A stretch of DNA of 64,000 bases. Source: Alistipes sp. (GTDB lineage Bacteria > Bacteroidota > Bacteroidia > Bacteroidales > Rikenellaceae). The stretch lies in the NCBI GenBank assembly GCA_017547175.1, contig JAFYQI010000006.1, positions 186,001 to 250,000 on the forward strand. Direction: 5' to 3'. The translations under genes were made by a program, and so were the position numbers. Under the pieces are notes generated by a model. That model worked only from the letters and a program-made list of their open reading frames with translations, ran no database searches and had not been told where the DNA came from. Positions 1 to 64,000 of this stretch are shown here, in pieces (position 1 is the stretch's first letter; every line of letters begins with the position of its first letter).

Positions 1-1554
1 TGCTCCGAGTACGGCACTGCGTGCTGCCAAAGCGCCCACACCGGCATCAGATACCGAATTAGGGTTGCCCACCTCGGCCATGGCTTTTACAAGTGGAAAG
101 ACACGGGCCGCTGCCTGCATGGTGCGAAGTGGCACTTCGGTGGCGTAGAGGGTCGCCTCTTGGAGAGCCGCACTACGGGCCGCTTTCTCCTCCTCCGTAC
201 TCTTCGGCATGGCGAATACAGCCATGATGCGGTTGAAGGCCTCGGTGTCCTCATCCACTAAATGCAACAATTCGGCCATCAGCATTTGACCGGCCTCCGC
301 ATAGTTGGAGAACTCCTCCCAACGGTCGTCCCAACCCGCTTTGTGCGACGAAAGGTTGGCAACCATCGTTCCAAGGGCAGCACCCAAGGCGCCCATGTAG
401 GCCGAGATTGATCCTCCACCCGGAGCCGGCGACTCGCTGGCTGTCTCCTCGGCAAACCCTTTGGTCGTAAGATCGATCAGGCGGTTCGTAGAGTGGTCTG
501 CAATCATATACTCGATTACCTTCTCCTTCGGGTCAAAGGGTTTCAAATCATCCAATCCCATCGATTTGATGGCGATGCGGATGATCTCCTCCTCGGTGAT
601 ACCTACCGAACGATGTTGTTTTTTGAGGAAATATTTTCCGGCATCAATCAGCGCTCGCTTCGGTACAAGTCCTACAATCTCGGTGCCTGTTACACGTACT
701 CCACGTGCATCGGCTTTGCGACATACCTCGTCAAATGCGATATGTAAGGGGGTAACGGCAATGTTGGTGAGATTCATGGAGACCTGAGCGATGCCGTATT
801 CGTCGATAAACCAGCCAATACCCTTGGTTGCTTTGAGTGATCCGGGACGCATGACGGGATTTCCATCGGCATCTTTGACAATTTTACCCACAATGGGGTT
901 GCCCTCACGCACGGGGCGTCCCTTCTCGCGAACGTCAAAGGCAATGGCATTGGCTCGGCGCGTCGAGGTGGTGTTGAGGTTGAAGTTGACGGCAATCAGA
1001 AAATCGCGTGCACCTACGGCCGTTGCACCGGTGCGTGCCACCTGTTCGTCGTAGGGTCTGGCTCCAAAGTCGGGGGCCTTCTCTTTCGTGGCAAGTTTCT
1101 CGGGTAGAGCTTCGTACTCACCCTCGCGGCAGACGGCAAGATTTTGGCGAGCTTCGGTGTAGGCAGCAGCCTCGTAGCAATAGGTCGGGATGGCGAGCTC
1201 GTTGGCGATGCGTTCGGCTAATGAGCGGGCCAACGTTGCGCACTCTTCGAGTGTGATGCCTGCAATCGGTACCAACGGTAATACGTCGGTTGCTCCCATG
1301 CGCGGGTGCTCGCCTTTGTGCTGGCGCATGTCGATCAGTTCGGCAGCACGCTTCACCCCTTGAAATGCCGCCTCGACAACCGCTTCTGGCTCTCCAACGA
1401 AGGTGACGACAGTGCGATTGGTAGCTTCGCCCGGATCAACGTCCAGCAGTCGAATGGGGGCTGCGGCTTCAATTGCGTCGGTAATCTCTTTGATGATCTC
1501 TTTGTTGCGTCCCTCGCTGAAGTTTGGAACACATTCGATGATTCTTGTTGCCAT
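1..1554 (-). CDS. Glutamate formimidoyltransferase / formimidoyltetrahydrofolate cyclodeaminase, 3' end outside window
   Basis: Enzyme of histidine breakdown. It moves the formimino group of N-formimino-glutamate to tetrahydrofolate, and a C-terminal cyclodeaminase half releases ammonia. Reading leftward from an ATG whose A is at 1554, the protein opens MATRIIECVPNFSEGRN, the typical N-terminus of the transferase family. A second part after about residue 420 has the PAPGGGS stretch of the FTCD_C cyclodeaminase domain. About 518 residues are visible and the frame is still open at base 1, so the gene is cut by the window edge, not broken. The upstream region carries a good divergent promoter. 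The other hut genes are not in the window and may lie to the left. The family call is secure. Confidence 0.93.
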   Translation of the reverse strand, partial: MATRIIECVPNFSEGRNKEIIKEITDAIEAAAPIRLLDVDPGEATNRTVVTFVGEPEAVVEAAFQGVKRAAELIDMRQHKGEHPRMGATDVLPLVPIAGITLEECATLARSLAERIANELAIPTYCYEAAAYTEARQNLAVCREGEYEALPEKLATKEKAPDFGARPYDEQVARTGATAVGARDFLIAVNFNLNTTSTRRANAIAFDVREKGRPVREGNPIVGKIVKDADGNPVMRPGSLKATKGIGWFIDEYGIAQVSMNLTNIAVTPLHIAFDEVCRKADARGVRVTGTEIVGLVPKRALIDAGKYFLKKQHRSVGITEEEIIRIAIKSMGLDDLKPFDPKEKVIEYMIADHSTNRLIDLTTKGFAEETASESPAPGGGSISAYMGALGAALGTMVANLSSHKAGWDDRWEEFSNYAEAGQMLMAELLHLVDEDTEAFNRIMAVFAMPKSTEEEKAARSAALQEATLYATEVPLRTMQAAARVFPLVKAMAEVGNPNSVSDAGVGALAARSAVLGA

Positions 1555-1587
1555 ATTCTTCTTGTGATGATTGTATTTTCAACTACC

Positions 1588-1619
1588 CAAATTTATATCA
1601 AATTCTTGGATTTTGCAAA
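1588..1619 (-). promoter_or_regulatory. Promoter of the formiminotransferase gene
   Basis: On the minus strand TTTG (1616-1619), a 20-base gap, then TAAATTTG (1588-1595). This fits the Bacteroidota -33/-7 pattern and lies about 35 bases ahead of the start codon. Confidence 0.65.
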
Positions 1620-1675
1620 CGCCCCGTCTTGCATTTCTCGCAACGAAATCGTAAATTTGTGAAAAACGGAATGCT

Positions 1676-2797
1676 ATGAAACGAACAGCCTATGTCGAAA
1701 TCGAGTCGCGTGAAGCGTTGATGCCGCTTTTAGAGGCGGGAAAAGAGTTGTCGCATTATGCCTTTCAGGCAATCCGTTTTGGCGACGAAGTGGCCGGAAT
1801 TCGTTTCCGCGATTGTCTGTTTATCGGTTGTCGGATACCGGATGCAATGCGCCTGCAGTTGGCGTCAGATTGCTATGAAATACCCGATCTGACCATGCCC
1901 TTCAAGGTCTTTCCGCCACAACTCTATTCAGCCGATACGCTCTATGCCGGGTATGATCCGACGGATGAGCGAACCTTTGATACCTGTTACGATATGCGTG
2001 TCTATCGGGCCTATATGGAGCAGGGTAAATCGGCTTCATGTATTCGTGAAACCTTGGCGCGTTACCTGCACGATCATTCGATTAGTGACGCCCTGCACGA
2101 TCTGCTGGATCAATACGGCGAACGATCCGTGGTCGCTATTATGGGAGGGCACGCCCTGTCGCGTGCAGATGCCATCTATTTGCAGTTGGCGAAGGTCTCG
2201 AAGCGCCTGACAGAGGCAGGGGTACTGATGTTGAGTGGTGGAGGTCCGGGTGCGATGGAGGCAACTCATTTCGGCGCTTGGTTTGCAGGACGATCCGATG
2301 AGGATCTGCTCACGGCCTATCGGCAGCTGTCGACCGTGCCGACTTTCCGCGATGTGGGTTGGCTCTCGTCGGCCTTTGCAATTATGCGTCGCTATCCGCG
2401 AGTAGTAGCATATCGCAGTGTTGGAATTCCGACCTGGTTTTATGGTCACGAGCCGGCTAATCCCTTTGCAACACATATTGCAAAATATTTCGAAAATAGT
2501 ATTCGTGAAGATGGCCTCTTGGCCTTGGCGAAAGGAGGCGTGATTTATGCTCCAGGTAGTGCCGGGACCATGCAGGAAATTTTTCAGGATGGTGCACAAA
2601 ATCACTATGAAACTTTTGGCTATGCGTCACCCATGATATTCTTCGGTGCTCACTATTGGAGTTCGCAGATGCCTGTATATCCATTGCTTACATCGTTGGC
2701 CGAGCAGGGTAGTTATCGGAATATGAAATTGATGCTGACTGACGAAATTGAGGAAGTGGTAAGTCGGATTTTGAAGTTTGTGCAGCGAGGTGAGTAA
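1676..2797 (+). CDS. LOG-family (Rossmann-fold) nucleotide-binding protein
   Basis: Protein of 373 residues. The central and C-terminal part has the two LOG/lysine-decarboxylase-like signatures, a GGGPGAMEA stretch near residue 185 and a PGSAGTMQE stretch near residue 293, which in relatives bind and cleave nucleotide 5'-monophosphates (cytokinin-riboside phosphoribohydrolase type). The first 140 or so residues are an extra domain not found in the short LOG proteins, so substrate and role are open. The ATG at 1676 is preceded by a TAAATTTG box at 1652-1659 and a CTTG at 1628-1631. It is divergent from the formiminotransferase gene and appears monocistronic. Function beyond the fold is inference. 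Confidence 0.8.
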   Translation: MKRTAYVEIESREALMPLLEAGKELSHYAFQAIRFGDEVAGIRFRDCLFIGCRIPDAMRLQLASDCYEIPDLTMPFKVFPPQLYSADTLYAGYDPTDERTFDTCYDMRVYRAYMEQGKSASCIRETLARYLHDHSISDALHDLLDQYGERSVVAIMGGHALSRADAIYLQLAKVSKRLTEAGVLMLSGGGPGAMEATHFGAWFAGRSDEDLLTAYRQLSTVPTFRDVGWLSSAFAIMRRYPRVVAYRSVGIPTWFYGHEPANPFATHIAKYFENSIREDGLLALAKGGVIYAPGSAGTMQEIFQDGAQNHYETFGYASPMIFFGAHYWSSQMPVYPLLTSLAEQGSYRNMKLMLTDEIEEVVSRILKFVQRGE

Positions 2798-2824
2798 ATA
2801 TTTTATAAGATAATACAATATTTA

Positions 2825-2856
2825 TTTGTAAAACGTAGATTTTATATATAATTTTG
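2825..2856 (+). promoter_or_regulatory. Promoter for the 103-residue hypothetical gene
   Basis: TTTG (2825-2828), 20-base gap, TAATTTTG (2849-2856), about 33 bases ahead of the ATG at 2889. Its presence supports the reality of the small downstream gene. Confidence 0.65.
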
Positions 2857-2888
2857 TATTCGTAAACAGAAAATAAATCTTTTGTTGT

Positions 2889-3200
2889 ATGGATACAAGC
2901 TATGACCCATTGTTGCTCTCTTCATTCCCGATCGAAGAATTTGACCCTGTATTGGGCGAACTATATCTGTTTCATACCTCTGATCCGGCATGTCCTTCCG
3001 AAGAGTGTTTATGGGCCGTGGTGGCGCAATATCGAGCGGGGCGTCTTGTAGTCGAGTCGGGTACGACCGATTTAAGCCATTTCGATTGTTGGTTTGAAGT
3101 TTCGTCCCTTTATCGATATGTGCGATCGGCTACACGAGAAGAGTTACGTGATTATAGCTACAACTTGGCGCATGCCGAGTGTGCCAAACATAGTGTTTAA
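2889..3200 (+). CDS. Hypothetical protein, 103 residues
   Basis: I do not recognise a family. The product is acidic, soluble in appearance, without signal peptide or membrane segment, and has four cysteines (about residues 35, 40, 67 and 99). Support for a real gene: a well-spaced promoter 33 bases upstream, an ATG start, and codon use like its neighbours. It stands alone between the LOG gene and a convergent tRNA. No function is proposed. Confidence 0.6.
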   Translation: MDTSYDPLLLSSFPIEEFDPVLGELYLFHTSDPACPSEECLWAVVAQYRAGRLVVESGTTDLSHFDCWFEVSSLYRYVRSATREELRDYSYNLAHAECAKHSV

Positions 3201-3336
3201 TTAATTATGTTTTGTTAGTTGCCAATTGGCTGTGAGAGATATTTGTGCGCCTTTAGACCACTTTTTTCTCCGTTTTCGGAAAGTGTGTTATGCGGAAAGG
3301 GTAGTGTAACTTACAGATTGTTGGTCTTAAGATAAA

Positions 3337-3368
3337 AAAGGTTGCATCTTGTTGTGATGCAACCTTTT
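3337..3368 (-). terminator. Terminator of the first CAT tRNA
   Basis: Perfect stem AAAAGGTTGCATC / GATGCAACCTTTT with a 7-base loop, starting immediately after the tRNA 3' end on the minus strand and followed by T residues. Being symmetrical, it may also stop transcription from the left. Confidence 0.7.
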
Positions 3369-3369
3369 G

Positions 3370-3443
3370 TGGGCCCAGAGGGGCATGATCCCGCGACCTT
3401 CGGATTATGAGTCCGCTGCTCTGACCAACTGAGCTATGGGCCC
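3370..3443 (-). tRNA. tRNA with CAT anticodon (Met or lysidine-type Ile2)
   Basis: Cloverleaf on the minus strand: 7-bp acceptor stem GGGCCCA/TGGGCCC, discriminator A at 3370, D-arm with AGTTGGTCA, anticodon loop CTCATAA giving CAT. The anticodon stem has one G.A mismatch and the T-stem one mismatch; the T-loop is ATCATGC, less canonical than in the second copy at 3818. CAT can be elongator Met, initiator Met or Ile2; I cannot decide by eye. No CCA is encoded. Confidence 0.8.
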
Positions 3444-3463
3444 TTTGCTTATTTTAAACGATG

Positions 3464-3495
3464 CAAAGATAGTACACCGCGCGGGAAATTTCAAA
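3464..3495 (-). promoter_or_regulatory. Promoter of the first CAT tRNA
   Basis: Minus strand TTTG (3492-3495), 20-base gap, TATCTTTG (3464-3471), about 20 bases ahead of the mature tRNA 5' end. Confidence 0.7.
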
Positions 3496-3763
3496 ATTTA
3501 GAATTCAAAATTCGAAATAATTTTGAGGGAAGGGGTGTGTATACCCCGATTTTACCCATTCCGTTACCTGCAATGCAGCAAAAAAAGTGTGCTACAAGAA
3601 AAGGCGCGACCCTAAAGTCGTGCTTCGTAGTGAGCGAAAGACTTATCTGCGCTTCGCTTGATGAGTCTCCACCTCCTGCAACAGCCCAATCTTGCACGAA
3701 AACACGATACTCCGTATTGCTTTAATTTCCTGCTAACACCTTTGCAAGTAAACTTGCAGGTGT
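3496..3763. other. Intergenic stretch between two tRNAs, no convincing gene
   Basis: Two small overlapping open frames exist (minus 3491-3697, plus 3537-3725), but neither has a promoter box, a family resemblance or coding-like composition. A hairpin lies at about 3735-3763 (arms ACACC..TGCAAG and CTTGCA.GGTGT). Around 3645-3671, on the minus strand, the sequence GACTC.....AGCGAAGC.GCAGATA resembles the leader half of the tRNA-Asp repeats at 46344 and 46659. Confidence 0.5.
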
Positions 3764-3770
3764 CATCAGA

Positions 3771-3804
3771 AAATAAAAAAAACATCGAACGTTAGTTCGA
3801 TGTT
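3771..3804 (-). terminator. Terminator of the second CAT tRNA
   Basis: Stem AACATCGAAC / GTTCGATGTT with a 4-base loop, followed on the minus strand by a run of T (A run at 3775-3780 on the plus strand). It sits 14 bases past the tRNA 3' end. Confidence 0.75.
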
Positions 3805-3817
3805 TTCGTTTGTCTTG

Positions 3818-3891
3818 TAGCGAGAGAGAGACTTGAACTCTCGACCTTCGGATTATGAATCCGACGCTCTAACCAGCTGAGCTATCTCGCC
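3818..3891 (-). tRNA. tRNA-Met (CAT)
   Basis: Canonical cloverleaf on the minus strand: acceptor GGCGAGA with TCTCGCT (G.U closing pair), D-loop AGCTGGTTA, perfect 5-bp anticodon stem TCGGA/TCCGA, loop TTCATAA (anticodon CAT), T-arm GAGAG TTCAAGT CTCTC, discriminator A. The absence of three G-C pairs in the anticodon stem argues for an elongator, not an initiator. Confidence 0.88.
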
Positions 3892-3910
3892 ATTGCTCTT
3901 AAAGCGAGTG

Positions 3911-3941
3911 CAAAGATAAGTCAAAAATCTATTTGTGCAAA
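3911..3941 (-). promoter_or_regulatory. Promoter of tRNA-Met
   Basis: Minus strand TTTG (3938-3941), 19-base gap, TATCTTTG (3911-3918), about 20 bases ahead of the tRNA. Confidence 0.72.
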
Positions 3942-4030
3942 ATCTTTTCTGTATTTTTTTGCAATTATTTCCGGATCGATGCGCTTCGGTATTGATTTTG
4001 AATGAGGTAGCCAAACGATTTTTTTGAGTG

Positions 4031-4699
4031 ATGTCGGGTTTGCTACGTGATTGGTTGGTGCACACGGTGCACTGGTTGCGCGTGTTGGCCGGTGGAGTAT
4101 TGCTTGTAGCCTTCTCTTGGGAGATCTTTTCCGGGCGAGGAGAACGCCTCTCGCACCTCTACCTCGCTACCCAATTGGTGGTCTGCCTGTTATTTTTGTT
4201 TGATTACCTGCTGAACCTACTCTTTACAACGCAACGTTGGCGTTATATCGGTCGTAATTGGCTCTACCTCTTGTGTGCGATTCCGTGGCTGAATCTGATC
4301 GAATGGCGGGGTGTGGAGCTCTCGCGTGGATGGTCGATGGCTGTGGGACTATTGCCGATTGTGGCAATTGTGATGGCGGTCTATATTCTGCTTGAGTGGA
4401 TCGATCAAAGGCGCATACATCAGCTCTTTTTTACCTATTTGTGTGGGCTGCTGCTCTTTACCTACCTGTCGGCGTTGCTCTTCTATGATTTTGAAGGGGC
4501 GAACTCTGTTACGGCCATCCATTTTGGCGATGCGCTTTGGTGGGCAGGGCTCAATCTCTCGACTGCAGGCTCACCCTTGGTGCCTACCACCGCTGTTGGT
4601 AAGGTGCTCTCGGTGATGTTGCCCATGGCGGGTATGTTGTTCCTGCCGATCTTTACCACTTATATAATGGAGCAATACAAAAAACGGGATCGGAGGTAG
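4031..4699 (+). CDS. Ion-channel-like membrane protein with a non-canonical pore loop
   Basis: About 222 residues with five to six hydrophobic segments, arranged like a small voltage-gated-type channel. A four-helix region comes first, then a segment followed by a re-entrant loop, then a last helix and a short basic tail. The pore-loop position reads STAGSPLVPTTAVGK, where potassium channels have TTVGYGD, so the selectivity filter is degenerate. Start: ATG at 4031; a GTG directly before it at 4028 is possible. It stands alone after the tRNA pair. The fold assignment rests on the loop and on the spacing of hydrophobic segments; ion specificity cannot be read. Confidence 0.65.
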   Translation: MSGLLRDWLVHTVHWLRVLAGGVLLVAFSWEIFSGRGERLSHLYLATQLVVCLLFLFDYLLNLLFTTQRWRYIGRNWLYLLCAIPWLNLIEWRGVELSRGWSMAVGLLPIVAIVMAVYILLEWIDQRRIHQLFFTYLCGLLLFTYLSALLFYDFEGANSVTAIHFGDALWWAGLNLSTAGSPLVPTTAVGKVLSVMLPMAGMLFLPIFTTYIMEQYKKRDRR

Positions 4700-4747
4700 G
4701 GGCTCATTTTTTTAGCCGCAGGGCATGGATATAAGAAACGGAAATTG

Positions 4748-4755
4748 TATATTTG
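4748..4755 (+). promoter_or_regulatory. -7 box of the outer-membrane protein gene
   Basis: TATATTTG about 40 bases ahead of the ATG at 4795. No clear TTTG at the expected -33 spacing. Confidence 0.5.
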
Positions 4756-4794
4756 TAAACGGCTCTATCTGTTTAAGGCTTAAACCGATCTGAT

Positions 4795-5451
4795 ATGATG
4801 AAGAAATTGCTTGCTTGCTGGGGGTTGGTGCTGTTGGTGTTGCCCGTTGGGGCGCAAACGCTGAGGATGCAACACGAGGCGGAGTTGGAGGCGACGCCAC
4901 AAAAGCGCGTGGAATTTGTAGCCCGCCTGAGTTATTTCTTTCCCGACTATGGCTATGGGCCGATGCCCTATTTAGTGACTCAGGAGGGGAAATACAAGAA
5001 CCACTTTACGGTGGGTGCGGGATTCGAGAGCGATATCTATTTCCATAAGCAGTGGTATGCCGGTGTGGGCGCGGAGGTGATCCAGTCCAGTGGCACCTAC
5101 AAGCATATGACCCCTGCGGGCGAGGCGCACCGAAAATCGTTGCGCACGGCTTTGGCTGTGCCGGCTTTGGTGGGTTATAATTGGGAGATGGAGGAGAATA
5201 TCTACATGATTCCCTCAACGGGTTTTGCGTTTAATTATATCTTTGCCGGTAGCGATAAGTTGAGCGATGCACAAGGACGAGAGCATAGCGTGAAACTGCA
5301 TGATTTGGAGGATATTGATCGTGTGGGTTGGTTCTGGGTCCTGAACCTGGACCTGCAAATTGAAAGGATGTCGTTGGGTTTTCAGTTCTCCCTCGCTTTG
5401 GATGCTTCGACGCCCGATTATGCGGCTATACGTGTCGGCTGGAGATTCTAA
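4795..5451 (+). CDS. Secreted protein, probable outer-membrane beta-barrel
   Basis: About 218 residues with an N-terminal signal peptide (MMKKLLACWGLVLLVLPVGAQ, cleavage probably after GAQ). The mature part has alternating aromatic and hydrophobic strands separated by polar turns and ends in a terminal aromatic residue (final F in GWRF), as is usual for outer-membrane barrels. I recognise no specific family. Two ATGs in a row at 4795 and 4798 make the exact start uncertain by one residue. It has its own -7 box and is followed by a strong bidirectional terminator shared with mscL. Confidence 0.65.
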   Translation: MMKKLLACWGLVLLVLPVGAQTLRMQHEAELEATPQKRVEFVARLSYFFPDYGYGPMPYLVTQEGKYKNHFTVGAGFESDIYFHKQWYAGVGAEVIQSSGTYKHMTPAGEAHRKSLRTALAVPALVGYNWEMEENIYMIPSTGFAFNYIFAGSDKLSDAQGREHSVKLHDLEDIDRVGWFWVLNLDLQIERMSLGFQFSLALDASTPDYAAIRVGWRF

Positions 5452-5470
5452 GAGCTGTACTACAGATATA

Positions 5471-5508
5471 AAGAGAAGCCCGACCGTAATGGTCGGGCTT
5501 CTCTTTTT
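5471..5508. terminator. Bidirectional terminator between the barrel gene and mscL
   Basis: Long stem AAGAGAAGCCCGACC / GGTCGGGCTTCTCTT with a 5-base loop and T or A runs on both sides; serves both convergent genes. Confidence 0.85.
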
Positions 5509-5519
5509 GCTGTGTGAGA

Positions 5520-5963
5520 TTACTTCTTAGCCTTCAGCAGGTCGCGAATCTCGGTCAGCAACTCCTGGTCGAGCGTCGGCTTCGGCTCTTCGGGAGCGGG
5601 TGCCGGAGCAGCCTCCTCCTCCTTCTTCTTCATGTTCATCAGCTTGTTCATGCCCTTCACCATGAGGAATACGCAGAAGGCGAGGATCGTGAAATCAACG
5701 CACTGCTGAATAAATGCACCGTAGTTCCACGTAATGGCCGGTACGGCAGCCGTTGTGTCGGTAGCCTCGACAGCCTCCTTGATCACTACGCTGAGCTTTG
5801 TGAAATCGGTGTTGCCGAGCAAAGCTCCGATGGGAGGCATGAGGATATCGTTTACGAGCGACGTTACGATCTTACCAAATGCACCACCGATGATGACACC
5901 GACAGCCATATCCATTACATTACCCTTCAGGGCAAACTCCTTAAATTCTTTTAAAAAAGCCAT
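5520..5963 (-). CDS. mscL: Large-conductance mechanosensitive channel MscL
   Basis: Inner-membrane channel that opens under high membrane tension to release solutes during osmotic downshock. The 147-residue product starts [23 protein letters not shown], the family's N-terminal amphipathic helix and first pore helix. A second membrane helix (about residues 90-115) is followed by a charged cytoplasmic helix. An acidic-alanine-proline linker ([15 protein letters not shown]) before the last helix is a little longer than in Escherichia coli MscL. The gene lies 43 bases downstream of oadA on the same strand, so it may be read from the oadA promoter. No separate promoter is obvious in the gap. Confidence 0.95.
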
Positions 5964-6006
5964 AATAATCTTCGTTTATTGGTGTTTGCGTTTTGTTTAC
6001 CGTGTG

Positions 6007-7869
6007 TTACTCAACCTCGATCAGGATTGTGTTGGTCTGCACCGAGTCACCTACAGCTACCAGAATCTGCTTTACGGTACCCGAGTAGTCACTCTCGATC
6101 GTGTTCTCCATCTTCATCGCCTCGAGCGTCATGACCTCCTGGCCGGCCTTTACCTTGTCGCCAACCGAAACCTTGATATCGATCACGCGACCCGGCAGGG
6201 GCGAGATGACCGTATTACCCGTGATGGGCTGCGTCTTCTTCTCCTCCACGGCGGGAGCAGCCTCGATAACGGGCTGCGGCTCGGCAGCCTTCTTTGCCTC
6301 GTAAGCCTGCTTCTTGATCATCGTCAGGTAGTTCTTTGCCACGAGCGGGAAGAGCTCGAGCAACAGTACCTCCTTCTCGTTCTCGGCCAGCTTCACGCCA
6401 CCGGCCTCGGCCAATTCGGGGTTGGGTTGCATCTGATACTTCGACGTATCGTAGGGGGTCTCCTCACGTACGCCGCAAATCTTGAAGCGGAATTCGGGAT
6501 CAATCTCCACGGGCGTCTTGCCATACTCACCCTTCACGAGGCCTACAAACTGTGAACTCTTGTTCGTATACATCGGGCGACCGGCCTTCTCGTCCATAGC
6601 GCAGTTTACGGCCTGAGCACCTACGATCTGCGAAGTGGGCGTTACCAAGGGGGGCAGACCAGCTGCGAGACGCACCGAGGGGATGAGCTCCATGGCGCGG
6701 GGCAGAATCTCTTCGGCCTTGAGCTGCTTGAGCTGAGCCACCATGTTCGAGTACATACCACCCGGAATCTCGGCCTTCTGTACCAACTCATCGGGAGCGG
6801 GGAAGCCAAAGTGGGCCTCAATTTTGCGGCAAGCGTCAATGCAGGTCTGCTCGTCGTCCTCCTCAGCGGCCTTAATGGCCTTGTCGAACAGGGCGTCAAT
6901 CTCGGCAGGAAGCTTGTCGGTTACGGGGTTGAAGTAGGTCGGCTCGGGCTTCTCGGTGCCAAATACCGACTGGTTCAGCTCCTTGCGGATAGCCTTCAGC
7001 TCGGCGTTGATCTTGGCTACAGCCTCCATGTTTACACCGTGGTCGATGCCCAGCTTCTTGCAGACTACATCAATGAGCTCGATAGCCGGAGCACCCGTAC
7101 CACCAGCGAAGTACCAGCAGTTGGTATCTACGACATCCACGCCGGCCACGATAGCGGCCAATACCGAAGCCAGACCATAACCCGGCGTACAATGCGTGTG
7201 GAAGTCAACCGGAATCGAGATGTTCTTCTTCAGCAGCTTCACGAGCGTAGCCACGCGACGCGGCGGAATCAGACCCGACATATCCTTAATGGTGATCATG
7301 TCGGCACCCAGAGCGGCCATCTGCTGCGCTTTGTCAAGGAAGTAGGCGTCGGTAAAGACCTGCTGGGGCTTTTTCTTACCCAATAACTTCTGGAAGAACG
7401 ACGGTTCGGGATACTTCGGATCGACCGTGTAGCAAACAGCACAGTCGGCGATACCGCCATACTGTTTTACATATTTGATGGTCGATTTTACGTTATTTAC
7501 GTCATTCAAGGCGTCGAAGATACGCATGATACCCAGACCACTCTGGATGGCGTTGCGGCAGAAACCATCGATGATTTCATCCGTATAGGGGGCATATCCG
7601 AAGAGGTTGCGACCGCGCGAAAGAGCCGTCAGTTTCGAAACTTCACCAACAACTGCATGGATCGATTCCAGGCGTGTCCAGGGGTTTTCGTTCAGGTAAC
7701 GCATTACCGAGTCGGGTACGGCGCCACCCCAAACTTCCATTGCATAAAAGTTAGCATCTTTGTAGTAGGAGAGACAGCGGTTGATCTGCTCCTGTTTCAT
7801 GCGCGTGGCAAACGAAGACTGTTGTCCGTCGCGCAACGTGAGATCTCTGATTTTGAGTACTCTTGCCAT
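6007..7869 (-). CDS. oadA: Carboxyltransferase-biotin carrier protein (OadA / PycB type)
   Basis: A protein of 620 residues with three parts. The HMG-lyase-like TIM barrel (about 1-300) starts LKIRDLTLRDGQQSSFATRM, with the catalytic-metal region DFHTHCTPG. Then comes the conserved carboxylase domain (about 300-470). Last is a C-terminal biotinyl domain with EAMKM, biotinylated Lys at 586. It can be the alpha subunit of a membrane oxaloacetate decarboxylase or the B subunit of a two-subunit pyruvate carboxylase. The beta and gamma pump subunits and the biotin carboxylase are not in this window. Own promoter upstream; mscL follows. The precise complex cannot be settled here. Confidence 0.88.
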   Translation of the reverse strand: MARVLKIRDLTLRDGQQSSFATRMKQEQINRCLSYYKDANFYAMEVWGGAVPDSVMRYLNENPWTRLESIHAVVGEVSKLTALSRGRNLFGYAPYTDEIIDGFCRNAIQSGLGIMRIFDALNDVNNVKSTIKYVKQYGGIADCAVCYTVDPKYPEPSFFQKLLGKKKPQQVFTDAYFLDKAQQMAALGADMITIKDMSGLIPPRRVATLVKLLKKNISIPVDFHTHCTPGYGLASVLAAIVAGVDVVDTNCWYFAGGTGAPAIELIDVVCKKLGIDHGVNMEAVAKINAELKAIRKELNQSVFGTEKPEPTYFNPVTDKLPAEIDALFDKAIKAAEEDDEQTCIDACRKIEAHFGFPAPDELVQKAEIPGGMYSNMVAQLKQLKAEEILPRAMELIPSVRLAAGLPPLVTPTSQIVGAQAVNCAMDEKAGRPMYTNKSSQFVGLVKGEYGKTPVEIDPEFRFKICGVREETPYDTSKYQMQPNPELAEAGGVKLAENEKEVLLLELFPLVAKNYLTMIKKQAYEAKKAAEPQPVIEAAPAVEEKKTQPITGNTVISPLPGRVIDIKVSVGDKVKAGQEVMTLEAMKMENTIESDYSGTVKQILVAVGDSVQTNTILIEVE

Positions 7870-7913
7870 AATGTTTTATTTTGATGGTTTTGTTTCTCTT
7901 AATTATTAGATTC

Positions 7914-7943
7914 CAAAGATAACGAAAAAATGGTAGATGCAAA
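7914..7943 (-). promoter_or_regulatory. Promoter of oadA
   Basis: Minus strand TTTG (7940-7943), 18-base gap, TATCTTTG (7914-7921), about 45 bases upstream of the oadA start. Confidence 0.65.
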
Positions 7944-7967
7944 CGTTTTTTGGATAAAATCGTCGCT

Positions 7968-8002
7968 TTTGAAGTGTGAAAATTTAAATATTTATACCTT
8001 TG
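7968..8002 (+). promoter_or_regulatory. Promoter of the sodium:solute symporter gene
   Basis: TACCTTTG at 7995-8002, with TTTG at 7968-7971 (23-base gap, slightly long). It lies inside the longest possible open frame, which argues that translation starts at the downstream ATG at 8020. Confidence 0.6.
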
Positions 8003-8019
8003 CAGATAAAATAAGTGTC

Positions 8020-9471
8020 ATGCTTGCATCTCAGGTAATTCTTGCAGCCTTGATCGGCTATTTGGTGTTGCTGTTGGTTGTCGGCCGATTGTCGGCCCGC
8101 ACCGCAAGTAATGCGCTCTTCTTTACGGCGGAGCGCGGGGTGGCCTGGTATATCGCCTGGCCGGCCATGATCACGGCGGCCATGTCGGGTATTACCTTCA
8201 TTTCGCTCCCCGGATCGGTAGCGCAGGATGGCTTTACCTATTTGCAGATGGTGCTCGGCTTTACGGTCGGACAGTTGTTGGTGGCTTATTGGTTGGTCCC
8301 ACTCTTCTACCGCATGCGCCTCACCTCGCTCTATGAATACCTCGCGGCCCGTTTTGGTCGTACGTCACACCGTACGGGCGCACTCTTCTTTTTCCTCTCG
8401 AAATATGCCGCCTCGGCCTTGAAACTCTATTTGGTTGCTGCGGTGTTGCAACTGCTTCTGTTTGAGCGAATCGGAATCCCGTTTGGGATAAATGCGCTTG
8501 TTTGTACAGCTATCTGTTGGGGCTACACGATGCGTGGAGGGGTGAAGTCGGTCTTGTTAACAGATTGGATTAAGACGCTGTTGTTGCTCGCTGCAGTAGG
8601 GGTGACTATTGTGGTGTTGCTTGATCGGCTCGACTGGAGCTGGGCTACCTGTTGGCAGGCTTTGGCAGAGTCGCCCCATTCCCGGATCTTCTGCTTCGAT
8701 GATCCGGCTTCCGATCGTTACTTTTGGCGCATGTTTTTGGCCGGTATCGTGTTGTTGATTGCCATGACGGGGTTGGATCAGGATCTGATGCAACGCAACC
8801 TGGCTTGTCGTTCGATACGCGATGTGCAGCGAAATATTGTCCTTACGGCGATCTCGCAGGCGGTGGTCATCACCCTTTTGCTGGGACTCGGATTTTTACT
8901 CTATGCCTATGCCGAGCAGGCGGGTTTGGAGTTGCCGACCAAGAGCGATGAACTCTTTCCGTTGGTGGCCGTTGGTGGAGGTTTGCCGATGGTGGTTGGA
9001 GCGTTGTTTGTGGTGGGTTTTGCGGCTACAAGCCTTTCGTCGGTAGGGTCGGCATTGACCGCTTTAACTACCTCGTTTTCGGTGGATGTAATGCAGGGTA
9101 AATCGCTTGATGAAAGCCGTTTGTTGAAACTCAGAAAACGCACGCATGGTGTTATGACACTGCTGCTTTTTGGGGCAGTTTTGCTCTTGGAATATGCGGC
9201 TGATGATAGTTCGATCAATTTGATTTATCGCATGGCAGGCTATACCTACGGTCCGTTGTTGGGTATGTTCCTCTTTGGCCTATGGAGTCGTCTTGAGGTG
9301 CGCGATCGCTGGGTTTGGTTGCCGGCTCTTGCTGCACCATGTGTAATGGGTGTTTTGCAGGAATATCTACGCACCCGCTGGCAGATCGAGATTGGGTTCG
9401 AACTGCTGATTTACAACGCCCTGCTGGTGATGGTGGGGTTGTGGCTGCTACGTCGTAAGCCTATCGCTTGA
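8020..9471 (+). CDS. Sodium:solute symporter (SSS family)
   Basis: Inner-membrane secondary transporter of 483 residues with about 13 hydrophobic helices. The N-terminal part has the SSS hallmarks: a broken first helix, then ITAAMSGITFISLPG and a long run of membrane segments. The region ALFVVGFAATSLSSVGSAL carries the small and hydroxyl residues found at the sodium site of the family. The open frame runs 30 codons further upstream, but that part contains the promoter, so the ATG at 8020 is chosen. Substrate unknown. The 3' end overlaps the convergent DUF486 gene by 11 bases. Confidence 0.88.
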   Translation: MLASQVILAALIGYLVLLLVVGRLSARTASNALFFTAERGVAWYIAWPAMITAAMSGITFISLPGSVAQDGFTYLQMVLGFTVGQLLVAYWLVPLFYRMRLTSLYEYLAARFGRTSHRTGALFFFLSKYAASALKLYLVAAVLQLLLFERIGIPFGINALVCTAICWGYTMRGGVKSVLLTDWIKTLLLLAAVGVTIVVLLDRLDWSWATCWQALAESPHSRIFCFDDPASDRYFWRMFLAGIVLLIAMTGLDQDLMQRNLACRSIRDVQRNIVLTAISQAVVITLLLGLGFLLYAYAEQAGLELPTKSDELFPLVAVGGGLPMVVGALFVVGFAATSLSSVGSALTALTTSFSVDVMQGKSLDESRLLKLRKRTHGVMTLLLFGAVLLLEYAADDSSINLIYRMAGYTYGPLLGMFLFGLWSRLEVRDRWVWLPALAAPCVMGVLQEYLRTRWQIEIGFELLIYNALLVMVGLWLLRRKPIA

Positions 9472-9826
9472 AGATAAAATAGACGGCTAAAATCAAGCAG
9501 GCAAAGCCGGCAATGTGATTCCATCGCAGAGCCTCGCTACGCATGAAGACGAGCATGAAGAGGGTGAAGACGGAGAGCGATATAACCTCTTGAATAACTT
9601 TTAGTTGCCACAGCGTGAACGGGCCTCCGAAGGCAGCCGAACCGAGTCGATTGGCGGGAACCATAAAGCTATATTCGGCCAGGGCGATGAGCCACGATAC
9701 GAGTACGATGGCCACAAGCCCCAACTTCTCGAACTTCGATTTGAAGGCGATCTGGCCATACCAGGCCAAGGTCATAAAGGTGTTTGAGACGACCAACAGG
9801 CCGATTGCAGAGAGTGCACGAAACAT
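9461..9826 (-). CDS. DUF486 (DMT-type) small membrane protein
   Basis: Protein of 121 residues with four hydrophobic helices. It shows the family traits: FRALSAIGLLVVSNTFMTLAWYG at the start, a VPANRLG motif in the middle, and an NHIAGFACLILAVYFIF last helix. DUF486 belongs to the drug/metabolite transporter clan; its substrate is unknown. I chose the ATG at 9826; the longer frame would run through a minus-strand TACTTTTG box (9849-9856) that looks like its promoter. It overlaps the end of the sodium symporter convergently. Confidence 0.85.
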   Translation of the reverse strand: MFRALSAIGLLVVSNTFMTLAWYGQIAFKSKFEKLGLVAIVLVSWLIALAEYSFMVPANRLGSAAFGGPFTLWQLKVIQEVISLSVFTLFMLVFMRSEALRWNHIAGFACLILAVYFIFKR

Positions 9827-9874
9827 GATAATATCCCTTTTGTGGGCGCAAAAGTATAAAAAAACAGTGAAACA

Positions 9875-10675
9875 ATGAGCGCATCGAAGCAAAAATATGC
9901 CCTTGTAACGGGTGCAGCCTCGGGAATGGGGCGAAGCTATGCCTGTCAGCTCGCCTGTATGGGGTATGGGGTGGTGGCTGTAGATCGTGATGAGGCTGCC
10001 CTGCAGCGCTTGATGAAAGAGTTAACGGCGTGCAGTCAAGCCGCGCATCGGGCTCTTGTGCTTGATTTGTCGCTGGTGGATGCCGCCGAACAACTGATGG
10101 CGCAACTTGCGCATATCGAATCGGATATCGAAGTGCTGATTTGTAATGCGGGAGTGTTGGCTTTTGGCGGTTTTAGTGCGCTGACCGAGGAGCGCATAGC
10201 AACTGTGATCTCCTTGCATATAACCACTCATACGAAGCTGATACATCGCATCGGTACGATGATGCGCAGTCACTCGCGAGGCTATATTTTGTGGGTTTCG
10301 TCAGCTACTGCCTGGATGGCCTATCCGTCGATTGCGCTGTATGCTGCTACAAAAAACTTTGTAAAGATGCTCTCTGAAGCGCTGCACGATGAATGGGCGC
10401 AAGATGGCGTGGTGGTGACGGTTGTCTGCCCGGGCGCGGTCGATACTCCCTTCTATCGTCTTGATAAACGCATGCGCGGTTGGCTGTTGCGTATGGGTGT
10501 CATGCTGACACCTGACGAAGTGGCTCGGAGGGCTTTGCGTGCGCTCTTCAAGGGACGCAAACGGCTGCTGCCCGGGTTGGCTGCTAAGGGGATGGCCTTG
10601 GCAGGGTGGTTTCTTCCCTCGTGGTTGATTCGTCGCGTGGTGCGTATCGAACGGGTGCGACGCCTATTGATGTAA
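9875..10675 (+). CDS. Short-chain dehydrogenase/reductase (SDR)
   Basis: NAD(P)-dependent oxidoreductase of 266 residues. The Rossmann cofactor motif TGAASGMG is at about residues 12-19, NAG at about 90, catalytic Ser in WVSSA, and the YAATK catalytic Tyr-Lys pair near residues 153-157. The last 40 residues are hydrophobic then basic (GMALAGWFLPSWLIRRVVRIERVRR), which may attach the protein to the membrane, as in some lipid-acting SDRs of the DltE-like group. Substrate unknown. It overlaps the convergent HAD gene by 12 bases. Confidence 0.85.
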   Translation: MSASKQKYALVTGAASGMGRSYACQLACMGYGVVAVDRDEAALQRLMKELTACSQAAHRALVLDLSLVDAAEQLMAQLAHIESDIEVLICNAGVLAFGGFSALTEERIATVISLHITTHTKLIHRIGTMMRSHSRGYILWVSSATAWMAYPSIALYAATKNFVKMLSEALHDEWAQDGVVVTVVCPGAVDTPFYRLDKRMRGWLLRMGVMLTPDEVARRALRALFKGRKRLLPGLAAKGMALAGWFLPSWLIRRVVRIERVRRLLM

Positions 10676-11338
10676 GACTCTCGATAGGTCGATTTCTGTG
10701 AAATCTTCAACGACGATATCGGCCAAATTATCGGCCAAAATTTGTGCTTTTGTAAGTGTGGTTGCAATACCGACTACAAGCCCTGCTCCGGCCCTTCTGG
10801 CGGCCTCAAATCCTGCTCGAGCATCTTCGAAGATAATGCACTCCTCAATCTTGATGCCCAACTCTTTGGCTGCAGTTATATAAATCTCAGGATCAGGTTT
10901 GCATCGCGCTACCATATCGCCAGAAATCTGCACGTCGAAAAAGGCCTCTATTTTACATTTGGAAAGGACAAAATTAACATTGTCGCGACATCCCGATGAG
11001 CCAACAGCGCAACGTATGCCGGCTTGATGTAGCTGCTCTAACAGGGCCCTCAAACCGGTGATCGGTTGAATCGTCGGCGCATAGATTTCGCGGTAAATCT
11101 GCTCCTTTTCGTCGCCCAAAGCCTTGAGTCCCTTGTTGCGAATGACCACCTCGGGCAGCAGCATGCGCATAATATCGTCCGATCCCATGCCAAAGGCGTT
11201 GCTGAGTCTTGACTCCCAATCGGTTACGCCGTATCTGTCGCAAAAAAATCTGAAGGCTTGAACGTGTATGTCCGAATTGTCGACTAGCGTGCCGTCCATG
11301 TCAAACAGTGCGGCGCGAAACGGGATGGTTGGCTTCAT
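10664..11338 (-). CDS. HAD-superfamily hydrolase, beta-phosphoglucomutase-like
   Basis: Protein of 224 residues with the HAD motifs in order. DMDGTLVDN near residue 14 has the nucleophile and acid/base Asp residues, GSSG near 115 is motif II, a Lys in the CKPDP stretch is motif III, and the FEDA stretch is motif IV. The cap lies between motifs I and II, as in beta-phosphoglucomutase and sugar-phosphatases. Which phosphate ester it acts on cannot be read. Its promoter lies inside the first copy of a 247-bp repeat that begins 6 bases before the start codon. The HAD gene ends convergently with the SDR gene. Confidence 0.85.
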   Translation of the reverse strand: MKPTIPFRAALFDMDGTLVDNSDIHVQAFRFFCDRYGVTDWESRLSNAFGMGSDDIMRMLLPEVVIRNKGLKALGDEKEQIYREIYAPTIQPITGLRALLEQLHQAGIRCAVGSSGCRDNVNFVLSKCKIEAFFDVQISGDMVARCKPDPEIYITAAKELGIKIEECIIFEDARAGFEAARRAGAGLVVGIATTLTKAQILADNLADIVVEDFTEIDLSRVLHQ

Positions 11339-11344
11339 GGTGTG

Positions 11345-11591
11345 AAAATATTTAATTAATATGCTAAGGTGTACAATACACTCTCACCCAGCATCCCACA
11401 AAGATACCAATCATTCCAATAATATCCAAATGCTTGTTAAATAATTTAACTTGGTGATTTATAGGGAATTAGAGAGATTGCTTTTCAATAATGAGAATCT
11501 TCCGTAAAGTCCCTAATGCGCATAGAGGAATGGTTACCAATCAGTTAGATTATTTTAGTGTTCACCTGTGATATATTAACTAAATATTCTG
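11345..11591. repeat. 247-bp direct repeat, copy 1 (carries HAD promoter)
   Basis: AT-rich unit matching 12761-13007 almost base for base with a handful of substitutions and two single-base indels. It begins 6 bases before the HAD start codon and contains the HAD-gene promoter on the minus strand. It ends at AACTAAATATTCTG. No ORF, no tRNA and no terminal inverted repeat is seen in it. Together with copy 2 it frames the sulfite-exporter-family gene. Confidence 0.9.
11399..11430 (-). promoter_or_regulatory. Promoter of the HAD hydrolase gene
   Basis: Minus strand TTTG (11427-11430), 20-base gap, TATCTTTG (11399-11406). The predicted leader is about 55 bases. The same -7 box exists in repeat copy 2 (12815-12822), where it points at the 3' end of the permease gene. 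Confidence 0.7.
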
Positions 11592-11635
11592 CTTGAATTT
11601 TTCATATCTTTGCCTAACTAAACCTGGATACACAA

Positions 11636-11737
11636 TGGCAGAAAAGGCCTATTTTACCTACCATGTCGAGCCCCAGTCGCTCGACTTCAATTCGCGCCGA
11701 TCGATCGTGCGACAGCAAAAGCAGCCGTCGATCTAAC
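11636..11737 (+). pseudogene. Possible N-terminal remnant of an acyl-ACP thioesterase-like gene
   Basis: A 33-codon frame with ATG, preceded by a -7 box TATCTTTG (11605-11612). Its first 20 or so residues (MAEKAYFTYHVEPQSLDF) look to me like the start of Bacteroidota acyl-ACP thioesterases; after that it turns basic and stops. The likely reading is a gene start left behind by a deletion. The resemblance is from memory and short, so confidence is low. The rest of 11738-11840 holds no recognisable feature. Confidence 0.3.
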
Positions 11738-11842
11738 GACAAGGATAATCAAAAATCCCGAATGGCGGCACGATTTCATTGTTTTTCAATAAAAGAGGGT
11801 GCATCCCACCGTATTATCCCCCAATCACCCATGTACACCGAT

Positions 11843-11873
11843 TTTGGCATTCGAGAAATTAGGCCTATTTTTG
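11843..11873 (+). promoter_or_regulatory. Promoter of the sulfite-exporter-family gene
   Basis: TTTG (11843-11846), 19-base gap, TATTTTTG (11866-11873); ATG follows about 28 bases later. Confidence 0.72.
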
Positions 11874-11901
11874 TGCTCTAAAGATTGATATTGGGCAGAC
11901 G

Positions 11902-12645
11902 ATGATCGAATTATTGACTACATTTCAGTGGGTTATTCTGGTGCTTACGGCGCTTTGTATCGGCATGTCGAAGACGGGCGTGCAGGGCTTGATGCTGCTC
12001 GCCGTCCCCTATATGGCGATGGCTTTCGGTGCGAAGGCCTCTACGGGTGTTATCCTGCCGATGCTCTGTATGGCGGACATCATTGCCGTGGTCTATTACA
12101 AGCGCATTGCTGACTGGAAGGTGGTCGCGAAACTGCTTCCTACGGCCATCCTCGGATTTTTTGTAGCCATCTTTGTCGATCGGTTGATCCCCGCGAACGA
12201 ATTCCGCCAACTTATGGGCTGGACGCTGGCGTTGGTCTTGGTCGTGATGGCCTGGAGCGAACTCTTTGGGAAGGAGAATCGATGGATGAAGCGGTGGTGG
12301 TACTCCGCGCTGTTTGGCCTGCTCGGAGGCTTTACTACGATGATTGGCAATGCCGCAGGGCCGGTGATGTCGATCTATTTGCTCTCGATGCGCAAGGGTA
12401 AGATGGAGTATATCGGCATCAATGCCTGGTTTTTCTTGGTGGTGAACCTGCTGAAAGTACCCCTGCAAATTTTTGTCTGGGAGAATATCTCGTGGGATAC
12501 CTTCTCGCTCAACCTGCTGATGCTGCCCATCATCGCTCTGGGTGCTTGGCTGGGTATTTCGATCATTAAATTATTCCCCGAAAAGGCCTTCCGCCGCTTT
12601 ATTCAGTTGGTTACCATGCTGTCGGTGGCGATGATGTTCTGCTAA
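11902..12645 (+). CDS. Sulfite exporter TauE/SafE family (TSUP) permease
   Basis: Inner-membrane protein of 247 residues with about eight helices. It has the two-fold TSUP arrangement: an N-terminal CIGMSKTGVQGLMLLAVPYMA segment and a second-half GGFTTMIGNAAGPVMSIYLLS segment, the two family hallmarks. Members export small sulfur or carbon anions (sulfite, sulfoacetate, sometimes others); the substrate is not readable. The gene has its own promoter and terminator and forms a self-contained unit between two 247-bp direct repeats. This suggests it was added between the HAD gene and the transketolase operon by a recombination event. Confidence 0.9.
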   Translation: MIELLTTFQWVILVLTALCIGMSKTGVQGLMLLAVPYMAMAFGAKASTGVILPMLCMADIIAVVYYKRIADWKVVAKLLPTAILGFFVAIFVDRLIPANEFRQLMGWTLALVLVVMAWSELFGKENRWMKRWWYSALFGLLGGFTTMIGNAAGPVMSIYLLSMRKGKMEYIGINAWFFLVVNLLKVPLQIFVWENISWDTFSLNLLMLPIIALGAWLGISIIKLFPEKAFRRFIQLVTMLSVAMMFC

Positions 12646-12697
12646 TGATCGCTGCACCCAATCAACCATTTCAGGATTGGGAGAATTGGAAAAAAAT

Positions 12698-12737
12698 GCG
12701 AGATAGCCCAGATGGACTATCTCGCTTGCGTTTTTTT
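12698..12737 (+). terminator. Terminator of the TSUP gene
   Basis: Stem GCGAGATAG (12698-12706) / CTATCTCGC (12717-12725), 10-base loop, T7 run at 12731-12737. Confidence 0.82.
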
Positions 12738-12760
12738 AGTTAAAATATCGAAGGTATAAC

Positions 12761-13007
12761 AAAATATTAAATTAATATGCTCAAGGTGTACAATAACTCT
12801 CACCCAGCACCCCACAAAGATACCAATCATTCCAATAATATCAAAATGTGTGTTAAATAATTTAACTTGGTGATTTATAGAGAATTACAAAGATTGCTTT
12901 TCAATAATGAGAATCTTCCGTAAAGTCCCTAATACCCATAGAGGAATGGTTACCAATAAGTTAGATTATTTTAGTGTTCACCTGTGATATATTAACTAAA
13001 TATTTTG
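12761..13007. repeat. 247-bp direct repeat, copy 2
   Basis: Same orientation as copy 1 (11345-11591). Here the left end follows the TSUP terminator and the right end lies about 50 bases before the transketolase promoter. The minus-strand TATCTTTG box is intact, so an orphan promoter would read leftward, antisense to the end of the TSUP gene. The stretch 12646-13123 otherwise holds only the terminator and the transketolase promoter. Confidence 0.9.
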
Positions 13008-13054
13008 TTTTATGCGCAAAAGTACTACTTTTTGACGAAATCTGCGCCGTTGAT

Positions 13055-13085
13055 TTTGTGGTTTTGCGATTTCTTATTACCTTTA
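13055..13085 (+). promoter_or_regulatory. Promoter of the transketolase-isomerase operon
   Basis: TTTG (13055-13058), 19-base gap, TACCTTTA (13078-13085), one base off consensus; the ATG at 13124 follows after a leader of about 30 bases. It decides the start: an upstream ATG at 12974 in the same frame precedes the promoter. Confidence 0.65.
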
Positions 13086-13123
13086 TACGTTTAAAAAGCA
13101 AATCACATAAAAACTCAAACAAT

Positions 13124-13954
13124 ATGCAAACAAAAGAACTGATGTTGCAGGCCGAGAAAAACCGCAAGCGTCTGGTCGAAATTGTCCAGATTGCCAAGGC
13201 CGGCCATATCGGCGGTGGTCTCTCGTCGATGAATATGCTGACGGCACTCTATTTCGAGGTCATGAAACTCGATCCGCAGAATCCGAAGTGGGAGGATCGC
13301 GACCGTTTTGTGATGAGTAAGGGTCACTGCGTCGAGGCGCTCTATAGTGTGCTCGAAAATCGTGGCTTCATTACGAAGGAGCTGACCGATACCTACGGAC
13401 AGTTCGATACGCCGCTGGCCGGTCACCCGACGATCGAGGTGCCGGGCATCGAGGTAAACAGCGGTGCATTGGGTCATGGCCTGCCGATTGGCGTGGGTAT
13501 GGCTATTGCCGCCAAGATGGATAAGAAGAGCTGGAAGACCTACGTCCTGATGGGCGATGGTGAGCAGGGTGAGGGTTCGATCTATGAGGCTGCCATGGCC
13601 GGTAGTCACTATAAGCTCGACAATCTGGTGGCCATCATCGACCGCAATGGTCTGCAGATCAGCGATACGACTGAGAATGTGATGGCTCTCGAGCCGATTG
13701 CGGCACGTTGGTCGGCCTTCGGCTGGGATGTGCAGGAGATCAACGGCGACAGCATGGAGGAGATTGTAGCTGCCTTCGAGAAGATCGATTACAACTGTGG
13801 TAAACCCCACCTGATCGTTTCGCGCACGACGAAGGGTAACGGTGTGAAGCTGATGGAGAATATCCTCAAGTGGCACCACGGCGTTCCGACGCAGGAGGAG
13901 TATGAGGCTGCGATTGCTGAGATCGAGGCCCGCATCGAGTCATTAACAAAATAA
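13124..13954 (+). CDS. Transketolase-like enzyme, N-terminal (TPP-binding) subunit
   Basis: Subunit of 276 residues forming the thiamine-diphosphate pyrophosphate-binding half of a two-subunit transketolase. It has the GHIGGGLSS start of the domain, then a GDGEQGEGSIYEA stretch and NRNG (GDG-X-N thiamine motif, about residues 144-173). The matching C-terminal half is the next gene, 14 bases on. Split transketolases occur in general pentose metabolism and also in the D-apiose route (AptA/AptB). Here the pair opens an operon with a kinase and a sugar isomerase, so a dedicated catabolic role is more likely than housekeeping. The upstream in-frame ATG at 12974 is rejected. Confidence 0.85.
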   Translation: MQTKELMLQAEKNRKRLVEIVQIAKAGHIGGGLSSMNMLTALYFEVMKLDPQNPKWEDRDRFVMSKGHCVEALYSVLENRGFITKELTDTYGQFDTPLAGHPTIEVPGIEVNSGALGHGLPIGVGMAIAAKMDKKSWKTYVLMGDGEQGEGSIYEAAMAGSHYKLDNLVAIIDRNGLQISDTTENVMALEPIAARWSAFGWDVQEINGDSMEEIVAAFEKIDYNCGKPHLIVSRTTKGNGVKLMENILKWHHGVPTQEEYEAAIAEIEARIESLTK

Positions 13955-13968
13955 GCGAATCAAACGAT

Positions 13969-14907
13969 ATGGAGATTAAGAGTGTACCTTGCCGCCAGAG
14001 TTTTACCGATACGCTCGTCGAGCTGGCAAAAGAGGATAAGAATATTGTGGCCGTAACGACCGATGCCCGTGGCTCGGTGACGCTGACCAAGTTTTTCAAG
14101 GAGCTGCCCGAGCAGGCCGTAGAGTGCGGTATTGCCGAGCAGGATGCCGTGGGTATTGCTGCCGGTCTGGCTCAGTCGGGTAAGAATACCTTTGTTTGCG
14201 GTCCTGCCTGTTTCTATGTAGCCCGTTCGTTGGAGCAGGTGAAGGTCGATGTGGCCTATTCGCAGAATCCGGTGAAGATTCTCGGTGTGAGTGGAGGTGT
14301 GGCTTATGGCGCACTGGGTGCTACGCACCACAGTTTGCATGATATTGCAGTACTGCGTACTTTTCCGGGTATGAATGTCTTCCTGCCTTGCGATGCTCGT
14401 CAGACGCGCAAGCTGGTGCAGAAGCTCGTGAAATTCCCCGAGGCCGGTTACGTGCGCGTAGGTCGCAACGCTGTCCCCGATGTTTACGAGAACGATGACT
14501 TTGAGTTCGAGCTGGGTAAGGCTACGATGTTGCAGGATGGTAAGGATCTGACCATCATCGGTTGCGGTGAGACGGTTTACCACTGCTGGGAGGCTGCCAA
14601 GCAGCTCGCCAAGCAGGGCATCCGGGCCCGTGTGCTGGATATGCACACGCTGAAGCCCGCCGACGAGGAGGCCATCCTCAAGGCTGCTCGTGAGACGGGT
14701 CGCATCGTGACGGTCGAGGAGCACAGCCGCTATGGTGGTCTGGGCGGTATTGTGACGGAACTTACGGCCGAGAAGTGCCCCGTTCCGGTGCGCATCTTGG
14801 GTATTCCCGATGAGAATGTCGTACACGGTAAGCCGCTGGAGATTTTCCACCATTACCACCTCGACGCGGAGGGTATCGTAGCCGAAGTGTTGGATTTTCT
14901 GAAGTAA
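13969..14907 (+). CDS. Transketolase-like enzyme, C-terminal (pyrimidine-binding) subunit
   Basis: Subunit of 312 residues with the transketolase pyrimidine domain first and the transketolase C-terminal domain after about residue 190. The catalytic glutamate region reads VECGIAEQDAVGIAAG (about residues 46-61), and ALGATHHSLHDIAVLR is the conserved loop after it. It completes the enzyme begun by the preceding gene and is followed 4 bases later by the kinase, so the three are tightly coupled. In the D-apiose route the equivalent subunit transfers a two-carbon unit from apulose 4-phosphate; that specificity is only a hypothesis here. Confidence 0.85.
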   Translation: MEIKSVPCRQSFTDTLVELAKEDKNIVAVTTDARGSVTLTKFFKELPEQAVECGIAEQDAVGIAAGLAQSGKNTFVCGPACFYVARSLEQVKVDVAYSQNPVKILGVSGGVAYGALGATHHSLHDIAVLRTFPGMNVFLPCDARQTRKLVQKLVKFPEAGYVRVGRNAVPDVYENDDFEFELGKATMLQDGKDLTIIGCGETVYHCWEAAKQLAKQGIRARVLDMHTLKPADEEAILKAARETGRIVTVEEHSRYGGLGGIVTELTAEKCPVPVRILGIPDENVVHGKPLEIFHHYHLDAEGIVAEVLDFLK

Positions 14908-14911
14908 GAAG

Positions 14912-16399
14912 ATGAAAAATTATATCCTTGCCATCGACCAAAGTACGTCGGCCACCAAGGCGATTCTGTTTGACGAGGGCTGCAAACTGGTCGGACGTGT
15001 AAATGTCGAGCATAAGCAGTACTATCCGGCGGCGGGTTGGGTGGAGCACGACGCTGAGGAGATCTACCGCAATACGGTCGAGGCGATTCGTCGCCTGATG
15101 GCCGAGGGTCATCTCCAGGAGGGCGATCACTGCTCGTTGGCCATCACCAATCAGCGCGAGACGGTGGTTGTGTGGGATGCCGAGACGGGTAAGCCCGTAT
15201 CGAACGCCGTGGTGTGGCAGTGCCAGCGCGGTGCCGAGATATGCCGCGAGTTGAAGGAGGCGGGTCACGAGAAGACCTTCCTAGCCAAGAGCGGTCTTTT
15301 GATCGATCCCTACTTCTCGGCCAGTGGTGTGAAGTGGATCCTGGACCATGTCGAGGGTGCTCGTGAGGCTGCCGAGGCCGGCAAGCTGCGCTTGGGTACG
15401 ATCGACAGTTGGCTCATCTGGAAACTGACCGGTGGTGCCGTTCATGCCACCGACTATACGAATGCTTCGCGTACGTTGCTCTTTAACATCCACACGCTGG
15501 ATTGGGACGAGGAACTGTGCGCACTCTTCACGGTGCCTCGCTCGATGTTGCCCGAGGCAAAGCCTTGCGATGCGGTGTTTGGCCGCACGACGATCGAGGG
15601 ACTCTTCCCCGAGGGGATCGAGATCGCCGGTGTGCTGGGCGACTCGCACGGTGCATTGGCCGGTCAGATGTGCTTCGAGGCCGGTATGGGTAAGGCAACC
15701 TACGGTACGGGTTCGTCGGTGATGGTCAATATCGGCGAGGAGGCTGTAGCTGCCCCGGAGGGTCTGGTAACTTCGGTTGGTTTTGCTGCCAAAGGTAAGG
15801 TGTTCTACGCCTTTGAGGGTAACATCCATTGCACGGGTGCTACGTTGCGTTGGCTGGCCGATCAGCTGCAGTTGATCGCATCACCCGCCGAGACCGAGGC
15901 GTTGGCTACGAGTATCGAGTCGACGAATGGTGTCTACCTGGTGCCCGCCTTTGCCGGTCTGGGTGCTCCGTGGTGGAATTCGGAGGCGAAGGCTATCATT
16001 GCCGGTATGACGCTCGGCACGACCAAGGCACACGTAGTACGCGCAGCCCTGGAGGCCATTCCGTACCAGATTAAGGACCTGGTGGATCTGATGACGGGCC
16101 AGGCGGGTGTGAAGCTCAAGGAACTTCGCGTGGATGGAGGTCCGACCCGCAACCGTTTCCTGATGCAGTTCCAGGCCGACATGCTCAACGCCACGATCAA
16201 CCGTGCCGACATCGAGGAGGCTTCGGCTTTGGGTGCAGTGGTGATGAATGGTCTGGCTCGTGGGGTGTGGGCTACGCTCGACGAGGTGGCCGCCCTGCGC
16301 ACGTCGGATAACCGCATCGAGCCGAAGATGGAGGCCGCAGAGCGCGAGGCGCTGCACGGCGGTTGGATCGAGGCTGTAAAGTTAATCAACCGAAAATAG
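14912..16399 (+). CDS. FGGY-family carbohydrate kinase, glycerol-kinase-like
   Basis: ATP-dependent polyol or sugar kinase of 495 residues, clearly closest in pattern to GlpK. It has AIDQSTSATKA at the start, NQRET with R82-E83, VVWQCQR, LIDPYFSA, and DYTNASRTLLFNIHTLDWD. The catalytic base is D244. In glycerol kinases the next residue is Gln, which touches glycerol; here it is Ser (GDSHGALAG). With a sugar isomerase and transketolase as neighbours, the substrate is more likely a ketose than glycerol. The FGGY family includes D-apulose kinase, which fits the operon. Annotating it as glpK on similarity alone would probably mislead. Confidence 0.82.
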   Translation: MKNYILAIDQSTSATKAILFDEGCKLVGRVNVEHKQYYPAAGWVEHDAEEIYRNTVEAIRRLMAEGHLQEGDHCSLAITNQRETVVVWDAETGKPVSNAVVWQCQRGAEICRELKEAGHEKTFLAKSGLLIDPYFSASGVKWILDHVEGAREAAEAGKLRLGTIDSWLIWKLTGGAVHATDYTNASRTLLFNIHTLDWDEELCALFTVPRSMLPEAKPCDAVFGRTTIEGLFPEGIEIAGVLGDSHGALAGQMCFEAGMGKATYGTGSSVMVNIGEEAVAAPEGLVTSVGFAAKGKVFYAFEGNIHCTGATLRWLADQLQLIASPAETEALATSIESTNGVYLVPAFAGLGAPWWNSEAKAIIAGMTLGTTKAHVVRAALEAIPYQIKDLVDLMTGQAGVKLKELRVDGGPTRNRFLMQFQADMLNATINRADIEEASALGAVVMNGLARGVWATLDEVAALRTSDNRIEPKMEAAEREALHGGWIEAVKLINRK

Positions 16400-16436
16400 A
16401 CAAGAAAAACAATAACAACTTAAAACAAGAAAGACT

Positions 16437-17867
16437 ATGTATGTAGCTGCAAAACCCGGAAAGGAGACCTTTGGTCTGATTATCGGTACGCGTGCCTATT
16501 TCAACTCGGCATTGGCGATCGATGTACGCAAGACGCTCTGCGAAGAGTTGGAGAAGGCCGGTTACGGTTATGTGATTTTGGATGTAGCCGAGACACTAAC
16601 CGACGGCGCGATGGAGACGGTGGAGGATGGTCGCAAGTGCGCCAAGCTCTTCCGCGAGTATCGTGACCAGATCGACGGTATCATCGTATCGCTGCCGAAC
16701 TTCGGTTTCGAGGTAGGTATCATCAACGCCATTGCTCGTGCCGAGCTGAATGTGCCCGTACTTGTTCAGGCTTGCGATGACGAGAACGATAAGGTGGATC
16801 TCGACAGCCGTCGTGACGCCTTCTGCGGTAAGATTTCGGTTTGCAACAACCTCTATCAGTATGGTATTCCCTTTACCGATACGGAGTTGCACACCTATTC
16901 GATTCACTCGGACTACCTGATGAAGGATATCAATAAGTTTGCTGCCACCTGCCGCACCGTGAAGAAGTTGACGCATGCCCGTATCGGTCAGATCGGTACG
17001 CGCCCGCTGGGCTTCAACACCTGCCGTGCGAGCGAGAAGTTGCTGCAGGCTACCGGTATCACGGTTGTTCCCGTCGATCTGTCGGAGATTATTTTCAACG
17101 CTCAGCGTTACGATGAGAACGCTGCGTCGCTGAAGACCAAGATGGAGGAGATCGCCGCCTATGCCAAGATTCCCGCAGCCCACACCGATAAGGTGATTCG
17201 TATGGCTCGTTTCTCGGCTGCCGTAGAGGATTGGCTCGCTGCCAACGAGTGTGATGCTGCTGCGATCCAGTGCTGGGATTCGCTCGAGATGAACTATGGC
17301 TGTGCTGCTTGTACGACGATGTCGATGCTGGGTGAGAAGATGATCCCCTGCGCATGCGAGACGGATATCGCCGGTGCAGTTTCGATGTATGCGCTGGCGT
17401 TGGCTGCCGGTAAGCCCTCGACGCTGCTCGATTGGAACAACAACTTTGCTGAGGATCGCAATAAGTGCGTCTGCACCCACTGCGGTAACGCTCCCAAGAG
17501 CTTCGTACAGAACGAGATTTCGCTCGACACGCTGGGTGTGCTGGGTCGTACGCTGGGTAAGGTCAACACCTTCGGTGCCGTACAGGGTAAGTGTACGGAG
17601 GGTGATTTCACCTTCTTCCGCATCTCGACCGACGACACGATGGGCGTTATCAAGAGCTACCTGGGTAAGGGCCGCATGACGAATGATCCCTATCCGATGG
17701 CCGGCTGTATCGCCGTTACGGAGGTGGATAACCTGCAGAAGCTGTTGAAGTACATCTGCAAGAACGGCTTCGAGCACCATGTCGCTATGGTACGCTCGAA
17801 TGTTGTAGATGTGCTGGCTGATGCGATTGAGAACTACCTCGGTTGGGATCTGTATCTGCACGAGTAA
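16437..17867 (+). CDS. L-fucose/L-arabinose-isomerase-fold sugar isomerase
   Basis: Cytosolic metal-dependent aldose-ketose isomerase of 476 residues, FucI superfamily. Probable metal ligands are E308 (in CACETD) and D332 (in LLDWNN); their 24-residue spacing equals that of E337 and D361 in Escherichia coli FucI. A third ligand is one of H447 or H448 near the C-terminus (EHHVAMV). The protein is shorter than FucI (about 590 residues), so it is a divergent member. Substrate unknown: it would feed the kinase and transketolase of the same operon, so an aldopentose (possibly a branched one) is the natural guess. A hairpin follows before the glycosidase genes. Confidence 0.82.
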   Translation: MYVAAKPGKETFGLIIGTRAYFNSALAIDVRKTLCEELEKAGYGYVILDVAETLTDGAMETVEDGRKCAKLFREYRDQIDGIIVSLPNFGFEVGIINAIARAELNVPVLVQACDDENDKVDLDSRRDAFCGKISVCNNLYQYGIPFTDTELHTYSIHSDYLMKDINKFAATCRTVKKLTHARIGQIGTRPLGFNTCRASEKLLQATGITVVPVDLSEIIFNAQRYDENAASLKTKMEEIAAYAKIPAAHTDKVIRMARFSAAVEDWLAANECDAAAIQCWDSLEMNYGCAACTTMSMLGEKMIPCACETDIAGAVSMYALALAAGKPSTLLDWNNNFAEDRNKCVCTHCGNAPKSFVQNEISLDTLGVLGRTLGKVNTFGAVQGKCTEGDFTFFRISTDDTMGVIKSYLGKGRMTNDPYPMAGCIAVTEVDNLQKLLKYICKNGFEHHVAMVRSNVVDVLADAIENYLGWDLYLHE

Positions 17868-17882
17868 TTAGAATAGTAGACG

Positions 17883-17930
17883 GAAAGGATTTGAGTGGGT
17901 GAAGGCCCCTTAAATCCTTTCTGTGTTTTT
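17883..17930 (+). terminator. Hairpin between isomerase and GH43-like gene
   Basis: Stem GAAAGGATTT (17883-17892) / AAATCCTTTC (17912-17921) followed by TGTGTTTTT. It may end the cytosolic part of the operon or attenuate read-through into the two glycosidase genes; no new promoter box is visible before 17950. Confidence 0.6.
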
Positions 17931-17949
17931 AACCTTAAACCTAAAACCT

Positions 17950-18969
17950 ATGAATCTCAAAACCTTACTTTTGGGCTTGGTGCTCTGCTCGTTTGCTGCA
18001 TGTACGGCATCCGTGGAGAGCGAGCGCGAGGTCTATATCTTTACCGGTCACCGTGAGCCTGCTCTGGACGGTCTGCACCTGTTGTATAGCTACGATGGCT
18101 ACCACTGGGACAGCCTGCAGGGTTCGTGGCTCGTGCCGATGATCGGCAACAAGGCTCCCGAGTACTTCAACTACCACTCGAATAAGATGGAGCAGGGTAA
18201 GTATGTCCCCAACTCGATGATGCGCGACCCCTCGGTGGTGCAGGGTCCCGATGGTACGTTCCACTTGGTGTGGACGTTGGCCTGGTCGGGTGAGTTGGGT
18301 TTTGGCTACGCCTCATCGAAGGATCTGATCCATTGGAGCGAGCAGCGAATTATTCCCGTGATGGCGGGCGAGAAGACCAACAATGTGTGGGCTCCCGAGA
18401 TCTTCTACGACGATCAGAATGAGCAGTATGTGATCGTGTGGTCGTCGTCGATTCTACCAGAGAACTACACCGAGGCCGATAAACTCGGCTCGAACGGTTG
18501 CCACCGCGCCTACTACACCACGACGAAGGATTTTGTGGAGTTTGCCCCCAAGAAGCCCTTCTACGATCCGGGCTTCAACTCGATCGACGGCTTTATCGTG
18601 AAGAAGGCTGAGGGCGACTATCGCCTCATCATCAAGGATAACCGCAAGCCTGGCTACAGCGATCTGTTCTGTGTCGAGGCTCCGACGGCTGAGGGCCCCT
18701 ATACGAATCCGACCGAGAAGTTTGCACCGACCTATTCCGAAGGCGCGTGCGCCATTCAGGTAGGCGAGGAGTGGCTGATCTATTTCGATGTCTATCGCGA
18801 GTATCGTTTTGGCGCGGTGAAGACGACCGATTTTAAGACCTTCACGCCTATTGATGATGAGATCTCGGTACCCGCCGGCCACAAGCACGGTACGATCATC
18901 AAGGTCAAGGAGTCGATTCTCGAGGCATTGTTGGCCGAGGAGGCTAACCGCTATGGCGTAGAGCAGTAA
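17950..18969 (+). CDS. GH43-like glycosidase, lipoprotein
   Basis: Five-bladed propeller glycosidase of about 339 residues, exported as a lipoprotein (signal MNLKTLLLGLVLCSFAAC, lipid-bound Cys18). GH43-type elements come in order: RDPSVV near residue 92 (catalytic base Asp), WAPEIF near 145 (modulating acid), SIDGFIV, and SEGAC near 256 (general acid Glu). Close families are mostly arabinofuranosidases or galactofuranosidases acting on plant arabinogalactans; I cannot tell which. Start: ATG at 17950, since a GTG 9 codons earlier would spoil the signal peptide. It is followed 12 bases later by a GH2 gene. The cluster has no SusC/SusD pair. Confidence 0.78.
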   Translation: MNLKTLLLGLVLCSFAACTASVESEREVYIFTGHREPALDGLHLLYSYDGYHWDSLQGSWLVPMIGNKAPEYFNYHSNKMEQGKYVPNSMMRDPSVVQGPDGTFHLVWTLAWSGELGFGYASSKDLIHWSEQRIIPVMAGEKTNNVWAPEIFYDDQNEQYVIVWSSSILPENYTEADKLGSNGCHRAYYTTTKDFVEFAPKKPFYDPGFNSIDGFIVKKAEGDYRLIIKDNRKPGYSDLFCVEAPTAEGPYTNPTEKFAPTYSEGACAIQVGEEWLIYFDVYREYRFGAVKTTDFKTFTPIDDEISVPAGHKHGTIIKVKESILEALLAEEANRYGVEQ

Positions 18970-18981
18970 AAACGTTGACCG

Positions 18982-21402
18982 ATGAAACAATTGTTTTTGA
19001 CAGCGTGTGCCCTGATGGCCACGCTGTCACTTTCCGCACAAACCGAGCGCATGGAGCAGCTCCTCAAGGAGTGGGAGTTCCGTCGTGACCATGCTGTCGA
19101 GGCTGCGGATGGGTGGCAGACGGTGCGTATCCCGCACGATTGGGCAATCTTTGGCCCCTTCTCGCGCGAGCATGACCTGCAACGCGTCGCTGTGGTGCAA
19201 AATGGCGAAACCGTAGCTACGGAGAAGACCGGCCGCACGGGTGGTCTGCCCTACGTGGGCAAGGGTTGCTACCGCACGAATCTGAACTTGCAAAAGGCCG
19301 ACGATGCCCGTTATATCCTCCTCTTCGATGGTGCGATGAGCGAAGCGCAGGTCTTTGTGAATGATCAACAGGTGGTTTTCTGGCCCTATGGCTATAATTC
19401 GTTCTGGTGCGATGCCACGGCGGCGATTGTGGAGGGCGAGAATCGGGTGCATGTCCTGCTCGAGAATAAGTCGCAGTCGTCGCGTTGGTATCCCGGTGCA
19501 GGCCTTTATCGCAAGGTGCGCCTGGTGACTGTGCCGACGATCCATGTGCCGGTGTGGGGTACGCAAATTACGACTCCCTATGTGGGTGAGGAGTATGCAT
19601 CGGTCACGCTCAAAACAGAGTTGGTGGATGTGCCCGAAAAGGAGCCCGTGACGCTCCATACGGTGATTCGTAATGGTAAGGGCGAGGTGGTAAGCCAAAA
19701 GCGCGATACGCGCAACCTCTTCTACGGCATGCCCTTCGAGCAGCACTTGACGATTGACAAGCCACAACTTTGGTCGCCCGAGGAACCGAATCTCTATACG
19801 GCTGAGACGACCGTGGAGTTTGGTGGTCACAAGGTTGACAGCTACACGACCCGCTTTGGTGTGCGCACGATTGAACTGCGTGCCGATAAGGGTTTCTTCC
19901 TCAATGGCAAGTTGCGCAAATTCAAGGGTGTCTGCCTGCATCACGACCTCGGCCCGCTGGGTGCTGCGGTGAATAAGGCGGCGATTCGTCGCCAGCTGAC
20001 AATCCTCAAGGAGATGGGTTGCGATGCCATTCGCACTTCGCACAACATGCCTGCTGAGGAGCTGGTGGAGTTGTGTGACGAGATGGGTTTCATGATGCAG
20101 CTCGAGCCCTTCGATGAGTGGGATGTGGCCAAATGCGAGAACGGCTACCACCGCTTCTTCGATGAGTGGGCCGAGAAGGATATGGTCAATATGTTGCGTC
20201 ACTACCGCAACAACCCCTCGGTGGTGATGTGGTCGGTGGGTAACGAGGTGCCGACGCAGTGGACCGAGGGTGGTTATAAGGTGGCCTCGTGGTTGCAGGA
20301 GATCTGCCACCGCGAAGATCCGACACGCCCCGTGACGTGTGGTATGGACCAGTTCCCGACGGTGCTCAACAACGGTTTTGCAGCCCAGTTCGATGTGGCA
20401 GGCTTCAACTATCGTGTTCACTTCTACGAGCGCGGTTACGAGATCCTGCCCCAAAACCTGATCCTGGGCTCGGAGACCACCTCGACCGTGAGCTCGCGCG
20501 GTGTTTATCACTTCCCCGCCGAGCCGCTGGAGGGTGCACTCCATCCCGATCACCACTCTTCGTCCTACGACCTGGAGTGCTGCTGGTGGTCGAATCTTCC
20601 GGATGAGGATATGGCTGCCAACGACGACTATCCGTGGTTGATTGGTCAGTTTGTGTGGACGGGCTTTGACTACCTGGGTGAGCCGACTCCCTACGATACG
20701 GATGCCTGGCCCAACCACTCGTCGATGTTCGGTATTGTCGATTTGGCTTCGCTTCCGAAGGATCGCTATTGGTTCTACCGTTCGATCTGGAACACCGAGG
20801 CGGAGACCCTCCATATCCTTCCGCATTGGAATTGGAAGGGCCGGGAGGGCGAGACGACTCCCGTCTTTGTCTATACATCATACCCCGAGGCGGAGCTCTT
20901 TGTGAATGGCGTGAGCCAGGGCCGTCGCGTGAAGAACAACTCCTCGAAGATGGAGCGCTACCGCCTGATGTGGAACGAGGTGAAGTATGCCCCCGGCGAG
21001 TTGCGTGTGGTGGCCTATGATGCTGCGGGTAAGGCTGTAGCCGAGAAGAGCCTCTTTACGGCGGGCAAGGGTGCGCAACTGCATATTGAGGCCGACCGAA
21101 CGACACTTGCAAAGAGTGGTGAGGATTTGGCCTACCTGACTGTCAGTGTACTCGATAAGCAGGGTGTTCCCGTGCCGACCGAAAGTCGTGAAGTGAAGGT
21201 CGAGGTAAAGGGTGCTGGTAAATTCCGTGCCATGGCCAACGGTGATCCAACATCGCTCGAACTCTTCCACGAAAACGAAATGAAGCTTTTCAGTGGCAAA
21301 CTGACCGCTATTGTCGAGAGCGGTATCACCTCCGGCACGATTGAGGTGACGGTTTCGGCGCGAGGCTTAAAACCAGCCACCATTACGTTGGAGGTACAAT
21401 AA
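18982..21402 (+). CDS. Glycoside hydrolase family 2 enzyme (beta-galactosidase-like)
   Basis: Exported enzyme of 806 residues with signal peptide (MKQLFLTACALMATLSLSAQ). It has a sugar-binding jelly roll (about 40-190), an immunoglobulin-like domain (about 200-300), a TIM barrel with acid/base E422 in SVGNE and nucleophile E498 in LGSE, then C-terminal Ig-like/DUF4982-type domains. GH2 covers beta-galactosidase, beta-glucuronidase, beta-mannosidase and arabinopyranosidase activities, and the active-site motifs do not separate these. As last gene of the cluster it and the GH43 enzyme would release the sugar that the cytosolic isomerase, kinase and transketolase consume. Confidence 0.88.
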   Translation: MKQLFLTACALMATLSLSAQTERMEQLLKEWEFRRDHAVEAADGWQTVRIPHDWAIFGPFSREHDLQRVAVVQNGETVATEKTGRTGGLPYVGKGCYRTNLNLQKADDARYILLFDGAMSEAQVFVNDQQVVFWPYGYNSFWCDATAAIVEGENRVHVLLENKSQSSRWYPGAGLYRKVRLVTVPTIHVPVWGTQITTPYVGEEYASVTLKTELVDVPEKEPVTLHTVIRNGKGEVVSQKRDTRNLFYGMPFEQHLTIDKPQLWSPEEPNLYTAETTVEFGGHKVDSYTTRFGVRTIELRADKGFFLNGKLRKFKGVCLHHDLGPLGAAVNKAAIRRQLTILKEMGCDAIRTSHNMPAEELVELCDEMGFMMQLEPFDEWDVAKCENGYHRFFDEWAEKDMVNMLRHYRNNPSVVMWSVGNEVPTQWTEGGYKVASWLQEICHREDPTRPVTCGMDQFPTVLNNGFAAQFDVAGFNYRVHFYERGYEILPQNLILGSETTSTVSSRGVYHFPAEPLEGALHPDHHSSSYDLECCWWSNLPDEDMAANDDYPWLIGQFVWTGFDYLGEPTPYDTDAWPNHSSMFGIVDLASLPKDRYWFYRSIWNTEAETLHILPHWNWKGREGETTPVFVYTSYPEAELFVNGVSQGRRVKNNSSKMERYRLMWNEVKYAPGELRVVAYDAAGKAVAEKSLFTAGKGAQLHIEADRTTLAKSGEDLAYLTVSVLDKQGVPVPTESREVKVEVKGAGKFRAMANGDPTSLELFHENEMKLFSGKLTAIVESGITSGTIEVTVSARGLKPATITLEVQ

Positions 21403-21424
21403 TCACTATTATTTTATAGGTATG

Positions 21425-21458
21425 GGCTGTCGGAATGTTTGCCGACAGCCCGTTTTTT
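21425..21458 (+). terminator. Terminator of the GH2 gene
   Basis: Perfect 9-bp stem GGCTGTCGG (21425-21433) / CCGACAGCC (21442-21450), 8-base loop, T6 at 21453-21458. The loop holds the TTTG box of the next promoter. Confidence 0.85.
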
Positions 21459-21468
21459 GTTACCTTTG
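21438..21468 (+). promoter_or_regulatory. Promoter of the 189-residue hypothetical gene, overlapping a terminator
   Basis: TTTG (21438-21441), 19-base gap, TACCTTTG (21461-21468). The -33 box is in the loop of the preceding terminator and the spacer contains its 3' arm and T run. Confidence 0.7.
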
Positions 21469-21487
21469 CCGAAAATTAGACCACAAC

Positions 21488-22057
21488 ATGGAAGAAAAGG
21501 AGTATTTCGATCAGTTTGAGGCGAAGATGCAGATGGAGTTGTTGAAGCTCTGCACCTCGAAGGGTAAGTTGGAGGGCACATTGCTTTCGTCGGAGGATAT
21601 CGATGAGCGCTGGAAAGAGTATGCCCCGCACTATATGGCCGATTCGGTAAGTCAGGTTAACCAATATCCCGCTGCAGCAATGGCGTGGGCCGGTTATGTC
21701 GGCATGGCTGTAGCGCACCGTTGGGATGAGGATTGGGCTACCTACGTCAATGAGCCTTACGAAAAGTTGCACGGCAAAGAGGGCTTTGACGACATGGACG
21801 AGCATATCTTGCAAAATATCCTCGGACTCCAACTTGAAAGCGAGGAGGCCAGTGCAATTGAGGATATGATGCGTAGTTGTGCCCATTTGGCCATTTCGCT
21901 CATTCGTCACGAGCAGATCGAGGCACAGAGCACGAAGGCGTTCTATATTTTTGCCCGCACGACGCGAGCCATGTTCCGCATCGGTGCTGCGCTCGAGTTG
22001 CGCCGCCTGGGCTATAAGTTTGAGAAGGCCAATCTAGCCGATCTGCCCCAGGCATAA
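21488..22057 (+). CDS. Conserved hypothetical protein, 189 residues
   Basis: I recognise no named family, though the protein has the look of a conserved Bacteroidota protein: acidic, all-helical, no signal peptide, long amphipathic helices rich in Glu, Ala and Met. The upstream-extended frame from 21422 runs through terminator and promoter, so the ATG at 21488 (20 bases past the -7 box) is taken. It is followed after 76 bases by the rubredoxin gene on the same strand with no terminator between, so the two may be cotranscribed. Confidence 0.7.
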   Translation: MEEKEYFDQFEAKMQMELLKLCTSKGKLEGTLLSSEDIDERWKEYAPHYMADSVSQVNQYPAAAMAWAGYVGMAVAHRWDEDWATYVNEPYEKLHGKEGFDDMDEHILQNILGLQLESEEASAIEDMMRSCAHLAISLIRHEQIEAQSTKAFYIFARTTRAMFRIGAALELRRLGYKFEKANLADLPQA

Positions 22058-22133
22058 GAGCTCAACCGTGCGCTCACATAAAGCTGTACGGTTTTTGCGG
22101 TACTGCGCGTGATAACCGATAATACGTTATACC

Positions 22134-22298
22134 ATGAAAAAGTATCGTTGTATTGTATGTGAGTGGATCTACGATCCGGCCCTGGGCGATCCCGATTCGG
22201 GTATCGTTCCCGGTACCCCGTTCGAGGAGATTCCCGACAGCTGGACTTGTCCGGTCTGTGGGGTGGGGAAGGAAAACTTTGAACCCTTAGAAGAATAA
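22134..22298 (+). CDS. Rubredoxin
   Basis: Small iron protein of 54 residues that carries single electrons, typically to oxygen or peroxide-reducing enzymes in anaerobes. Two Cys-X2-Cys knuckles hold the iron: C6 and C9 (YRCIVCEW) and C39 and C42 (WTCPVCG). The standard rubredoxin core YDP..GDPDSGI.PGT.FE..P..W lies between. Complete, in frame, ATG to TAA. An FprA-type flavodiiron protein, the usual rubredoxin partner, is encoded 2.5 kb downstream at 24839. A strong terminator starts 3 bases after the stop codon. Confidence 0.96.
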
Positions 22299-22300
22299 AA

Positions 22301-22328
22301 AAAGGAGGATTTCATTCCTCCTTTTTTT
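22301..22328. terminator. Bidirectional terminator after rubredoxin
   Basis: Stem AAAGGAGGA / TCCTCCTTT with a 6-base loop and T7 on the plus strand, A7 on the other; also serves the convergent esterase gene. Confidence 0.82.
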
Positions 22329-22341
22329 ATTCTTTGTTTTT

Positions 22342-23190
22342 TTATTTGGTCCACTGCTCGAGCCATCGCTCCAGCTCCGCGGTCCATTCGCGCTTGTATG
22401 GCATCCACTCCTCGTAGCCCCAGCCGTGGCCACCCGAAGGGTAGATGTGGAGCGCGGCCTGTATTCCCTTGGCGCGCAAAGCCTGGAAATACTCGATGCT
22501 GTTTTGGCACGGTACGGTGCGGTCGTCGGCCGAGCAGAGCAGGAAGGCCGGTGGGGTGTTCTCCTTAACCTGTTTCGAGGCCCAATATCGCTCTACGGCT
22601 TCGTCGCTCGTGTCACCCATCAGGAGCGACTGCGCATGCCATTTGCTCATCATGATAAAGGGGTAGAAAAGTACCTGGAAGTCGGGCCGATCCTCCTCGC
22701 AGGTAAACTGCGTAGCGGCCTGGGCGGCAAGATTACCACCTGCCGAAGCGCCCATGATACCCACCTTCGTAGGATCTACGTTCCATTCCTCGGCGCGTTC
22801 GCGCATCGTGCGGATAGCCTGCAAGGCGTCGCTAATAGAAATCGCGAGGTCGCCATTGGGCATGCGGTATTTCAGGACGGCATAGGTGATGCCCTGCTTG
22901 TTGAACCAGGTAGCCATGTCGTGGCCCTCGTGATTCATGGCCAGACGGCGGTAACCGCCACCCGGGCAGGAGATGATAGCCGGTGCATTGGCTGTTGCAG
23001 CCGGATAGACGTAGAGCGTAGCGCGCGAGATATTCGCCACGCGACCATTCTCGAGCGGCTGCTCGGGACCTGTCAAACCGTTCTCTTTCGGTGCTCCGTT
23101 GGGCCAAAGATCGACCACAATCGGTTTGGGTTGTGCCTGCACAAGACTACATGCCATGAGGAGCAGGGCGAACGTAAGGATTCGTTTCAT
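22342..23190 (-). CDS. Secreted alpha/beta-hydrolase, carbohydrate-esterase-like
   Basis: Exported hydrolase of 282 residues (signal MKRILTFALLLMACSLVQAQ). It has the HGGG-equivalent oxyanion motif CPGGGY near residue 76, nucleophile elbow GASAGG near 150, catalytic Asp in SADDRTV near 222 and His in GGHGWG near 255. This pattern is that of acetyl-xylan and feruloyl-type esterases of the BD-FAE group, which remove acyl groups from plant polysaccharides; the natural ester is not readable. It lies 59 bases downstream of the DUF1593 gene on the same strand and is probably cotranscribed from that gene's promoter. Confidence 0.83.
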   Translation of the reverse strand: MKRILTFALLLMACSLVQAQPKPIVVDLWPNGAPKENGLTGPEQPLENGRVANISRATLYVYPAATANAPAIISCPGGGYRRLAMNHEGHDMATWFNKQGITYAVLKYRMPNGDLAISISDALQAIRTMRERAEEWNVDPTKVGIMGASAGGNLAAQAATQFTCEEDRPDFQVLFYPFIMMSKWHAQSLLMGDTSDEAVERYWASKQVKENTPPAFLLCSADDRTVPCQNSIEYFQALRAKGIQAALHIYPSGGHGWGYEEWMPYKREWTAELERWLEQWTK

Positions 23191-23249
23191 GATCTTGTTA
23201 GGTTAAAATGTTTGTAGCAATAGAATTTGGTTTAGTTGCCGTGTAGGTG

Positions 23250-24674
23250 TTAGTTTGGTACGACCGTGACGATGAAGCGCGTGTAACTCGTCATGCGCGG
23301 AACGGCCATATCGAAGGCCTCCAGGATGACGTGGATTGTCTCGGGCTTATCGACCTCGGGTGCTACGAAGCAGACCGCCTCCTTGCCGAGGAATTCGAGG
23401 TTGATGCTTCCTGCATAGCTGCCGGCAGGATCCTGACACCAATCGGTGCGATACTCCTCGATGCGTTTCTCGGGATCTTCTAACAGCCACGCCTTCGTGC
23501 GACCCTTCTGTTGCCACATGTGGCCGCGCACACGCCATGCGCCCTCGATATCGCGCGGATCTTTGTCCGCAATTGCTGCGCGTAAGATAACCTCATCTCC
23601 ACTCTTTACGACGCGATCAAGCGATCCTTCGGGGGTGATGACGGGGGCATGGTTGCCCTCCTCGTAGCAGGGCGTAATGCACCACTTCAGGCGTGCCTGG
23701 AAGTCGCAAAGTGCCGTTTCGACCCATTCGCGCAGGGAGCCCAGGCTTACGTCACGATAGACATTCTCGAAGCCCTCGACCTTGTAAAAACGACCGCCCC
23801 AACCACCGTATGTGGGGTTCTCCGACGAGCGTAGACCGGTCGGAATGGCATAAAGGAATGCGGGCGTATCACCCTCGCTGATAAAGGGTTGCTCGTAGAA
23901 CTTACCAAGCGGGTTGAGCTTGTTGCGCAGGTGCTCCGTTACGAAATGATCGCTGTTTGGAAGCGAGCCGTAGTCCCAGCTTCCGCTGAAATGGTGGCTT
24001 AAGAGAATCGTAGCTTTCGGGTGTGCACGCTCGATGTAGTTACCGGCGCCGTCCTGATACCAGATGCAGTAGAGCACCGCTTTTCGGATGGCTCGATCGT
24101 AGGCTTCGGGATACTCCTCTTTGAGTTTGTCGAAGGCTCTGACGGCCGTATTTCCGCCACCCCAGCACTGAATAAAAACTGGACGTGGATCCTCCTCCAG
24201 AAGAATCTCTACGATGCGGTCCGAACCGGGCGTATCGGCCCACTCGGAGGGGTCGATGAGTGGCTCGGCACCCGGCAAAAGGGTTTTGTATGCAACCCCT
24301 TCAGGGATGTGGGTTGGATCCTCGTCGCCGACATAAACCACACTGCGCAACTCGTCGGCCGTAGGGTAGTCGGGGTCGTGAACGCGTAGATTGGACAGCA
24401 CCTGCTCGTAGGCAGCAATCTGCTCCTCAATCCAAGGCTCTGAACTCCATCCTTTGCGTTGGAAGCACGAGTTGCTTTGGATGATGGCATCTACCTGTAA
24501 GTCGTTGGTGTAGAGTAGGAAGTGCACCATCGAGCAGCGGTCGTCAATCTCGCCATCGGTCATTACAACGACGCGGGGTTTGCCCTCCCATTGAGGGGTG
24601 GTGTCGGGAATGTCAAATTGGGTGCAGCCGGATAATGACAACAGGGAGAGTAGGGCAATAGCGAGCCTTTTCAT
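23250..24674 (-). CDS. DUF1593 (nucleoside-hydrolase-like) lipoprotein
   Basis: Surface or periplasmic lipoprotein of 474 residues (MKRLAIALLSLLSLSGC, lipid-bound Cys17). The region from about residue 33 starts RVVVMTDGEIDDRCSMVHFLLY, where an acidic cluster resembles the calcium-binding start of the nucleoside-hydrolase fold; CWGGGNTA lies near 166. The C-terminal 110 residues form an Ig-like domain. Relatives occur beside polysaccharide-degrading enzymes, and the enzymatic activity of DUF1593 is unsettled. It is followed by an esterase gene, which points to plant-glycan use. A promoter with ideal spacing stands upstream. Confidence 0.8.
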   Translation of the reverse strand: MKRLAIALLSLLSLSGCTQFDIPDTTPQWEGKPRVVVMTDGEIDDRCSMVHFLLYTNDLQVDAIIQSNSCFQRKGWSSEPWIEEQIAAYEQVLSNLRVHDPDYPTADELRSVVYVGDEDPTHIPEGVAYKTLLPGAEPLIDPSEWADTPGSDRIVEILLEEDPRPVFIQCWGGGNTAVRAFDKLKEEYPEAYDRAIRKAVLYCIWYQDGAGNYIERAHPKATILLSHHFSGSWDYGSLPNSDHFVTEHLRNKLNPLGKFYEQPFISEGDTPAFLYAIPTGLRSSENPTYGGWGGRFYKVEGFENVYRDVSLGSLREWVETALCDFQARLKWCITPCYEEGNHAPVITPEGSLDRVVKSGDEVILRAAIADKDPRDIEGAWRVRGHMWQQKGRTKAWLLEDPEKRIEEYRTDWCQDPAGSYAGSINLEFLGKEAVCFVAPEVDKPETIHVILEAFDMAVPRMTSYTRFIVTVVPN

Positions 24675-24730
24675 GGTTTTAAGGTTTAGTTTCGTTGAGG
24701 TGAAGAACGACCGTAAAGTTCGTTGCTAAA

Positions 24731-24761
24731 CAAAGATAAGCATTCTTTAGCGAGTTGCAAA
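24731..24761 (-). promoter_or_regulatory. Promoter of the DUF1593-esterase operon
   Basis: Minus strand TTTG (24758-24761), 19-base gap, TATCTTTG (24731-24738), leader about 50 bases. Confidence 0.72.
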
Positions 24762-24838
24762 ATTATCCGATGGAAAGTTGGTGTAATTTGGATGAAGGAC
24801 TATTCAAAGTCGGGTGAAGGTATGGATTTTGTTTCCAG

Positions 24839-26038
24839 ATGGCTTCATCAATTAGTTTGGTAGTTATGCAATCTCACCTGCCCGAGTCGATTCGTTATGT
24901 GGGAGTCGATGATTTTGACCTTGATCTTTTTGAAAGCCAATTTGCACTTCCGCACGGTATTTCCTATAATTCCTATCTGATTCTTGATCAGCGTACAGCC
25001 TTACTCGATACGGTCGATTGGCGACAAGGTGATCGGTGGCTGGTAGCGTTAAAGCAGACGCTTGGTGCTCGGAGGTTGGATTATCTGATTCTGCATCATC
25101 TTGAGCCCGACCATTCGGGGTGTGTCGCAGCTTTGTCGGTTCACTATCCGGATCTTGAAATTGTAGTGAGTGAAAAGGCTTTGCGTATGTTGCCTGCACT
25201 CTTCCCGATGGTCGATTTTGGCGATCGGATTCGCGTTGTGAAAGAGAACGAGCAACTTGTGTTGGGGCGTTCTTCTCTGCGCTTTCTGATGGCTCCGATG
25301 GTCCATTGGCCCGAGGTGATGGTCTCGGTCCTACAACCCGAACGGGTGCTCTTTTCGGCCGATGCTTTTGGTACGTTTGGCGCTCGCAGCCACATTCAAC
25401 CATGGATTGATGAGGCTCGGCGTTATTACTTTAATATTTGCGGCAAGTATGGTGTACAGGTGCAGGCATTGTTGCGAAAAACAGCCTCCTTGCCGATCGA
25501 TATCATCTGCCCGTTGCATGGCCCCGAATTGACCGCTCCGCTTGATCGTTATTGGGAGCTATATGCTTGTTGGAGTCGTTACGAGGCGGAGTCGGCTGGG
25601 GTCATGTTGGCCCATGCGTCTATCTATGGAGCAACGACCGCGGCCGTCCAATTCCTGGCTGAACGTTTGCGTGCATTGGCGATCGAGCCGATTACGGTGG
25701 TTGATCTTTGTCATGACACCCTTTCGTCAGCCCTCGCCGAGGCGTTTCGTATGCGAACAACCGTCTTGGCTTCCTCGTCGTATGATGGAACACTTTTTCC
25801 TCCCATGCAGGACTTCCTTTACCGACTGACAACAAAGGGATTTCGCGAGCGTCGTGTCGCCTTGATTGAAAACGGATTATGGGCTCCGGCGGCGAGGCGT
25901 GTGATGCGTGAGCAGTTGCAAAAGATGGCGTGTATCGAGCTGTTGGAGCCGTTAATCACGCTTCGAGGCCGATTCACTGCTATGGATCGTGAACGACTTA
26001 ATGCGTTGGCCGAAGTGGTTGCGAGCGGCTGTATATAA
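24839..26038 (+). CDS. FprA-type flavodiiron protein
   Basis: Cytosolic oxygen or nitric-oxide reductase of anaerobes, up to 399 residues. An N-terminal metallo-beta-lactamase domain holds the diiron site: HLEPDH near residue 88 and the further ligands in MVHWPE, SADAFG and CPLHGPE are all present. A C-terminal flavodoxin domain begins at about 255 (VMLAHASIYGATTAAV). All expected iron ligands are kept, so it should be active. Start uncertain: ATG at 24839, or ATG at 24866 (MQSHLPESIRYVG), which matches usual family length better. Rubredoxin at 22134 is a plausible electron donor. Confidence 0.9.
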   Translation: MASSISLVVMQSHLPESIRYVGVDDFDLDLFESQFALPHGISYNSYLILDQRTALLDTVDWRQGDRWLVALKQTLGARRLDYLILHHLEPDHSGCVAALSVHYPDLEIVVSEKALRMLPALFPMVDFGDRIRVVKENEQLVLGRSSLRFLMAPMVHWPEVMVSVLQPERVLFSADAFGTFGARSHIQPWIDEARRYYFNICGKYGVQVQALLRKTASLPIDIICPLHGPELTAPLDRYWELYACWSRYEAESAGVMLAHASIYGATTAAVQFLAERLRALAIEPITVVDLCHDTLSSALAEAFRMRTTVLASSSYDGTLFPPMQDFLYRLTTKGFRERRVALIENGLWAPAARRVMREQLQKMACIELLEPLITLRGRFTAMDRERLNALAEVVASGCI

Positions 26039-26043
26039 TGCAC

Positions 26044-26074
26044 GACGACAGGGTGTTCTGTCGTCCTTTTTTTT
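26044..26074 (+). terminator. Terminator of the flavodiiron gene
   Basis: Stem GACGACA (26044-26050) / TGTCGTC (26059-26065), T8 run. The following stretch up to 26314 holds no gene I can support; an open frame across it is low-complexity and hydrophobic by chance. Confidence 0.78.
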
Positions 26075-26314
26075 GTGTTGTTGGTGCTGTTTTTTTGATC
26101 ATTGTTCAATAGTTGTTTTTGTCATCTATTTTGTTCTTTTTGTTCATTCGAAAGTGGTGTATATTGTGACAAATCGGAACAAAACGGGACTATATGTGCG
26201 AATTTGTACAATTTTACCTCTTAAACCCCGTTGTAGGTTTGCGTATCTTGGTTTTTTGTCGTTTCTTTGCATCAAATTTTTTAGGAAAATTAACGTATTA
26301 AATACTCATTTTAG

Positions 26315-27682
26315 ATGAAACGTAAGACACTCTTTCTGATGTTGCTTGTTGCGCTGGGCTGTGGTAGCTCCGTGATGGCACAGGAGCAGGCTGTCGTGAC
26401 GGCTCAGCAACCTGCCGAGCAGACCACGATGACCTTGACGCTTGATGAGGCTTTGCAAATCGCTTTGAGCGAAAATCCGACGGTAAAGATCGCCGATCAG
26501 ACGATTGAAGTAAAGAAGTATGCCAAGAAGGGTACCTATGCGGCTCTGTGGCCCGAAATCTCGGCTACGGCCACCTATCAGCGCTATGTAAAGAAGCAGA
26601 CTTTCCATATCATGGGTGAGACGATGGAGGTTGGTACGACCAATAATGTAGCCGCCGGTGTTCAGGCTGTGATGCCGCTCGTGAACGTGCAGCTGTGGAA
26701 GTCGTTGAAGCTCTCAGCTATGGACGTAGAGCTGGCTGTGGAGCAGGCTCGTTCGTCGCGTATCGATATGGTGGAGCAGGTATCAAAAGCCTTCTATCAG
26801 GTACTGATGGCTAAAGATGCCTATAATGTCTATAAGCGTGTTTATGACAACGCAGTCGAGAATCATAAGATTGTCGAAAAGAAGTACAGTGTAGGTGCGG
26901 TGTCGGAGTATGATTTCATTCGTTCGCAGGTGACCATCGCCAATGCCGAGCCCAATGTCTATAACGCCGAGAATTCGATCGTGCTTGCCTTGTGGCAACT
27001 TAAGGCGTTGCTGGGTATGGATCTGGAGCTCGATATCGATTGCGCTGGTTCGCTAGCCGATTTCGAGGCGATGATGATGATCGGTTATACCGGTGATGGT
27101 GATATGTCGGATAATACGACGCTCAAGCAGTTGGATATCCAGGAGCGTATGCTTGCTCAGACGCTGAAGGTACAACGTGCAGCAAATCTGCCCACCTTGG
27201 CCTTCTCGTTTAACTATAACTACACGGCCATGGATGAGACGATGAAAATACAGCACTACCAATGGAATCCCTATTCGGTGGCTGCTGTCAGTCTCAATGT
27301 GCCGATCTTTGCAGGTGGTAAGAGACGTGCCGACATCAACCAGGCTAAAATCAACCTGAACAACCTGGAGTTACAGCGCGAAAATATTGAGCGTCAGCTG
27401 CGCACGGCTCTGATGCAGTATCAAAGCAACTTGAATACCAACGTCAAAGAGTATTATGCTTCGTCGCAGAATATCTCACAGGCCAAGCGAGGTTACGACA
27501 TTGCCGTGAAGCGTTACGAAATCGGTGGCGGTACGTTGGTCGATGTAGATAATTCGCAGTTGGCTTATACGCAGGCCGAGCTGTCGCGTTCGACGGCGAT
27601 CTTCAACTACTTGGTAAACCGTGTTGAGATCGATAAGTTGGTTGGTGCAAACAACTTTGCAATTTATAGCGAGGAGAACTAA
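26315..27682 (+). CDS. TolC-family outer-membrane efflux protein
   Basis: Outer-membrane channel of a tripartite RND efflux pump, 455 residues, with signal peptide (cleavage after VMAQ). Two TolC repeats can be seen: the first begins TLDEALQIALSENPTVKIADQ near residue 45, and the second has long heptad-rich helices and the LNVPIFAGGKRRADINQAK signature near 330. Three genes follow with short gaps: adaptor, RND permease and a small protein. This forms one operon exporting hydrophobic or toxic compounds. The drug or metabolite exported cannot be told from sequence. No consensus promoter was found in the preceding 270 bases, which may mean dependence on an activator. Confidence 0.92.
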   Translation: MKRKTLFLMLLVALGCGSSVMAQEQAVVTAQQPAEQTTMTLTLDEALQIALSENPTVKIADQTIEVKKYAKKGTYAALWPEISATATYQRYVKKQTFHIMGETMEVGTTNNVAAGVQAVMPLVNVQLWKSLKLSAMDVELAVEQARSSRIDMVEQVSKAFYQVLMAKDAYNVYKRVYDNAVENHKIVEKKYSVGAVSEYDFIRSQVTIANAEPNVYNAENSIVLALWQLKALLGMDLELDIDCAGSLADFEAMMMIGYTGDGDMSDNTTLKQLDIQERMLAQTLKVQRAANLPTLAFSFNYNYTAMDETMKIQHYQWNPYSVAAVSLNVPIFAGGKRRADINQAKINLNNLELQRENIERQLRTALMQYQSNLNTNVKEYYASSQNISQAKRGYDIAVKRYEIGGGTLVDVDNSQLAYTQAELSRSTAIFNYLVNRVEIDKLVGANNFAIYSEEN

Positions 27683-27698
27683 AAAATAGGCAAATAAT

Positions 27699-28730
27699 AT
27701 GAAGAAGAATCGAATTTTTCGTGCACTGCTCGTAAGTGGTGCGTCGCTGGCTCTGGTTGCCTGCGGCTCGAACAAGGAGGCTCAGACGACCGAGGAGGTT
27801 GTTGTTGTGAAGCCGAAGGTAACTACCGAGGTAGTACATATTGAGGATGTAGAGATGGTTGCCACCTTTACCGGCAATGCCGAGGGTTATGCCGTCAACA
27901 ATATCACCCCGCAGCAGCCGCGTCGCATCAAGCGTCTGCTCGTTGACGTAGGCGATCGCGTATCGGTGGGTCAGAAGGTGGCGGAGCTCGACGATTCGTC
28001 GTTGGCACAGGCCAAGGCTCAGTACGAGACGGCTAAGAGTGCATTCGATCGTTCGGACGAACTGTATAAGTTTGGTGGTGAGTCGAAGGCTGCTTGGGAG
28101 GCTACGAAGACCAACTACGAGGTAGCCAAACTTACCTACGAGAATTTGTTGGAGAATACGACGCTCCTCTCGCCGATTGCCGGTCTGATTACGGCTCGTA
28201 ACTACGACAACGGTGACATGGTAAGCGGTCAGCCGATCTTTGTCGTGCAGCGCATCAACCCGATCAAGGTGTTTGTCAATGTTTCGGAGTCGCTCTATGC
28301 CTACATTAAGCGTAATATGGCTGTATCGGTGGAGTTTGATGCTCTGCCCGAGCAGAAGTTCGAGGGTAAGATCTCGCGTGTGAATCCTTCGATTGATGCC
28401 GCTACGCGCACTTTTGAGGTGGAGGTGATGATTCAGAACAACCGCGAGCAGATTAAGCCCGGTATGTTTGGTCGTGTGACGGCCGTGTATGGCAAGCGCA
28501 AGAATGTGCTGGTTCCTGATCAGGCTGTTGTGAAGATGCTTGGCTCGGGCGATCGTTTCATCTATGTTTACAACGAGGATGGTACGGTAAGCTACAAGAA
28601 GGTGGAGTTGGGTCTTCGCATGGGCTACAAGTATGAGGTGCTGAGCGGCGTGAACGATGGCGACGAGGTCGTTGTTTCGGGTCAGGTGGCGCTGAAGGAC
28701 GGCGTAGCCGTAGAGCTGATCAACGAGTAA
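27699..28730 (+). CDS. RND efflux periplasmic adaptor (membrane fusion protein)
   Basis: Adaptor of 343 residues that joins the inner-membrane RND pump to TolC. A lipoprotein signal ends at LVAC (Cys22). It then has a short first beta-barrel strand, a lipoyl half-motif (RRIKRLLVDVGDRVSVGQKVAELD, about 70-95), a coiled-coil hairpin rich in Ala/Lys/Glu (about 100-145), the second lipoyl half (LLSPIAGLITARNYDNGDMV) and beta-barrel and membrane-proximal domains. It starts 16 bases after the TolC gene. Confidence 0.92.
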   Translation: MKKNRIFRALLVSGASLALVACGSNKEAQTTEEVVVVKPKVTTEVVHIEDVEMVATFTGNAEGYAVNNITPQQPRRIKRLLVDVGDRVSVGQKVAELDDSSLAQAKAQYETAKSAFDRSDELYKFGGESKAAWEATKTNYEVAKLTYENLLENTTLLSPIAGLITARNYDNGDMVSGQPIFVVQRINPIKVFVNVSESLYAYIKRNMAVSVEFDALPEQKFEGKISRVNPSIDAATRTFEVEVMIQNNREQIKPGMFGRVTAVYGKRKNVLVPDQAVVKMLGSGDRFIYVYNEDGTVSYKKVELGLRMGYKYEVLSGVNDGDEVVVSGQVALKDGVAVELINE

Positions 28731-28780
28731 TGAACAAACAAAGTAAGCCAAACTTACGTTAAACCTTTAAGAGACAACAG

Positions 28781-31700
28781 ATGAATTTCTATAAGACATC
28801 GGTTAAAAACCCGATTACGACGATCATCCTCTTTGCGACGATCGCCATCATGGGTGTCGTCTCCTTCACGCGTTTGGGTATCGATCTCTTCCCCGATTTC
28901 GAGTCGAACGCAATGATGGTGATGACCACCTATCAGGGCGCCAGTGCCGAGGATATCGAGACCAACGTGACTCGTCCGATCGAGAACGTGCTGAACGGTG
29001 TGGACCACCTCAAGCACATGACCTCGACCTCGAAGGAGAACATTTCGGTGGTGGCACTCGAGTTTGAGTATGGTTACGATTTGGACATCTTGGCCAACGA
29101 CGTACGCGATAAATTGGATATGCTCTCTACGCTCCCCGATGGTACGACGCAGCCCATTATCTTTAAGTTTACGGCGGACATGATCCCCGTGCTGATGGTG
29201 GGTGTGACGGCCGAGGAGAGCATGAGCGGTCTGTACAAGATTCTCGACGACCAGGTGGCGACGCCGCTGGCTCGTGTGAGCGGTGTGGGTACGGTGTCGG
29301 TTGCCGGTATTGCCCAGCGTGAGATTCAGGTTGCTTGCGACCCGAATAAGTTGGAGGCCTACAACATCCCGATCGAGACCATCTCGTCGGTGATTGCTTC
29401 GGCCAACCGCAATACTCCTGCCGGTTCGTTTGACTTGGGTTCGAACGCCTATTCGCTACGTGTAGACCATGAGTTTGAGGATCCGAGCGAGCTGCTGGAT
29501 CTGGTGGTTGCCTATCGCAACGGTGCTCCCGTTCTGCTGAAGGATGTGGCCGAGATCAAGGATTCGGTGCAGGAGCGTATTCAGGATACCTACAACAACG
29601 GCGAGAAGGGTGGTATGATTATCATCCAGAAGAAGTCGGGTGCTAATGCCGTAGCCATTGCCCGCGAGGTGAAGAAGCACCTGGCCTCGATTCAGGACAA
29701 CCTGCCTGCAGACGTCGAGATGTTTACCATTGTGGATACGTCGGATAACATCGTATCGACCGTGAACTCGTTGCGCGATACGATCATCACGACCCTCGTG
29801 CTTGTGATGATTGTGGTGTTCCTCTTCCTGGGTCGCTGGCGTGCCACGATTATCGTTGTGCTGACGATTCCTATCTCGTTGCTTGCTGCCGTGATCTACA
29901 TTTTGGCTACGGGCGAGACGCTGAACATCATCACCATGTCGTCACTCTCGATCGCGATCGGTATGGTGGTCGATAATGCCATTGTGGTACTGGAGAATAT
30001 CACGACCCACATCGACCGTGGTGCTCAGCCCAAACAGGCTGCCATCTTCGCTACGAAGGAGGTAGGTATCTCGGTTATGGGTGGTACATTGACAACGATT
30101 GCCGTGTTCCTGCCGCTGACGATGGTGACGGGTATGGCCGGTATCCTCTTCAACTCGATGGGTTGGATGGTAACTATCACGCTGACCGTATCGACCATTG
30201 CAGCTATCACCTTTACGCCGGTGCTCTGCTCTCTGATGATGAAGAAGAGCCCGAAGAAGGCTTGGTTCCAGGGTCACATTGATGCCCTCATGGATCGTAT
30301 CAACAACGTCTATGGTCATGTGTTGGCCTTCTGCGTAACGCACCGCAAGCGTGTGTTGCTCGGCTCGCTGATTCTCTTCGTTGCTGTGCTAGGTCTGTTG
30401 GGTCCGAAGCTCAAGTCGGAGTTCTTCCCCGTACAGGATAGTGCCCGTATCAGTGCTACGATCAAGTTGCCGGCCGGTACGCGTCAGGATGTTACGCGCG
30501 ATCTGGCTCTGGAGCTGACCGAGCGCATCAAGGCTGCCTATCCGAACGAGATCACCATGGTCAACTTCCGCGAGGGTCAGGCCGATACGGACAACGCCTT
30601 TGCTTCGTTGCAGGAGAATGGTACGCACCTGATCTCAATGAACATCGCGTTGGTGAAGAAGACCGAGCGTGATTTGTCGCTGACTCAGATTGGTGACGGT
30701 GTGCGTAAGATCTTCGATGAATATACGCAGATTCGTACCTATACGGTAACCGAGGGCGGTGGCGGCGGTATGGCCGGTAAATCGTCGGTGGATATCGAGC
30801 TCTATGGTCACGATTTCGACACGGCGGATGCTTTGGCCGAGCAGATTGCCGGCATGTTCCGCAAGATGGAGGGCTGTACTGAGGTAACTATTTCGCGTAA
30901 CGAGTATACGCCCGAGTATAAGGTTGATTTCGACCTCGAAAAGTTGGCTCGTTCGGGTCTGGATGTAACGACCGCCTCGACCTATCTGCGTAACCGCATC
31001 AACGGTTCGGTGATGTCGTACTACCGCGAGGATGGTGACGAGTATGATATCCGCGTGCGCTACGACCGTAAGTTCCGTGAGTCGCTGGAGGATATCGAGA
31101 ACATTACGATCTACAACCAGGCCGGTCAGGGTATCAAGATTCGCGACATTGGTCAGGTGAAGGAGACCTCGACTCCTCCCGATATCACGCGTAAGGACCG
31201 TGAGCGTTATATCACGATTTCGGGTACCGTAGGTGCTGGTTATGCGCTTTCGGATCTGGTAGAGCAGACTAAGGTAGAGATGTCCAAGATTCCGATGCCG
31301 CAGGGCTTCTCGTGGCAGATTGGTGGTTCGTATGAGGACCAGCAGGATACGTTCGGTGACCTTGCGCTGCTGATGGCGCTCATGGTGATCCTCGTGTTTG
31401 TGATCATGGCTTCGCAGTTCGAGTCGCTGACCTATCCCTTCGTAATCATGTTCTCGCTGCCCTTTGCAGTGCTGGGTGTGGTAATCGGTTTGGCTATTAC
31501 GGGTACGCCGATTAACATCATGTCGATGCTTGGTATCCTGATGCTTATCGGTATTGTGGTGAACAACGGTATCGTGTTGGTGGACTATACGATCCTCTGC
31601 CGCGAGCGTGGTATGTCGGTGGTTGATGCCGTGGTAACGGCCGGCCGTAGTCGTTTGCGCCCGATCCTGATGACCACGCTGACGACCGTGCTCGGTATGA

Positions 31701-31885
31701 TCCCGATGGCTGTGGGTAACGGCGTAGGTGCTGAGATGTGGAACTCGCTTGGTATGTCGGTAGCTTGGGGTCTGTCGTTCTCGACGCTCATTACACTGAT
31801 TCTGATTCCGACGCTCTACGCATCGTTCGCCTTCACGGGTGAGGAGCGTAAGCTGAAGAAATCACTCAAGCTCAACAATAACTAA
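28781..31885 (+). CDS. RND-family inner-membrane efflux permease (HAE/AcrB type)
   Basis: Proton-driven efflux pump of 1034 residues, normal for the family. The N-terminal helix is followed by a porter domain, helices 2-6, a second porter domain and helices 8-12. Helix 4 contains IAIGMVVDNAIVVLENI (about residues 395-411), with the Asp of the proton relay. The C-terminal part has GIVVNNGIVLVDY and the RPILMTTLTTVLGMIP signature. Close relatives pump drugs, bile salts or other amphiphiles; the substrate here is unknown. The operon continues with a 97-residue protein 11 bases later. Confidence 0.93.
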   Translation: MNFYKTSVKNPITTIILFATIAIMGVVSFTRLGIDLFPDFESNAMMVMTTYQGASAEDIETNVTRPIENVLNGVDHLKHMTSTSKENISVVALEFEYGYDLDILANDVRDKLDMLSTLPDGTTQPIIFKFTADMIPVLMVGVTAEESMSGLYKILDDQVATPLARVSGVGTVSVAGIAQREIQVACDPNKLEAYNIPIETISSVIASANRNTPAGSFDLGSNAYSLRVDHEFEDPSELLDLVVAYRNGAPVLLKDVAEIKDSVQERIQDTYNNGEKGGMIIIQKKSGANAVAIAREVKKHLASIQDNLPADVEMFTIVDTSDNIVSTVNSLRDTIITTLVLVMIVVFLFLGRWRATIIVVLTIPISLLAAVIYILATGETLNIITMSSLSIAIGMVVDNAIVVLENITTHIDRGAQPKQAAIFATKEVGISVMGGTLTTIAVFLPLTMVTGMAGILFNSMGWMVTITLTVSTIAAITFTPVLCSLMMKKSPKKAWFQGHIDALMDRINNVYGHVLAFCVTHRKRVLLGSLILFVAVLGLLGPKLKSEFFPVQDSARISATIKLPAGTRQDVTRDLALELTERIKAAYPNEITMVNFREGQADTDNAFASLQENGTHLISMNIALVKKTERDLSLTQIGDGVRKIFDEYTQIRTYTVTEGGGGGMAGKSSVDIELYGHDFDTADALAEQIAGMFRKMEGCTEVTISRNEYTPEYKVDFDLEKLARSGLDVTTASTYLRNRINGSVMSYYREDGDEYDIRVRYDRKFRESLEDIENITIYNQAGQGIKIRDIGQVKETSTPPDITRKDRERYITISGTVGAGYALSDLVEQTKVEMSKIPMPQGFSWQIGGSYEDQQDTFGDLALLMALMVILVFVIMASQFESLTYPFVIMFSLPFAVLGVVIGLAITGTPINIMSMLGILMLIGIVVNNGIVLVDYTILCRERGMSVVDAVVTAGRSRLRPILMTTLTTVLGMIPMAVGNGVGAEMWNSLGMSVAWGLSFSTLITLILIPTLYASFAFTGEERKLKKSLKLNNN

Positions 31886-31896
31886 TACGAAACGGT

Positions 31897-32190
31897 ATGA
31901 AAGCAGTATTTGTAGCCTGTGATCAGGCGATGTATGATAGCGTCATGCAACTCATGGATAAGATGTCGATCCGTGGTTATACGGGTTGGGAGGAGCTGAT
32001 CGGACGTGGTTCACAAACGGGTGAGCCGCACTTGGGCAGCCACGCCTGGCCGGCCATGAACTCGGCCTTGATTGCCATGATGGAGGATGAGAAGGCTCAG
32101 GAGTTTTTGGTAGCACTGCGCCAACTCGATGAGGAGAATTCGAATCAGGGTCTGCGTGCCTTCGCCTGGAATGTGGCTGAGGTTATGTAG
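31897..32190 (+). CDS. Small protein of the RND operon, PII-like fold suspected
   Basis: Ninety-seven residues, no signal peptide, starting 11 bases after the RND permease and ending in the operon terminator. The start MKAVFVACDQAMYDSVMQLMDKM and the middle GWEELIGRGSQTGEPHLGSHAWPAMNSALIAMM suggest a ferredoxin-like alpha/beta fold with a loop, similar in outline to PII-like proteins such as DUF3240, which accompany some heavy-metal RND pumps. The family match is an inference. Conserved-looking His and Cys residues (C9, H45, H49) could bind a ligand or metal. Its place suggests it senses or modulates the pump. Confidence 0.7.
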   Translation: MKAVFVACDQAMYDSVMQLMDKMSIRGYTGWEELIGRGSQTGEPHLGSHAWPAMNSALIAMMEDEKAQEFLVALRQLDEENSNQGLRAFAWNVAEVM

Positions 32191-32208
32191 CAATAAAAAA
32201 TTATAGGC

Positions 32209-32247
32209 AAGGAGCGACAATCCATAACGGATCGTCGCTCCTTTTTT
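32209..32247 (+). terminator. Terminator of the RND efflux operon
   Basis: Stem AAGGAGCGAC / GTCGCTCCTT with extra pairing around the loop, then T6. Confidence 0.85.
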
Positions 32248-32255
32248 GTTGGAGG

Positions 32256-32287
32256 CTTGCAAAAAATCGGAAAAGCATGTATATTTG
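32256..32287 (+). promoter_or_regulatory. Promoter of the carboxypeptidase-like regulatory domain protein
   Basis: CTTG (32256-32259), 20-base gap, TATATTTG (32280-32287); ATG 43 bases later. Confidence 0.6.
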
Positions 32288-32330
32288 TAAAAATGCACAC
32301 TTCTGACAAGCTAAGAAATAAACTCCAAGG

Positions 32331-33587
32331 ATGATGAAATGTAGACTTCTACTGTTGTTATTACTGTTGGTCGGCCTGCCAAATGTGGTTGATGCAACGA
32401 CCGTTCATACCTCGAAACGTTTGGTGGAAGGGGTAGTGGTCCATGCCGAGACGGGCGAGCCGCTGCAGCACGTTGCAGTCGAGGTTGCCGGAAGTAATAT
32501 CGGTACGGTGACCAATGCGGACGGATTTTTTTCGTTAAAATTGACTGAGCGTGAACTCGGAGGTGGACTGAAATTTTCACACATGGGTTACGCGAACCAT
32601 TTTGTGTCGTATGAGCGAATTGCACCTCGCCCGCTCGAACTTCGTGTGAAACTTTCGCCTTCGACGCTTGCGGTGGACGAGGTAACTATTTATGGTGGTA
32701 CGGCGCGCGAGCTGATGGTGCGTGCGATCGAAAAGATTGAGGCGAATTACAGCAACAATGAACTCCTCTTTACCACCTTTTATCGCGAAACGGTGCGTAA
32801 ACGCCGTACCCATATTGCGGTCTCGGAGGCTGTAATGGATCTGTTTAAAACCAGTTATGCCGATCGATCGATTTATCGTGACAAGGTGCGTCTGCGTAAA
32901 GGACGTCGTCTGGTAAACCATCAGGTGAGCGATACTTTGGCTGTAAAGATTGTGGGCGGTCCGTCGCTTTCACTGGTGATGGATGTGGTGAAGAATGGGG
33001 AAGAGTTGTTGGCTTATGATCAGCTCGATTTCTACGATTTTACCCTGGGAGTTCCGGCTATGCTTGATAATCGAATGCAGCATGTGATCTATTTCAAACC
33101 ACGTGTTAAGTTGGATTATGCGCTCTTTTCGGGAGTGATTCACATCGATCAGGAGCAGGAGTCGTTCTCGCGTGTTGAGCTGAATCTCGATGTGTCGGAT
33201 CCGTTGGCAGCATCGGCGTTGTTGTTGCATCGCAAGCCTGCCGGTCTGCGATTTAAGCCGCTGGGGGTTTCGTTTTTGATTTCGTATCGCCGACAAGATG
33301 GATGCAACTACCTGAATTATGTGCGCAGCGAATTTAGCTTCAAATGTGATTGGAAACGTCGTCTCTTCTCGTCGAATTACACGGCTTTGTCGGAGATGGT
33401 GATGGTCGATCGCGAGGAGAATCCTGAGATTATCCGCAATCGCGACCGCTTCCGCTCGGATCAGATTTTCTACGACGAAGTAGATGCATATGCAGATCCC
33501 GATTATTGGCGAGATTACAACATCCTCGAACCGACGGAATCGTTGGAAAATGCCGTCGATCGCCTGCGAAAACGCAATACGCGTTAA
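32331..33587 (+). CDS. Secreted protein with carboxypeptidase-like regulatory (CarboxypepD_reg) domain
   Basis: Envelope protein of 418 residues. Signal peptide (about residues 1-22) is followed by a CarboxypepD_reg beta-sandwich (about 30-115: VEGVVVHAETGEPLQHVAVEV, NIGTVTNADGFFSL, LKFSHMGY). The remaining 300 residues contain a conserved region (FYRETVRKR, SEAVMDLFKTSY) common in Bacteroidota proteins of unknown role. The first domain is the one found at the N-terminus of many TonB-dependent receptors, but this protein has no plug or barrel. Monocistronic: own promoter, bidirectional terminator after. Function unknown. Confidence 0.78.
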   Translation: MMKCRLLLLLLLLVGLPNVVDATTVHTSKRLVEGVVVHAETGEPLQHVAVEVAGSNIGTVTNADGFFSLKLTERELGGGLKFSHMGYANHFVSYERIAPRPLELRVKLSPSTLAVDEVTIYGGTARELMVRAIEKIEANYSNNELLFTTFYRETVRKRRTHIAVSEAVMDLFKTSYADRSIYRDKVRLRKGRRLVNHQVSDTLAVKIVGGPSLSLVMDVVKNGEELLAYDQLDFYDFTLGVPAMLDNRMQHVIYFKPRVKLDYALFSGVIHIDQEQESFSRVELNLDVSDPLAASALLLHRKPAGLRFKPLGVSFLISYRRQDGCNYLNYVRSEFSFKCDWKRRLFSSNYTALSEMVMVDREENPEIIRNRDRFRSDQIFYDEVDAYADPDYWRDYNILEPTESLENAVDRLRKRNTR

Positions 33588-33595
33588 TGCCATCC

Positions 33596-33635
33596 ATAAT
33601 AAAAGCGACCACCGTAAGATGGTCGCTTTTATTAT
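33596..33635. terminator. Bidirectional terminator
   Basis: Perfect 15-bp stem ATAATAAAAGCGACC / GGTCGCTTTTATTAT with a 10-base loop, shared by convergent genes. Confidence 0.85.
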
Positions 33636-33650
33636 GCACAGCAGCGGAAC

Positions 33651-35363
33651 TTATTGACGAGCCTCCGAGATGTTGATCATGAAGTCACCCATACGCTCAA
33701 ACTCCGAGATGATATCGAGGTAATAAACCGAGCTCTGATAGCTCGACTCGTTCTGCTCGATGCGCAGGATCTCCTCCTCGCGCAGCGTATTGCGCATCTC
33801 GTTGATTTCGCACTCGCAGTCGATGGCACGTCGCAGGTCGAAATCCGTGAATTCGCTTACTGACAGATTCTCGATCATTACGCCATAGGCTTTGTCGATG
33901 AGGTTGATCATCGTGTCGATCTTCTCCACATTTTTGTCCGTGAAGCGCTTGCCGTGTACGTTGCGACGCGAAAGAATGCGGCTGATAGCCTCACCCGAAT
34001 CGCCCAACGACTCCAGCTCGTTGATCATCTTATACATGCGCTTGGTGCTCTTGCGAGCGGCCTCGCTCAACTCCTCCTGCGGAAGGGCGTTCAGGAAGGT
34101 ACCGATCTCATACTCGATGCGGTCGGCAATCTCCTCGTATTTGACCAGCTTCTTGCGGTAGATCTCGAACTCCTCGTCGCTGGTGGCGTGTACGGCGCTG
34201 CGGATGTAACCCAAGCCGTTGCGCGAAATCTGTGCAAAGTGGATAATCTCCTTCATGGCCTGACCCAGCGCCAACTCAGCCGTACCGATGTGACCGGCGT
34301 TGATGTACTTCAGGCGTACCTTGTCCTCCTTCTCCTCGGGTTTCGACTTGATGAGTGCCGTTACTGCCTTAACGATCAGTGGCGTAAACCAGATGAGCAG
34401 GCAGGTGTTGAAGGTATTGAATAAGGTATGGAGCATCGAAACACCGTAGAGTGCTGCGGTCGACTCGGTCGAGCCACTCTCGATGCCGGCCGAATAGACG
34501 ATCTCGAGCGGGTTGGGGTAGCCCATCCAGGTGATGATTTTACCAATCAACATCAAGAAGGGGGTAAAGAGGATCAGGGCCCAGATCACACCGAAGAGAT
34601 TGAAGAAGGTGTGGGCCAAAGCGGCACGACGGGCATTGGGACTACCCACTGAGGCGGCGATGTTGGCCGTGATGGTCGTACCGATATTCTCACCAAGCAC
34701 CATGGCAGCTGCGGCCGTGAAGGGGATCCAGCCCATGCTGAGCATAATGAGCGTCAGGGCCATCGTGGCACTCGACGACTGCAGTACGAGGGTCATGATC
34801 GTACCAATCAAGAGGAAGATCAGTATCGAGCCAAAGCCGTAGTCGGTCCACTGGGTTATGAACTGCAACACTTCAGGCGTTTCACGCAGATCGGGTACCG
34901 AGTTCTTCATCAGCGACAGACCCAGGAAGAGAAGTGCAAAGCCGATGATAAACTCGCTGATGTTGCGGTACTTCTCCTTCTTGGCCATGCTCATGACGAA
35001 ACCGACGGCCATCATCGGAACAGCCAGGATCGAGATGTCGGCCTTGAAACCCAGGATTGAGATGATCCAAGCCGTAACCGTCGTACCAATGTTGGCACCC
35101 ATGATCACACCGACAGCCTGCATCAGGGTCAGCAGACCTGCATTGACGAAGCCTACCACCATAACGGTCGTGGCACTCGAGGACTGGATGACGGTCGTAA
35201 TACCCAGACCGGTCAGTACGCCTTTGAAGGGACTTGAGGTCATGGCTGCCAGTAGGTTGCGCAGGCGATTACCGGCTGCTTTCTGCAATCCGCCACTCAT
35301 CAGGTTCATGCCGTAGAGGAACATGCCGAGGGCGCCCAGAAGCGTAAAAACTTGCAATAACAT
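33651..35363 (-). CDS. Na/Pi cotransporter family protein with PhoU-like domain
   Basis: Inner-membrane protein of 570 residues. The N-terminal 310 residues form two inverted NptA repeats, each with the QSSSA signature (VIQSSSATTVMVVGF near 62 and VLQSSSATMALTL near 198). The C-terminal 220 residues are helical and PhoU-like, about 350-565. Members move phosphate with sodium, and some are thought to export it or to sense it through the PhoU part. It is a single-gene unit with its own promoter; no pst or pho genes nearby. Confidence 0.9.
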   Translation of the reverse strand: MLLQVFTLLGALGMFLYGMNLMSGGLQKAAGNRLRNLLAAMTSSPFKGVLTGLGITTVIQSSSATTVMVVGFVNAGLLTLMQAVGVIMGANIGTTVTAWIISILGFKADISILAVPMMAVGFVMSMAKKEKYRNISEFIIGFALLFLGLSLMKNSVPDLRETPEVLQFITQWTDYGFGSILIFLLIGTIMTLVLQSSSATMALTLIMLSMGWIPFTAAAAMVLGENIGTTITANIAASVGSPNARRAALAHTFFNLFGVIWALILFTPFLMLIGKIITWMGYPNPLEIVYSAGIESGSTESTAALYGVSMLHTLFNTFNTCLLIWFTPLIVKAVTALIKSKPEEKEDKVRLKYINAGHIGTAELALGQAMKEIIHFAQISRNGLGYIRSAVHATSDEEFEIYRKKLVKYEEIADRIEYEIGTFLNALPQEELSEAARKSTKRMYKMINELESLGDSGEAISRILSRRNVHGKRFTDKNVEKIDTMINLIDKAYGVMIENLSVSEFTDFDLRRAIDCECEINEMRNTLREEEILRIEQNESSYQSSVYYLDIISEFERMGDFMINISEARQ

Positions 35364-35432
35364 AGTGTTAAATTTGAATTAGTATAATCTTCTTTACCTT
35401 GTTTATATGCTTATGAAAGCTCGTTCTTATTG

Positions 35433-35464
35433 CAAAAATAGCGGCGATGTTTGCGCTTGTCAAG
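35433..35464 (-). promoter_or_regulatory. Promoter of the Na/Pi cotransporter gene
   Basis: Minus strand CTTG (35461-35464), 20-base gap, TATTTTTG (35433-35440), leader about 65 bases. Confidence 0.6.
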
Positions 35465-35527
35465 CCTTCGATCAAGATGTAACTTTTATTTAATGTTTTC
35501 GTAACCTTTTCTTAACCTTCGTGTAGC

Positions 35528-36091
35528 CTATGCCGTGAGTGTATGCTCGGTTAAAATTTTTACACCAATAATAATTAGAATAACGCCGCCCAAAATCTCG
35601 GCTTTAGCTTTGTGGCGCGAGCCAAAGTGATAGCCGATGCGGATACCGACCATCGAAAGTAGGCACGTGGTGATACCAATCAAGGTAGCCGAAGGCAGAA
35701 TCTTTACGCCGAGAAAAGCAAACGAGATGCCGATGGCGAGGGCATCAATAGAGGTGGCAACGGCCAATAAAAACATGGTGCGTGGAGCAAAGTCCTTCGT
35801 GGGGCGATCATCCTCATCGTTCGAGCAGGCTTCGCGAATCATGTTGCTGCCGATTAACGCCAAAAGTATAAAGGCAATCCAATGGTCAAACACAGCCACA
35901 ATGGTGGAAAAACGGACAGCGAGCAGAAAGCCTACGATTGGCATTATTGCCTGAAATGTGCCAAACCAAAGGCCGACAGAGAGTGTGTGACGCGGTTTGA
36001 GTGAATGAACTGAGAGCCCTTTGCCGATTGATACGGCAAAGGCATCCATCGAAAGGCCGATGGCAATCAATAGCAGCTCGGCATAGTTCAT
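35528..36091 (-). CDS. mntP: Manganese efflux pump MntP
   Basis: Inner-membrane exporter of 187 residues with six helices in two repeats. Each repeat has the acidic metal-site motif: LSMDAFAVSIGKG near residue 14 and TSIDALAIGISF near 117, both Asp residues present. A cytoplasmic loop with DEDDRP lies between. Length and start fit the family. A minus-strand TATCTTTG (36096-36103) lies so close to the start codon that the leader would be nearly absent. I see no manganese (yybP-ykoY) riboswitch upstream. Confidence 0.92.
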   Translation of the reverse strand: MNYAELLLIAIGLSMDAFAVSIGKGLSVHSLKPRHTLSVGLWFGTFQAIMPIVGFLLAVRFSTIVAVFDHWIAFILLALIGSNMIREACSNDEDDRPTKDFAPRTMFLLAVATSIDALAIGISFAFLGVKILPSATLIGITTCLLSMVGIRIGYHFGSRHKAKAEILGGVILIIIGVKILTEHTLTA

Positions 36092-36142
36092 GAAGCAAAG
36101 ATACCATATTTTGGCTAAAATAGCATACTTGGGGATTATTTT

Positions 36143-36174
36143 TTTGTTCGTTTTTGAGTTTACGTGTATTTTTA
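36143..36174 (+). promoter_or_regulatory. Promoter of the free-methionine sulfoxide reductase gene
   Basis: TTTG (36143-36146), 20-base gap, TATTTTTA (36167-36174). It covers an upstream in-frame start (36164), so the ATG at 36200 is preferred. Confidence 0.6.
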
Positions 36175-36199
36175 CTTGGCGAATAGAAGCATTACCAAG

Positions 36200-36667
36200 A
36201 TGGCAGAAAAGTTAAAAATAGCTACGGGAGATAAAGAGGCGCGTTATGCCTTGTTGTATGAACAGATGGTTGCAATCCTTGCAGGCGAGGAGGATCAGGT
36301 GGCACGAATGGCCAATGCTGCAGCCATGATTCATCATACGTTCGGATTCTTTTGGACCGGATTCTATCGGGTGATCGGTGAGGAGTTGGTGTTGGGACCT
36401 TTTCAAGGACCATTGGCCTGTATGCGCATTCGTTATGGACGAGGTGTGTGCGGAACGGCCTGGAAAGAGCGTCGGTCGATTGTGGTGCCCGATGTCGAGA
36501 AGTTTCCCGGTCATATCGCCTGCAGTACCTTGTCGCGTAGCGAAATAGTGGTGCCGATGGTCCGTGACGAGGAGGTATGTGGGGTGCTTGATATTGACAG
36601 TGAAACCCTTGCAACCTTCGATGAAACGGATCGGGTTTGGTTGGAAAAGATTGTGGCAATCATCTGA
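36200..36667 (+). CDS. Free methionine-(R)-sulfoxide reductase (GAF domain)
   Basis: Cytosolic repair enzyme of about 155 residues that reduces free methionine-R-sulfoxide. The single GAF domain keeps all three functional cysteines of the fRMsr family in order: in the LACMRI, GVCGTAW and HIACSTLS stretches (about residues 75, 85 and 109). The typical GPFQGPLA and SEIVVPM segments are also there. The frame extends upstream to 36164, but that part is the promoter. It converges on the 2-hydroxyacid dehydrogenase gene and shares a terminator with it. Confidence 0.92.
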   Translation: MAEKLKIATGDKEARYALLYEQMVAILAGEEDQVARMANAAAMIHHTFGFFWTGFYRVIGEELVLGPFQGPLACMRIRYGRGVCGTAWKERRSIVVPDVEKFPGHIACSTLSRSEIVVPMVRDEEVCGVLDIDSETLATFDETDRVWLEKIVAII

Positions 36668-36670
36668 TAA

Positions 36671-36703
36671 AAAACGAGGTGCAAAAATGCACCTCGTTTT
36701 TTT
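36671..36703. terminator. Bidirectional terminator
   Basis: Stem AAAACGAGGTGC / GCACCTCGTTTT with a 6-base loop and T run; serves the reductase gene and the convergent dehydrogenase, whose stop codon lies inside its tail. Confidence 0.85.
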
Positions 36704-37628
36704 ACTTTAACTCTTCGATGTTTTTTGCAATGCCAGCCACCAGGCGGAAACGTGCTTCGGCTGAAGCCCATGCGGTGTGGGGGGTAAGCGAAAGGCGTTC
36801 CGGGTAGCGTACCGTCAGTAGCGGTGAATTGGCGGGCAGCGGCTCCGTCTGGTAGACATCTAAACCGGCTCCGGCAATCCAACCCTCGTTGAGCGCCTCG
36901 GCCAGATCCGTTTCGTTGATGATGCCGCCACGACCGGCATTCAGCAGGATGGCGGTATATTTCATGCGGCGCAACTCTTCTTGCGAAATCAGACCTGCAG
37001 TGCGCTCGTTGAGCGGTGCATGAATGGAGATTACATCCGAGGTGTTTAACAATTCGTCCAGTGATACGGCGCGGAAATAATCATCGTGTGCCTTGCCTGA
37101 GGTGGCGTAGTAGACAATTTCCATGCCGAAGGCCTCGGCTACTTGGGCTACACGACGACCAATCGTGCCCAAGCCGATGATACCCATGCGCTTGCCACTC
37201 AACTCATGAAAGGTGCATCCCATATCGGTAAAAAGCGCACTGTGGCTGTATGCTCCGCTCTTGACGCGTTGGTCAAAATAGGGGAGTTTCCCGGTTAGAT
37301 TCAGCAGGTGCGCAAAGGTGCTTTGGACAACACTTTCAGTCGAATAGCCAGCTACGTTGCGAACGGGAATACCCAATTCGGAGGCTGCCGTAAGATCTAC
37401 GTTGTTCATGCCCGTAGCGGCAATGCAGATCATCTTCAGGTGGGGTGCGGCCTCCATTTCGGGGCGGTCGATGCGTACCTTGTTGGTGATAATGACCTCA
37501 GCGTCAGCAATGCGGGTTAGGCACTCCTCTTTGGTGGTGAGATCGTAGCAAGTGAGTTCTCCCAAAGCCTCAATAGCCTTGAGTGATGCATCGCCGATAG
37601 TGGCGCGATCCAAAAAGACAATCTTCAT
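36702..37628 (-). CDS. D-2-hydroxyacid dehydrogenase (hydroxypyruvate/glycerate type)
   Basis: NAD(P)-dependent dehydrogenase of 308 residues. The cofactor motif GLGTIG is near residue 150, and the catalytic triad Arg (NAGRGG near 230), Glu (QTEPLP near 260) and His (LTPHTAW near 283) is all present. Nearest pattern is glycerate/hydroxypyruvate dehydrogenase; other 2-oxoacids are possible. It starts 9 bases after the AraC-type regulator gene on the same strand, so the two are cotranscribed. Through that it may be linked to the neighbouring rhamnose operon, which is an inference. Confidence 0.85.
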   Translation of the reverse strand: MKIVFLDRATIGDASLKAIEALGELTCYDLTTKEECLTRIADAEVIITNKVRIDRPEMEAAPHLKMICIAATGMNNVDLTAASELGIPVRNVAGYSTESVVQSTFAHLLNLTGKLPYFDQRVKSGAYSHSALFTDMGCTFHELSGKRMGIIGLGTIGRRVAQVAEAFGMEIVYYATSGKAHDDYFRAVSLDELLNTSDVISIHAPLNERTAGLISQEELRRMKYTAILLNAGRGGIINETDLAEALNEGWIAGAGLDVYQTEPLPANSPLLTVRYPERLSLTPHTAWASAEARFRLVAGIAKNIEELK

Positions 37629-37637
37629 GATGGGGAT

Positions 37638-38540
37638 TTATGAACGGTTTGTTTTGTGCAGAATCCCGTGTTGTGTGCGGAACTCCGAAGCAGTGATCTT
37701 CATGTGTTGTTTGAAGAAGCAGCAGAAACGGCTCACCGATTCAAATCCGGTCTCGTAGGCGATCTCCGAGATGTTTTTGGTCGAGGTGGTCAACAACTCC
37801 TTGGCCAAATTGAGTTTCAGTTGCTGCTGATAACTCGACATCGAAATGCCCGTAATGCTCTTGAACAGTGAGCGCAAGAGTGAGTAGCTCATGCTGAGAC
37901 GAGCCGCGATATCGGCAGGCGAAAGGTGCGTGGCAATATTCTCACGCAACAACATCTGCGCCTGATTGATTTTGTCGGTATTCTTGTTGCCGCGATTCGT
38001 GAAATTGACGTGCTCGTAATAGACACGGCCTAACAGATGCGAAATGACACCGGCGATAACCTGTTGTGAACCACGGATTCCACTTTCGGAATAGCTGATC
38101 ACCTTGTTGTATAGGCGAACGATGGATTCGCGAACGCCAACCTTGAGAAGCGGATCGTTTTTCGAGAAGAAATTGTGAATGATCGAGTCGGCCTGCATGC
38201 CTCGGAAACCAATCCACATCTCGTGCCACCCGGTCTCGGGATTGGGGTAGTAGAGGTGTCGCTCACCGGGAACCAGTAAGATGATCGTGCCAGCTTCGAC
38301 CGAACGCAAATCGCAGGAGTCGGACTGAAAGTAGCCTTCGCCTTCGGTTATATAGATCAGCTGAAATTCGTCGAGTATGCGCCCCTGCTGCGTGAAATTG
38401 TAATCGGTGGGGTGGGCAGACACAGGATACTGCTCGTGCGGTTTTACGTTTTGATAGCCGACCGTAGTGCAGACAATTCCCCACTTCTCGTCATGGGCGC
38501 TTGCTGATAGGTATTTTAAGAGGTCGCTCTTGTGAGTCAT
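37638..38540 (-). CDS. AraC-family transcriptional regulator, probable rhamnose activator
   Basis: DNA-binding activator of 300 residues: an N-terminal cupin-type sugar-sensing half (about 30-150, with TEGEGYF and VPGERHLYYP) and a C-terminal AraC double helix-turn-helix (about 195-295, ending IAYETGFESVSRFCCFFKQHM). It is divergent from rhaB across a 284-base region, the classical placement of a rhamnose regulator (RhaR/RhaS-like). The frame extends 34 codons upstream, but that part is very basic and overlaps a minus-strand -7 box (TATTTTTG, 38571-38578), so ATG at 38540 is used. Effector specificity is inferred from position only. Confidence 0.85.
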   Translation of the reverse strand: MTHKSDLLKYLSASAHDEKWGIVCTTVGYQNVKPHEQYPVSAHPTDYNFTQQGRILDEFQLIYITEGEGYFQSDSCDLRSVEAGTIILLVPGERHLYYPNPETGWHEMWIGFRGMQADSIIHNFFSKNDPLLKVGVRESIVRLYNKVISYSESGIRGSQQVIAGVISHLLGRVYYEHVNFTNRGNKNTDKINQAQMLLRENIATHLSPADIAARLSMSYSLLRSLFKSITGISMSSYQQQLKLNLAKELLTTSTKNISEIAYETGFESVSRFCCFFKQHMKITASEFRTQHGILHKTNRS

Positions 38541-38824
38541 GTAAGGGAGGGTTTTAGGTTTAATTTTTGGCAAAAATAGGAATATTTTTCGATTTCTGGG
38601 GATCGGTTTTCTACTTTTTACACCCGATTTTGGTCGTTTCACCGCTTGATTTGTCGGATGTTGTACTACGATGGCAGTAATCGTAATTGTTTTGTCAAAA
38701 ATATAAAATACGATCCTCGATAAATCGCTAAATTTGTTTAACCTATTGTGGCTATATGCGACAAGTGGGAAATTAGATGTGAAAGCGTATAAACAGAATA
38801 CTAATATTCAGAACCTAACACTGC
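38541..38824. promoter_or_regulatory. Divergent control region between the AraC regulator and rhaB
   Basis: Holds a plus-strand -7 box TAAATTTG (38729-38736) for the rha operon with an 80-base leader, and a minus-strand TATTTTTG (38571-38578) for the regulator. The rha promoter lacks a TTTG at -33, which fits dependence on an AraC-type activator. I did not find an unambiguous pair of activator half-sites by eye. Confidence 0.55.
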
Positions 38825-40249
38825 ATGACACCGCAACATTTTCTGGCGATCGACCTGGGCGCAACCAGCGGTCGTGTGATTTTGGCAACCCTTACCGACG
38901 AGAAACTCGATCTGGAGGTACTGCATCGTTTCCCTAATCGACTGATTGAGGTTGGTGGAAAATATTTTTGGAACATTTATGCCCTCTATGAGGATATTTT
39001 GCAAGGCCTGACCGAGGCCGGTAAGCGTAAGATCGAGGTGCGCTCGATTGGTATCGATACCTGGGGCGTTGACTTTGTACACGTGGCCGAAGATGGTACG
39101 TTGTGTGGTCTGCCGCGCGCTTATCGCGATCCTTATACGAATGGTGCTCCCGAGTCCTACTTTGAGAAGATCTCGCGCAAGGAGGTCTATGCACGTACGG
39201 GTATTCAGATCATGAACTTCAACTCGCTCTTCCAGCTCTATGCGCAGCATGAGGAGCAGGCGTCGGCGCTCAAAAATAGCGATACGATTCTCTTTATGCC
39301 CGACGCGCTGTCGTATCTGTTGACGGGTAAGAAGGTGTGTGAGTATACGATTCTCTCGACGTCGCAGTTTATGAATCCGCGCACGAAGCAAGTGGACGAG
39401 GATTTGCTCACAGTTGCCGGTGTAAAGGCCGAGAGCTTCCCGCAGGTTGTAATGCCCGGTACGCTCGTTGGTACGCTGACCCCTTCGATTGCCAAGGCAA
39501 CGGGGCTGGGCGAGGTGCCTGTTGTGGCTGTAGCAGGTCACGATACGGGTTCGGCGGTTGCTGCCGTGCCGGCCGAGGATGAGGGCTTTGCCTACCTTTC
39601 GTCGGGAACGTGGTCGCTGATGGGTGTCGAGTTGAAGGAGCCCGAGATTACCGACGAGTCGTTCGAAATGAACTTTACGAACGAAGGTGGCGTGGATGGT
39701 ACGACCCGCTTCCTGAAGAATATTACCGGTATGTGGCTTCTTGAGCAGTGCCGTGCCGTATGGAAGAAGGAGGGGAAAGATTACTCCTATCCTGAAATTA
39801 TGCAGATGATGCAGACGACGACACCGTCGGTCGATCTGCTCGATCCCGATGCTCCCGAGTTTGCAGCTCCGACCAATATGCCGGCAGCCATTCGTCGCTA
39901 TTGCGAGTCGCGTGCGCTGGCTGTTCCCGAGTCGGATGCACAACTTATTCGTCTGATCTTTGATTCGTTGGCGGCCAAGTATGCTGATGTGCTCGGTAAG
40001 TTGCAGCAGGTTTCGCCCTTCGAGATTAAGACCCTGCACGTTATTGGCGGTGGTGCACAGAACGATCTGCTGAACCAGATGACGGCAGACGCCTGCGGTA
40101 TTCCGGTTGTAGCCGGTCCGTCGGAGGCTACGGCATTGGGTAATGTGATGGTTCAGGCACGTGCGGCCGGTCTGGTGGGCTCGTTGCAGGAGATGCGTCA
40201 ATACATTCTGCGCTCGATCGAAACGAAACGTTATGAGCCGCGCAAATAA
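38825..40249 (+). CDS. rhaB: Rhamnulokinase
   Basis: FGGY-family kinase of 474 residues phosphorylating L-rhamnulose to L-rhamnulose 1-phosphate in the cytosol. RhaB-type features: FLAIDLGATSGRVIL at the start, SIGIDTWGVDF near 77, YRDPYTNG near 98, GHDTGSAVAAVP with catalytic Asp near 240, YLSSGTWSLMG near 257 and GGGAQNDLLNQMTADA near 405. First gene of the rhamnose operon; rhaA follows after 43 bases. Order rhaB-rhaA-fucO-rhaT-rhaD leaves no step missing. Confidence 0.96.
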   Translation: MTPQHFLAIDLGATSGRVILATLTDEKLDLEVLHRFPNRLIEVGGKYFWNIYALYEDILQGLTEAGKRKIEVRSIGIDTWGVDFVHVAEDGTLCGLPRAYRDPYTNGAPESYFEKISRKEVYARTGIQIMNFNSLFQLYAQHEEQASALKNSDTILFMPDALSYLLTGKKVCEYTILSTSQFMNPRTKQVDEDLLTVAGVKAESFPQVVMPGTLVGTLTPSIAKATGLGEVPVVAVAGHDTGSAVAAVPAEDEGFAYLSSGTWSLMGVELKEPEITDESFEMNFTNEGGVDGTTRFLKNITGMWLLEQCRAVWKKEGKDYSYPEIMQMMQTTTPSVDLLDPDAPEFAAPTNMPAAIRRYCESRALAVPESDAQLIRLIFDSLAAKYADVLGKLQQVSPFEIKTLHVIGGGAQNDLLNQMTADACGIPVVAGPSEATALGNVMVQARAAGLVGSLQEMRQYILRSIETKRYEPRK

Positions 40250-40292
40250 TCCATGAAAACAATAAGTTTAACTAACATAATCTAACTACAGT

Positions 40293-41546
40293 ATGAAAAC
40301 AGAACTGATTCAGAAGGCGTATGAAATCGCCAAGGAGCGTTATGCAGCCATCGGCATCGATACGGATGCAGTGCTCGAGCAACTTCAGAAGGTATCCCTT
40401 TCGCTGCACTGCTGGCAGGCAGATGACGTAGTCGGCTTTGAGCCCAAGGCCGGTGCTTTGTCGGGTGGTATTCAGGCTACGGGTAACTATCCCGGTCGTG
40501 CCCGCAACATTGATGAGCTGCGTCAGGATGTGCTGAAGGCCGCTTCGCTCATTCCCGGTAAGCATCGTCTGAATCTGCATGAGATCTATGGTGATTTCGG
40601 TGATAAGTTTGTAGATCGTGATGAGGTAGAGCCTTGCCACTTCCAGAGCTGGATCGATTGGGCAAAGGCTAATGATATGAAGCTCGACTTCAACTCGAGC
40701 TCGTTCTCGCACCCCAAGTCGGGCGATCTGTCGCTTTCGAATCCCAACCCCGAGATTCGCAACTTCTGGATCGAGCATACGAAGCGTTGCCGTGCCGTGG
40801 CCGAGGCAATGGGTGTAGCTCAGAACGATCCCTGTATCATGAACGTATGGGTACATGACGGTTCGAAGGACCTGACGGTAAACCGTATGTACTATCGCGA
40901 GCTGTTGAAGGATTCGCTGGATCAGATCTTCGCTACTGAGTATAAGAACATGAAGGACTGCATCGAGTCGAAGGTGTTCGGTATCGGTTTGGAGAGCTAC
41001 ACGGTTGGTTCGAACGACTTCTATATCGGTTACGGTGCTTCGCGTGGCAAGATGGTGACGCTTGATACGGGTCACTTCCACCCGACGGAGAGCATTGCCG
41101 ACAAGATCTCGTCGCTCTTGCTCTATACGCCTGAGGTGATGCTGCACGTTTCGCGCCCCGTACGTTGGGACTCGGACCACGTGACGATCATCAACGACGA
41201 GACGCTGGAACTCTGCAAGGAGATCACGCGTTGCAACGCCCTGGACAAGGTACACATCGGTTTGGACTACTTCGATGCTTCGATCAACCGAATCGGTGCT
41301 TACGTGATTGGTTCGCGCGCTACGCAGAAGTGTATGCTGCAGGCCCTGTTGGAGCCCATCACTACGCTGCGTGAGTACGAGCTGTCGGGTAAAGGCTTCG
41401 AGCGTCTGGCTCTTCTGGAGGAGTGCAAGTCGCTGCCTTGGACGGCCGTATGGGATATGTTCTGCTTGAAGAACGACGTACCTGTAGGCGAGGAGTTCAT
41501 CGCTGATGTACAGAAGTATGAGGTAGAGGTAACCTCGAAGCGTTAA
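40293..41546 (+). CDS. rhaA: L-rhamnose isomerase
   Basis: Cytosolic TIM-barrel isomerase of 417 residues converting L-rhamnose to L-rhamnulose. The N-terminal SLHCWQADDVVGFE stretch, the NLHEIYGDF stretch and TLDTGHFHPTESIADK with metal-site residues are typical of RhaA, and the length is normal (about 420). It is the second gene of the operon, before the lactaldehyde reductase gene. Confidence 0.97.
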   Translation: MKTELIQKAYEIAKERYAAIGIDTDAVLEQLQKVSLSLHCWQADDVVGFEPKAGALSGGIQATGNYPGRARNIDELRQDVLKAASLIPGKHRLNLHEIYGDFGDKFVDRDEVEPCHFQSWIDWAKANDMKLDFNSSSFSHPKSGDLSLSNPNPEIRNFWIEHTKRCRAVAEAMGVAQNDPCIMNVWVHDGSKDLTVNRMYYRELLKDSLDQIFATEYKNMKDCIESKVFGIGLESYTVGSNDFYIGYGASRGKMVTLDTGHFHPTESIADKISSLLLYTPEVMLHVSRPVRWDSDHVTIINDETLELCKEITRCNALDKVHIGLDYFDASINRIGAYVIGSRATQKCMLQALLEPITTLREYELSGKGFERLALLEECKSLPWTAVWDMFCLKNDVPVGEEFIADVQKYEVEVTSKR

Positions 41547-41583
41547 TTAAAACTAAAACGTCTAACCAAAAAACTTTAGAAAT

Positions 41584-42738
41584 ATGTATCGTATCGTATT
41601 GAACGAAACTTCGTATTATGGTGCCGGCTGCCGCTCGGTGATTGCCGACGAGATTAAGAAGCGCGGTTATAAGAAGGTGATGCTGATCACGGATAAGGAC
41701 CTCGTGAAGTTTGGTGTAGCTGCCAAAGTTGAGGAGGTGCTGAATGGTGCAGAGATCCCCTATGAGATATTCTCGGACATCAAGCCCAACCCGACGATCA
41801 AGAATGTACTGGACGCATTGGCTGCTTTCCAGGCTTCGGGTGCAGACTGCATCGTAGCTTTGGGTGGTGGTTCGTCGATCGACACGGCCAAGGCTGTGGG
41901 TGTGATTCACACGAACCCTGAGTTTAAGGATGTTCGCTCGCTGGAGGGTGTAGCTCCGACGAAGAATCGTGCCGTTCCCACCTTTGCACTCCCGACGACG
42001 GCCGGTACGGCTGCCGAGGTGACGATCAACTACGTGATCACCGACGAGGAGAACAAGAAGAAGATGGTTTGCGTGGATCCGAACGATATCCCGATGTGCT
42101 CGGTAATCGACTGCGAGCTGATGATGTCGATGCCGAAGGGCCTGACGGCTGCTACGGGTATGGATGCCCTGACGCACGCTATCGAGAGCTACATCACGCC
42201 CGGTGCCTGGACGATGAGCGATATGTTTGAGGAGAAGGCAATCGAGCTGATTCACCAGCACCTCTACAACGCTGTTCAGAACGGTCAGGATGTGGTAGCG
42301 CGCGAGGGTATGGCCAACGCACAGTACATCGCCGGTATGGGCTTCTCGAATGTAGGTCTGGGTATTGTTCACTCGATGGCTCACCCGCTGGGTGCCTTCT
42401 ACGATACGCCGCACGGTGTGGCTAACGCCCTGCTGCTGCCCTACGTAATGGAGTACAATGCCGAGTCGCCCGCCAAGGCTAAGTACCTCGGTATTGCCAA
42501 GGCTATGGGTGTCGATACGACGGGTATGTCGGAGGACGAAGGCGTAAAGGCTGCTATCGAGGCAGTGAAGGCTCTGTCGGTAAGCATCAACATCCCGCAG
42601 CGTCTGTCGGAGATCGGCGTGAAGAAGGAGGATCTGCACGATTTGGCAGTTGCCGCCTTCAACGATGTCTGCACGGGTGGTAATCCGCGTCCGACGTCGG
42701 TAGAGGATATTGAGGCTATCTATAACATCGCCTACTAA
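41584..42738 (+). CDS. fucO: Lactaldehyde reductase (iron-dependent alcohol dehydrogenase)
   Basis: Group III alcohol dehydrogenase of 384 residues, reducing the L-lactaldehyde produced by rhamnulose-1-phosphate cleavage to L-1,2-propanediol with NADH. The cofactor loop GGGSSIDTAKA lies near residue 96. Iron ligands sit in MDALTHAIES (Asp, His), IVHSMAHPLG (His) and DTPHGVAN (His), all present. Its place inside the rhamnose operon suggests anaerobic redox disposal as propanediol. The gap of 11 bases to rhaT shows tight coupling. Confidence 0.93.
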   Translation: MYRIVLNETSYYGAGCRSVIADEIKKRGYKKVMLITDKDLVKFGVAAKVEEVLNGAEIPYEIFSDIKPNPTIKNVLDALAAFQASGADCIVALGGGSSIDTAKAVGVIHTNPEFKDVRSLEGVAPTKNRAVPTFALPTTAGTAAEVTINYVITDEENKKKMVCVDPNDIPMCSVIDCELMMSMPKGLTAATGMDALTHAIESYITPGAWTMSDMFEEKAIELIHQHLYNAVQNGQDVVAREGMANAQYIAGMGFSNVGLGIVHSMAHPLGAFYDTPHGVANALLLPYVMEYNAESPAKAKYLGIAKAMGVDTTGMSEDEGVKAAIEAVKALSVSINIPQRLSEIGVKKEDLHDLAVAAFNDVCTGGNPRPTSVEDIEAIYNIAY

Positions 42739-42749
42739 TCGAGCCACAG

Positions 42750-43787
42750 ATGGAGATTTTAATCGGTCTTCTGATTATTGCCATCGGAAGTTTCTGCCAG
42801 TCGAGCTCGTATGTGCCTATCAAGAAGGTGCGCGAGTGGTCGTGGGAGAGTTTCTGGCTGACGCAGGGTGTATTCGCCTGGTTAGTGTTCCCGTTCCTGG
42901 GAGCACTCCTGGCGGTGCCCGAAGGACACTCGCTGGGTGAGCTTTTCACGTCGGAGAACTCGTTCCGCATCGCCATGACTATGCTCTTCGGTGTGCTGTG
43001 GGGTGTGGGTGGTCTGACTTTCGGCCTTTCGATGCGCTACCTGGGTGTGGCGCTTGGCCAGTCGATCTCGCTCGGTACGTGTGCCGGTTTGGGTACGATC
43101 CTCGGTCCGGTGCTGCTGAACATCTTCTTCCCGGAGCTAAACGCCCTGCAGTCGCTGACCGCAGCCGTGATTATCGGTGTGGTTGTGACGCTTGTCGGTA
43201 TCGCCATTATTGGTGTGGCCGGTTCGATGAAGGCTGCCTCGCTGTCGAAGGAGGAAAAGGAGGCTGCCGTGAAGGACTTCAACTTCCCGAAGGGTATTCT
43301 GATTGCCCTCCTGGCCGGTTTTATGAGCGGTTGCTTCAATGTGGGTCTGGAGTTTGGTAAGGAGATCAATTTCGGTGAGCTGACCGATCCGATGTTCCGC
43401 ACGTTGCCTGCCACGCTGCTTATTACGTTGGGCGGTTTCGTGACAAATGCCTGCTACTGCTTGTGGCAGAATTGGAAGAATAAGAGCTTTGCAGACTACG
43501 GCAAAAAGGAGCTGTGGGTGAATAACATCCTCTTCTGCGCCTTGGCCGGTGGTCTGTGGTATTCGCAGTTCTTCGGGCTGTCGCTTGGTCGCAGTTTCTT
43601 TGAGGCTGGCGGTGTGATGGATACGTTGTCGTTCTGCATCCTGATGGCCTTGAATGTTACCTTCTCGAATGTGTGGGGCATTGTGCTCAACGAGTGGAAG
43701 GGTTGCTCGAAAAAGACCATTACGGTGTTGGTGATCGGTATCTTGGTGCTGATTGCCTCGACCTTTATCCCCGAATTGTTGAAATAA
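42750..43787 (+). CDS. rhaT: L-rhamnose/proton symporter
   Basis: Inner-membrane transporter of 345 residues with ten hydrophobic helices. It starts MEILIGLLIIAIGSFCQSSSYVPIKKVREWSWE, the conserved N-terminus of RhaT, with the QSSSYVP stretch of the first helix. It brings L-rhamnose into the cytosol for RhaA. Within the operon it lies between fucO and rhaD with short gaps on both sides. Confidence 0.95.
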   Translation: MEILIGLLIIAIGSFCQSSSYVPIKKVREWSWESFWLTQGVFAWLVFPFLGALLAVPEGHSLGELFTSENSFRIAMTMLFGVLWGVGGLTFGLSMRYLGVALGQSISLGTCAGLGTILGPVLLNIFFPELNALQSLTAAVIIGVVVTLVGIAIIGVAGSMKAASLSKEEKEAAVKDFNFPKGILIALLAGFMSGCFNVGLEFGKEINFGELTDPMFRTLPATLLITLGGFVTNACYCLWQNWKNKSFADYGKKELWVNNILFCALAGGLWYSQFFGLSLGRSFFEAGGVMDTLSFCILMALNVTFSNVWGIVLNEWKGCSKKTITVLVIGILVLIASTFIPELLK

Positions 43788-43805
43788 TAAATAGGTAAAG
43801 AGACT

Positions 43806-44609
43806 ATGAAAAGTATTTTGGAGAATCGCCCTGCGCTGAAGGCCGAGATCGAGAAGGTAGCTGAGGTTGCCGGTTATCTGTGGCAGAAGGGTTGGGCCGA
43901 GCGTAACGGTGGTAACATTACCGTGAATGTAACCGAGTATGTGGATGACGAGATTCGTCAGATGCCCGCTATCTCGGAGGCCTATCCGATCGGTACGACC
44001 GTACCGGCGTTGAAGGGTTGCTATTTCTATTGCAAGGGTACGAACCGTCGCATGCGCGACCTGGCTCGCTGGCCGATGGAGAACGGCTCGATTGTACGCA
44101 TTTTGGACGATTGCGCTTCGTATGTGATCATCGCCGATAATCCGGTGAAGCCGACCTCGGAGATTGCTGCCCACCTCTCGATGCACAACCAGATGGTTGA
44201 GAAGGGTAAGGGCTACAAGGCAGCCGTGCATACGCACCCGATCGACCTGGTGGCTATGACCCACAACCCGAAGTTCTTGGAGAAGGATGTGCTGACGAAC
44301 CTCCTGTGGAGTATGATTCCCGAAACACGTGCCTTCTGCCCGAAGGGTCTGGGTATTGTTCCCTACAAGATGCCTTCGTCGGTGGAGCTGGCCGATGCTA
44401 CGATCGAGCAGTTGGAGGAGTACGACGTAGTGATGTGGGAGAAGCACGGTGTATGCGCCGTGGGTCCCGATATCATGGAGGCCTTCGACCAGGTAGATGT
44501 ACTGTCGAAAGCTGCTCAGATCTACCTCACGGCTAAGTCGATGGGCTTCGAGCCGACCGGTACGACCCAGGAGCAGATGGAGGAGCTGCAGCGCGCCTTC
44601 AACCTGTAG
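43806..44609 (+). CDS. rhaD: Rhamnulose-1-phosphate aldolase
   Basis: Zinc-dependent class II aldolase of 267 residues splitting L-rhamnulose 1-phosphate into dihydroxyacetone phosphate and L-lactaldehyde. Zinc ligands: VHTHPID (two His, near residues 141 and 143) and the His in MWEKHGVC (near 213); the GNGG-equivalent phosphate motif RNGGNITVN lies near 35. Normal length, last gene of the operon, followed by a terminator. Confidence 0.95.
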   Translation: MKSILENRPALKAEIEKVAEVAGYLWQKGWAERNGGNITVNVTEYVDDEIRQMPAISEAYPIGTTVPALKGCYFYCKGTNRRMRDLARWPMENGSIVRILDDCASYVIIADNPVKPTSEIAAHLSMHNQMVEKGKGYKAAVHTHPIDLVAMTHNPKFLEKDVLTNLLWSMIPETRAFCPKGLGIVPYKMPSSVELADATIEQLEEYDVVMWEKHGVCAVGPDIMEAFDQVDVLSKAAQIYLTAKSMGFEPTGTTQEQMEELQRAFNL

Positions 44610-44624
44610 GATACATTCTTTATA

Positions 44625-44661
44625 ACAAAAAGCCACCCGAATCATCGAGTGGCTTTTGTTA
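44625..44661 (+). terminator. Terminator of the rhamnose operon
   Basis: Stem AACAAAAAGCCAC / GTGGCTTTTGTT with a 12-base loop containing a small internal match. Confidence 0.82.
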
Positions 44662-44754
44662 TTTCAATAAATGGATAGCTCCCTTGAGGCATATTTTGTA
44701 GATATATGGTTGAAAAAAATGGCGCGATAAGTTTTTAACGCCCCCGAATTTTAC

Positions 44755-44762
44755 TATCTTTG
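44755..44762 (+). promoter_or_regulatory. -7 box of the DUF1846 gene
   Basis: TATCTTTG. Transcription would start near 44769, too close to the ATG at 44775 for normal initiation, which favours the ATG at 44784 or 44790. Confidence 0.55.
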
Positions 44763-44789
44763 TTGCTTGTAAGAATGTACACTATGAGT

Positions 44790-46259
44790 ATGAAAAAGGG
44801 TTTCGATAACGACAAATACCTGAAGATCCAATCTGAGCAGATTAAGCGCCGTATTGATCAGTTTGGTGATAAACTATATCTCGAATTCGGAGGTAAACTC
44901 TTTGACGACTACCATGCCAGTCGCGTCCTGCCTGGCTTCTTGCCCGATAGTAAGTTGCAGATGTTGCTGCAGTTGAGCAGCTATGCCGAGATTTTGCTTG
45001 TCATCAGTGCTATTGACATTGAGAAGAATAAGATGCGCAGCGATCTGGGCATCACCTATGATGAGGATGTCTTGCGTCTGCGTGGTGAGTTTGAGCGTGC
45101 CGGTCTTTATGCCGGAGGTGTGGTGATTACCCATTATAACGGTCAGTCGAGTGCTGATGCTTATCGCAAACGTCTGGAGCGTCAAGGTATCAAGGTCTAT
45201 TACCATTACACAATCGAGGGCTATCCGCACAATGTGGCACTAATCGATTCGGAGGCCGGTTTTGGTCGTAACGACTATGTTGAGACGACGCGTCCGTTGG
45301 TGATTGTGACGGCTCCGGGACCCGGTAGCGGTAAGATGGCCGTCTGCCTGAGTCAGCTCTACCACGAGAATCGTCGCGGTGTGAAGGCCGGTTATTCGAA
45401 GTTTGAGACCTTCCCGGTGTGGAACTTGCCGCTCAAGCACCCCGTGAATGTAGCTTACGAGGCTGCTACGGCCGACTTGAACGACGTGAATATGATCGAC
45501 CCGCTGCACCTGGAGGCTTATGGCCAAGTGGCAGTGACCTATAATCGTGATTTGGAGATCTTCCCCGTGCTGAATGCGATCTTTGAGGGCATCTATGGTG
45601 AAAGCCCCTATAAGTCGCCTACGGATATGGGTGTGAACATGATCGGTCATTGCATGTGCGATGAGGATATCTGCTGCAGTGCCGCTCGTGATGAGATTAT
45701 TCGTCGTTACTACTATGCGCTTTGCAAATTGGCCGAGAAGGGCGACAATGAGAACGAGGTGAATAAAATCGCCTTGATCATGAAGCAGGCCAAGCTGACG
45801 ACCGAGTATCGCCGTACGACTGTGGCTGCCCACGAACGCCGTGAGCTTTGCGGTGGGGGTGCCACTGCGGCTATTGAGTTGGCTGACGGCACGATTATCA
45901 CCTCGCGTACCAGCTCGCTGCTGGGCTCGAGTGCCGCCTTGTTACTCAACGCTACGAAATATCTGGCCGGCATTCCGCACGATAAGAAGCTGATTGCGGA
46001 GGATCTAATCGCCCCGATTCAGAAGACCAAGGTGGAGTATCTGCACGGCCACAATCCGCGTCTGCATACGGACGAGGTGCTAGTGGCTCTTTCGTTGTTG
46101 AGTAATCACGATGAGGATTGCCGCAAGGCGCTGGATCAGCTGCCGAAGTTGCGCGGTTGTCAGCTTCACTCGACGGTGATGTTGAGCGAAGTGGATCGCA
46201 AGATCTTCCACAAATTGGGTGTTGAATTGACCTGCGATCCGGTGCATAAAGTGGAGTAA
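44790..46259 (+). CDS. DUF1846 domain protein
   Basis: Cytosolic protein of about 489 residues matching DUF1846 over its full length: MKKGFDNDKYLKIQSEQI at the start, YLEFGGKLFDDYHASRVLPGF near 30, VTAPGPGSGKMAVCLSQLYHE near 180 (phosphate-loop-like) and CGGGATAAIELADG near 365. The family is widespread in gut anaerobes and its function is not established; the P-loop-like segment suggests nucleotide binding. Several in-frame starts exist (44775, 44784, 44790); 44790 matches family N-termini as I remember them and leaves a sensible leader. Confidence 0.85.
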   Translation: MKKGFDNDKYLKIQSEQIKRRIDQFGDKLYLEFGGKLFDDYHASRVLPGFLPDSKLQMLLQLSSYAEILLVISAIDIEKNKMRSDLGITYDEDVLRLRGEFERAGLYAGGVVITHYNGQSSADAYRKRLERQGIKVYYHYTIEGYPHNVALIDSEAGFGRNDYVETTRPLVIVTAPGPGSGKMAVCLSQLYHENRRGVKAGYSKFETFPVWNLPLKHPVNVAYEAATADLNDVNMIDPLHLEAYGQVAVTYNRDLEIFPVLNAIFEGIYGESPYKSPTDMGVNMIGHCMCDEDICCSAARDEIIRRYYYALCKLAEKGDNENEVNKIALIMKQAKLTTEYRRTTVAAHERRELCGGGATAAIELADGTIITSRTSSLLGSSAALLLNATKYLAGIPHDKKLIAEDLIAPIQKTKVEYLHGHNPRLHTDEVLVALSLLSNHDEDCRKALDQLPKLRGCQLHSTVMLSEVDRKIFHKLGVELTCDPVHKVE

Positions 46260-46281
46260 TCACACTTTTGATGATAACGTC

Positions 46282-46312
46282 AAAGCCATGCAGTAATGCG
46301 TGGCTTTTTTTT
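46282..46312 (+). terminator. Terminator of the DUF1846 gene
   Basis: Stem AAAGCCATGC / GCGTGGCTTT (one G.T) and T8 run. Confidence 0.78.
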
Positions 46313-46399
46313 GTTGAAGTAGCCCCTGTTGTTTGTCTTTGGTGGTGACTCGAAGCGAAGCTAGCGCGGATACAAAGCGCAGTCCCATACAACAACAAA

Positions 46400-46427
46400 A
46401 AAAGGATGACCCGAAGATCATCCTTTT
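46400..46427 (-). terminator. Terminator of tRNA-Asp copy 1
   Basis: Stem AAAAGGATGA / TCATCCTTTT, directly after the tRNA 3' end, with T run on the minus strand. Confidence 0.75.
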
Positions 46428-46429
46428 GG

Positions 46430-46503
46430 CGGTGCGTAGGGGACTCGAACCCCTGACCCCGTGCGTGACAGGCACGTATTCTAACCAGCTGAACTAACGC
46501 ACC
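46430..46503 (-). tRNA. tRNA-Asp (GTC), copy 1
   Basis: Minus strand cloverleaf: acceptor GGTGCGT/ACGCACC, D-loop AGCTGGTTA, anticodon loop CTGTCAC (GTC), T-arm AGGGG TTCGAGT CCCCT, discriminator G at 46430. Identical to the copy at 46748. No encoded CCA. Confidence 0.93.
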
Positions 46504-46547
46504 AATTTAGAACCATGCAACTCGGTGTTGATCCCTCATTGCGCTTG

Positions 46548-46578
46548 CAAAGGTAGTACAAATTTTCAAACCTGCAAG
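46548..46578 (-). promoter_or_regulatory. Promoter of tRNA-Asp copy 1
   Basis: Minus strand CTTG (46575-46578), 19-base gap, TACCTTTG (46548-46555). Located inside the repeat unit. Confidence 0.65.
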
Positions 46579-46715
46579 CATGTAACCCGAAAAAATGATG
46601 GATTTTTTTAGTCTTTTATTGTGAGTATGTCGTGAATGGCTATTCTTGAGAGTGGATAGGTGACTCGAAGCGAAGCTAGCGCGGATACAAAGCCGCAGTC
46701 CATACAACGACAAAA

Positions 46716-46742
46716 AAAAGGATGACCCGAAGATCATCCTTT
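46716..46742 (-). terminator. Terminator of tRNA-Asp copy 2
   Basis: Stem AAAAGGATGA / TCATCCTTT, T run on the minus strand. Confidence 0.75.
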
Positions 46743-46747
46743 CTTGG

Positions 46748-46821
46748 CGGTGCGTAGGGGACTCGAACCCCTGACCCCGTGCGTGACAGGCACGTATTCT
46801 AACCAGCTGAACTAACGCACC
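46748..46821 (-). tRNA. tRNA-Asp (GTC), copy 2
   Basis: Same 74-base sequence and folding as the copy at 46430. Confidence 0.93.
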
Positions 46822-46866
46822 AATTTTAGAACCATGCAACTCGGTGTTGATTCCTCATTGCGTTTG

Positions 46867-46897
46867 CAAAGGTACTACAAATTTTTAAACCTGCAAG
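46867..46897 (-). promoter_or_regulatory. Promoter of tRNA-Asp copy 2
   Basis: Minus strand CTTG (46894-46897), 19-base gap, TACCTTTG (46867-46874), as in copy 1. Confidence 0.65.
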
Positions 46898-46915
46898 CGT
46901 TTTGATAACTTTTTT

Positions 46916-47449
46916 TTATTTTTTGAAAAAAGAAAATTGAACGCTTCCGTAACTTCTTAATTGCCAGAAGGAAGGATGGTCTGTAAAACTCTTCTCTTTC
47001 GAGTGCTCGAAGATGAAAATACCCCCCTCACGCAGGATGTCGCTATTCAAAACAAGCGGAATAATCTCTTCGCTATGTTCCAAATCGTAGGGTGCATCCG
47101 AAAATACAAGGTCAAATTGCTTGGGACAGCTCTTTAAGTAGAGAAAAGCGTTTGCCTTAACAGGATAGAGCGTGCGAATTCCCAATTCGCGAGCCGTTTG
47201 GCGAATAAAGTTGTGATGCACGGCATTGATCTCGACCGAAGTGACCGATTTTGCGCCGCGTGAGCAGAACTCATAGCTTATTGACCCGGTGCCTGCAAAA
47301 AGATCCAAAACGTCGCACTCCTCAATATCAATGAGGTTTTGCAGTACGTTAAAAAGATTCTCTTTGGCAAAGTCGGTAGTAGGACGTGCACGTAAGTTCT
47401 TGGGAGGATTGATAGCGCGTCCTTTGAGTGTTCCGCTGATTATTCGCAT
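46916..47449 (-). CDS. rsmD: 16S rRNA (guanine(966)-N2)-methyltransferase RsmD
   Basis: SAM-dependent methyltransferase of 177 residues acting on 16S rRNA during small-subunit assembly. MRIISGTLKGRAINPP and RARPTTDFAKENLFNVL at the start and VLDLFAGTGSISYEFCSRGA near 47 (SAM site) are RsmD hallmarks. The catalytic motif, usually DPPY, reads DAPY near residue 119: Asp and Tyr are kept, the first Pro is Ala. It is last in a three-gene minus-strand operon and overlaps the preceding DUF3822 gene by 10 bases. Confidence 0.9.
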   Translation of the reverse strand: MRIISGTLKGRAINPPKNLRARPTTDFAKENLFNVLQNLIDIEECDVLDLFAGTGSISYEFCSRGAKSVTSVEINAVHHNFIRQTARELGIRTLYPVKANAFLYLKSCPKQFDLVFSDAPYDLEHSEEIIPLVLNSDILREGGIFIFEHSKEKSFTDHPSFWQLRSYGSVQFSFFKK

Positions 47450-48021
47450 TGCAGTCGTTTGAAGGTGTTTTTATAGAGTTTCAGGGTCTGCTTGTTGTTG
47501 CTACGCAAGGTGAGACGTACGGTATAACGTTTCGGGTCGCAGGCTGCGCAGAGACGCGAGAGCAGATAATCGCGATCGGCTTCACTTTGGATAGCGATCA
47601 CCTCAGCCATCTGGAGTTTCGGATCATATACCTTTATATATATAAGGTCTTCGGTATCGCAGATCCAGATCGTAGGTTCGATGTTTCCTACGGGATGGAG
47701 CAACGGTGTGGTGTAGTGGACCTCATCGCCAAAAGTGCTATGCAGCTTCTCAAGGGTTTCGCTCGAAAGGGCGATGAGTGCCATCATTCCTTTGTCGGTT
47801 CGGATGCTCAGTGTAGCATCCTCTTCGTCAAGGGGCATTCCGGCAGCCGTAAAGGCTGCTCTACAACCATCGGCCGCGTAGAATTGCTCGGGAACAAGTA
47901 ATGTACGTTCGGTTAGCAATTCGACCTCGCTAATGCGGCCTTGCGTGGCAGGTACCGAAAAAGAGTGTCCACCCGTAATTCGGATGGACACCTTGTTGTT
48001 TGTATTGGACAAGCCCTTCAT
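47440..48021 (-). CDS. DUF3822 family protein
   Basis: Protein of 193 residues without signal or membrane segments. The fold looks like two related ASKHA-type halves, but this is uncertain. DUF3822 genes typically sit right beside rsmD in Bacteroidota, as here (10-base overlap with rsmD, and TAATG stop-start overlap with the upstream gene). No function is known to me; the gene order suggests a link with ribosome or RNA processing. Confidence 0.8.
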   Translation of the reverse strand: MKGLSNTNNKVSIRITGGHSFSVPATQGRISEVELLTERTLLVPEQFYAADGCRAAFTAAGMPLDEEDATLSIRTDKGMMALIALSSETLEKLHSTFGDEVHYTTPLLHPVGNIEPTIWICDTEDLIYIKVYDPKLQMAEVIAIQSEADRDYLLSRLCAACDPKRYTVRLTLRSNNKQTLKLYKNTFKRLQCE

Positions 48022-48659
48022 TAGTCCTCCCAGTTACCGGCCTCGTTGTTACCGGCATCCATCGAACCGAACTTGATACCCGGGTAGCGGTTGAAGTTGT
48101 TCACGTCGTCGTCGATCTTATTGATGATCTCCTGACGATAGGTGATCGTGTCGAGGAACATGATATAGGGAGCACGGCACTCAACAACGGGGATCACAAT
48201 CTTCGACTCCGTGGTGATCTGACCGGCCTCCAGGATGAACTGTGCCTGGTTGTTGGTTGCGGGGATGTAACGCAGATTCATGACATCCTCCTTCGTGAGC
48301 TTTTTGGGCGAGAAGATGGTGTCGATTACGGCAACCTTGAACTTCTCAATGTTCTTTTTACCCTGCTTCTTCAGCATAGCCAAACCTACCGAGTCATCCT
48401 CGTCAACAAGCTTGCGCTCCATCTCGAGCGTGTCGTTCAAAATGAAATTGGCCAACGTGTCGAAATCGGCCGTGAACTTCTGGTACTTCGACTTAAAGGC
48501 GCGCTCAGCGGTACGGATGTCCTTGATGCGCTCGATAACCTGGGCGCTCTTGGCCTTAAGATCGTTCTCGAAACGGATGGGCGTCGAGATCTGCTTGTAG
48601 ATCACATAGACAAAGCCGATGATCACCAAAGCGAGAAGAATTTGTGCGATTTTTTTCAT
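48021..48659 (-). CDS. Hypothetical membrane-anchored protein
   Basis: Protein of 212 residues with one N-terminal membrane helix (KKIAQILLALVIIGFVYVIY) followed by a charged helical stretch (about 25-110) and a beta-rich C-terminal half. The last residues are acidic with many Asn. I do not recognise the family. It opens the operon with DUF3822 and rsmD (TAATG overlap), and lies divergent from the helicase gene. Confidence 0.72.
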   Translation of the reverse strand: MKKIAQILLALVIIGFVYVIYKQISTPIRFENDLKAKSAQVIERIKDIRTAERAFKSKYQKFTADFDTLANFILNDTLEMERKLVDEDDSVGLAMLKKQGKKNIEKFKVAVIDTIFSPKKLTKEDVMNLRYIPATNNQAQFILEAGQITTESKIVIPVVECRAPYIMFLDTITYRQEIINKIDDDVNNFNRYPGIKFGSMDAGNNEAGNWED

Positions 48660-48680
48660 TTTTTATTTAGGTTTTGTTAT

Positions 48681-48688
48681 TAATTTTG
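48681..48688 (+). promoter_or_regulatory. -7 box of the RecD-like helicase gene
   Basis: TAATTTTG, 20 bases ahead of the ATG at 48709. No TTTG at the expected distance. Confidence 0.45.
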
Positions 48689-48708
48689 TCCTATAAAATG
48701 TGCACTCC

Positions 48709-50121
48709 ATGGAAAGTTCCCATATTGCGTTTCAAATTTACGCTAAAATTTGTTTCGAAACAACCTTTGGGCAAAAAAAAATTATCGAAAAATTGTCTGA
48801 ATACCTTGTTTCCGACGATTTTTCTCGAATTTTTGTCCTGAACGGCTATGCGGGTACGGGAAAAACTACTTTAATAGCCGCTACAATGGCCGCTTTGAAG
48901 GAGTCTGGGATCAAGACGGTGTTGTTGGCTCCGACAGGTCGTGCAGCCAAGGTGTTGGCTCGTTATTCGGGAGAGAAGGCATTGACAGTGCACAAGCGTA
49001 TCTATCGCGAACGAACCAATGCTGACTATGAGTCAAAATTCACGCTCGATCTGAATCGCGAACAAAATACAGTTTTTATTGTTGATGAGGCCTCCATGTT
49101 GTCCGATGCCTCTTCGGATACGACCTTTGGCAGTGGCTCTCTTTTGGCCGACCTGGTGCGTTATGTACGCAATGGCAAGCAGTGTCGACTGATCTTGGTG
49201 GGAGATAGCGCCCAGCTTCCCCCCGTGGGGTACGATTTCAGTCCGGCACTCGACCCCGATACATTGAGTCGTTTTGGCGATGTGGAGTATTGTACACTCG
49301 ACGAGGTAGTACGCCAACAGAGTGAGTCGGGTATCTTGTTCAATGCTACGATGGTGCGCTGCATGTTGGAGCAGGGAATCCTGGAAGTGCCCCTTTTTGA
49401 GATGAATTTCCCCGATATAGAGGCTGTTGGTGGTGGTGATTTCCTGGAGCTGTTGGGCGACGCCTATGCTAAATATGGCCGAGATGAGGTGATTGTCATC
49501 ACGCGCTCGAATAAGCGGGCCAATCGTTACAATGAGGGGATTCGCCGCCATGTGCTTTCGGCTGAGGAGGAGATTGAAAGTGGAGATATGCTGATGGTGG
49601 TGAAAAACAACTACTATTATGCCGAGCGTACGGAGGAATGTCCGATGCACTTTGTGGCAAATGGCGATATCGCCCGGCTGAAACGCTTGCGTCGTTTTGA
49701 GGATTTTTACGGTTTTCGCTTTGCGAATGCGGTGCTGGAGTTCCCCGATTATGAAGATGCGCAACTGGAGTGTAAGATTTTGCTCGACACGATTGCTTCC
49801 GAATCTCCGGCATTGACTCGCGAAGAGCAAAATAGACTCTTTTATGAGGTGGAGAAGGATTATCTGGATGTGAAGAGTAAATTAAAACGATTCAAGGAGA
49901 TTCGCGAAAATCCCCATTTCAATGCCATGCAGGTCAAATTTGCCTATGCTGTTACCTGTCATAAGGCGCAAGGTGGTCAATGGCGAGCTGTTTTTATCGA
50001 TCGTTTCCTCTTTGGTGACGAGCCGCTTACGTCGGATTTGATGCGCTGGCTCTATACGGCGCTCACGCGCGCCACCGATAAACTCTATCTGGTTAATTTT
50101 GACGAACGATTCTTCGGTTAA
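48709..50121 (+). CDS. RecD-like ATP-dependent DNA helicase (superfamily 1B)
   Basis: Helicase of about 470 residues. Walker A is NGYAGTGKTTL near residue 45, Walker B VDEASM near 127, motif III GDSAQLPPV near 167, and C-terminal motif VTCHKAQGGQW near 422 with LYTALTRATD near 450. It lacks the long N-terminal region of RecD, so it resembles the short Pif1/RecD2-type helicases of Bacteroidota, possibly acting alone. Start: ATG at 48709 in preference to a GTG at 48700. Followed by an interspersed repeat with a terminator. Confidence 0.87.
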   Translation: MESSHIAFQIYAKICFETTFGQKKIIEKLSEYLVSDDFSRIFVLNGYAGTGKTTLIAATMAALKESGIKTVLLAPTGRAAKVLARYSGEKALTVHKRIYRERTNADYESKFTLDLNREQNTVFIVDEASMLSDASSDTTFGSGSLLADLVRYVRNGKQCRLILVGDSAQLPPVGYDFSPALDPDTLSRFGDVEYCTLDEVVRQQSESGILFNATMVRCMLEQGILEVPLFEMNFPDIEAVGGGDFLELLGDAYAKYGRDEVIVITRSNKRANRYNEGIRRHVLSAEEEIESGDMLMVVKNNYYYAERTEECPMHFVANGDIARLKRLRRFEDFYGFRFANAVLEFPDYEDAQLECKILLDTIASESPALTREEQNRLFYEVEKDYLDVKSKLKRFKEIRENPHFNAMQVKFAYAVTCHKAQGGQWRAVFIDRFLFGDEPLTSDLMRWLYTALTRATDKLYLVNFDERFFG

Positions 50122-50125
50122 ACAG

Positions 50126-50284
50126 TTATCTAATAAGGTGATTTATGCGTTATGCTCGCATGGTCGCAATTAGGACGAGTGCAGAGACTGTTTGCAGTCT
50201 TTGCCGAGTTGGGGCAAGGCTTGTTTACAACGTATTAAATAGAAAAGGGCTGCTCAACAAGTTTGTTGGACAGCCCTTTTTCTT
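50126..50284. repeat. Interspersed repeat family, copy A (diverged)
   Basis: Begins TTATCTAATAAGGTGATTT and shares blocks with the repeats at 62676 and 63924: the leading TCTAAYAAGGTGATTT, a GCGTTATRCTCGC block, a TTGTT.TACAAC block and a closing hairpin with CAACAA/TTGTTGG in its loop. The middle part is unrelated to copy B. Confidence 0.6.
50243..50284. terminator. Terminator inside repeat copy A
   Basis: Stem AAAAGGGCTG (50243-50252) / CAGCCCTTTT (50271-50280), inner pairing CAACAA/TTGTTG, T run; can stop both the helicase gene and the convergent barrel gene. Confidence 0.8.
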
Positions 50285-50296
50285 TCGAGCGAATCT

Positions 50297-51709
50297 TTAG
50301 AACAGATAGCCGATATTCATGTAGAATGCACCATTACCGTCCTGCTTGTGGTATTGGCCAATCGGCTTACCATACTCGAAGCAGACGATGAAGTTCTGGT
50401 TCATGATGAAGCGCAGACCGGCACCCAACGTAACGTGCGGACGGTCGTGGCCAAGACCCTTGCTCATGTAGTCGTCATATTCGCTCTTTACATCCTGATA
50501 GAGCTCCTGCGTAGCGAACTCCGATGCCGTGCGACCAAATGACATGTCATACTCCTTCGTGACCATCGTACCATCGCTGAACACGTTCAACGCAAAGGCG
50601 ATGTTCTGCTTCCAGAGCGGGAACGAGATGAAGCGCCAGCGGAACTCGGCGTTATACGAGGCCATATCCAAACCCTGCACGCGATTGCGCATGATACCAC
50701 GGATGGTGCGGAAACCACCCATGCCGTCGCGGTCGTACGACTGACCCATTGTGGTAATGTAGGGTAGCACATAGTAGGGTGCCTCTTTGCCAAACGTACC
50801 CTCATAGTTCAGACGGTAGGCGAATGTGAGCTTGTCGTTGGCTACGATCGGAATATATTGGCGGAAGGTTGCCGAATACTTGTAGTAGGGGTGGGTGGTG
50901 CCGAGCCATTTCGGAGCTACGATGGCATGAGCCTCGGCCCAAATACCACGCGAAGGAGCACCCTCCTTATCACGCGTATCGTACAACAGACCCAGGCGAA
51001 GCGTGCTGTTCCAACCACCATCGGCCTCATCGTCCTTGATGATGCCCCATGTACGGTACTGCTCGAAGAGGGTAGGCTCCGAGTCGGGGAACATCTTATC
51101 CTCGTCTTTGTTCTTGTTGATCTTTTCGCGGTTGATAGCCCCCTGCTTAAAATAACTCAGGTGGTAACCTGCCTCCCAGAAGAGTTTCTCTTTCCATAGA
51201 TTACCAATAAAGTCGGCCTTGAAAAGAATCGCCTTGCGGTCAATGCGGTATTTGGGGGTGTAGATGTAGCTGTCGCCAGCCTTACCTGCGTCTATCTTCT
51301 CGTAGTCGAAGTAGGACTGATAACCATTGAAACCGTAGAAATCCATTGCCTTGTCGTTCGTGGCGGTCAGCGTGGCCGAGAAACGAACGCCCGGAATCAG
51401 GAAACGCGAATCGTAGGAGATGGTGTAGAGCTGCGAACCCTTTGTGAAGAACGAAGCCTCAAAAAACCACTGCTGACGGGTGTTGGGATAGACCGAACCG
51501 TCGCCAAAGTCGTAGATATTGAGAATGGCACCCAACTGGAAACCCTTATCGGCATCGAAGGCGATGGCGGGCAGCGGACCGAAGTTGTAACCCGTCTTGA
51601 CGATCTCCTTCTTCGAGGTTGTTGTCTGCGTATCGGTTTGCTCGTCACCCTGGGCGTAGATGTTCAACGCTAAGAGCGACAACATACACGTAGTCAGAAG
51701 TTTTTTCAT
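50297..51709 (-). CDS. Omp85/BamA-TamA-like outer-membrane barrel protein
   Basis: Outer-membrane protein of 470 residues with signal peptide (MKKLLTTCMLSLLALNIYAQ). The mature part is a run of amphipathic strands with aromatic ends. A GGFRTIRGIMRNRVQG stretch near 345 resembles the RGY/RGF lid-loop signature of the Omp85 barrel. No POTRA domains precede it, so it belongs to the short, barrel-only Omp85-like proteins. The C-terminus ends in F, as expected. It is last in a minus-strand run after the acyltransferase (4-base gap); the two may be cotranscribed. Confidence 0.78.
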   Translation of the reverse strand: MKKLLTTCMLSLLALNIYAQGDEQTDTQTTTSKKEIVKTGYNFGPLPAIAFDADKGFQLGAILNIYDFGDGSVYPNTRQQWFFEASFFTKGSQLYTISYDSRFLIPGVRFSATLTATNDKAMDFYGFNGYQSYFDYEKIDAGKAGDSYIYTPKYRIDRKAILFKADFIGNLWKEKLFWEAGYHLSYFKQGAINREKINKNKDEDKMFPDSEPTLFEQYRTWGIIKDDEADGGWNSTLRLGLLYDTRDKEGAPSRGIWAEAHAIVAPKWLGTTHPYYKYSATFRQYIPIVANDKLTFAYRLNYEGTFGKEAPYYVLPYITTMGQSYDRDGMGGFRTIRGIMRNRVQGLDMASYNAEFRWRFISFPLWKQNIAFALNVFSDGTMVTKEYDMSFGRTASEFATQELYQDVKSEYDDYMSKGLGHDRPHVTLGAGLRFIMNQNFIVCFEYGKPIGQYHKQDGNGAFYMNIGYLF

Positions 51710-51713
51710 AAGC

Positions 51714-53042
51714 TTATTTGTTGAAAATTAATTGGCGAATCTTGTGGTATTTCTGGCGCAACTCTTTGCAAGCGAGCAACTTCAAATCCGAGATACCCAA
51801 GCGCAGAACACGCCAGCTTTCGTGGGCAACAATCGGAGCAGGAAGCAGCAGCAATACGGTCGGAATGGCCCACTGCCAAGGCAGAATGATGAAGCAGATC
51901 AGCGTGTAGATACTCATCAAAATCGGCCACATGAACAGATTTACGATGTAGCGTACCGAGTTGTGGAACGCCTCATCCTTGAGTTTTGTGAAGAGGAACT
52001 GAATGATGCCGTTAATGGGCAGCGTGAGCAACGATACCGACAGACAGTAGGGAAGCGTGATGATCCAAAAGAGCATCTTCAGCAGGCGTGACCAGAAGGG
52101 GTATTTGATCGATACTGACGACAGGCTGATACCGCGCTTGTTGCGCATCTTGGAAGCTTCGTTACCCAGTTTGATCAACTCCTTGGCCACCTCTTCGTTG
52201 TTGGCCTTGAGTGTCTGAATTTTCTCGACGATGCACTTGTTAGCCTCGAAGTGGGCATCCAACTGATTTTTCTTGCGACCATCGGAAGCGCGCATCAGCT
52301 TGGCCTGTTGCTTGACCGAGGCGGCACAAATCTCATACGTAGCATCGTAATCCTCGTCGTAGGGGATGTAGAAGATGGCACGCTGCATGCGCTCCGCCAA
52401 CTCCTCCTTGAGCAGATTCATCTGCTCCTGTGGGGTCTGGTCTGGGTGTGCTTTTTGGAACTCCAGCACGTTGATCGGATCGCCTACTTGTACACGCACG
52501 GTTGAGCGGAAACGGAAGAAGTTACCGTAGCTCATGCCGACCGGTACAATGTAGAGTGGCATGTCGGGCATCAACTCCTGCGCCTGGAAAGCGATGCGGA
52601 AGATACCCTTCGAGAGCGGTAACGATGAGTGCTTGGCCTGGTGCTGACCCTCGGGGAAGATGCAGAAGGGGACTTTGTCGCGCAAGACGTCAACGGCCTT
52701 CTCGATCGTTTCGTTGTTCTTCTTTACCTCGCCATATCCATCGCGAATACGCATGATGGGCAAGATCTTCAGGAAACGGAAAACCTTTGCTAGCGTGCGG
52801 TTGCGGAAGATGTCGGCACGCGCCACGAATACCTTCGGACTGCGGTTCATGGCCAAGATGACCAGGGCGTCCATCAGGGCGTTGGTGTGGTTCGGCGCGT
52901 AGATCACCGCGCCATCGGTCGGGATGCGCTCGCGACCTACGTAGCGAATGTCGCGGTACGAGAGTTTGAGAACGGTATCTACGTAGTGACGTAGAAAGCT
53001 ATACAGCGGATCGTAGTCCTGAATTTTACGTTCTTTTGCCAT
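51714..53042 (-). CDS. PlsC-like 1-acyl-glycerol-3-phosphate acyltransferase
   Basis: Membrane-associated acyltransferase of 442 residues for phospholipid or ornithine-lipid synthesis. NHTNALMD near residue 52 carries the catalytic H-X4-D, FPEGQH near 127 is the second motif, and IVPVGM near 165 is the third. The C-terminal third adds two hydrophobic segments (about 325-400) beyond the basic PlsC fold. Lysophosphatidic acid is the usual substrate but others are possible. It lies 3 bases downstream of the bile-acid:sodium-symporter-family gene and 4 bases before the barrel gene, so the three form one unit. Confidence 0.87.
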   Translation of the reverse strand: MAKERKIQDYDPLYSFLRHYVDTVLKLSYRDIRYVGRERIPTDGAVIYAPNHTNALMDALVILAMNRSPKVFVARADIFRNRTLAKVFRFLKILPIMRIRDGYGEVKKNNETIEKAVDVLRDKVPFCIFPEGQHQAKHSSLPLSKGIFRIAFQAQELMPDMPLYIVPVGMSYGNFFRFRSTVRVQVGDPINVLEFQKAHPDQTPQEQMNLLKEELAERMQRAIFYIPYDEDYDATYEICAASVKQQAKLMRASDGRKKNQLDAHFEANKCIVEKIQTLKANNEEVAKELIKLGNEASKMRNKRGISLSSVSIKYPFWSRLLKMLFWIITLPYCLSVSLLTLPINGIIQFLFTKLKDEAFHNSVRYIVNLFMWPILMSIYTLICFIILPWQWAIPTVLLLLPAPIVAHESWRVLRLGISDLKLLACKELRQKYHKIRQLIFNK

Positions 53043-53045
53043 GTG

Positions 53046-53999
53046 TTAGTCTTCCAGAGGTGTTCGACGGAATAAACTGGCGACGGTAAGACCCGAAATG
53101 ATGTGCCAAATGCCCCACCAGGCCGTGATAAAGAGCATGCCGCCGTAGTGTCCATGCCAAATTTCGGTCGGGAAGATGTTGGGGTTAAAGAGCAGGATCA
53201 AGCCGAGGCCCGAGTTCTGGATACCAATCTCTACGGTGAGCGAACGGCGGTCAGCATTCGAGACGCGCGCTAATCGGCCACCAAAATAGCCCGTAGCCAG
53301 CGCACAAGCGTTGTGGAGCATTACGATGAAGAAGACGTAGAAGATATGATCCAGGAAGAGTTGGAAGTTCTGCGAGAACGAGGCGATCACCATGGCGATA
53401 AAGAGCAGGATCGAAAGTACCTGTGCCGGCTTGGAGATGCGCTTGGCCAAATTGGGCAGATAGTGACGGCATAACAGACCCAGGAAGATCGGCAGACCGA
53501 GCAGCAACAGAATCTGCTCTAACATCGGGAAGAAGGGGATTACCAGTGTTGGGATATCGGCCTTGATGCTGATGATGTGGCTGTAGAGCGAACCCCAAAG
53601 GAAGAAGTTGAACGGGGTCACGAGCGGAGCAAAAGCCGTCGTGATGGCGGTCATCGAGACGGAGAGCTCGATATTACCCTTCGAGAGCGACGACATGAAG
53701 TTCGAGATGTTACCACCCGGGCACGACGCCACCAGAATCATACCCAGTGCAATCATGGGGGTAATCCACGGACTGAGCGCAAGAGCAATAGTGAAAGTAA
53801 CGGCCGGCAGGGCGAGCCATTGCAACAGGATACCGATAATTACCGATTTGGGATTGACGAAAATGTCTTTAAAGATTCGAGGCCGAATGCCGAGGGCTAC
53901 GCCAAACATGACAAATGCCAAAATCAAATTTACGATCAGCATGCCTCCCTCTCCGAAGTTGATGGTCACACTGTTGAGTTGCTCTAACTGCTCTTTCAT
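53046..53999 (-). CDS. Bile acid:sodium symporter (BASS) family transporter
   Basis: Inner-membrane transporter of 317 residues with nine to ten helices. The sodium-site signature CPGGNISNFMSSLSKGN near 108 and the EIGIQNSGLGLIL segment near 258 (crossing-helix motif) are typical of the family. Bacterial members carry bile acids, pantoate or other organic anions, so the name does not prove bile-acid transport, though a gut habitat would suit it. It leads a three-gene minus-strand run with the acyltransferase and barrel genes. The 250 bases upstream to 54253 hold no gene, only a weak hairpin at 54202-54229. Confidence 0.88.
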   Translation of the reverse strand: MKEQLEQLNSVTINFGEGGMLIVNLILAFVMFGVALGIRPRIFKDIFVNPKSVIIGILLQWLALPAVTFTIALALSPWITPMIALGMILVASCPGGNISNFMSSLSKGNIELSVSMTAITTAFAPLVTPFNFFLWGSLYSHIISIKADIPTLVIPFFPMLEQILLLLGLPIFLGLLCRHYLPNLAKRISKPAQVLSILLFIAMVIASFSQNFQLFLDHIFYVFFIVMLHNACALATGYFGGRLARVSNADRRSLTVEIGIQNSGLGLILLFNPNIFPTEIWHGHYGGMLFITAWWGIWHIISGLTVASLFRRTPLED

Positions 54000-54253
54000 T
54001 GTGTCGTTTTCTTACATCAAAAAAGTCTATCTCGCACTCGCTGAGTGTGATAACTTTATTCGATGCGTGTTAATAATATATTAAATAGGTCTATTTTGCG
54101 TATTTATAAACCCGTTTGATTGCGTAAATATACGAAAGTTTTTCAGGAAGTCGCTTTTGTTGGTCAAAAATACATCTTTATACTTATTCATTTTTGACAG
54201 TCCAAAAGGGCGAATTATACCCCTTTTGGGCCATTTTTATACGTTTTTACAGG

Positions 54254-56449
54254 CTATTTAACTTGGATTTGTAGCGATTCGGAAGCCTCGGATGAATTGC
54301 CGACATAGAAGATGTAGTTACCCTTCTCGAGCTGCCACGAGTGCGATACTTCGTCCCAATAGGCCAGATCGTCTACATCGAAATTCAGCTCCACACGCTT
54401 ACTTTCGCCCGCCTCAAGTGATACCTTTTGGAAGGCTTTCAGTTCGCGCGGAGCACGCATAAGGGCACTTTCGGGCTTCGAGGCGTAGAGCTGTATGACC
54501 TCTTTGCCGGCTACCGAACCGCTGTTCTTGACCGTTACGCTGACCGAGATTTGGTCGCCGGCGCGGTAGGTTGTTCGTTTGGCCGTGGGTGCTCCGATCT
54601 CGAAAGTCGTATATGAAAGACCATAACCGAAGGAGTAGGCGGCCTCAATGCCTTTGGCCTGCAACCAGCGGTAGCCGACCAGGATATCCTCTTTGTAGTA
54701 GCACTCGTCATCAACCCCCGGATAGCAGGATTCGTCAAAGGCGTGTGCGCCACAATCCTCCAGACGCGCATAGAACGAGAAGGGAAGTTTACCGCTCGGA
54801 TTCACCGCTCCGCTCAAGATATCGGTCAGCGCATGACCTGCCTCTGAACCGCCATACCAACCCTGCACGATGGCTCGCGGAAGATGGCTCCAGGTCGTCT
54901 CTACAGCATTACCCGAGAGGATGACAACCACCACGTTCGGATTCACGGCACACAGCTCACGAATCAGCTCCTCCTGACCGAACGGTAAACCGTATTGCAC
55001 GCGGTCGCCATCTTCGCAATCCTGCTGGTGACTCTTGTTCAGGCCACCGATAAAGAGTACGATGTCTGCAGTTTGAGCTACGTCGATCGCTTCGCGTTTC
55101 AATGCCTCGGCATCGTAAGGCGAGGGGTTTACGCGACCATACGAGGAGTGACCACTGCCGTAGCCGAGGGCATAATCAACCAGTTCCTCGCCGTAGAGTT
55201 CTTCGATGGCCTGCAGAGGCGAGATTTCGCGGTGGGGCTTCAGCTCCGACGATCCTCCTGCACGCAGCAACGTGCGAGTGGCGTTTTCGCCGATCACGGC
55301 AATACGCTTTCCCGTCTCGGGCGTAAGGGGCAGGATGCCGTCGTTCTTGAGCAGTACGATACCCTCCGTGGCGATTTGACGCGCTACGGCAGCATGTTCT
55401 TCGGTGGCAAAGGATCCCCAGGGGCGGTCTTTGGCCATCACCGTACGGAAGATCAGGCGCAGGACACGACGCGCCTTGTCGTCGAGTTGCTCGATGGACT
55501 GCTCGCCACGCTTCAATGCGTCAAGGTAGGGGAGCGCCAAGTGGTAGTTGTCGTAGTGGTTGCGAGTTGAGTAGGTCAGACCGTCCGAACCGGTGCCCAT
55601 CTCGATATCCAAGCCATATTGGGCCGCCTGCGGCGTGTTGTGCGTGCCTCCCCAATCGGAGATGAAAGCGCCGTCAAAGTCCCATTCGCCTTTGAGGATT
55701 TTGTTGATTAATACCTCGTTGTGGCATCCATGCTGGCCGAGGTATTTGTTATACGAACCCATGAACGACCAGGCACCTGCATCGACTGCGGCCTGGAAGG
55801 CGGGTAGATAAATCTCGCGCAATGCACGCTCCGAGAGGTGTACATTGACCCGCATGCGGGCCGTCTCCTGGTTGTTCAGTGCGTAGTGCTTGACGCAGGT
55901 GGCGATGCCGTTCTTCTGTGCTTCTCGGATGTAGGGAGCCACCATCACACCGGCCAGGCAGGGATCTTCGCCCATGTACTCGAAGTTGCGGCCGTTGAGC
56001 GGTGTGCGATAGATGTTCAGCCCCGGGCCAAGCAATATATCCTTCTTACGGTAGCGTGCCTCTTCGCCTACCGCCTTGCCGTATATGGCCGCCATTTCTG
56101 GATTCCACGTGGCTGCCAGGCAGGTCAGTGCAGGAAATGCCGTGCAGGAGTCGTTGCTCCAACCTGCATATTTCCAACTGTCCCATTCGATCTCGGCGCG
56201 AACACCATGTGGACCGTCGCTCATCCAGAGCTCTGGAATACCGAGACGAGGTACACCTTTGATCGAGAATTTCGATTGGGCGTGGCAGAGCGCTACCTTC
56301 TCCTCGAGGGTCATACGCTGGAGTGCATCCTCGACGCGCTCTTCAATCGGGGCGTTTTCGTTGAGATAGAGCGGCTCGTTGTTTGGAGTCGTGCAGGCGA
56401 TAAAAAAACTGAGGCCGAGTAGGCAGAGCGTGCGAATGTGTCGTTTCAT
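54254..56449 (-). CDS. Glycoside hydrolase family 3 enzyme (beta-glucosidase type), lipoprotein
   Basis: Surface or periplasmic lipoprotein of 731 residues (signal ends at FIAC). The GH3 N-terminal barrel has GPGLNIYR, KHYALNN and the nucleophile D265 in SDWGG. The second domain (about 345-560) has AVIGENA, and a fibronectin-III-like C-terminal domain follows (about 640-725). Beta-glucosidase or beta-xylosidase activity is expected. It starts 9 bases after the GH31 gene and is surely cotranscribed with it; an alpha-xylosidase plus beta-glucosidase pair would take apart xyloglucan oligosaccharides. Confidence 0.9.
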   Translation of the reverse strand: MKRHIRTLCLLGLSFFIACTTPNNEPLYLNENAPIEERVEDALQRMTLEEKVALCHAQSKFSIKGVPRLGIPELWMSDGPHGVRAEIEWDSWKYAGWSNDSCTAFPALTCLAATWNPEMAAIYGKAVGEEARYRKKDILLGPGLNIYRTPLNGRNFEYMGEDPCLAGVMVAPYIREAQKNGIATCVKHYALNNQETARMRVNVHLSERALREIYLPAFQAAVDAGAWSFMGSYNKYLGQHGCHNEVLINKILKGEWDFDGAFISDWGGTHNTPQAAQYGLDIEMGTGSDGLTYSTRNHYDNYHLALPYLDALKRGEQSIEQLDDKARRVLRLIFRTVMAKDRPWGSFATEEHAAVARQIATEGIVLLKNDGILPLTPETGKRIAVIGENATRTLLRAGGSSELKPHREISPLQAIEELYGEELVDYALGYGSGHSSYGRVNPSPYDAEALKREAIDVAQTADIVLFIGGLNKSHQQDCEDGDRVQYGLPFGQEELIRELCAVNPNVVVVILSGNAVETTWSHLPRAIVQGWYGGSEAGHALTDILSGAVNPSGKLPFSFYARLEDCGAHAFDESCYPGVDDECYYKEDILVGYRWLQAKGIEAAYSFGYGLSYTTFEIGAPTAKRTTYRAGDQISVSVTVKNSGSVAGKEVIQLYASKPESALMRAPRELKAFQKVSLEAGESKRVELNFDVDDLAYWDEVSHSWQLEKGNYIFYVGNSSEASESLQIQVK

Positions 56450-56458
56450 AGTCGGGTT

Positions 56459-59221
56459 TTATTGAATGATAATTGGAGTTCCGTTGTAGATATAGTGGTG
56501 GGTTTTGGCGCCCGTAGGCGTGATGATGCGAATCGTCAGGTCACGTGTATCGACCTGCGTGTCGAAGTGCCCCTCGCGCTGATCAATGATTAGTTGCTTC
56601 TGGGCCTCATTCCAGCGGATGGGGATACGGGTATAGGATCCCTGCTCGTAGGCGTAGCTTGTTCCGTCATCTTCATAGAGGTCAAATTGCGCGTCGGCGC
56701 CCGTATAGACCTGGATTGTGAGTGCGTGGTCTTGCTCCTCGGCGGTGTAGGCAATCGGGTGCCCCAATGGGATGATCTCGCCGGTACGCACATAGAGCGG
56801 TGAACGCTCATAGGGGGCATCGGCCACCAACTTACGACCTCCAGCGATGAACTTCTCGGTATAGAAATCATACCACCCGCCCTCAGGCAGATAGACCTTG
56901 CGACTACGTGCCTTGTAGCGATAGACGGGGCAGATCATCAACGCACTGCCCAGCATGAACTGATCGTCCGTGTTGCAGGCAACTGCATCGTGCGGATAGT
57001 CCATTACGAGCGGTCGCATCAGCGTGTAATCCTCGAACCAGGTGCGCGACGCAAGCGTGTAGATGTAGGGCATCAGGCGGTAGCGCAACCGGTTGTAGTA
57101 AAGGATGCTTTGGTAGGCGGGGTGTGATTCGGGGGCGATGTGGTAAATCTCGCGGAAAGGGTATTGTCCATGGGCGCGATAGAGCGGAGTGAAGGCGCCC
57201 CATTGGTGCCAGCGGGCATTTAGTTCGCGCCACTCCTCGAGGGCCTCCGAGCCTTCGGTGGCCTTCTCAAACTTTTTCTGCACACAGAAACCGCCGACAT
57301 CTTGTGTCCAATAGGGAATGCCCGACAATGAGAAGTTCATGCCGGCCGTAATTTGCGCCTTCATGTCCTCCCACGTAGTGCCGATGTCACCGGACCAGGT
57401 GGCGGTCGAGTAGCGTTGCAGACCGGCAAATCCCGAGCGCGTCAAAAGAAAGACGCGCTGGTCGGACTTTTCGTTCCGCTGACCCGTATAGATGGCTTCG
57501 GCGTTCATCAATGCATAGGTGTTTAGGTAGCGGGTCGATGAGCCGAGGTAGGTCGGTCCCGAGAGTGCTTTGCGATACTCCAGCGAGGCGTTCGAGAGGA
57601 TGTCGGGCTCGGAGGCATCCATCCACCAAGCATCCACTCCCAACGGGAGATAGTGCTCACTCATCTGTGCCCAGAAGAGTCTGCGAGCCTCGGGGTTGTA
57701 GGCGTCATAGAATGAACCGATGTAGCCCGGACCGATCCAGTCGCGGATGCTGTCTTGGATGGCGCGTGGATAGATGGCGCCAATGGCCTCCAGTTCGCAG
57801 TAGTGCTCAGTAGTATGGTAGAACTTCGGCCAGACCGAAATCATGAAGCGTGCTCCCATCTGGTGCACCGAATCGACCATGCGTTTCGGGTCGGGAAAAC
57901 GACTCTCGTCAAACTCATGGCTGCCCCAACTTGGCTCCTCCCAGTGCGACCAGTCGAGCACGATGTTATCCAGACCAATTCCTCGTTTGCGATGTTCGGC
58001 CACCGTTTCGAGCAGCTCCTGCTGAGTTTTGTAGCGTTCGCGACTCTGCCAGAAGCCCATGGCCCAGCGCGGCATGATCTGCGCCTTGCCCGTTAGGGTG
58101 CGGTAGCCCGAGATCACCTTGTCGGCCGTTTGGCCATAAATAAAGTAGTAGTCAATCTCGTCGCCCAGTTCACTCCACCACGACATCTGCTGTTGCTCCA
58201 TCTCGTCAATAGGCGAGAGTCCCTTGAGCGACAGGTACGAAACGCCACCATCGGGTTTCCACTCCAGGCGCAGGTGCTTCGACTCGCCCTCCGCGAAGTT
58301 CAATTCGAATTTGACGCTGTTCGGATTCCAGGCCGTGCGCCAATGCTCGGGTACGACTTCGGTCTGGTCGATGTAGAGTTTCGTGTAGCCGGCATAGTAG
58401 AGGATCATGCGGTGCGTGCCTGCACTTTTGGCCTTCAGCTCGCCCTCCCAGCAGATCTCCGATCCGTTGAAATGGGGCAGAAACTCTTCGGGAAAACATT
58501 TTACCTCCTCCAGGTCGGCATAGCTGATGCGCGGCTCTTCGCGCTCGATGACCAACCCTTTGCGCGAGCGGTAGGTGGTGCGCAGGTTGCTGACCACAAA
58601 GAGTTCATCAAGTTCTTTGTAGTCGCGCGGATCGCCCCAGCGCGTGAGGGAATAGTTGTCCCACAAGATGCCGTAGCCGCGATTTGAGACGATGAAGGGT
58701 ACCGAAACCTTGGTGTTGTATTGATAAAGCGTCTCGTTTTTGCCTTTGTAGTTGAATTCGTCGCTTTGGTGCTGGCCTAGGCCGTAGAAGGCCTCGTCGT
58801 CGGGCGATAGAAAGGTCTGTCGAATCGACCATCCGCGATCATCGGCGCATTGGTAGGGGCTAAAGGTGCGGGCACATTCGCTCAGAATCGGTTTGCCCGT
58901 AGGGGTGTAGAAACGAACTTGGCCATGAAGTCGGTCGATGTGAATCGTGAGAGCTGCGGTGGTTAATTCGTACAACGAATCGAGCGCACGAACCGTATAA
59001 TTCGGTGAACTCGTGTGGGGTAACACGGTGAGTGACGGACGATCGGAGAATCGACGGTTGCGGGTGGCCGAGACGCGTACGATAGAGTCGGTAACGAGCT
59101 CCACGCGCACCTGCTCACGCGATGCCGTGCGGAGGATGATACCGCGATCGGTCTGCTGAATATCCTTGCTACAAGCCACAAGCATCGACCATAGGATGCA
59201 TCCGAAAAAGAGTCGTTTCAT
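56459..59221 (-). CDS. Glycoside hydrolase family 31 enzyme with PA14 insert (alpha-xylosidase type), lipoprotein
   Basis: Exported lipoprotein of 920 residues (signal MKRLFFGCILWSMLVAC). The N-terminal GH31 sandwich is interrupted at about residues 235-335 by a PA14-like domain (HFNGSEICWEGELKAKSAGTHR...YAGYTKLYID). The catalytic barrel has nucleophile D535 in WMDASEP and acid/base Asp in ATWSGD. GH31 enzymes with a PA14 insert that have been studied (for example BoGH31A) are alpha-xylosidases acting on xyloglucan oligosaccharides. The frame extends 8 codons upstream; ATG at 59221 gives the proper signal peptide. GH3 follows. Confidence 0.9.
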   Translation of the reverse strand: MKRLFFGCILWSMLVACSKDIQQTDRGIILRTASREQVRVELVTDSIVRVSATRNRRFSDRPSLTVLPHTSSPNYTVRALDSLYELTTAALTIHIDRLHGQVRFYTPTGKPILSECARTFSPYQCADDRGWSIRQTFLSPDDEAFYGLGQHQSDEFNYKGKNETLYQYNTKVSVPFIVSNRGYGILWDNYSLTRWGDPRDYKELDELFVVSNLRTTYRSRKGLVIEREEPRISYADLEEVKCFPEEFLPHFNGSEICWEGELKAKSAGTHRMILYYAGYTKLYIDQTEVVPEHWRTAWNPNSVKFELNFAEGESKHLRLEWKPDGGVSYLSLKGLSPIDEMEQQQMSWWSELGDEIDYYFIYGQTADKVISGYRTLTGKAQIMPRWAMGFWQSRERYKTQQELLETVAEHRKRGIGLDNIVLDWSHWEEPSWGSHEFDESRFPDPKRMVDSVHQMGARFMISVWPKFYHTTEHYCELEAIGAIYPRAIQDSIRDWIGPGYIGSFYDAYNPEARRLFWAQMSEHYLPLGVDAWWMDASEPDILSNASLEYRKALSGPTYLGSSTRYLNTYALMNAEAIYTGQRNEKSDQRVFLLTRSGFAGLQRYSTATWSGDIGTTWEDMKAQITAGMNFSLSGIPYWTQDVGGFCVQKKFEKATEGSEALEEWRELNARWHQWGAFTPLYRAHGQYPFREIYHIAPESHPAYQSILYYNRLRYRLMPYIYTLASRTWFEDYTLMRPLVMDYPHDAVACNTDDQFMLGSALMICPVYRYKARSRKVYLPEGGWYDFYTEKFIAGGRKLVADAPYERSPLYVRTGEIIPLGHPIAYTAEEQDHALTIQVYTGADAQFDLYEDDGTSYAYEQGSYTRIPIRWNEAQKQLIIDQREGHFDTQVDTRDLTIRIITPTGAKTHHYIYNGTPIIIQ

Positions 59222-59242
59222 GCAGGTTGGGTTAGATTTAGA

Positions 59243-59250
59243 CAAATGTA
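59243..59250 (-). promoter_or_regulatory. -7 box of the GH31-GH3 operon
   Basis: Minus strand TACATTTG, 21 bases ahead of the start codon. No clear TTTG at -33, so an activator may be needed. Confidence 0.5.
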
Positions 59251-59316
59251 GCGATTTTAATTGGAAAAATCGACTGAAAGGGGTGAAAACGTGTGCTGTT
59301 TTGGATTGGAATTTTT

Positions 59317-59324
59317 TACCTTTG
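59317..59324 (+). promoter_or_regulatory. -7 box of the UDG-fold gene
   Basis: TACCTTTG, 19 bases ahead of the ATG at 59344; it rules out the longer upstream frame starting at 59293. Confidence 0.55.
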
Positions 59325-59343
59325 CAGTAAACAAACGGAATTT

Positions 59344-59937
59344 ATGAACACCCGACAACCCGCTATCGAACACCACCTGCTTACCCCTTTCCTACCCGAA
59401 GGGGCACGCCTGTTGATGCTGGGTAGTTTTCCGCCCAAACGCGAGCGTTGGTCGATGGATTTTTTCTATCCGAATTGGATCAACGACATGTGGCGCATTA
59501 TGGGTCTGCTCTTTTTTAATGATAAACACTATTTTGAAATAGGAGGTGAAAAACGATTTAATAAAGAGCTTATTGTGGAATTCTGCTCCATGAATGGTTT
59601 AGCTCTTTATGATGCCGCTTCTGCTGTTCGTCGATTGCAGGATAATGCCTCTGATAAATTTTTGGAGGTGGTCGAGCAGACTGTTGTTGCAGATCTTTTG
59701 GCGCAGCTTCCACAATGCCGAAATATCGTCACTACGGGCGAGAAGGCGACCGATCAGGTGGTCGAACAATTTGGTTGCGAAAAGCCCAAGGTGGGGGAGT
59801 TTGTAGCCTTTATGCACGAAGGTGTGATGATTCGTTTTTGGCGCATGCCCTCCTCGTCGCGTGCCTATCCGCTATCCCTGGAAAAGAAGGCTGAATTTTA
59901 CCGAAAACTCTTTCGCGCGTGCGAAATTCTCGGATAA
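59344..59937 (+). CDS. Uracil-DNA-glycosylase superfamily protein
   Basis: Protein of 197 residues of the UDG fold as used by mismatch-type glycosylases. LLMLGSFPPKRERW near residue 22 is at the position of the water-activating motif. The C-terminal RFWRMPSSSRAYPLSLEKK near 165 stands where UDGs have the HPSP-type DNA-intercalating loop. Those motifs are altered, so base specificity is unknown and catalysis unproven. It sits directly ahead of mutS, 37 bases away but with a separate mutS promoter. The pairing with mismatch repair suggests a DNA-repair role. Confidence 0.72.
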   Translation: MNTRQPAIEHHLLTPFLPEGARLLMLGSFPPKRERWSMDFFYPNWINDMWRIMGLLFFNDKHYFEIGGEKRFNKELIVEFCSMNGLALYDAASAVRRLQDNASDKFLEVVEQTVVADLLAQLPQCRNIVTTGEKATDQVVEQFGCEKPKVGEFVAFMHEGVMIRFWRMPSSSRAYPLSLEKKAEFYRKLFRACEILG

Positions 59938-59943
59938 AAAATG

Positions 59944-59951
59944 TATCTTTG
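59944..59951 (+). promoter_or_regulatory. -7 box of mutS
   Basis: TATCTTTG; expected transcription start near 59958, just ahead of the GTG at 59975, which supports that GTG as the start. Confidence 0.55.
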
Positions 59952-59974
59952 CTCATTCGTAAAGACCCAAGAAC

Positions 59975-62662
59975 GTGAACGAAACAAAGACCGATAAAGC
60001 TAAAGCCGCCAAGCGAGTGAAGACCCCGTTGATGGATCAATATTACCAGGCCAAAGCGGCCTATCCCGATGCTATCATGCTCTTCCGTGTGGGCGACTTC
60101 TACGAAACATTTGGTGAGGATGCCATCAAGACGAGCAGCATCCTCGGCATCACCCTCACGCGCCGAGCCAACGGTACGGCCTCGCATGTCGAGTTGGCTG
60201 GCTTCCCCTATCATGCCATCGATACCTACCTGCCGAAGTTGGTGCGTGCCGGTGAGCGTGTAGCCATCTGTGAGCAGTTGGAGGATCCGAAGATGGTTAA
60301 GGGCCTGGTAAAGCGTGGCGTGACGGAGTTGATTACTCCCGGTGTAGTGCTGCAGGATAATATCCTAACCAATAAGGAGAATACCTTCTTGGCTTCGGTC
60401 TATTTTGGTAAGCGATTGACGGGTGTTGCCTTTCTGGATATCTCGACCGGCGAATTTTATGTAGCCGAGGGCTCGGATGCCTACGTCGATAAGTTGCTCT
60501 CAAACCTTCAGCCCAAGGAGGTGGTTTATCAGCGAGCTGCCGAAGATCGGTTTAAGTCCTCGTTTGGTGTGCGTTATTACACCTATCGCCTCGACGAGTG
60601 GGTCTTCTCGGAGGATGTATGTCGCGAGAAGATATGCCGTCAATTTGCCACTCCTACCCTCAAGGGTTTTGGTGTGGATCACATGACTGCGGGTTTGTCG
60701 GCTGCAGGCTCGATTCTGCATTACCTCGAAATGACGGAACATCGCCAAACCGATCACCTGCGTTCGATTGCCCGTTTGGATTCCGATGATTCGGTCTGGA
60801 TTGATAAGTTCTCTATTGCCAATCTCGAACTCTTTTCGTCGAATGGTGGCGCGCGTCGCACTTCGTTTGCAGATGTGATCGACCGCACGCTGACTCCGAT
60901 GGGTGGTCGTCTGCTTAAGCGTTGGATTGCGATGCCGTTACGTGACGTTGCGCAGATTTCGGCCCGTCAGGATGTGGTGTCGGCGTTGCTGGATGATCGC
61001 GATCTGCATGAGACGCTTGCGGATCAAATGGCAAGTGTTGGCGATTTGGAACGTATTGCTTCGCGTATAGCCGCAGCGCGTGTGCTGCCTCGTGAATTGG
61101 TGCAGCTGAAACATTCGCTTGCCGCTGTGGAGTTGTTGAAGGCGCTGCTCGAATCGACCGAATATGTGGCTTTGCATCGTTTGGCCGAACATATAGATCC
61201 CATGACCGAGGTACGTGCAAAGATCGAACAGACAATCTATCCCGACCCTGAAACCAACCAGATTCAGAAGGGTGGCGTGATTGCCGATGGCGTAGATCCC
61301 GAGTTGGATGATTTGCGTCGCATTGCTCTGCATGGCAAAGATTACCTATTGCAACTTCAACAGCGTGAGCGTGATGTGACGGGTATCTCGTCGCTCAAGT
61401 TGGGTTACAACAACGTCTTTGGTTACTACATAGAGGTTAGCAATACGCATAAAGATAAGGTGCCCGAGGGGTGGATTCGTAAGCAGACCCTCACGAATGC
61501 CGAGCGCTATATCACCGAGGAGTTAAAGGAGTACGAGGAGAAGATCCTGGGTGCCGAGGGGCGCATGATCGAGATCGAGCAGCGCATCTATGGCGCACTG
61601 ATCGCCTCGATTGCCGCATCGTTGCAGACCTTGTTGCGCAACGCCTCGATTGTGGCCCGCATCGACTGTCTGCAGTCGTTTGCCACGTTGGCGCGTCAGC
61701 GGCGTTACGTGCGTCCGACGTTGGATGATGGAAAACGTATCGAGATCAAACAGGGACGTCATCCGGTACTTGAGACCTTGATGCCTGTAGGGGAGGAGTA
61801 TATCCCGAACGATATTCTGCTTGATGATGACGATCAGCAGATTATCATGATTACGGGTCCCAATATGTCGGGTAAGTCGGCCCTGCTTCGTCAGACTGCA
61901 CTCATCGTACTGATGGCCCAGATGGGTTCGTTCGTACCGGCCAAAGCGGCCCATATCGGCGTGGTGGATAAGATCTTCACCCGTGTCGGTGCGTCGGATA
62001 ATATCTCGCAGGGCGAATCGACCTTTATGGTCGAGATGTTGGAGTCGGCCGGCATTCTGAATAATATCTCGGATCGCTCGCTGGTGCTCCTCGATGAGAT
62101 TGGTCGCGGTACGAGTACCTACGACGGTATCTCGATTGCCTGGGCGATGGTGGAGTATCTGCACAACCACCCGACAGCACGTGCCAAGACCCTCTTTGCG
62201 ACCCACTACCACGAACTCAACGAGATGACTAACATGTGCCCGCGTGTGAAGAACTACCACGTTTCGGTGCGTGAGGTGAATGGCACGATTGTCTTCCTGC
62301 GCAAGCTTGAGAAGGGGGGTACGGAGCACTCGTTCGGTATCCATGTAGCTCGCCTGGCGGGTATGCCGGCCTCGATCGTGAAGCGTGCCGAGGAGATTCT
62401 GCAGAACCTCGAAACGGTCTATGGCAAGAATGAGATTGTCCCCTCGAAGAGTCTCAAGGATCGCAATCGCCGTGCAGCCCAGGCTGTGCGCGAAGCTGCT
62501 GAGCAGGCCGAACCTCAGTCGATGCAGCTCTCGATGTTCCAGCTCGATGACCCTGTCCTGGTGCAGATTCGCGACCAGATCAAGGGACTCGACATCAACT
62601 CGCTCACGCCGCTCGAGGCCCTCAATAAGCTGAACGAGATTAAGAAGATTACCGGCATATAA
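59975..62662 (+). CDS. mutS: DNA mismatch repair protein MutS
   Basis: Cytosolic mismatch-recognition ATPase of 895 residues. The N-terminal domain has the mismatch-wedge Phe and Glu in [12 protein letters not shown] (about 37-48). Connector, lever and clamp domains follow, then the ATPase: Walker [10 protein letters not shown] near 628, Walker [17 protein letters not shown] near 705 and FATHYHEL near 740. Start is GTG at 59975; the first ATG (60032) would remove conserved N-terminal residues. Complete and apparently functional. The C-terminal tail ends in a short helical segment for dimer or tetramer contacts. Confidence 0.96.
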
Positions 62663-62675
62663 TATAGTTTGATGA

Positions 62676-62843
62676 AGCTGTCTAATAAGGTGATTTTGGC
62701 GTTATACTCGCCCTCAAATCCTCTCATACGCTTAAGTATGCTGCGGTTTTTCGGGCTTCGCAGGTCTAAAAATCCCGCTTGTTATACAACTTCTGACAAA
62801 AGAGCGTGTCCAAAAAAATTGTTGGACACGCTCGTCTTTTTTT
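62676..62843. repeat. Interspersed repeat family, copy B
   Basis: Begins AGCTGTCTAATAAGGTGATT, continues with GGCGTTATACTCGCC, an internal 80-base region, a CTTGTTATACAACTTCTGAC block, and ends in a strong hairpin. The copy at 63924 has the same ends but lacks the internal region. The intergenic stretch 62663-62977 holds only this repeat and the DUF2975 control region. Confidence 0.7.
62802..62843 (+). terminator. Terminator inside repeat copy B
   Basis: Stem GAGCGTGTCCAA (62802-62813) / TTGGACACGCTC (62822-62833), T run to 62843; ends mutS transcription. Confidence 0.85.
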
Positions 62844-62854
62844 GTGTAATAATT

Positions 62855-62934
62855 AACGATAAACGATAAAAAATTAACGAAAAAGTTTGGATTTTCGAGA
62901 TTAGTCCCTATATTTGCATAACGATAAACGATAA
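62855..62934. promoter_or_regulatory. DUF2975-XRE promoter with twin operator repeats
   Basis: An exact 15-base repeat AACGATAAACGATAA occurs at 62855-62869 and 62920-62934, 65 bases apart. Each copy is itself two ACGATAA units. Between them lies an ideal promoter: TTTG (62886-62889), 19-base gap, TATATTTG (62909-62916). The second repeat covers the expected transcription start. This layout suggests autorepression by the XRE protein of the same operon. Confidence 0.72.
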
Positions 62935-62977
62935 ATTATTAATGATAAATATTATTAACCAATAAAACCGTTATGCT

Positions 62978-63661
62978 ATGAAACTTCCTAAATCCATTCA
63001 GCGACGTGTCGTTGCGCTCTTTGTTTTAGTCTGTTTGCTATTTTTGCCCGGGTTGATACTCTCGGTGGTGCGTGTCGTTCTTGATAAGGATTGGCGCACG
63101 ACGAATGAAGTCACTTATGTAGGCACGATAGACATTGTGCGACCAAGCTATATGCTGGGCGAGGGCAAACGAAACAGCTACGAACCGATAGTTGTCCGTC
63201 CCGCAACAGCTGACGAGCCCGCAATCATGGCCGAACCTTCGGAATACGTAGTTTATGCCACGGAGGAAAATTATGAGATTGACACTCCGGCCAATAAGGT
63301 GCGCACGGTGATGCTGTGTGTCTCCATGGTGGTGACTTTTGTCTTGACAATATTACTCTTTATGATTATCTATCAGGTGATAAATGGTTTCCGAACGGGC
63401 GAATTTTTTACGCGAAAGTCGGTTATTATGGTGCGTGCGATGGCTGCGTTCTATTTTGTAGGCAGTCTGATTTGGTCGAATTTTGATGAGTTAGATGGGT
63501 GTGTTGCGTCGGACTTTTGTGATCTGTTGTGCTCTGACGGTTTGGGTGGAGGATATACACTGAATACCAATACGATACTCATTCCGATTGTGATGTTGGT
63601 TATCGCTGAGTTAATGAATATCGCTCACCGACTGAATGAAGAGGAGAGTGCAACCCTGTAA
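62978..63661 (+). CDS. DUF2975 membrane protein
   Basis: Membrane protein of 227 residues matching the DUF2975 pattern. Helices lie at about 10-32, 110-135 and 148-165, with a last one near 195-215. An extracytoplasmic loop of about 75 residues lies between the first two. Such proteins are nearly always encoded next to a small Xre/Cro repressor, as here, 14 bases upstream of one. The role is unknown; a signal-receiving partner of the repressor is a reasonable guess. The promoter is flanked by twin repeats. Confidence 0.85.
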   Translation: MKLPKSIQRRVVALFVLVCLLFLPGLILSVVRVVLDKDWRTTNEVTYVGTIDIVRPSYMLGEGKRNSYEPIVVRPATADEPAIMAEPSEYVVYATEENYEIDTPANKVRTVMLCVSMVVTFVLTILLFMIIYQVINGFRTGEFFTRKSVIMVRAMAAFYFVGSLIWSNFDELDGCVASDFCDLLCSDGLGGGYTLNTNTILIPIVMLVIAELMNIAHRLNEEESATL

Positions 63662-63675
63662 ATAGGTGTAAAGCT

Positions 63676-63903
63676 ATGATAATAACTAATTTAGATGTTG
63701 TCCTTGCACGTCGTAAGATGTCGTTGCAGGAACTTTCTGAGCGTATTGATATTTCAGTCGTAAACCTCTCAAAACTCAAAACGGGTAAGGTGCGTGCGAT
63801 CCGTTTTTCAACGCTTGATGCAATTTGTAGAGTTCTCAATTGTCAGACGGGCGATATTCTCGAATTTCGTCCGGATGAACCGGAACCCGAGGCTGAAGAT
63901 TAA
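63676..63903 (+). CDS. XRE-family helix-turn-helix regulator
   Basis: DNA-binding protein of 75 residues in the YozG-like group paired with DUF2975. The helix-turn-helix covers about residues 16-55 (LSERIDISVVNLSKLKTGKVRAIRFSTLDAICRVL), with QTGDILEF after it as in Cro-like repressors, and an acidic tail PDEPEPEAED. It is second in the operon behind the DUF2975 gene. The likely targets are the AACGATAAACGATAA repeats around the operon's own promoter. A further repeat copy follows 21 bases after the stop. Confidence 0.9.
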   Translation: MIITNLDVVLARRKMSLQELSERIDISVVNLSKLKTGKVRAIRFSTLDAICRVLNCQTGDILEFRPDEPEPEAED

Positions 63904-63923
63904 TTGACTCTAAAACAGAAAGA

Positions 63924-64000
63924 AGCTGTCTAACAAGGTGATTTTGGCGTTACCCCCCCCCTCTTGTTATACAATTTCCGACAAAAAAGAGCGTGTCTGA
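63924..64000. repeat. Interspersed repeat family, copy C (cut by window edge)
   Basis: Begins AGCTGTCTAACAAGGTGATT like copy B, then GGCGTTA, a run of nine C (63953-63961) where the 80-base middle is missing, then the CTTGTTATACAATTTCCGAC block and GAGCGTGTC at the window end, presumably the first arm of the hairpin. Confidence 0.7.

Follow-up and report, generated by a model that had tools for sequence, protein, structure and literature searches.

The segment 11346-13005 of the window, by which we mean the whole 64,000-nucleotide stretch of Alistipes DNA that was analysed, is probably a mobile cassette in which two direct, non-coding units enclose a foreign permease gene, a circle having been joined replicatively to the chromosome by a DDE transposase. 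BLAST bore out the first-pass annotation of two near-identical repeats in the same orientation (11345-11591 and 12761-13007, 94% over 247 bp) with a single permease gene of the TauE/SafE type between them. The 247-bp bounds, however, include 8-bp flanks, and the refined units, W1 and W2, are 228 bp long each and 95.6% identical (Table 1). Their ends are imperfect inverted repeats of about 25 bp, AATTAATATGCTCAAGGTGTACA on one side and, read inwards from the other, AGTTAATATATCACAGGTGAACA. The gene whose truncated start follows unit 1 is presumably, from recognition of its sequence, an acyl-ACP thioesterase. The fragment preceding unit 2 belongs to a second unit subfamily, full units of which are present at L019 3215-3422 and 5692-5899; such a fragment also precedes the unit at L021 8083. 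Rfam analysis of the window region and eight cassette loci returned only tRNAs.

Table 1. Features of the permease cassette and of its chromosomal neighbourhood, in window positions
Feature	Position	Strand	Remarks
Left neighbour: HAD-family hydrolase	10664-11338	-	PF13419
Outer target duplication, left copy	11346-11353		AAATATTT; repeated at 12998-13005; single site in relatives
MITE-like unit 1 (W1)	11354-11581	+	228 bp; ends AATTAATATGCTAAGGTGTACA / TGTTCACCTGTGATATATTAACT
Inner flank S of unit 1	11582-11589		AAATATTC; 7/8 bp match with 12762-12769
-7 promoter-like box of the captured thioesterase gene start	11605-11612	+	TATCTTTG, read from sequence; homologous to L171 2484-2588
Truncated gene start, acyl-ACP thioesterase-like	11635-11698	+	MAEKAYFTYHVEPQSLDFNSR...; 91% to G165 L171 2484-2588, where the frame continues
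Cargo junction, joining the permuted G165 order	11691-11698		TTCGCGCC; L171 1501-1508 (TTCACGCC) and 2581-2588 (TTCGCGCC)
Cargo: TSUP/TauE-SafE-type permease, 247 aa	11902-12645	+	PF01925, E 4.9e-26
Terminator-like hairpin and T run 3' of the permease	12698-12734	+	inverted repeat 12698-12710/12713-12725
End fragment of second unit subfamily	12738-12769	+	AGTTAAAATATCGAAGGTATAACAAAATATTA; truncated by unit 2; final 8 bp are the inner flank S
MITE-like unit 2 (W2)	12770-12997	+	228 bp
Outer target duplication, right copy	12998-13005		AAATATTT
Conserved -7-like box facing HAD	13017-13024	-	TACTTTTG; aligned with nine empty sites; now 1.68 kb from the HAD start
Right neighbour: transketolase N-terminal subunit	13124-13954	+	PF00456

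The repeats belong to a dispersed MITE-like family that is non-coding and has terminal inverted repeats. The window's genome has five clear copies, namely the two in the window, two on contig C12 and a fifth on C1, where the array also holds diverged copies. End-sequence matches were obtained in 40 of 180 genus genomes, against zero for a reversed-pattern control among the matches listed, and the exact 22-base left end, searched for in 84,980 species genomes, was found only in MAGs titled Alistipes or Rikenellaceae and in one titled Bacteroides sp. Strong unit matches among 384 genomes of the order were confined to the window's own genome, and the repeat had no match in phages and plasmids (blastn) or in viral contigs (exact 21-mer). 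Unit ends are conserved over a length range of 72-258 bp, and the units fold as imperfect hairpins (z about -3 to -4.6).

High-scoring transketolase orthologues were detected in 10 of the 180 genus genomes. In the nine relatives besides G000, the HAD and transketolase genes are adjacent, with no permease and, by profile search, no unit. The first-pass annotation had suggested a comparison with related genomes for an arrangement with the repeat but without the permease; relatives lacking the permease exist, but the repeat is absent from them too. The reading of copy 1 as the natural promoter of the HAD gene, and of copy 2 as a duplicate of that promoter, is not supported. Window positions 11344 and 13003 map 8 bases apart in the closest relative, G124 (98% transketolase protein identity). 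A TAnnTTTG-type box facing HAD is conserved in the shared intergenic region and lies beyond unit 2 in the window, which indicates that the insertion displaced it and that unit 1 is not the native HAD promoter. Empty sites are also available for two other loci: AATTTTTT is found at each outer side of the G026 composite and as an exact single copy in the relative G033, and the G199 locus is empty in G149, which has a single TTCTTTTTT run. At L095 and L087, the sites are too diverged or repetitive for a duplication to be read.

The 8-bp flanks outside AATTAATAT/ATATTAACT were compared with shuffles, a match being at least 7 of 8 bp; the L019 pairs, whose array has no flank matches, were left out. 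Of 8 pairs, 6 had matching outer flanks where shuffling gave 1.4 (p 0.0003); for the inner flanks, the figures were 6 of 12 and 0.9 (p<0.0001). No such excess was seen between the left and right flanks of a paired unit (p 0.28 by count, 0.37 by mean). With the C1 array included, the excess persisted, with p 0.001 for outer and p 0.007 for inner flanks. Single 8-bp matches are weak because the flanks are A/T-rich. An 8-bp target duplication accompanies the unit-cargo-unit composites but does not exceed chance for isolated units, many of which lie at contig ends. The flank order, T-U-S ... S-U-T (T, outer flank; U, unit; S, inner flank), agrees with that of IS26-type cointegrates, the corresponding T-IS-S ... 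S-IS-T flanks having been described for a plasmid cointegrate (PMC7986276).

The origin of the cargo could be traced in a genus search with 11590-11905, which matched contig C13 of G165 twice, in swapped order. Window 11691-12645 is 97% identical (922/955) to L171 1501-2455, and window 11595-11699 is 91% identical to L171 2484-2588. The G165 locus is a normal chromosomal context, the permease being followed by the promoter and start of a thioesterase-like gene, with no units. As the transketolase loci of the window and G165 are only 82% identical, compared with 97% for the cargo, the latter is foreign and moved between species. The cargo thus corresponds to this G165 region closed on itself at an 8-bp repeat (the cargo junction of Table 1) and opened again in the gap between permease and thioesterase gene that the units now occupy, and this circular permutation implies passage through a circle or a tandem duplication. 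The first-pass annotation had proposed either capture of a circular segment or a duplication: the permuted cargo supports capture through a circle or an equivalent duplication, but a local duplication is unsupported, as the unit belongs to a dispersed family with three clear copies elsewhere in the genome, dispersed copies being what the annotation itself had named as refuting evidence. Looping out of the permease between the repeats, also raised there, is possible.

The arrangement is not restricted to the permease. Fifteen neighbouring unit pairs, less than 5 kb apart, enclose a single gene or a small operon, and 14 of them are in direct orientation (sign test on 13/14, p 0.002), the sole inverted pair being that of G199. 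Besides the permease, the cargo comprises two different GNAT acetyltransferases, a CAT-like acetyltransferase, a BlaI-like/BlaR1 pair (BlaR1: PF05569), a Sel1/CsgG-like trio, and genes that we take, by sequence recognition, to encode glycoside hydrolase-like proteins and lipoproteins. One GNAT cassette is shared by G112 and G138 and the other by G199 and G033, in each case at different loci and with about 99% identity. In the former the identity starts on the left at the unit boundary; in the latter it runs nearly to the unit boundary, and the unit types differ. Both identities were read from alignments, in a set of one genome per species. Paired units match each other best in 4 of the 7 pairs (W1/W2, G026, G112 e/f and G062 c/d), and those of G062 c/d are 99% identical and have a private internal deletion in common. 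The members of the C12 pair are not each other's best match, and the G029 and G199 pairs combine different unit subfamilies with 55-59% identity. The L095 cassette has a fusion of the type seen in the permease cargo, in which a 5' gene start after unit 1 continues in frame as the 3' end of a band-7-like gene; it could be traced to no single donor locus. The homologue search for the L018 and L020 cargo returned mainly a dispersed repeat of about 220 bp and no clear donor.

The best-supported explanation is a DDE-transposase reaction that makes 8-bp duplications, most simply a replicative cointegrate from a unit-bearing circle. In the donor, a unit would have separated the permease from the adjacent thioesterase gene, and recombination at the short repeat TTCRCGCC would have generated a circle or a tandem duplication. 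A DDE transposase acting in trans would then have joined the unit-bearing circle replicatively to the HAD-transketolase site, as in IS26-type cointegrates, producing T-U-S-cargo-S-U-T in a single step. Against the cointegrate reading, the mixed-subfamily pairs of G029 and G199 are not yielded by one-step replication of a single unit. No transposase with the unit ends was found in the fetched genus loci, nor by pattern among the 384 genomes of the order; the transposase partner may be diverged or unassembled. Transposases of the IS6, IS1595, ISL3 and IS256 types do occur in Alistipes genomes that carry units.

It is also imaginable, though we consider it unlikely, that the region moved as a composite transposon, the donor unit region having been tandemly duplicated at the short repeat to give U-cargo-U and the whole having then moved by its outermost ends with an 8-bp duplication. 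This would account equally for the permuted cargo, for the inner and outer matches and for the direct orientation, and would make a free circle unnecessary, but it requires a duplication followed by movement of the whole composite, and a duplicated donor locus was not seen. Homologous recombination of a unit-bearing circle with a unit resident between HAD and transketolase, which is near to the first-pass view, seems to us distinctly improbable. The direct orientation agrees with it, the outer and inner flank matches would be expected if the resident unit had a target duplication, and W2 groups with the genomic copy C12b (support 0.93). However, the unit-only state was seen in none of the nine relatives at this site, nor at the empty G033 and G149 sites, which makes such capture less likely, and the mixed-subfamily pairs do not provide the homology needed.

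We give very little credence to an integron-like origin, in which a tyrosine recombinase would act on folded attC-like units. Integron cassettes share with the Alistipes loci the direct arrays of single-gene cassettes and the repeated sites in one orientation, and the units do form imperfect hairpins, but the loci are many and scattered over the genome, and the 8-bp target duplications at empty sites weaken this reading. The units have no attC core motifs, their ends, GTTAATAT...ATATTAAC, corresponding to the reverse of the well-known orientation of attC core sites, and no integrase was seen beside the fetched arrays. Finally, duplication of the HAD promoter region in place, an idea invited by two near-identical copies of which one adjoins HAD, is refuted by the dispersal of the family and by the absence of the unit from the site in nine relatives, and retains practically no probability.

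The replicative joining of circles finds a parallel in the IS6/IS26 pseudo-compound transposons and translocatable units, which have in common with the Alistipes cassettes direct repeats around the cargo, 8-bp duplications and circular cargo forms (PMC7986276). By this analogy, the cassettes would work like IS26 pseudo-compound transposons, which does not imply membership of the IS6/IS26 family: the Alistipes units are 72-258 bp long and encode no protein, their ends are unlike the short conserved IS6 ends, and no IS6 transposase was detected beside the units or inside them. The cassettes also appear to resemble TIME-COMPs, composites bounded by Tn3-derived miniature elements such as TIME244, of 244 bp, in direct or inverted orientation (PMC13367494, PMC4133298). 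In both, short non-coding inverted-repeat elements bound single genes, with the composite lying between direct repeats. The flanking repeats of TIME-COMPs are mostly 5 bp, and TIMEs occur mainly on enterobacterial plasmids (PMC13367494, PMC4133298), whereas those described here are 8 bp and the cassettes lie on Alistipes contigs, with none in the plasmid collection. Porphyromonas gingivalis, also of the Bacteroidales, has dispersed non-coding elements with inverted repeats in its genome, MITE239, BrickBuilt and MITEPgRS, but these have different ends (GAGAC.../ACGT...), and paired cassettes around cargo are not described in that report (PMC4596501). A limited literature search found no prior description of the Alistipes cassettes.

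Sequence comparison alone points to a natural process in which individual genes from the chromosomes of gut commensals would be captured, permuted and moved between species. Among the cargo are acetyltransferases, one gene resembling those for chloramphenicol acetyltransferase, BlaI/BlaR1-type regulators and putative glycoside hydrolases. The elements are too small and too non-coding for annotation, and the cassettes are missed by gene-based searches for mobile elements. A wider proposal, which we advance only tentatively and hold to be somewhat doubtful, is that of capture throughout the genus Alistipes, with an orphan miniature element inserting beside genes and leaving with them as circles by means of an unrecognised transposase family. 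If so, ready-made single-gene cassettes would be dropped into promoter and terminator gaps of other species.

Several minor features of the unit loci were recorded. In G112, G088, G158, G139, G098 and G082, contig ends often lie no more than a few hundred bases from a unit, as would be expected if the repeats break metagenome assemblies; the cassettes probably do so at their ends. By eye, a TAnnTTTG-like box often lies about 10-12 bp outside the unit end at many loci and other units come immediately after the T run of a terminator, which suggests that units prefer promoter and terminator gaps. An IS1595-type transposase in G005 (L140 2351-3277) and a GNAT toxin-like gene lie at most 2.4 kb from a unit; inspected by eye, this transposase has no similar ends around it. 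A sequence of about 220 nt at L018 10340-10560 and L020 about 6618-6890 recurs in roughly 150 of the 180 genus genomes at about 70-85% identity, mostly with one or two matches per genome and no Rfam match, and is possibly an unlisted RNA or repeat family. One promoter-like leader of about 60 bp adjoins units at L099 9702-9770, L100 7832-7900, L101 9101-9168 and L103 8083-8111, where it drives different cargo genes (acetyltransferase, nucleotidyltransferase-like). The G138 acetyltransferase cassette is bracketed by a direct duplication of about 97 bp (L130 3716-3812 / 4755-4851), one copy of which extends into the 3' end of an xpt-like gene.
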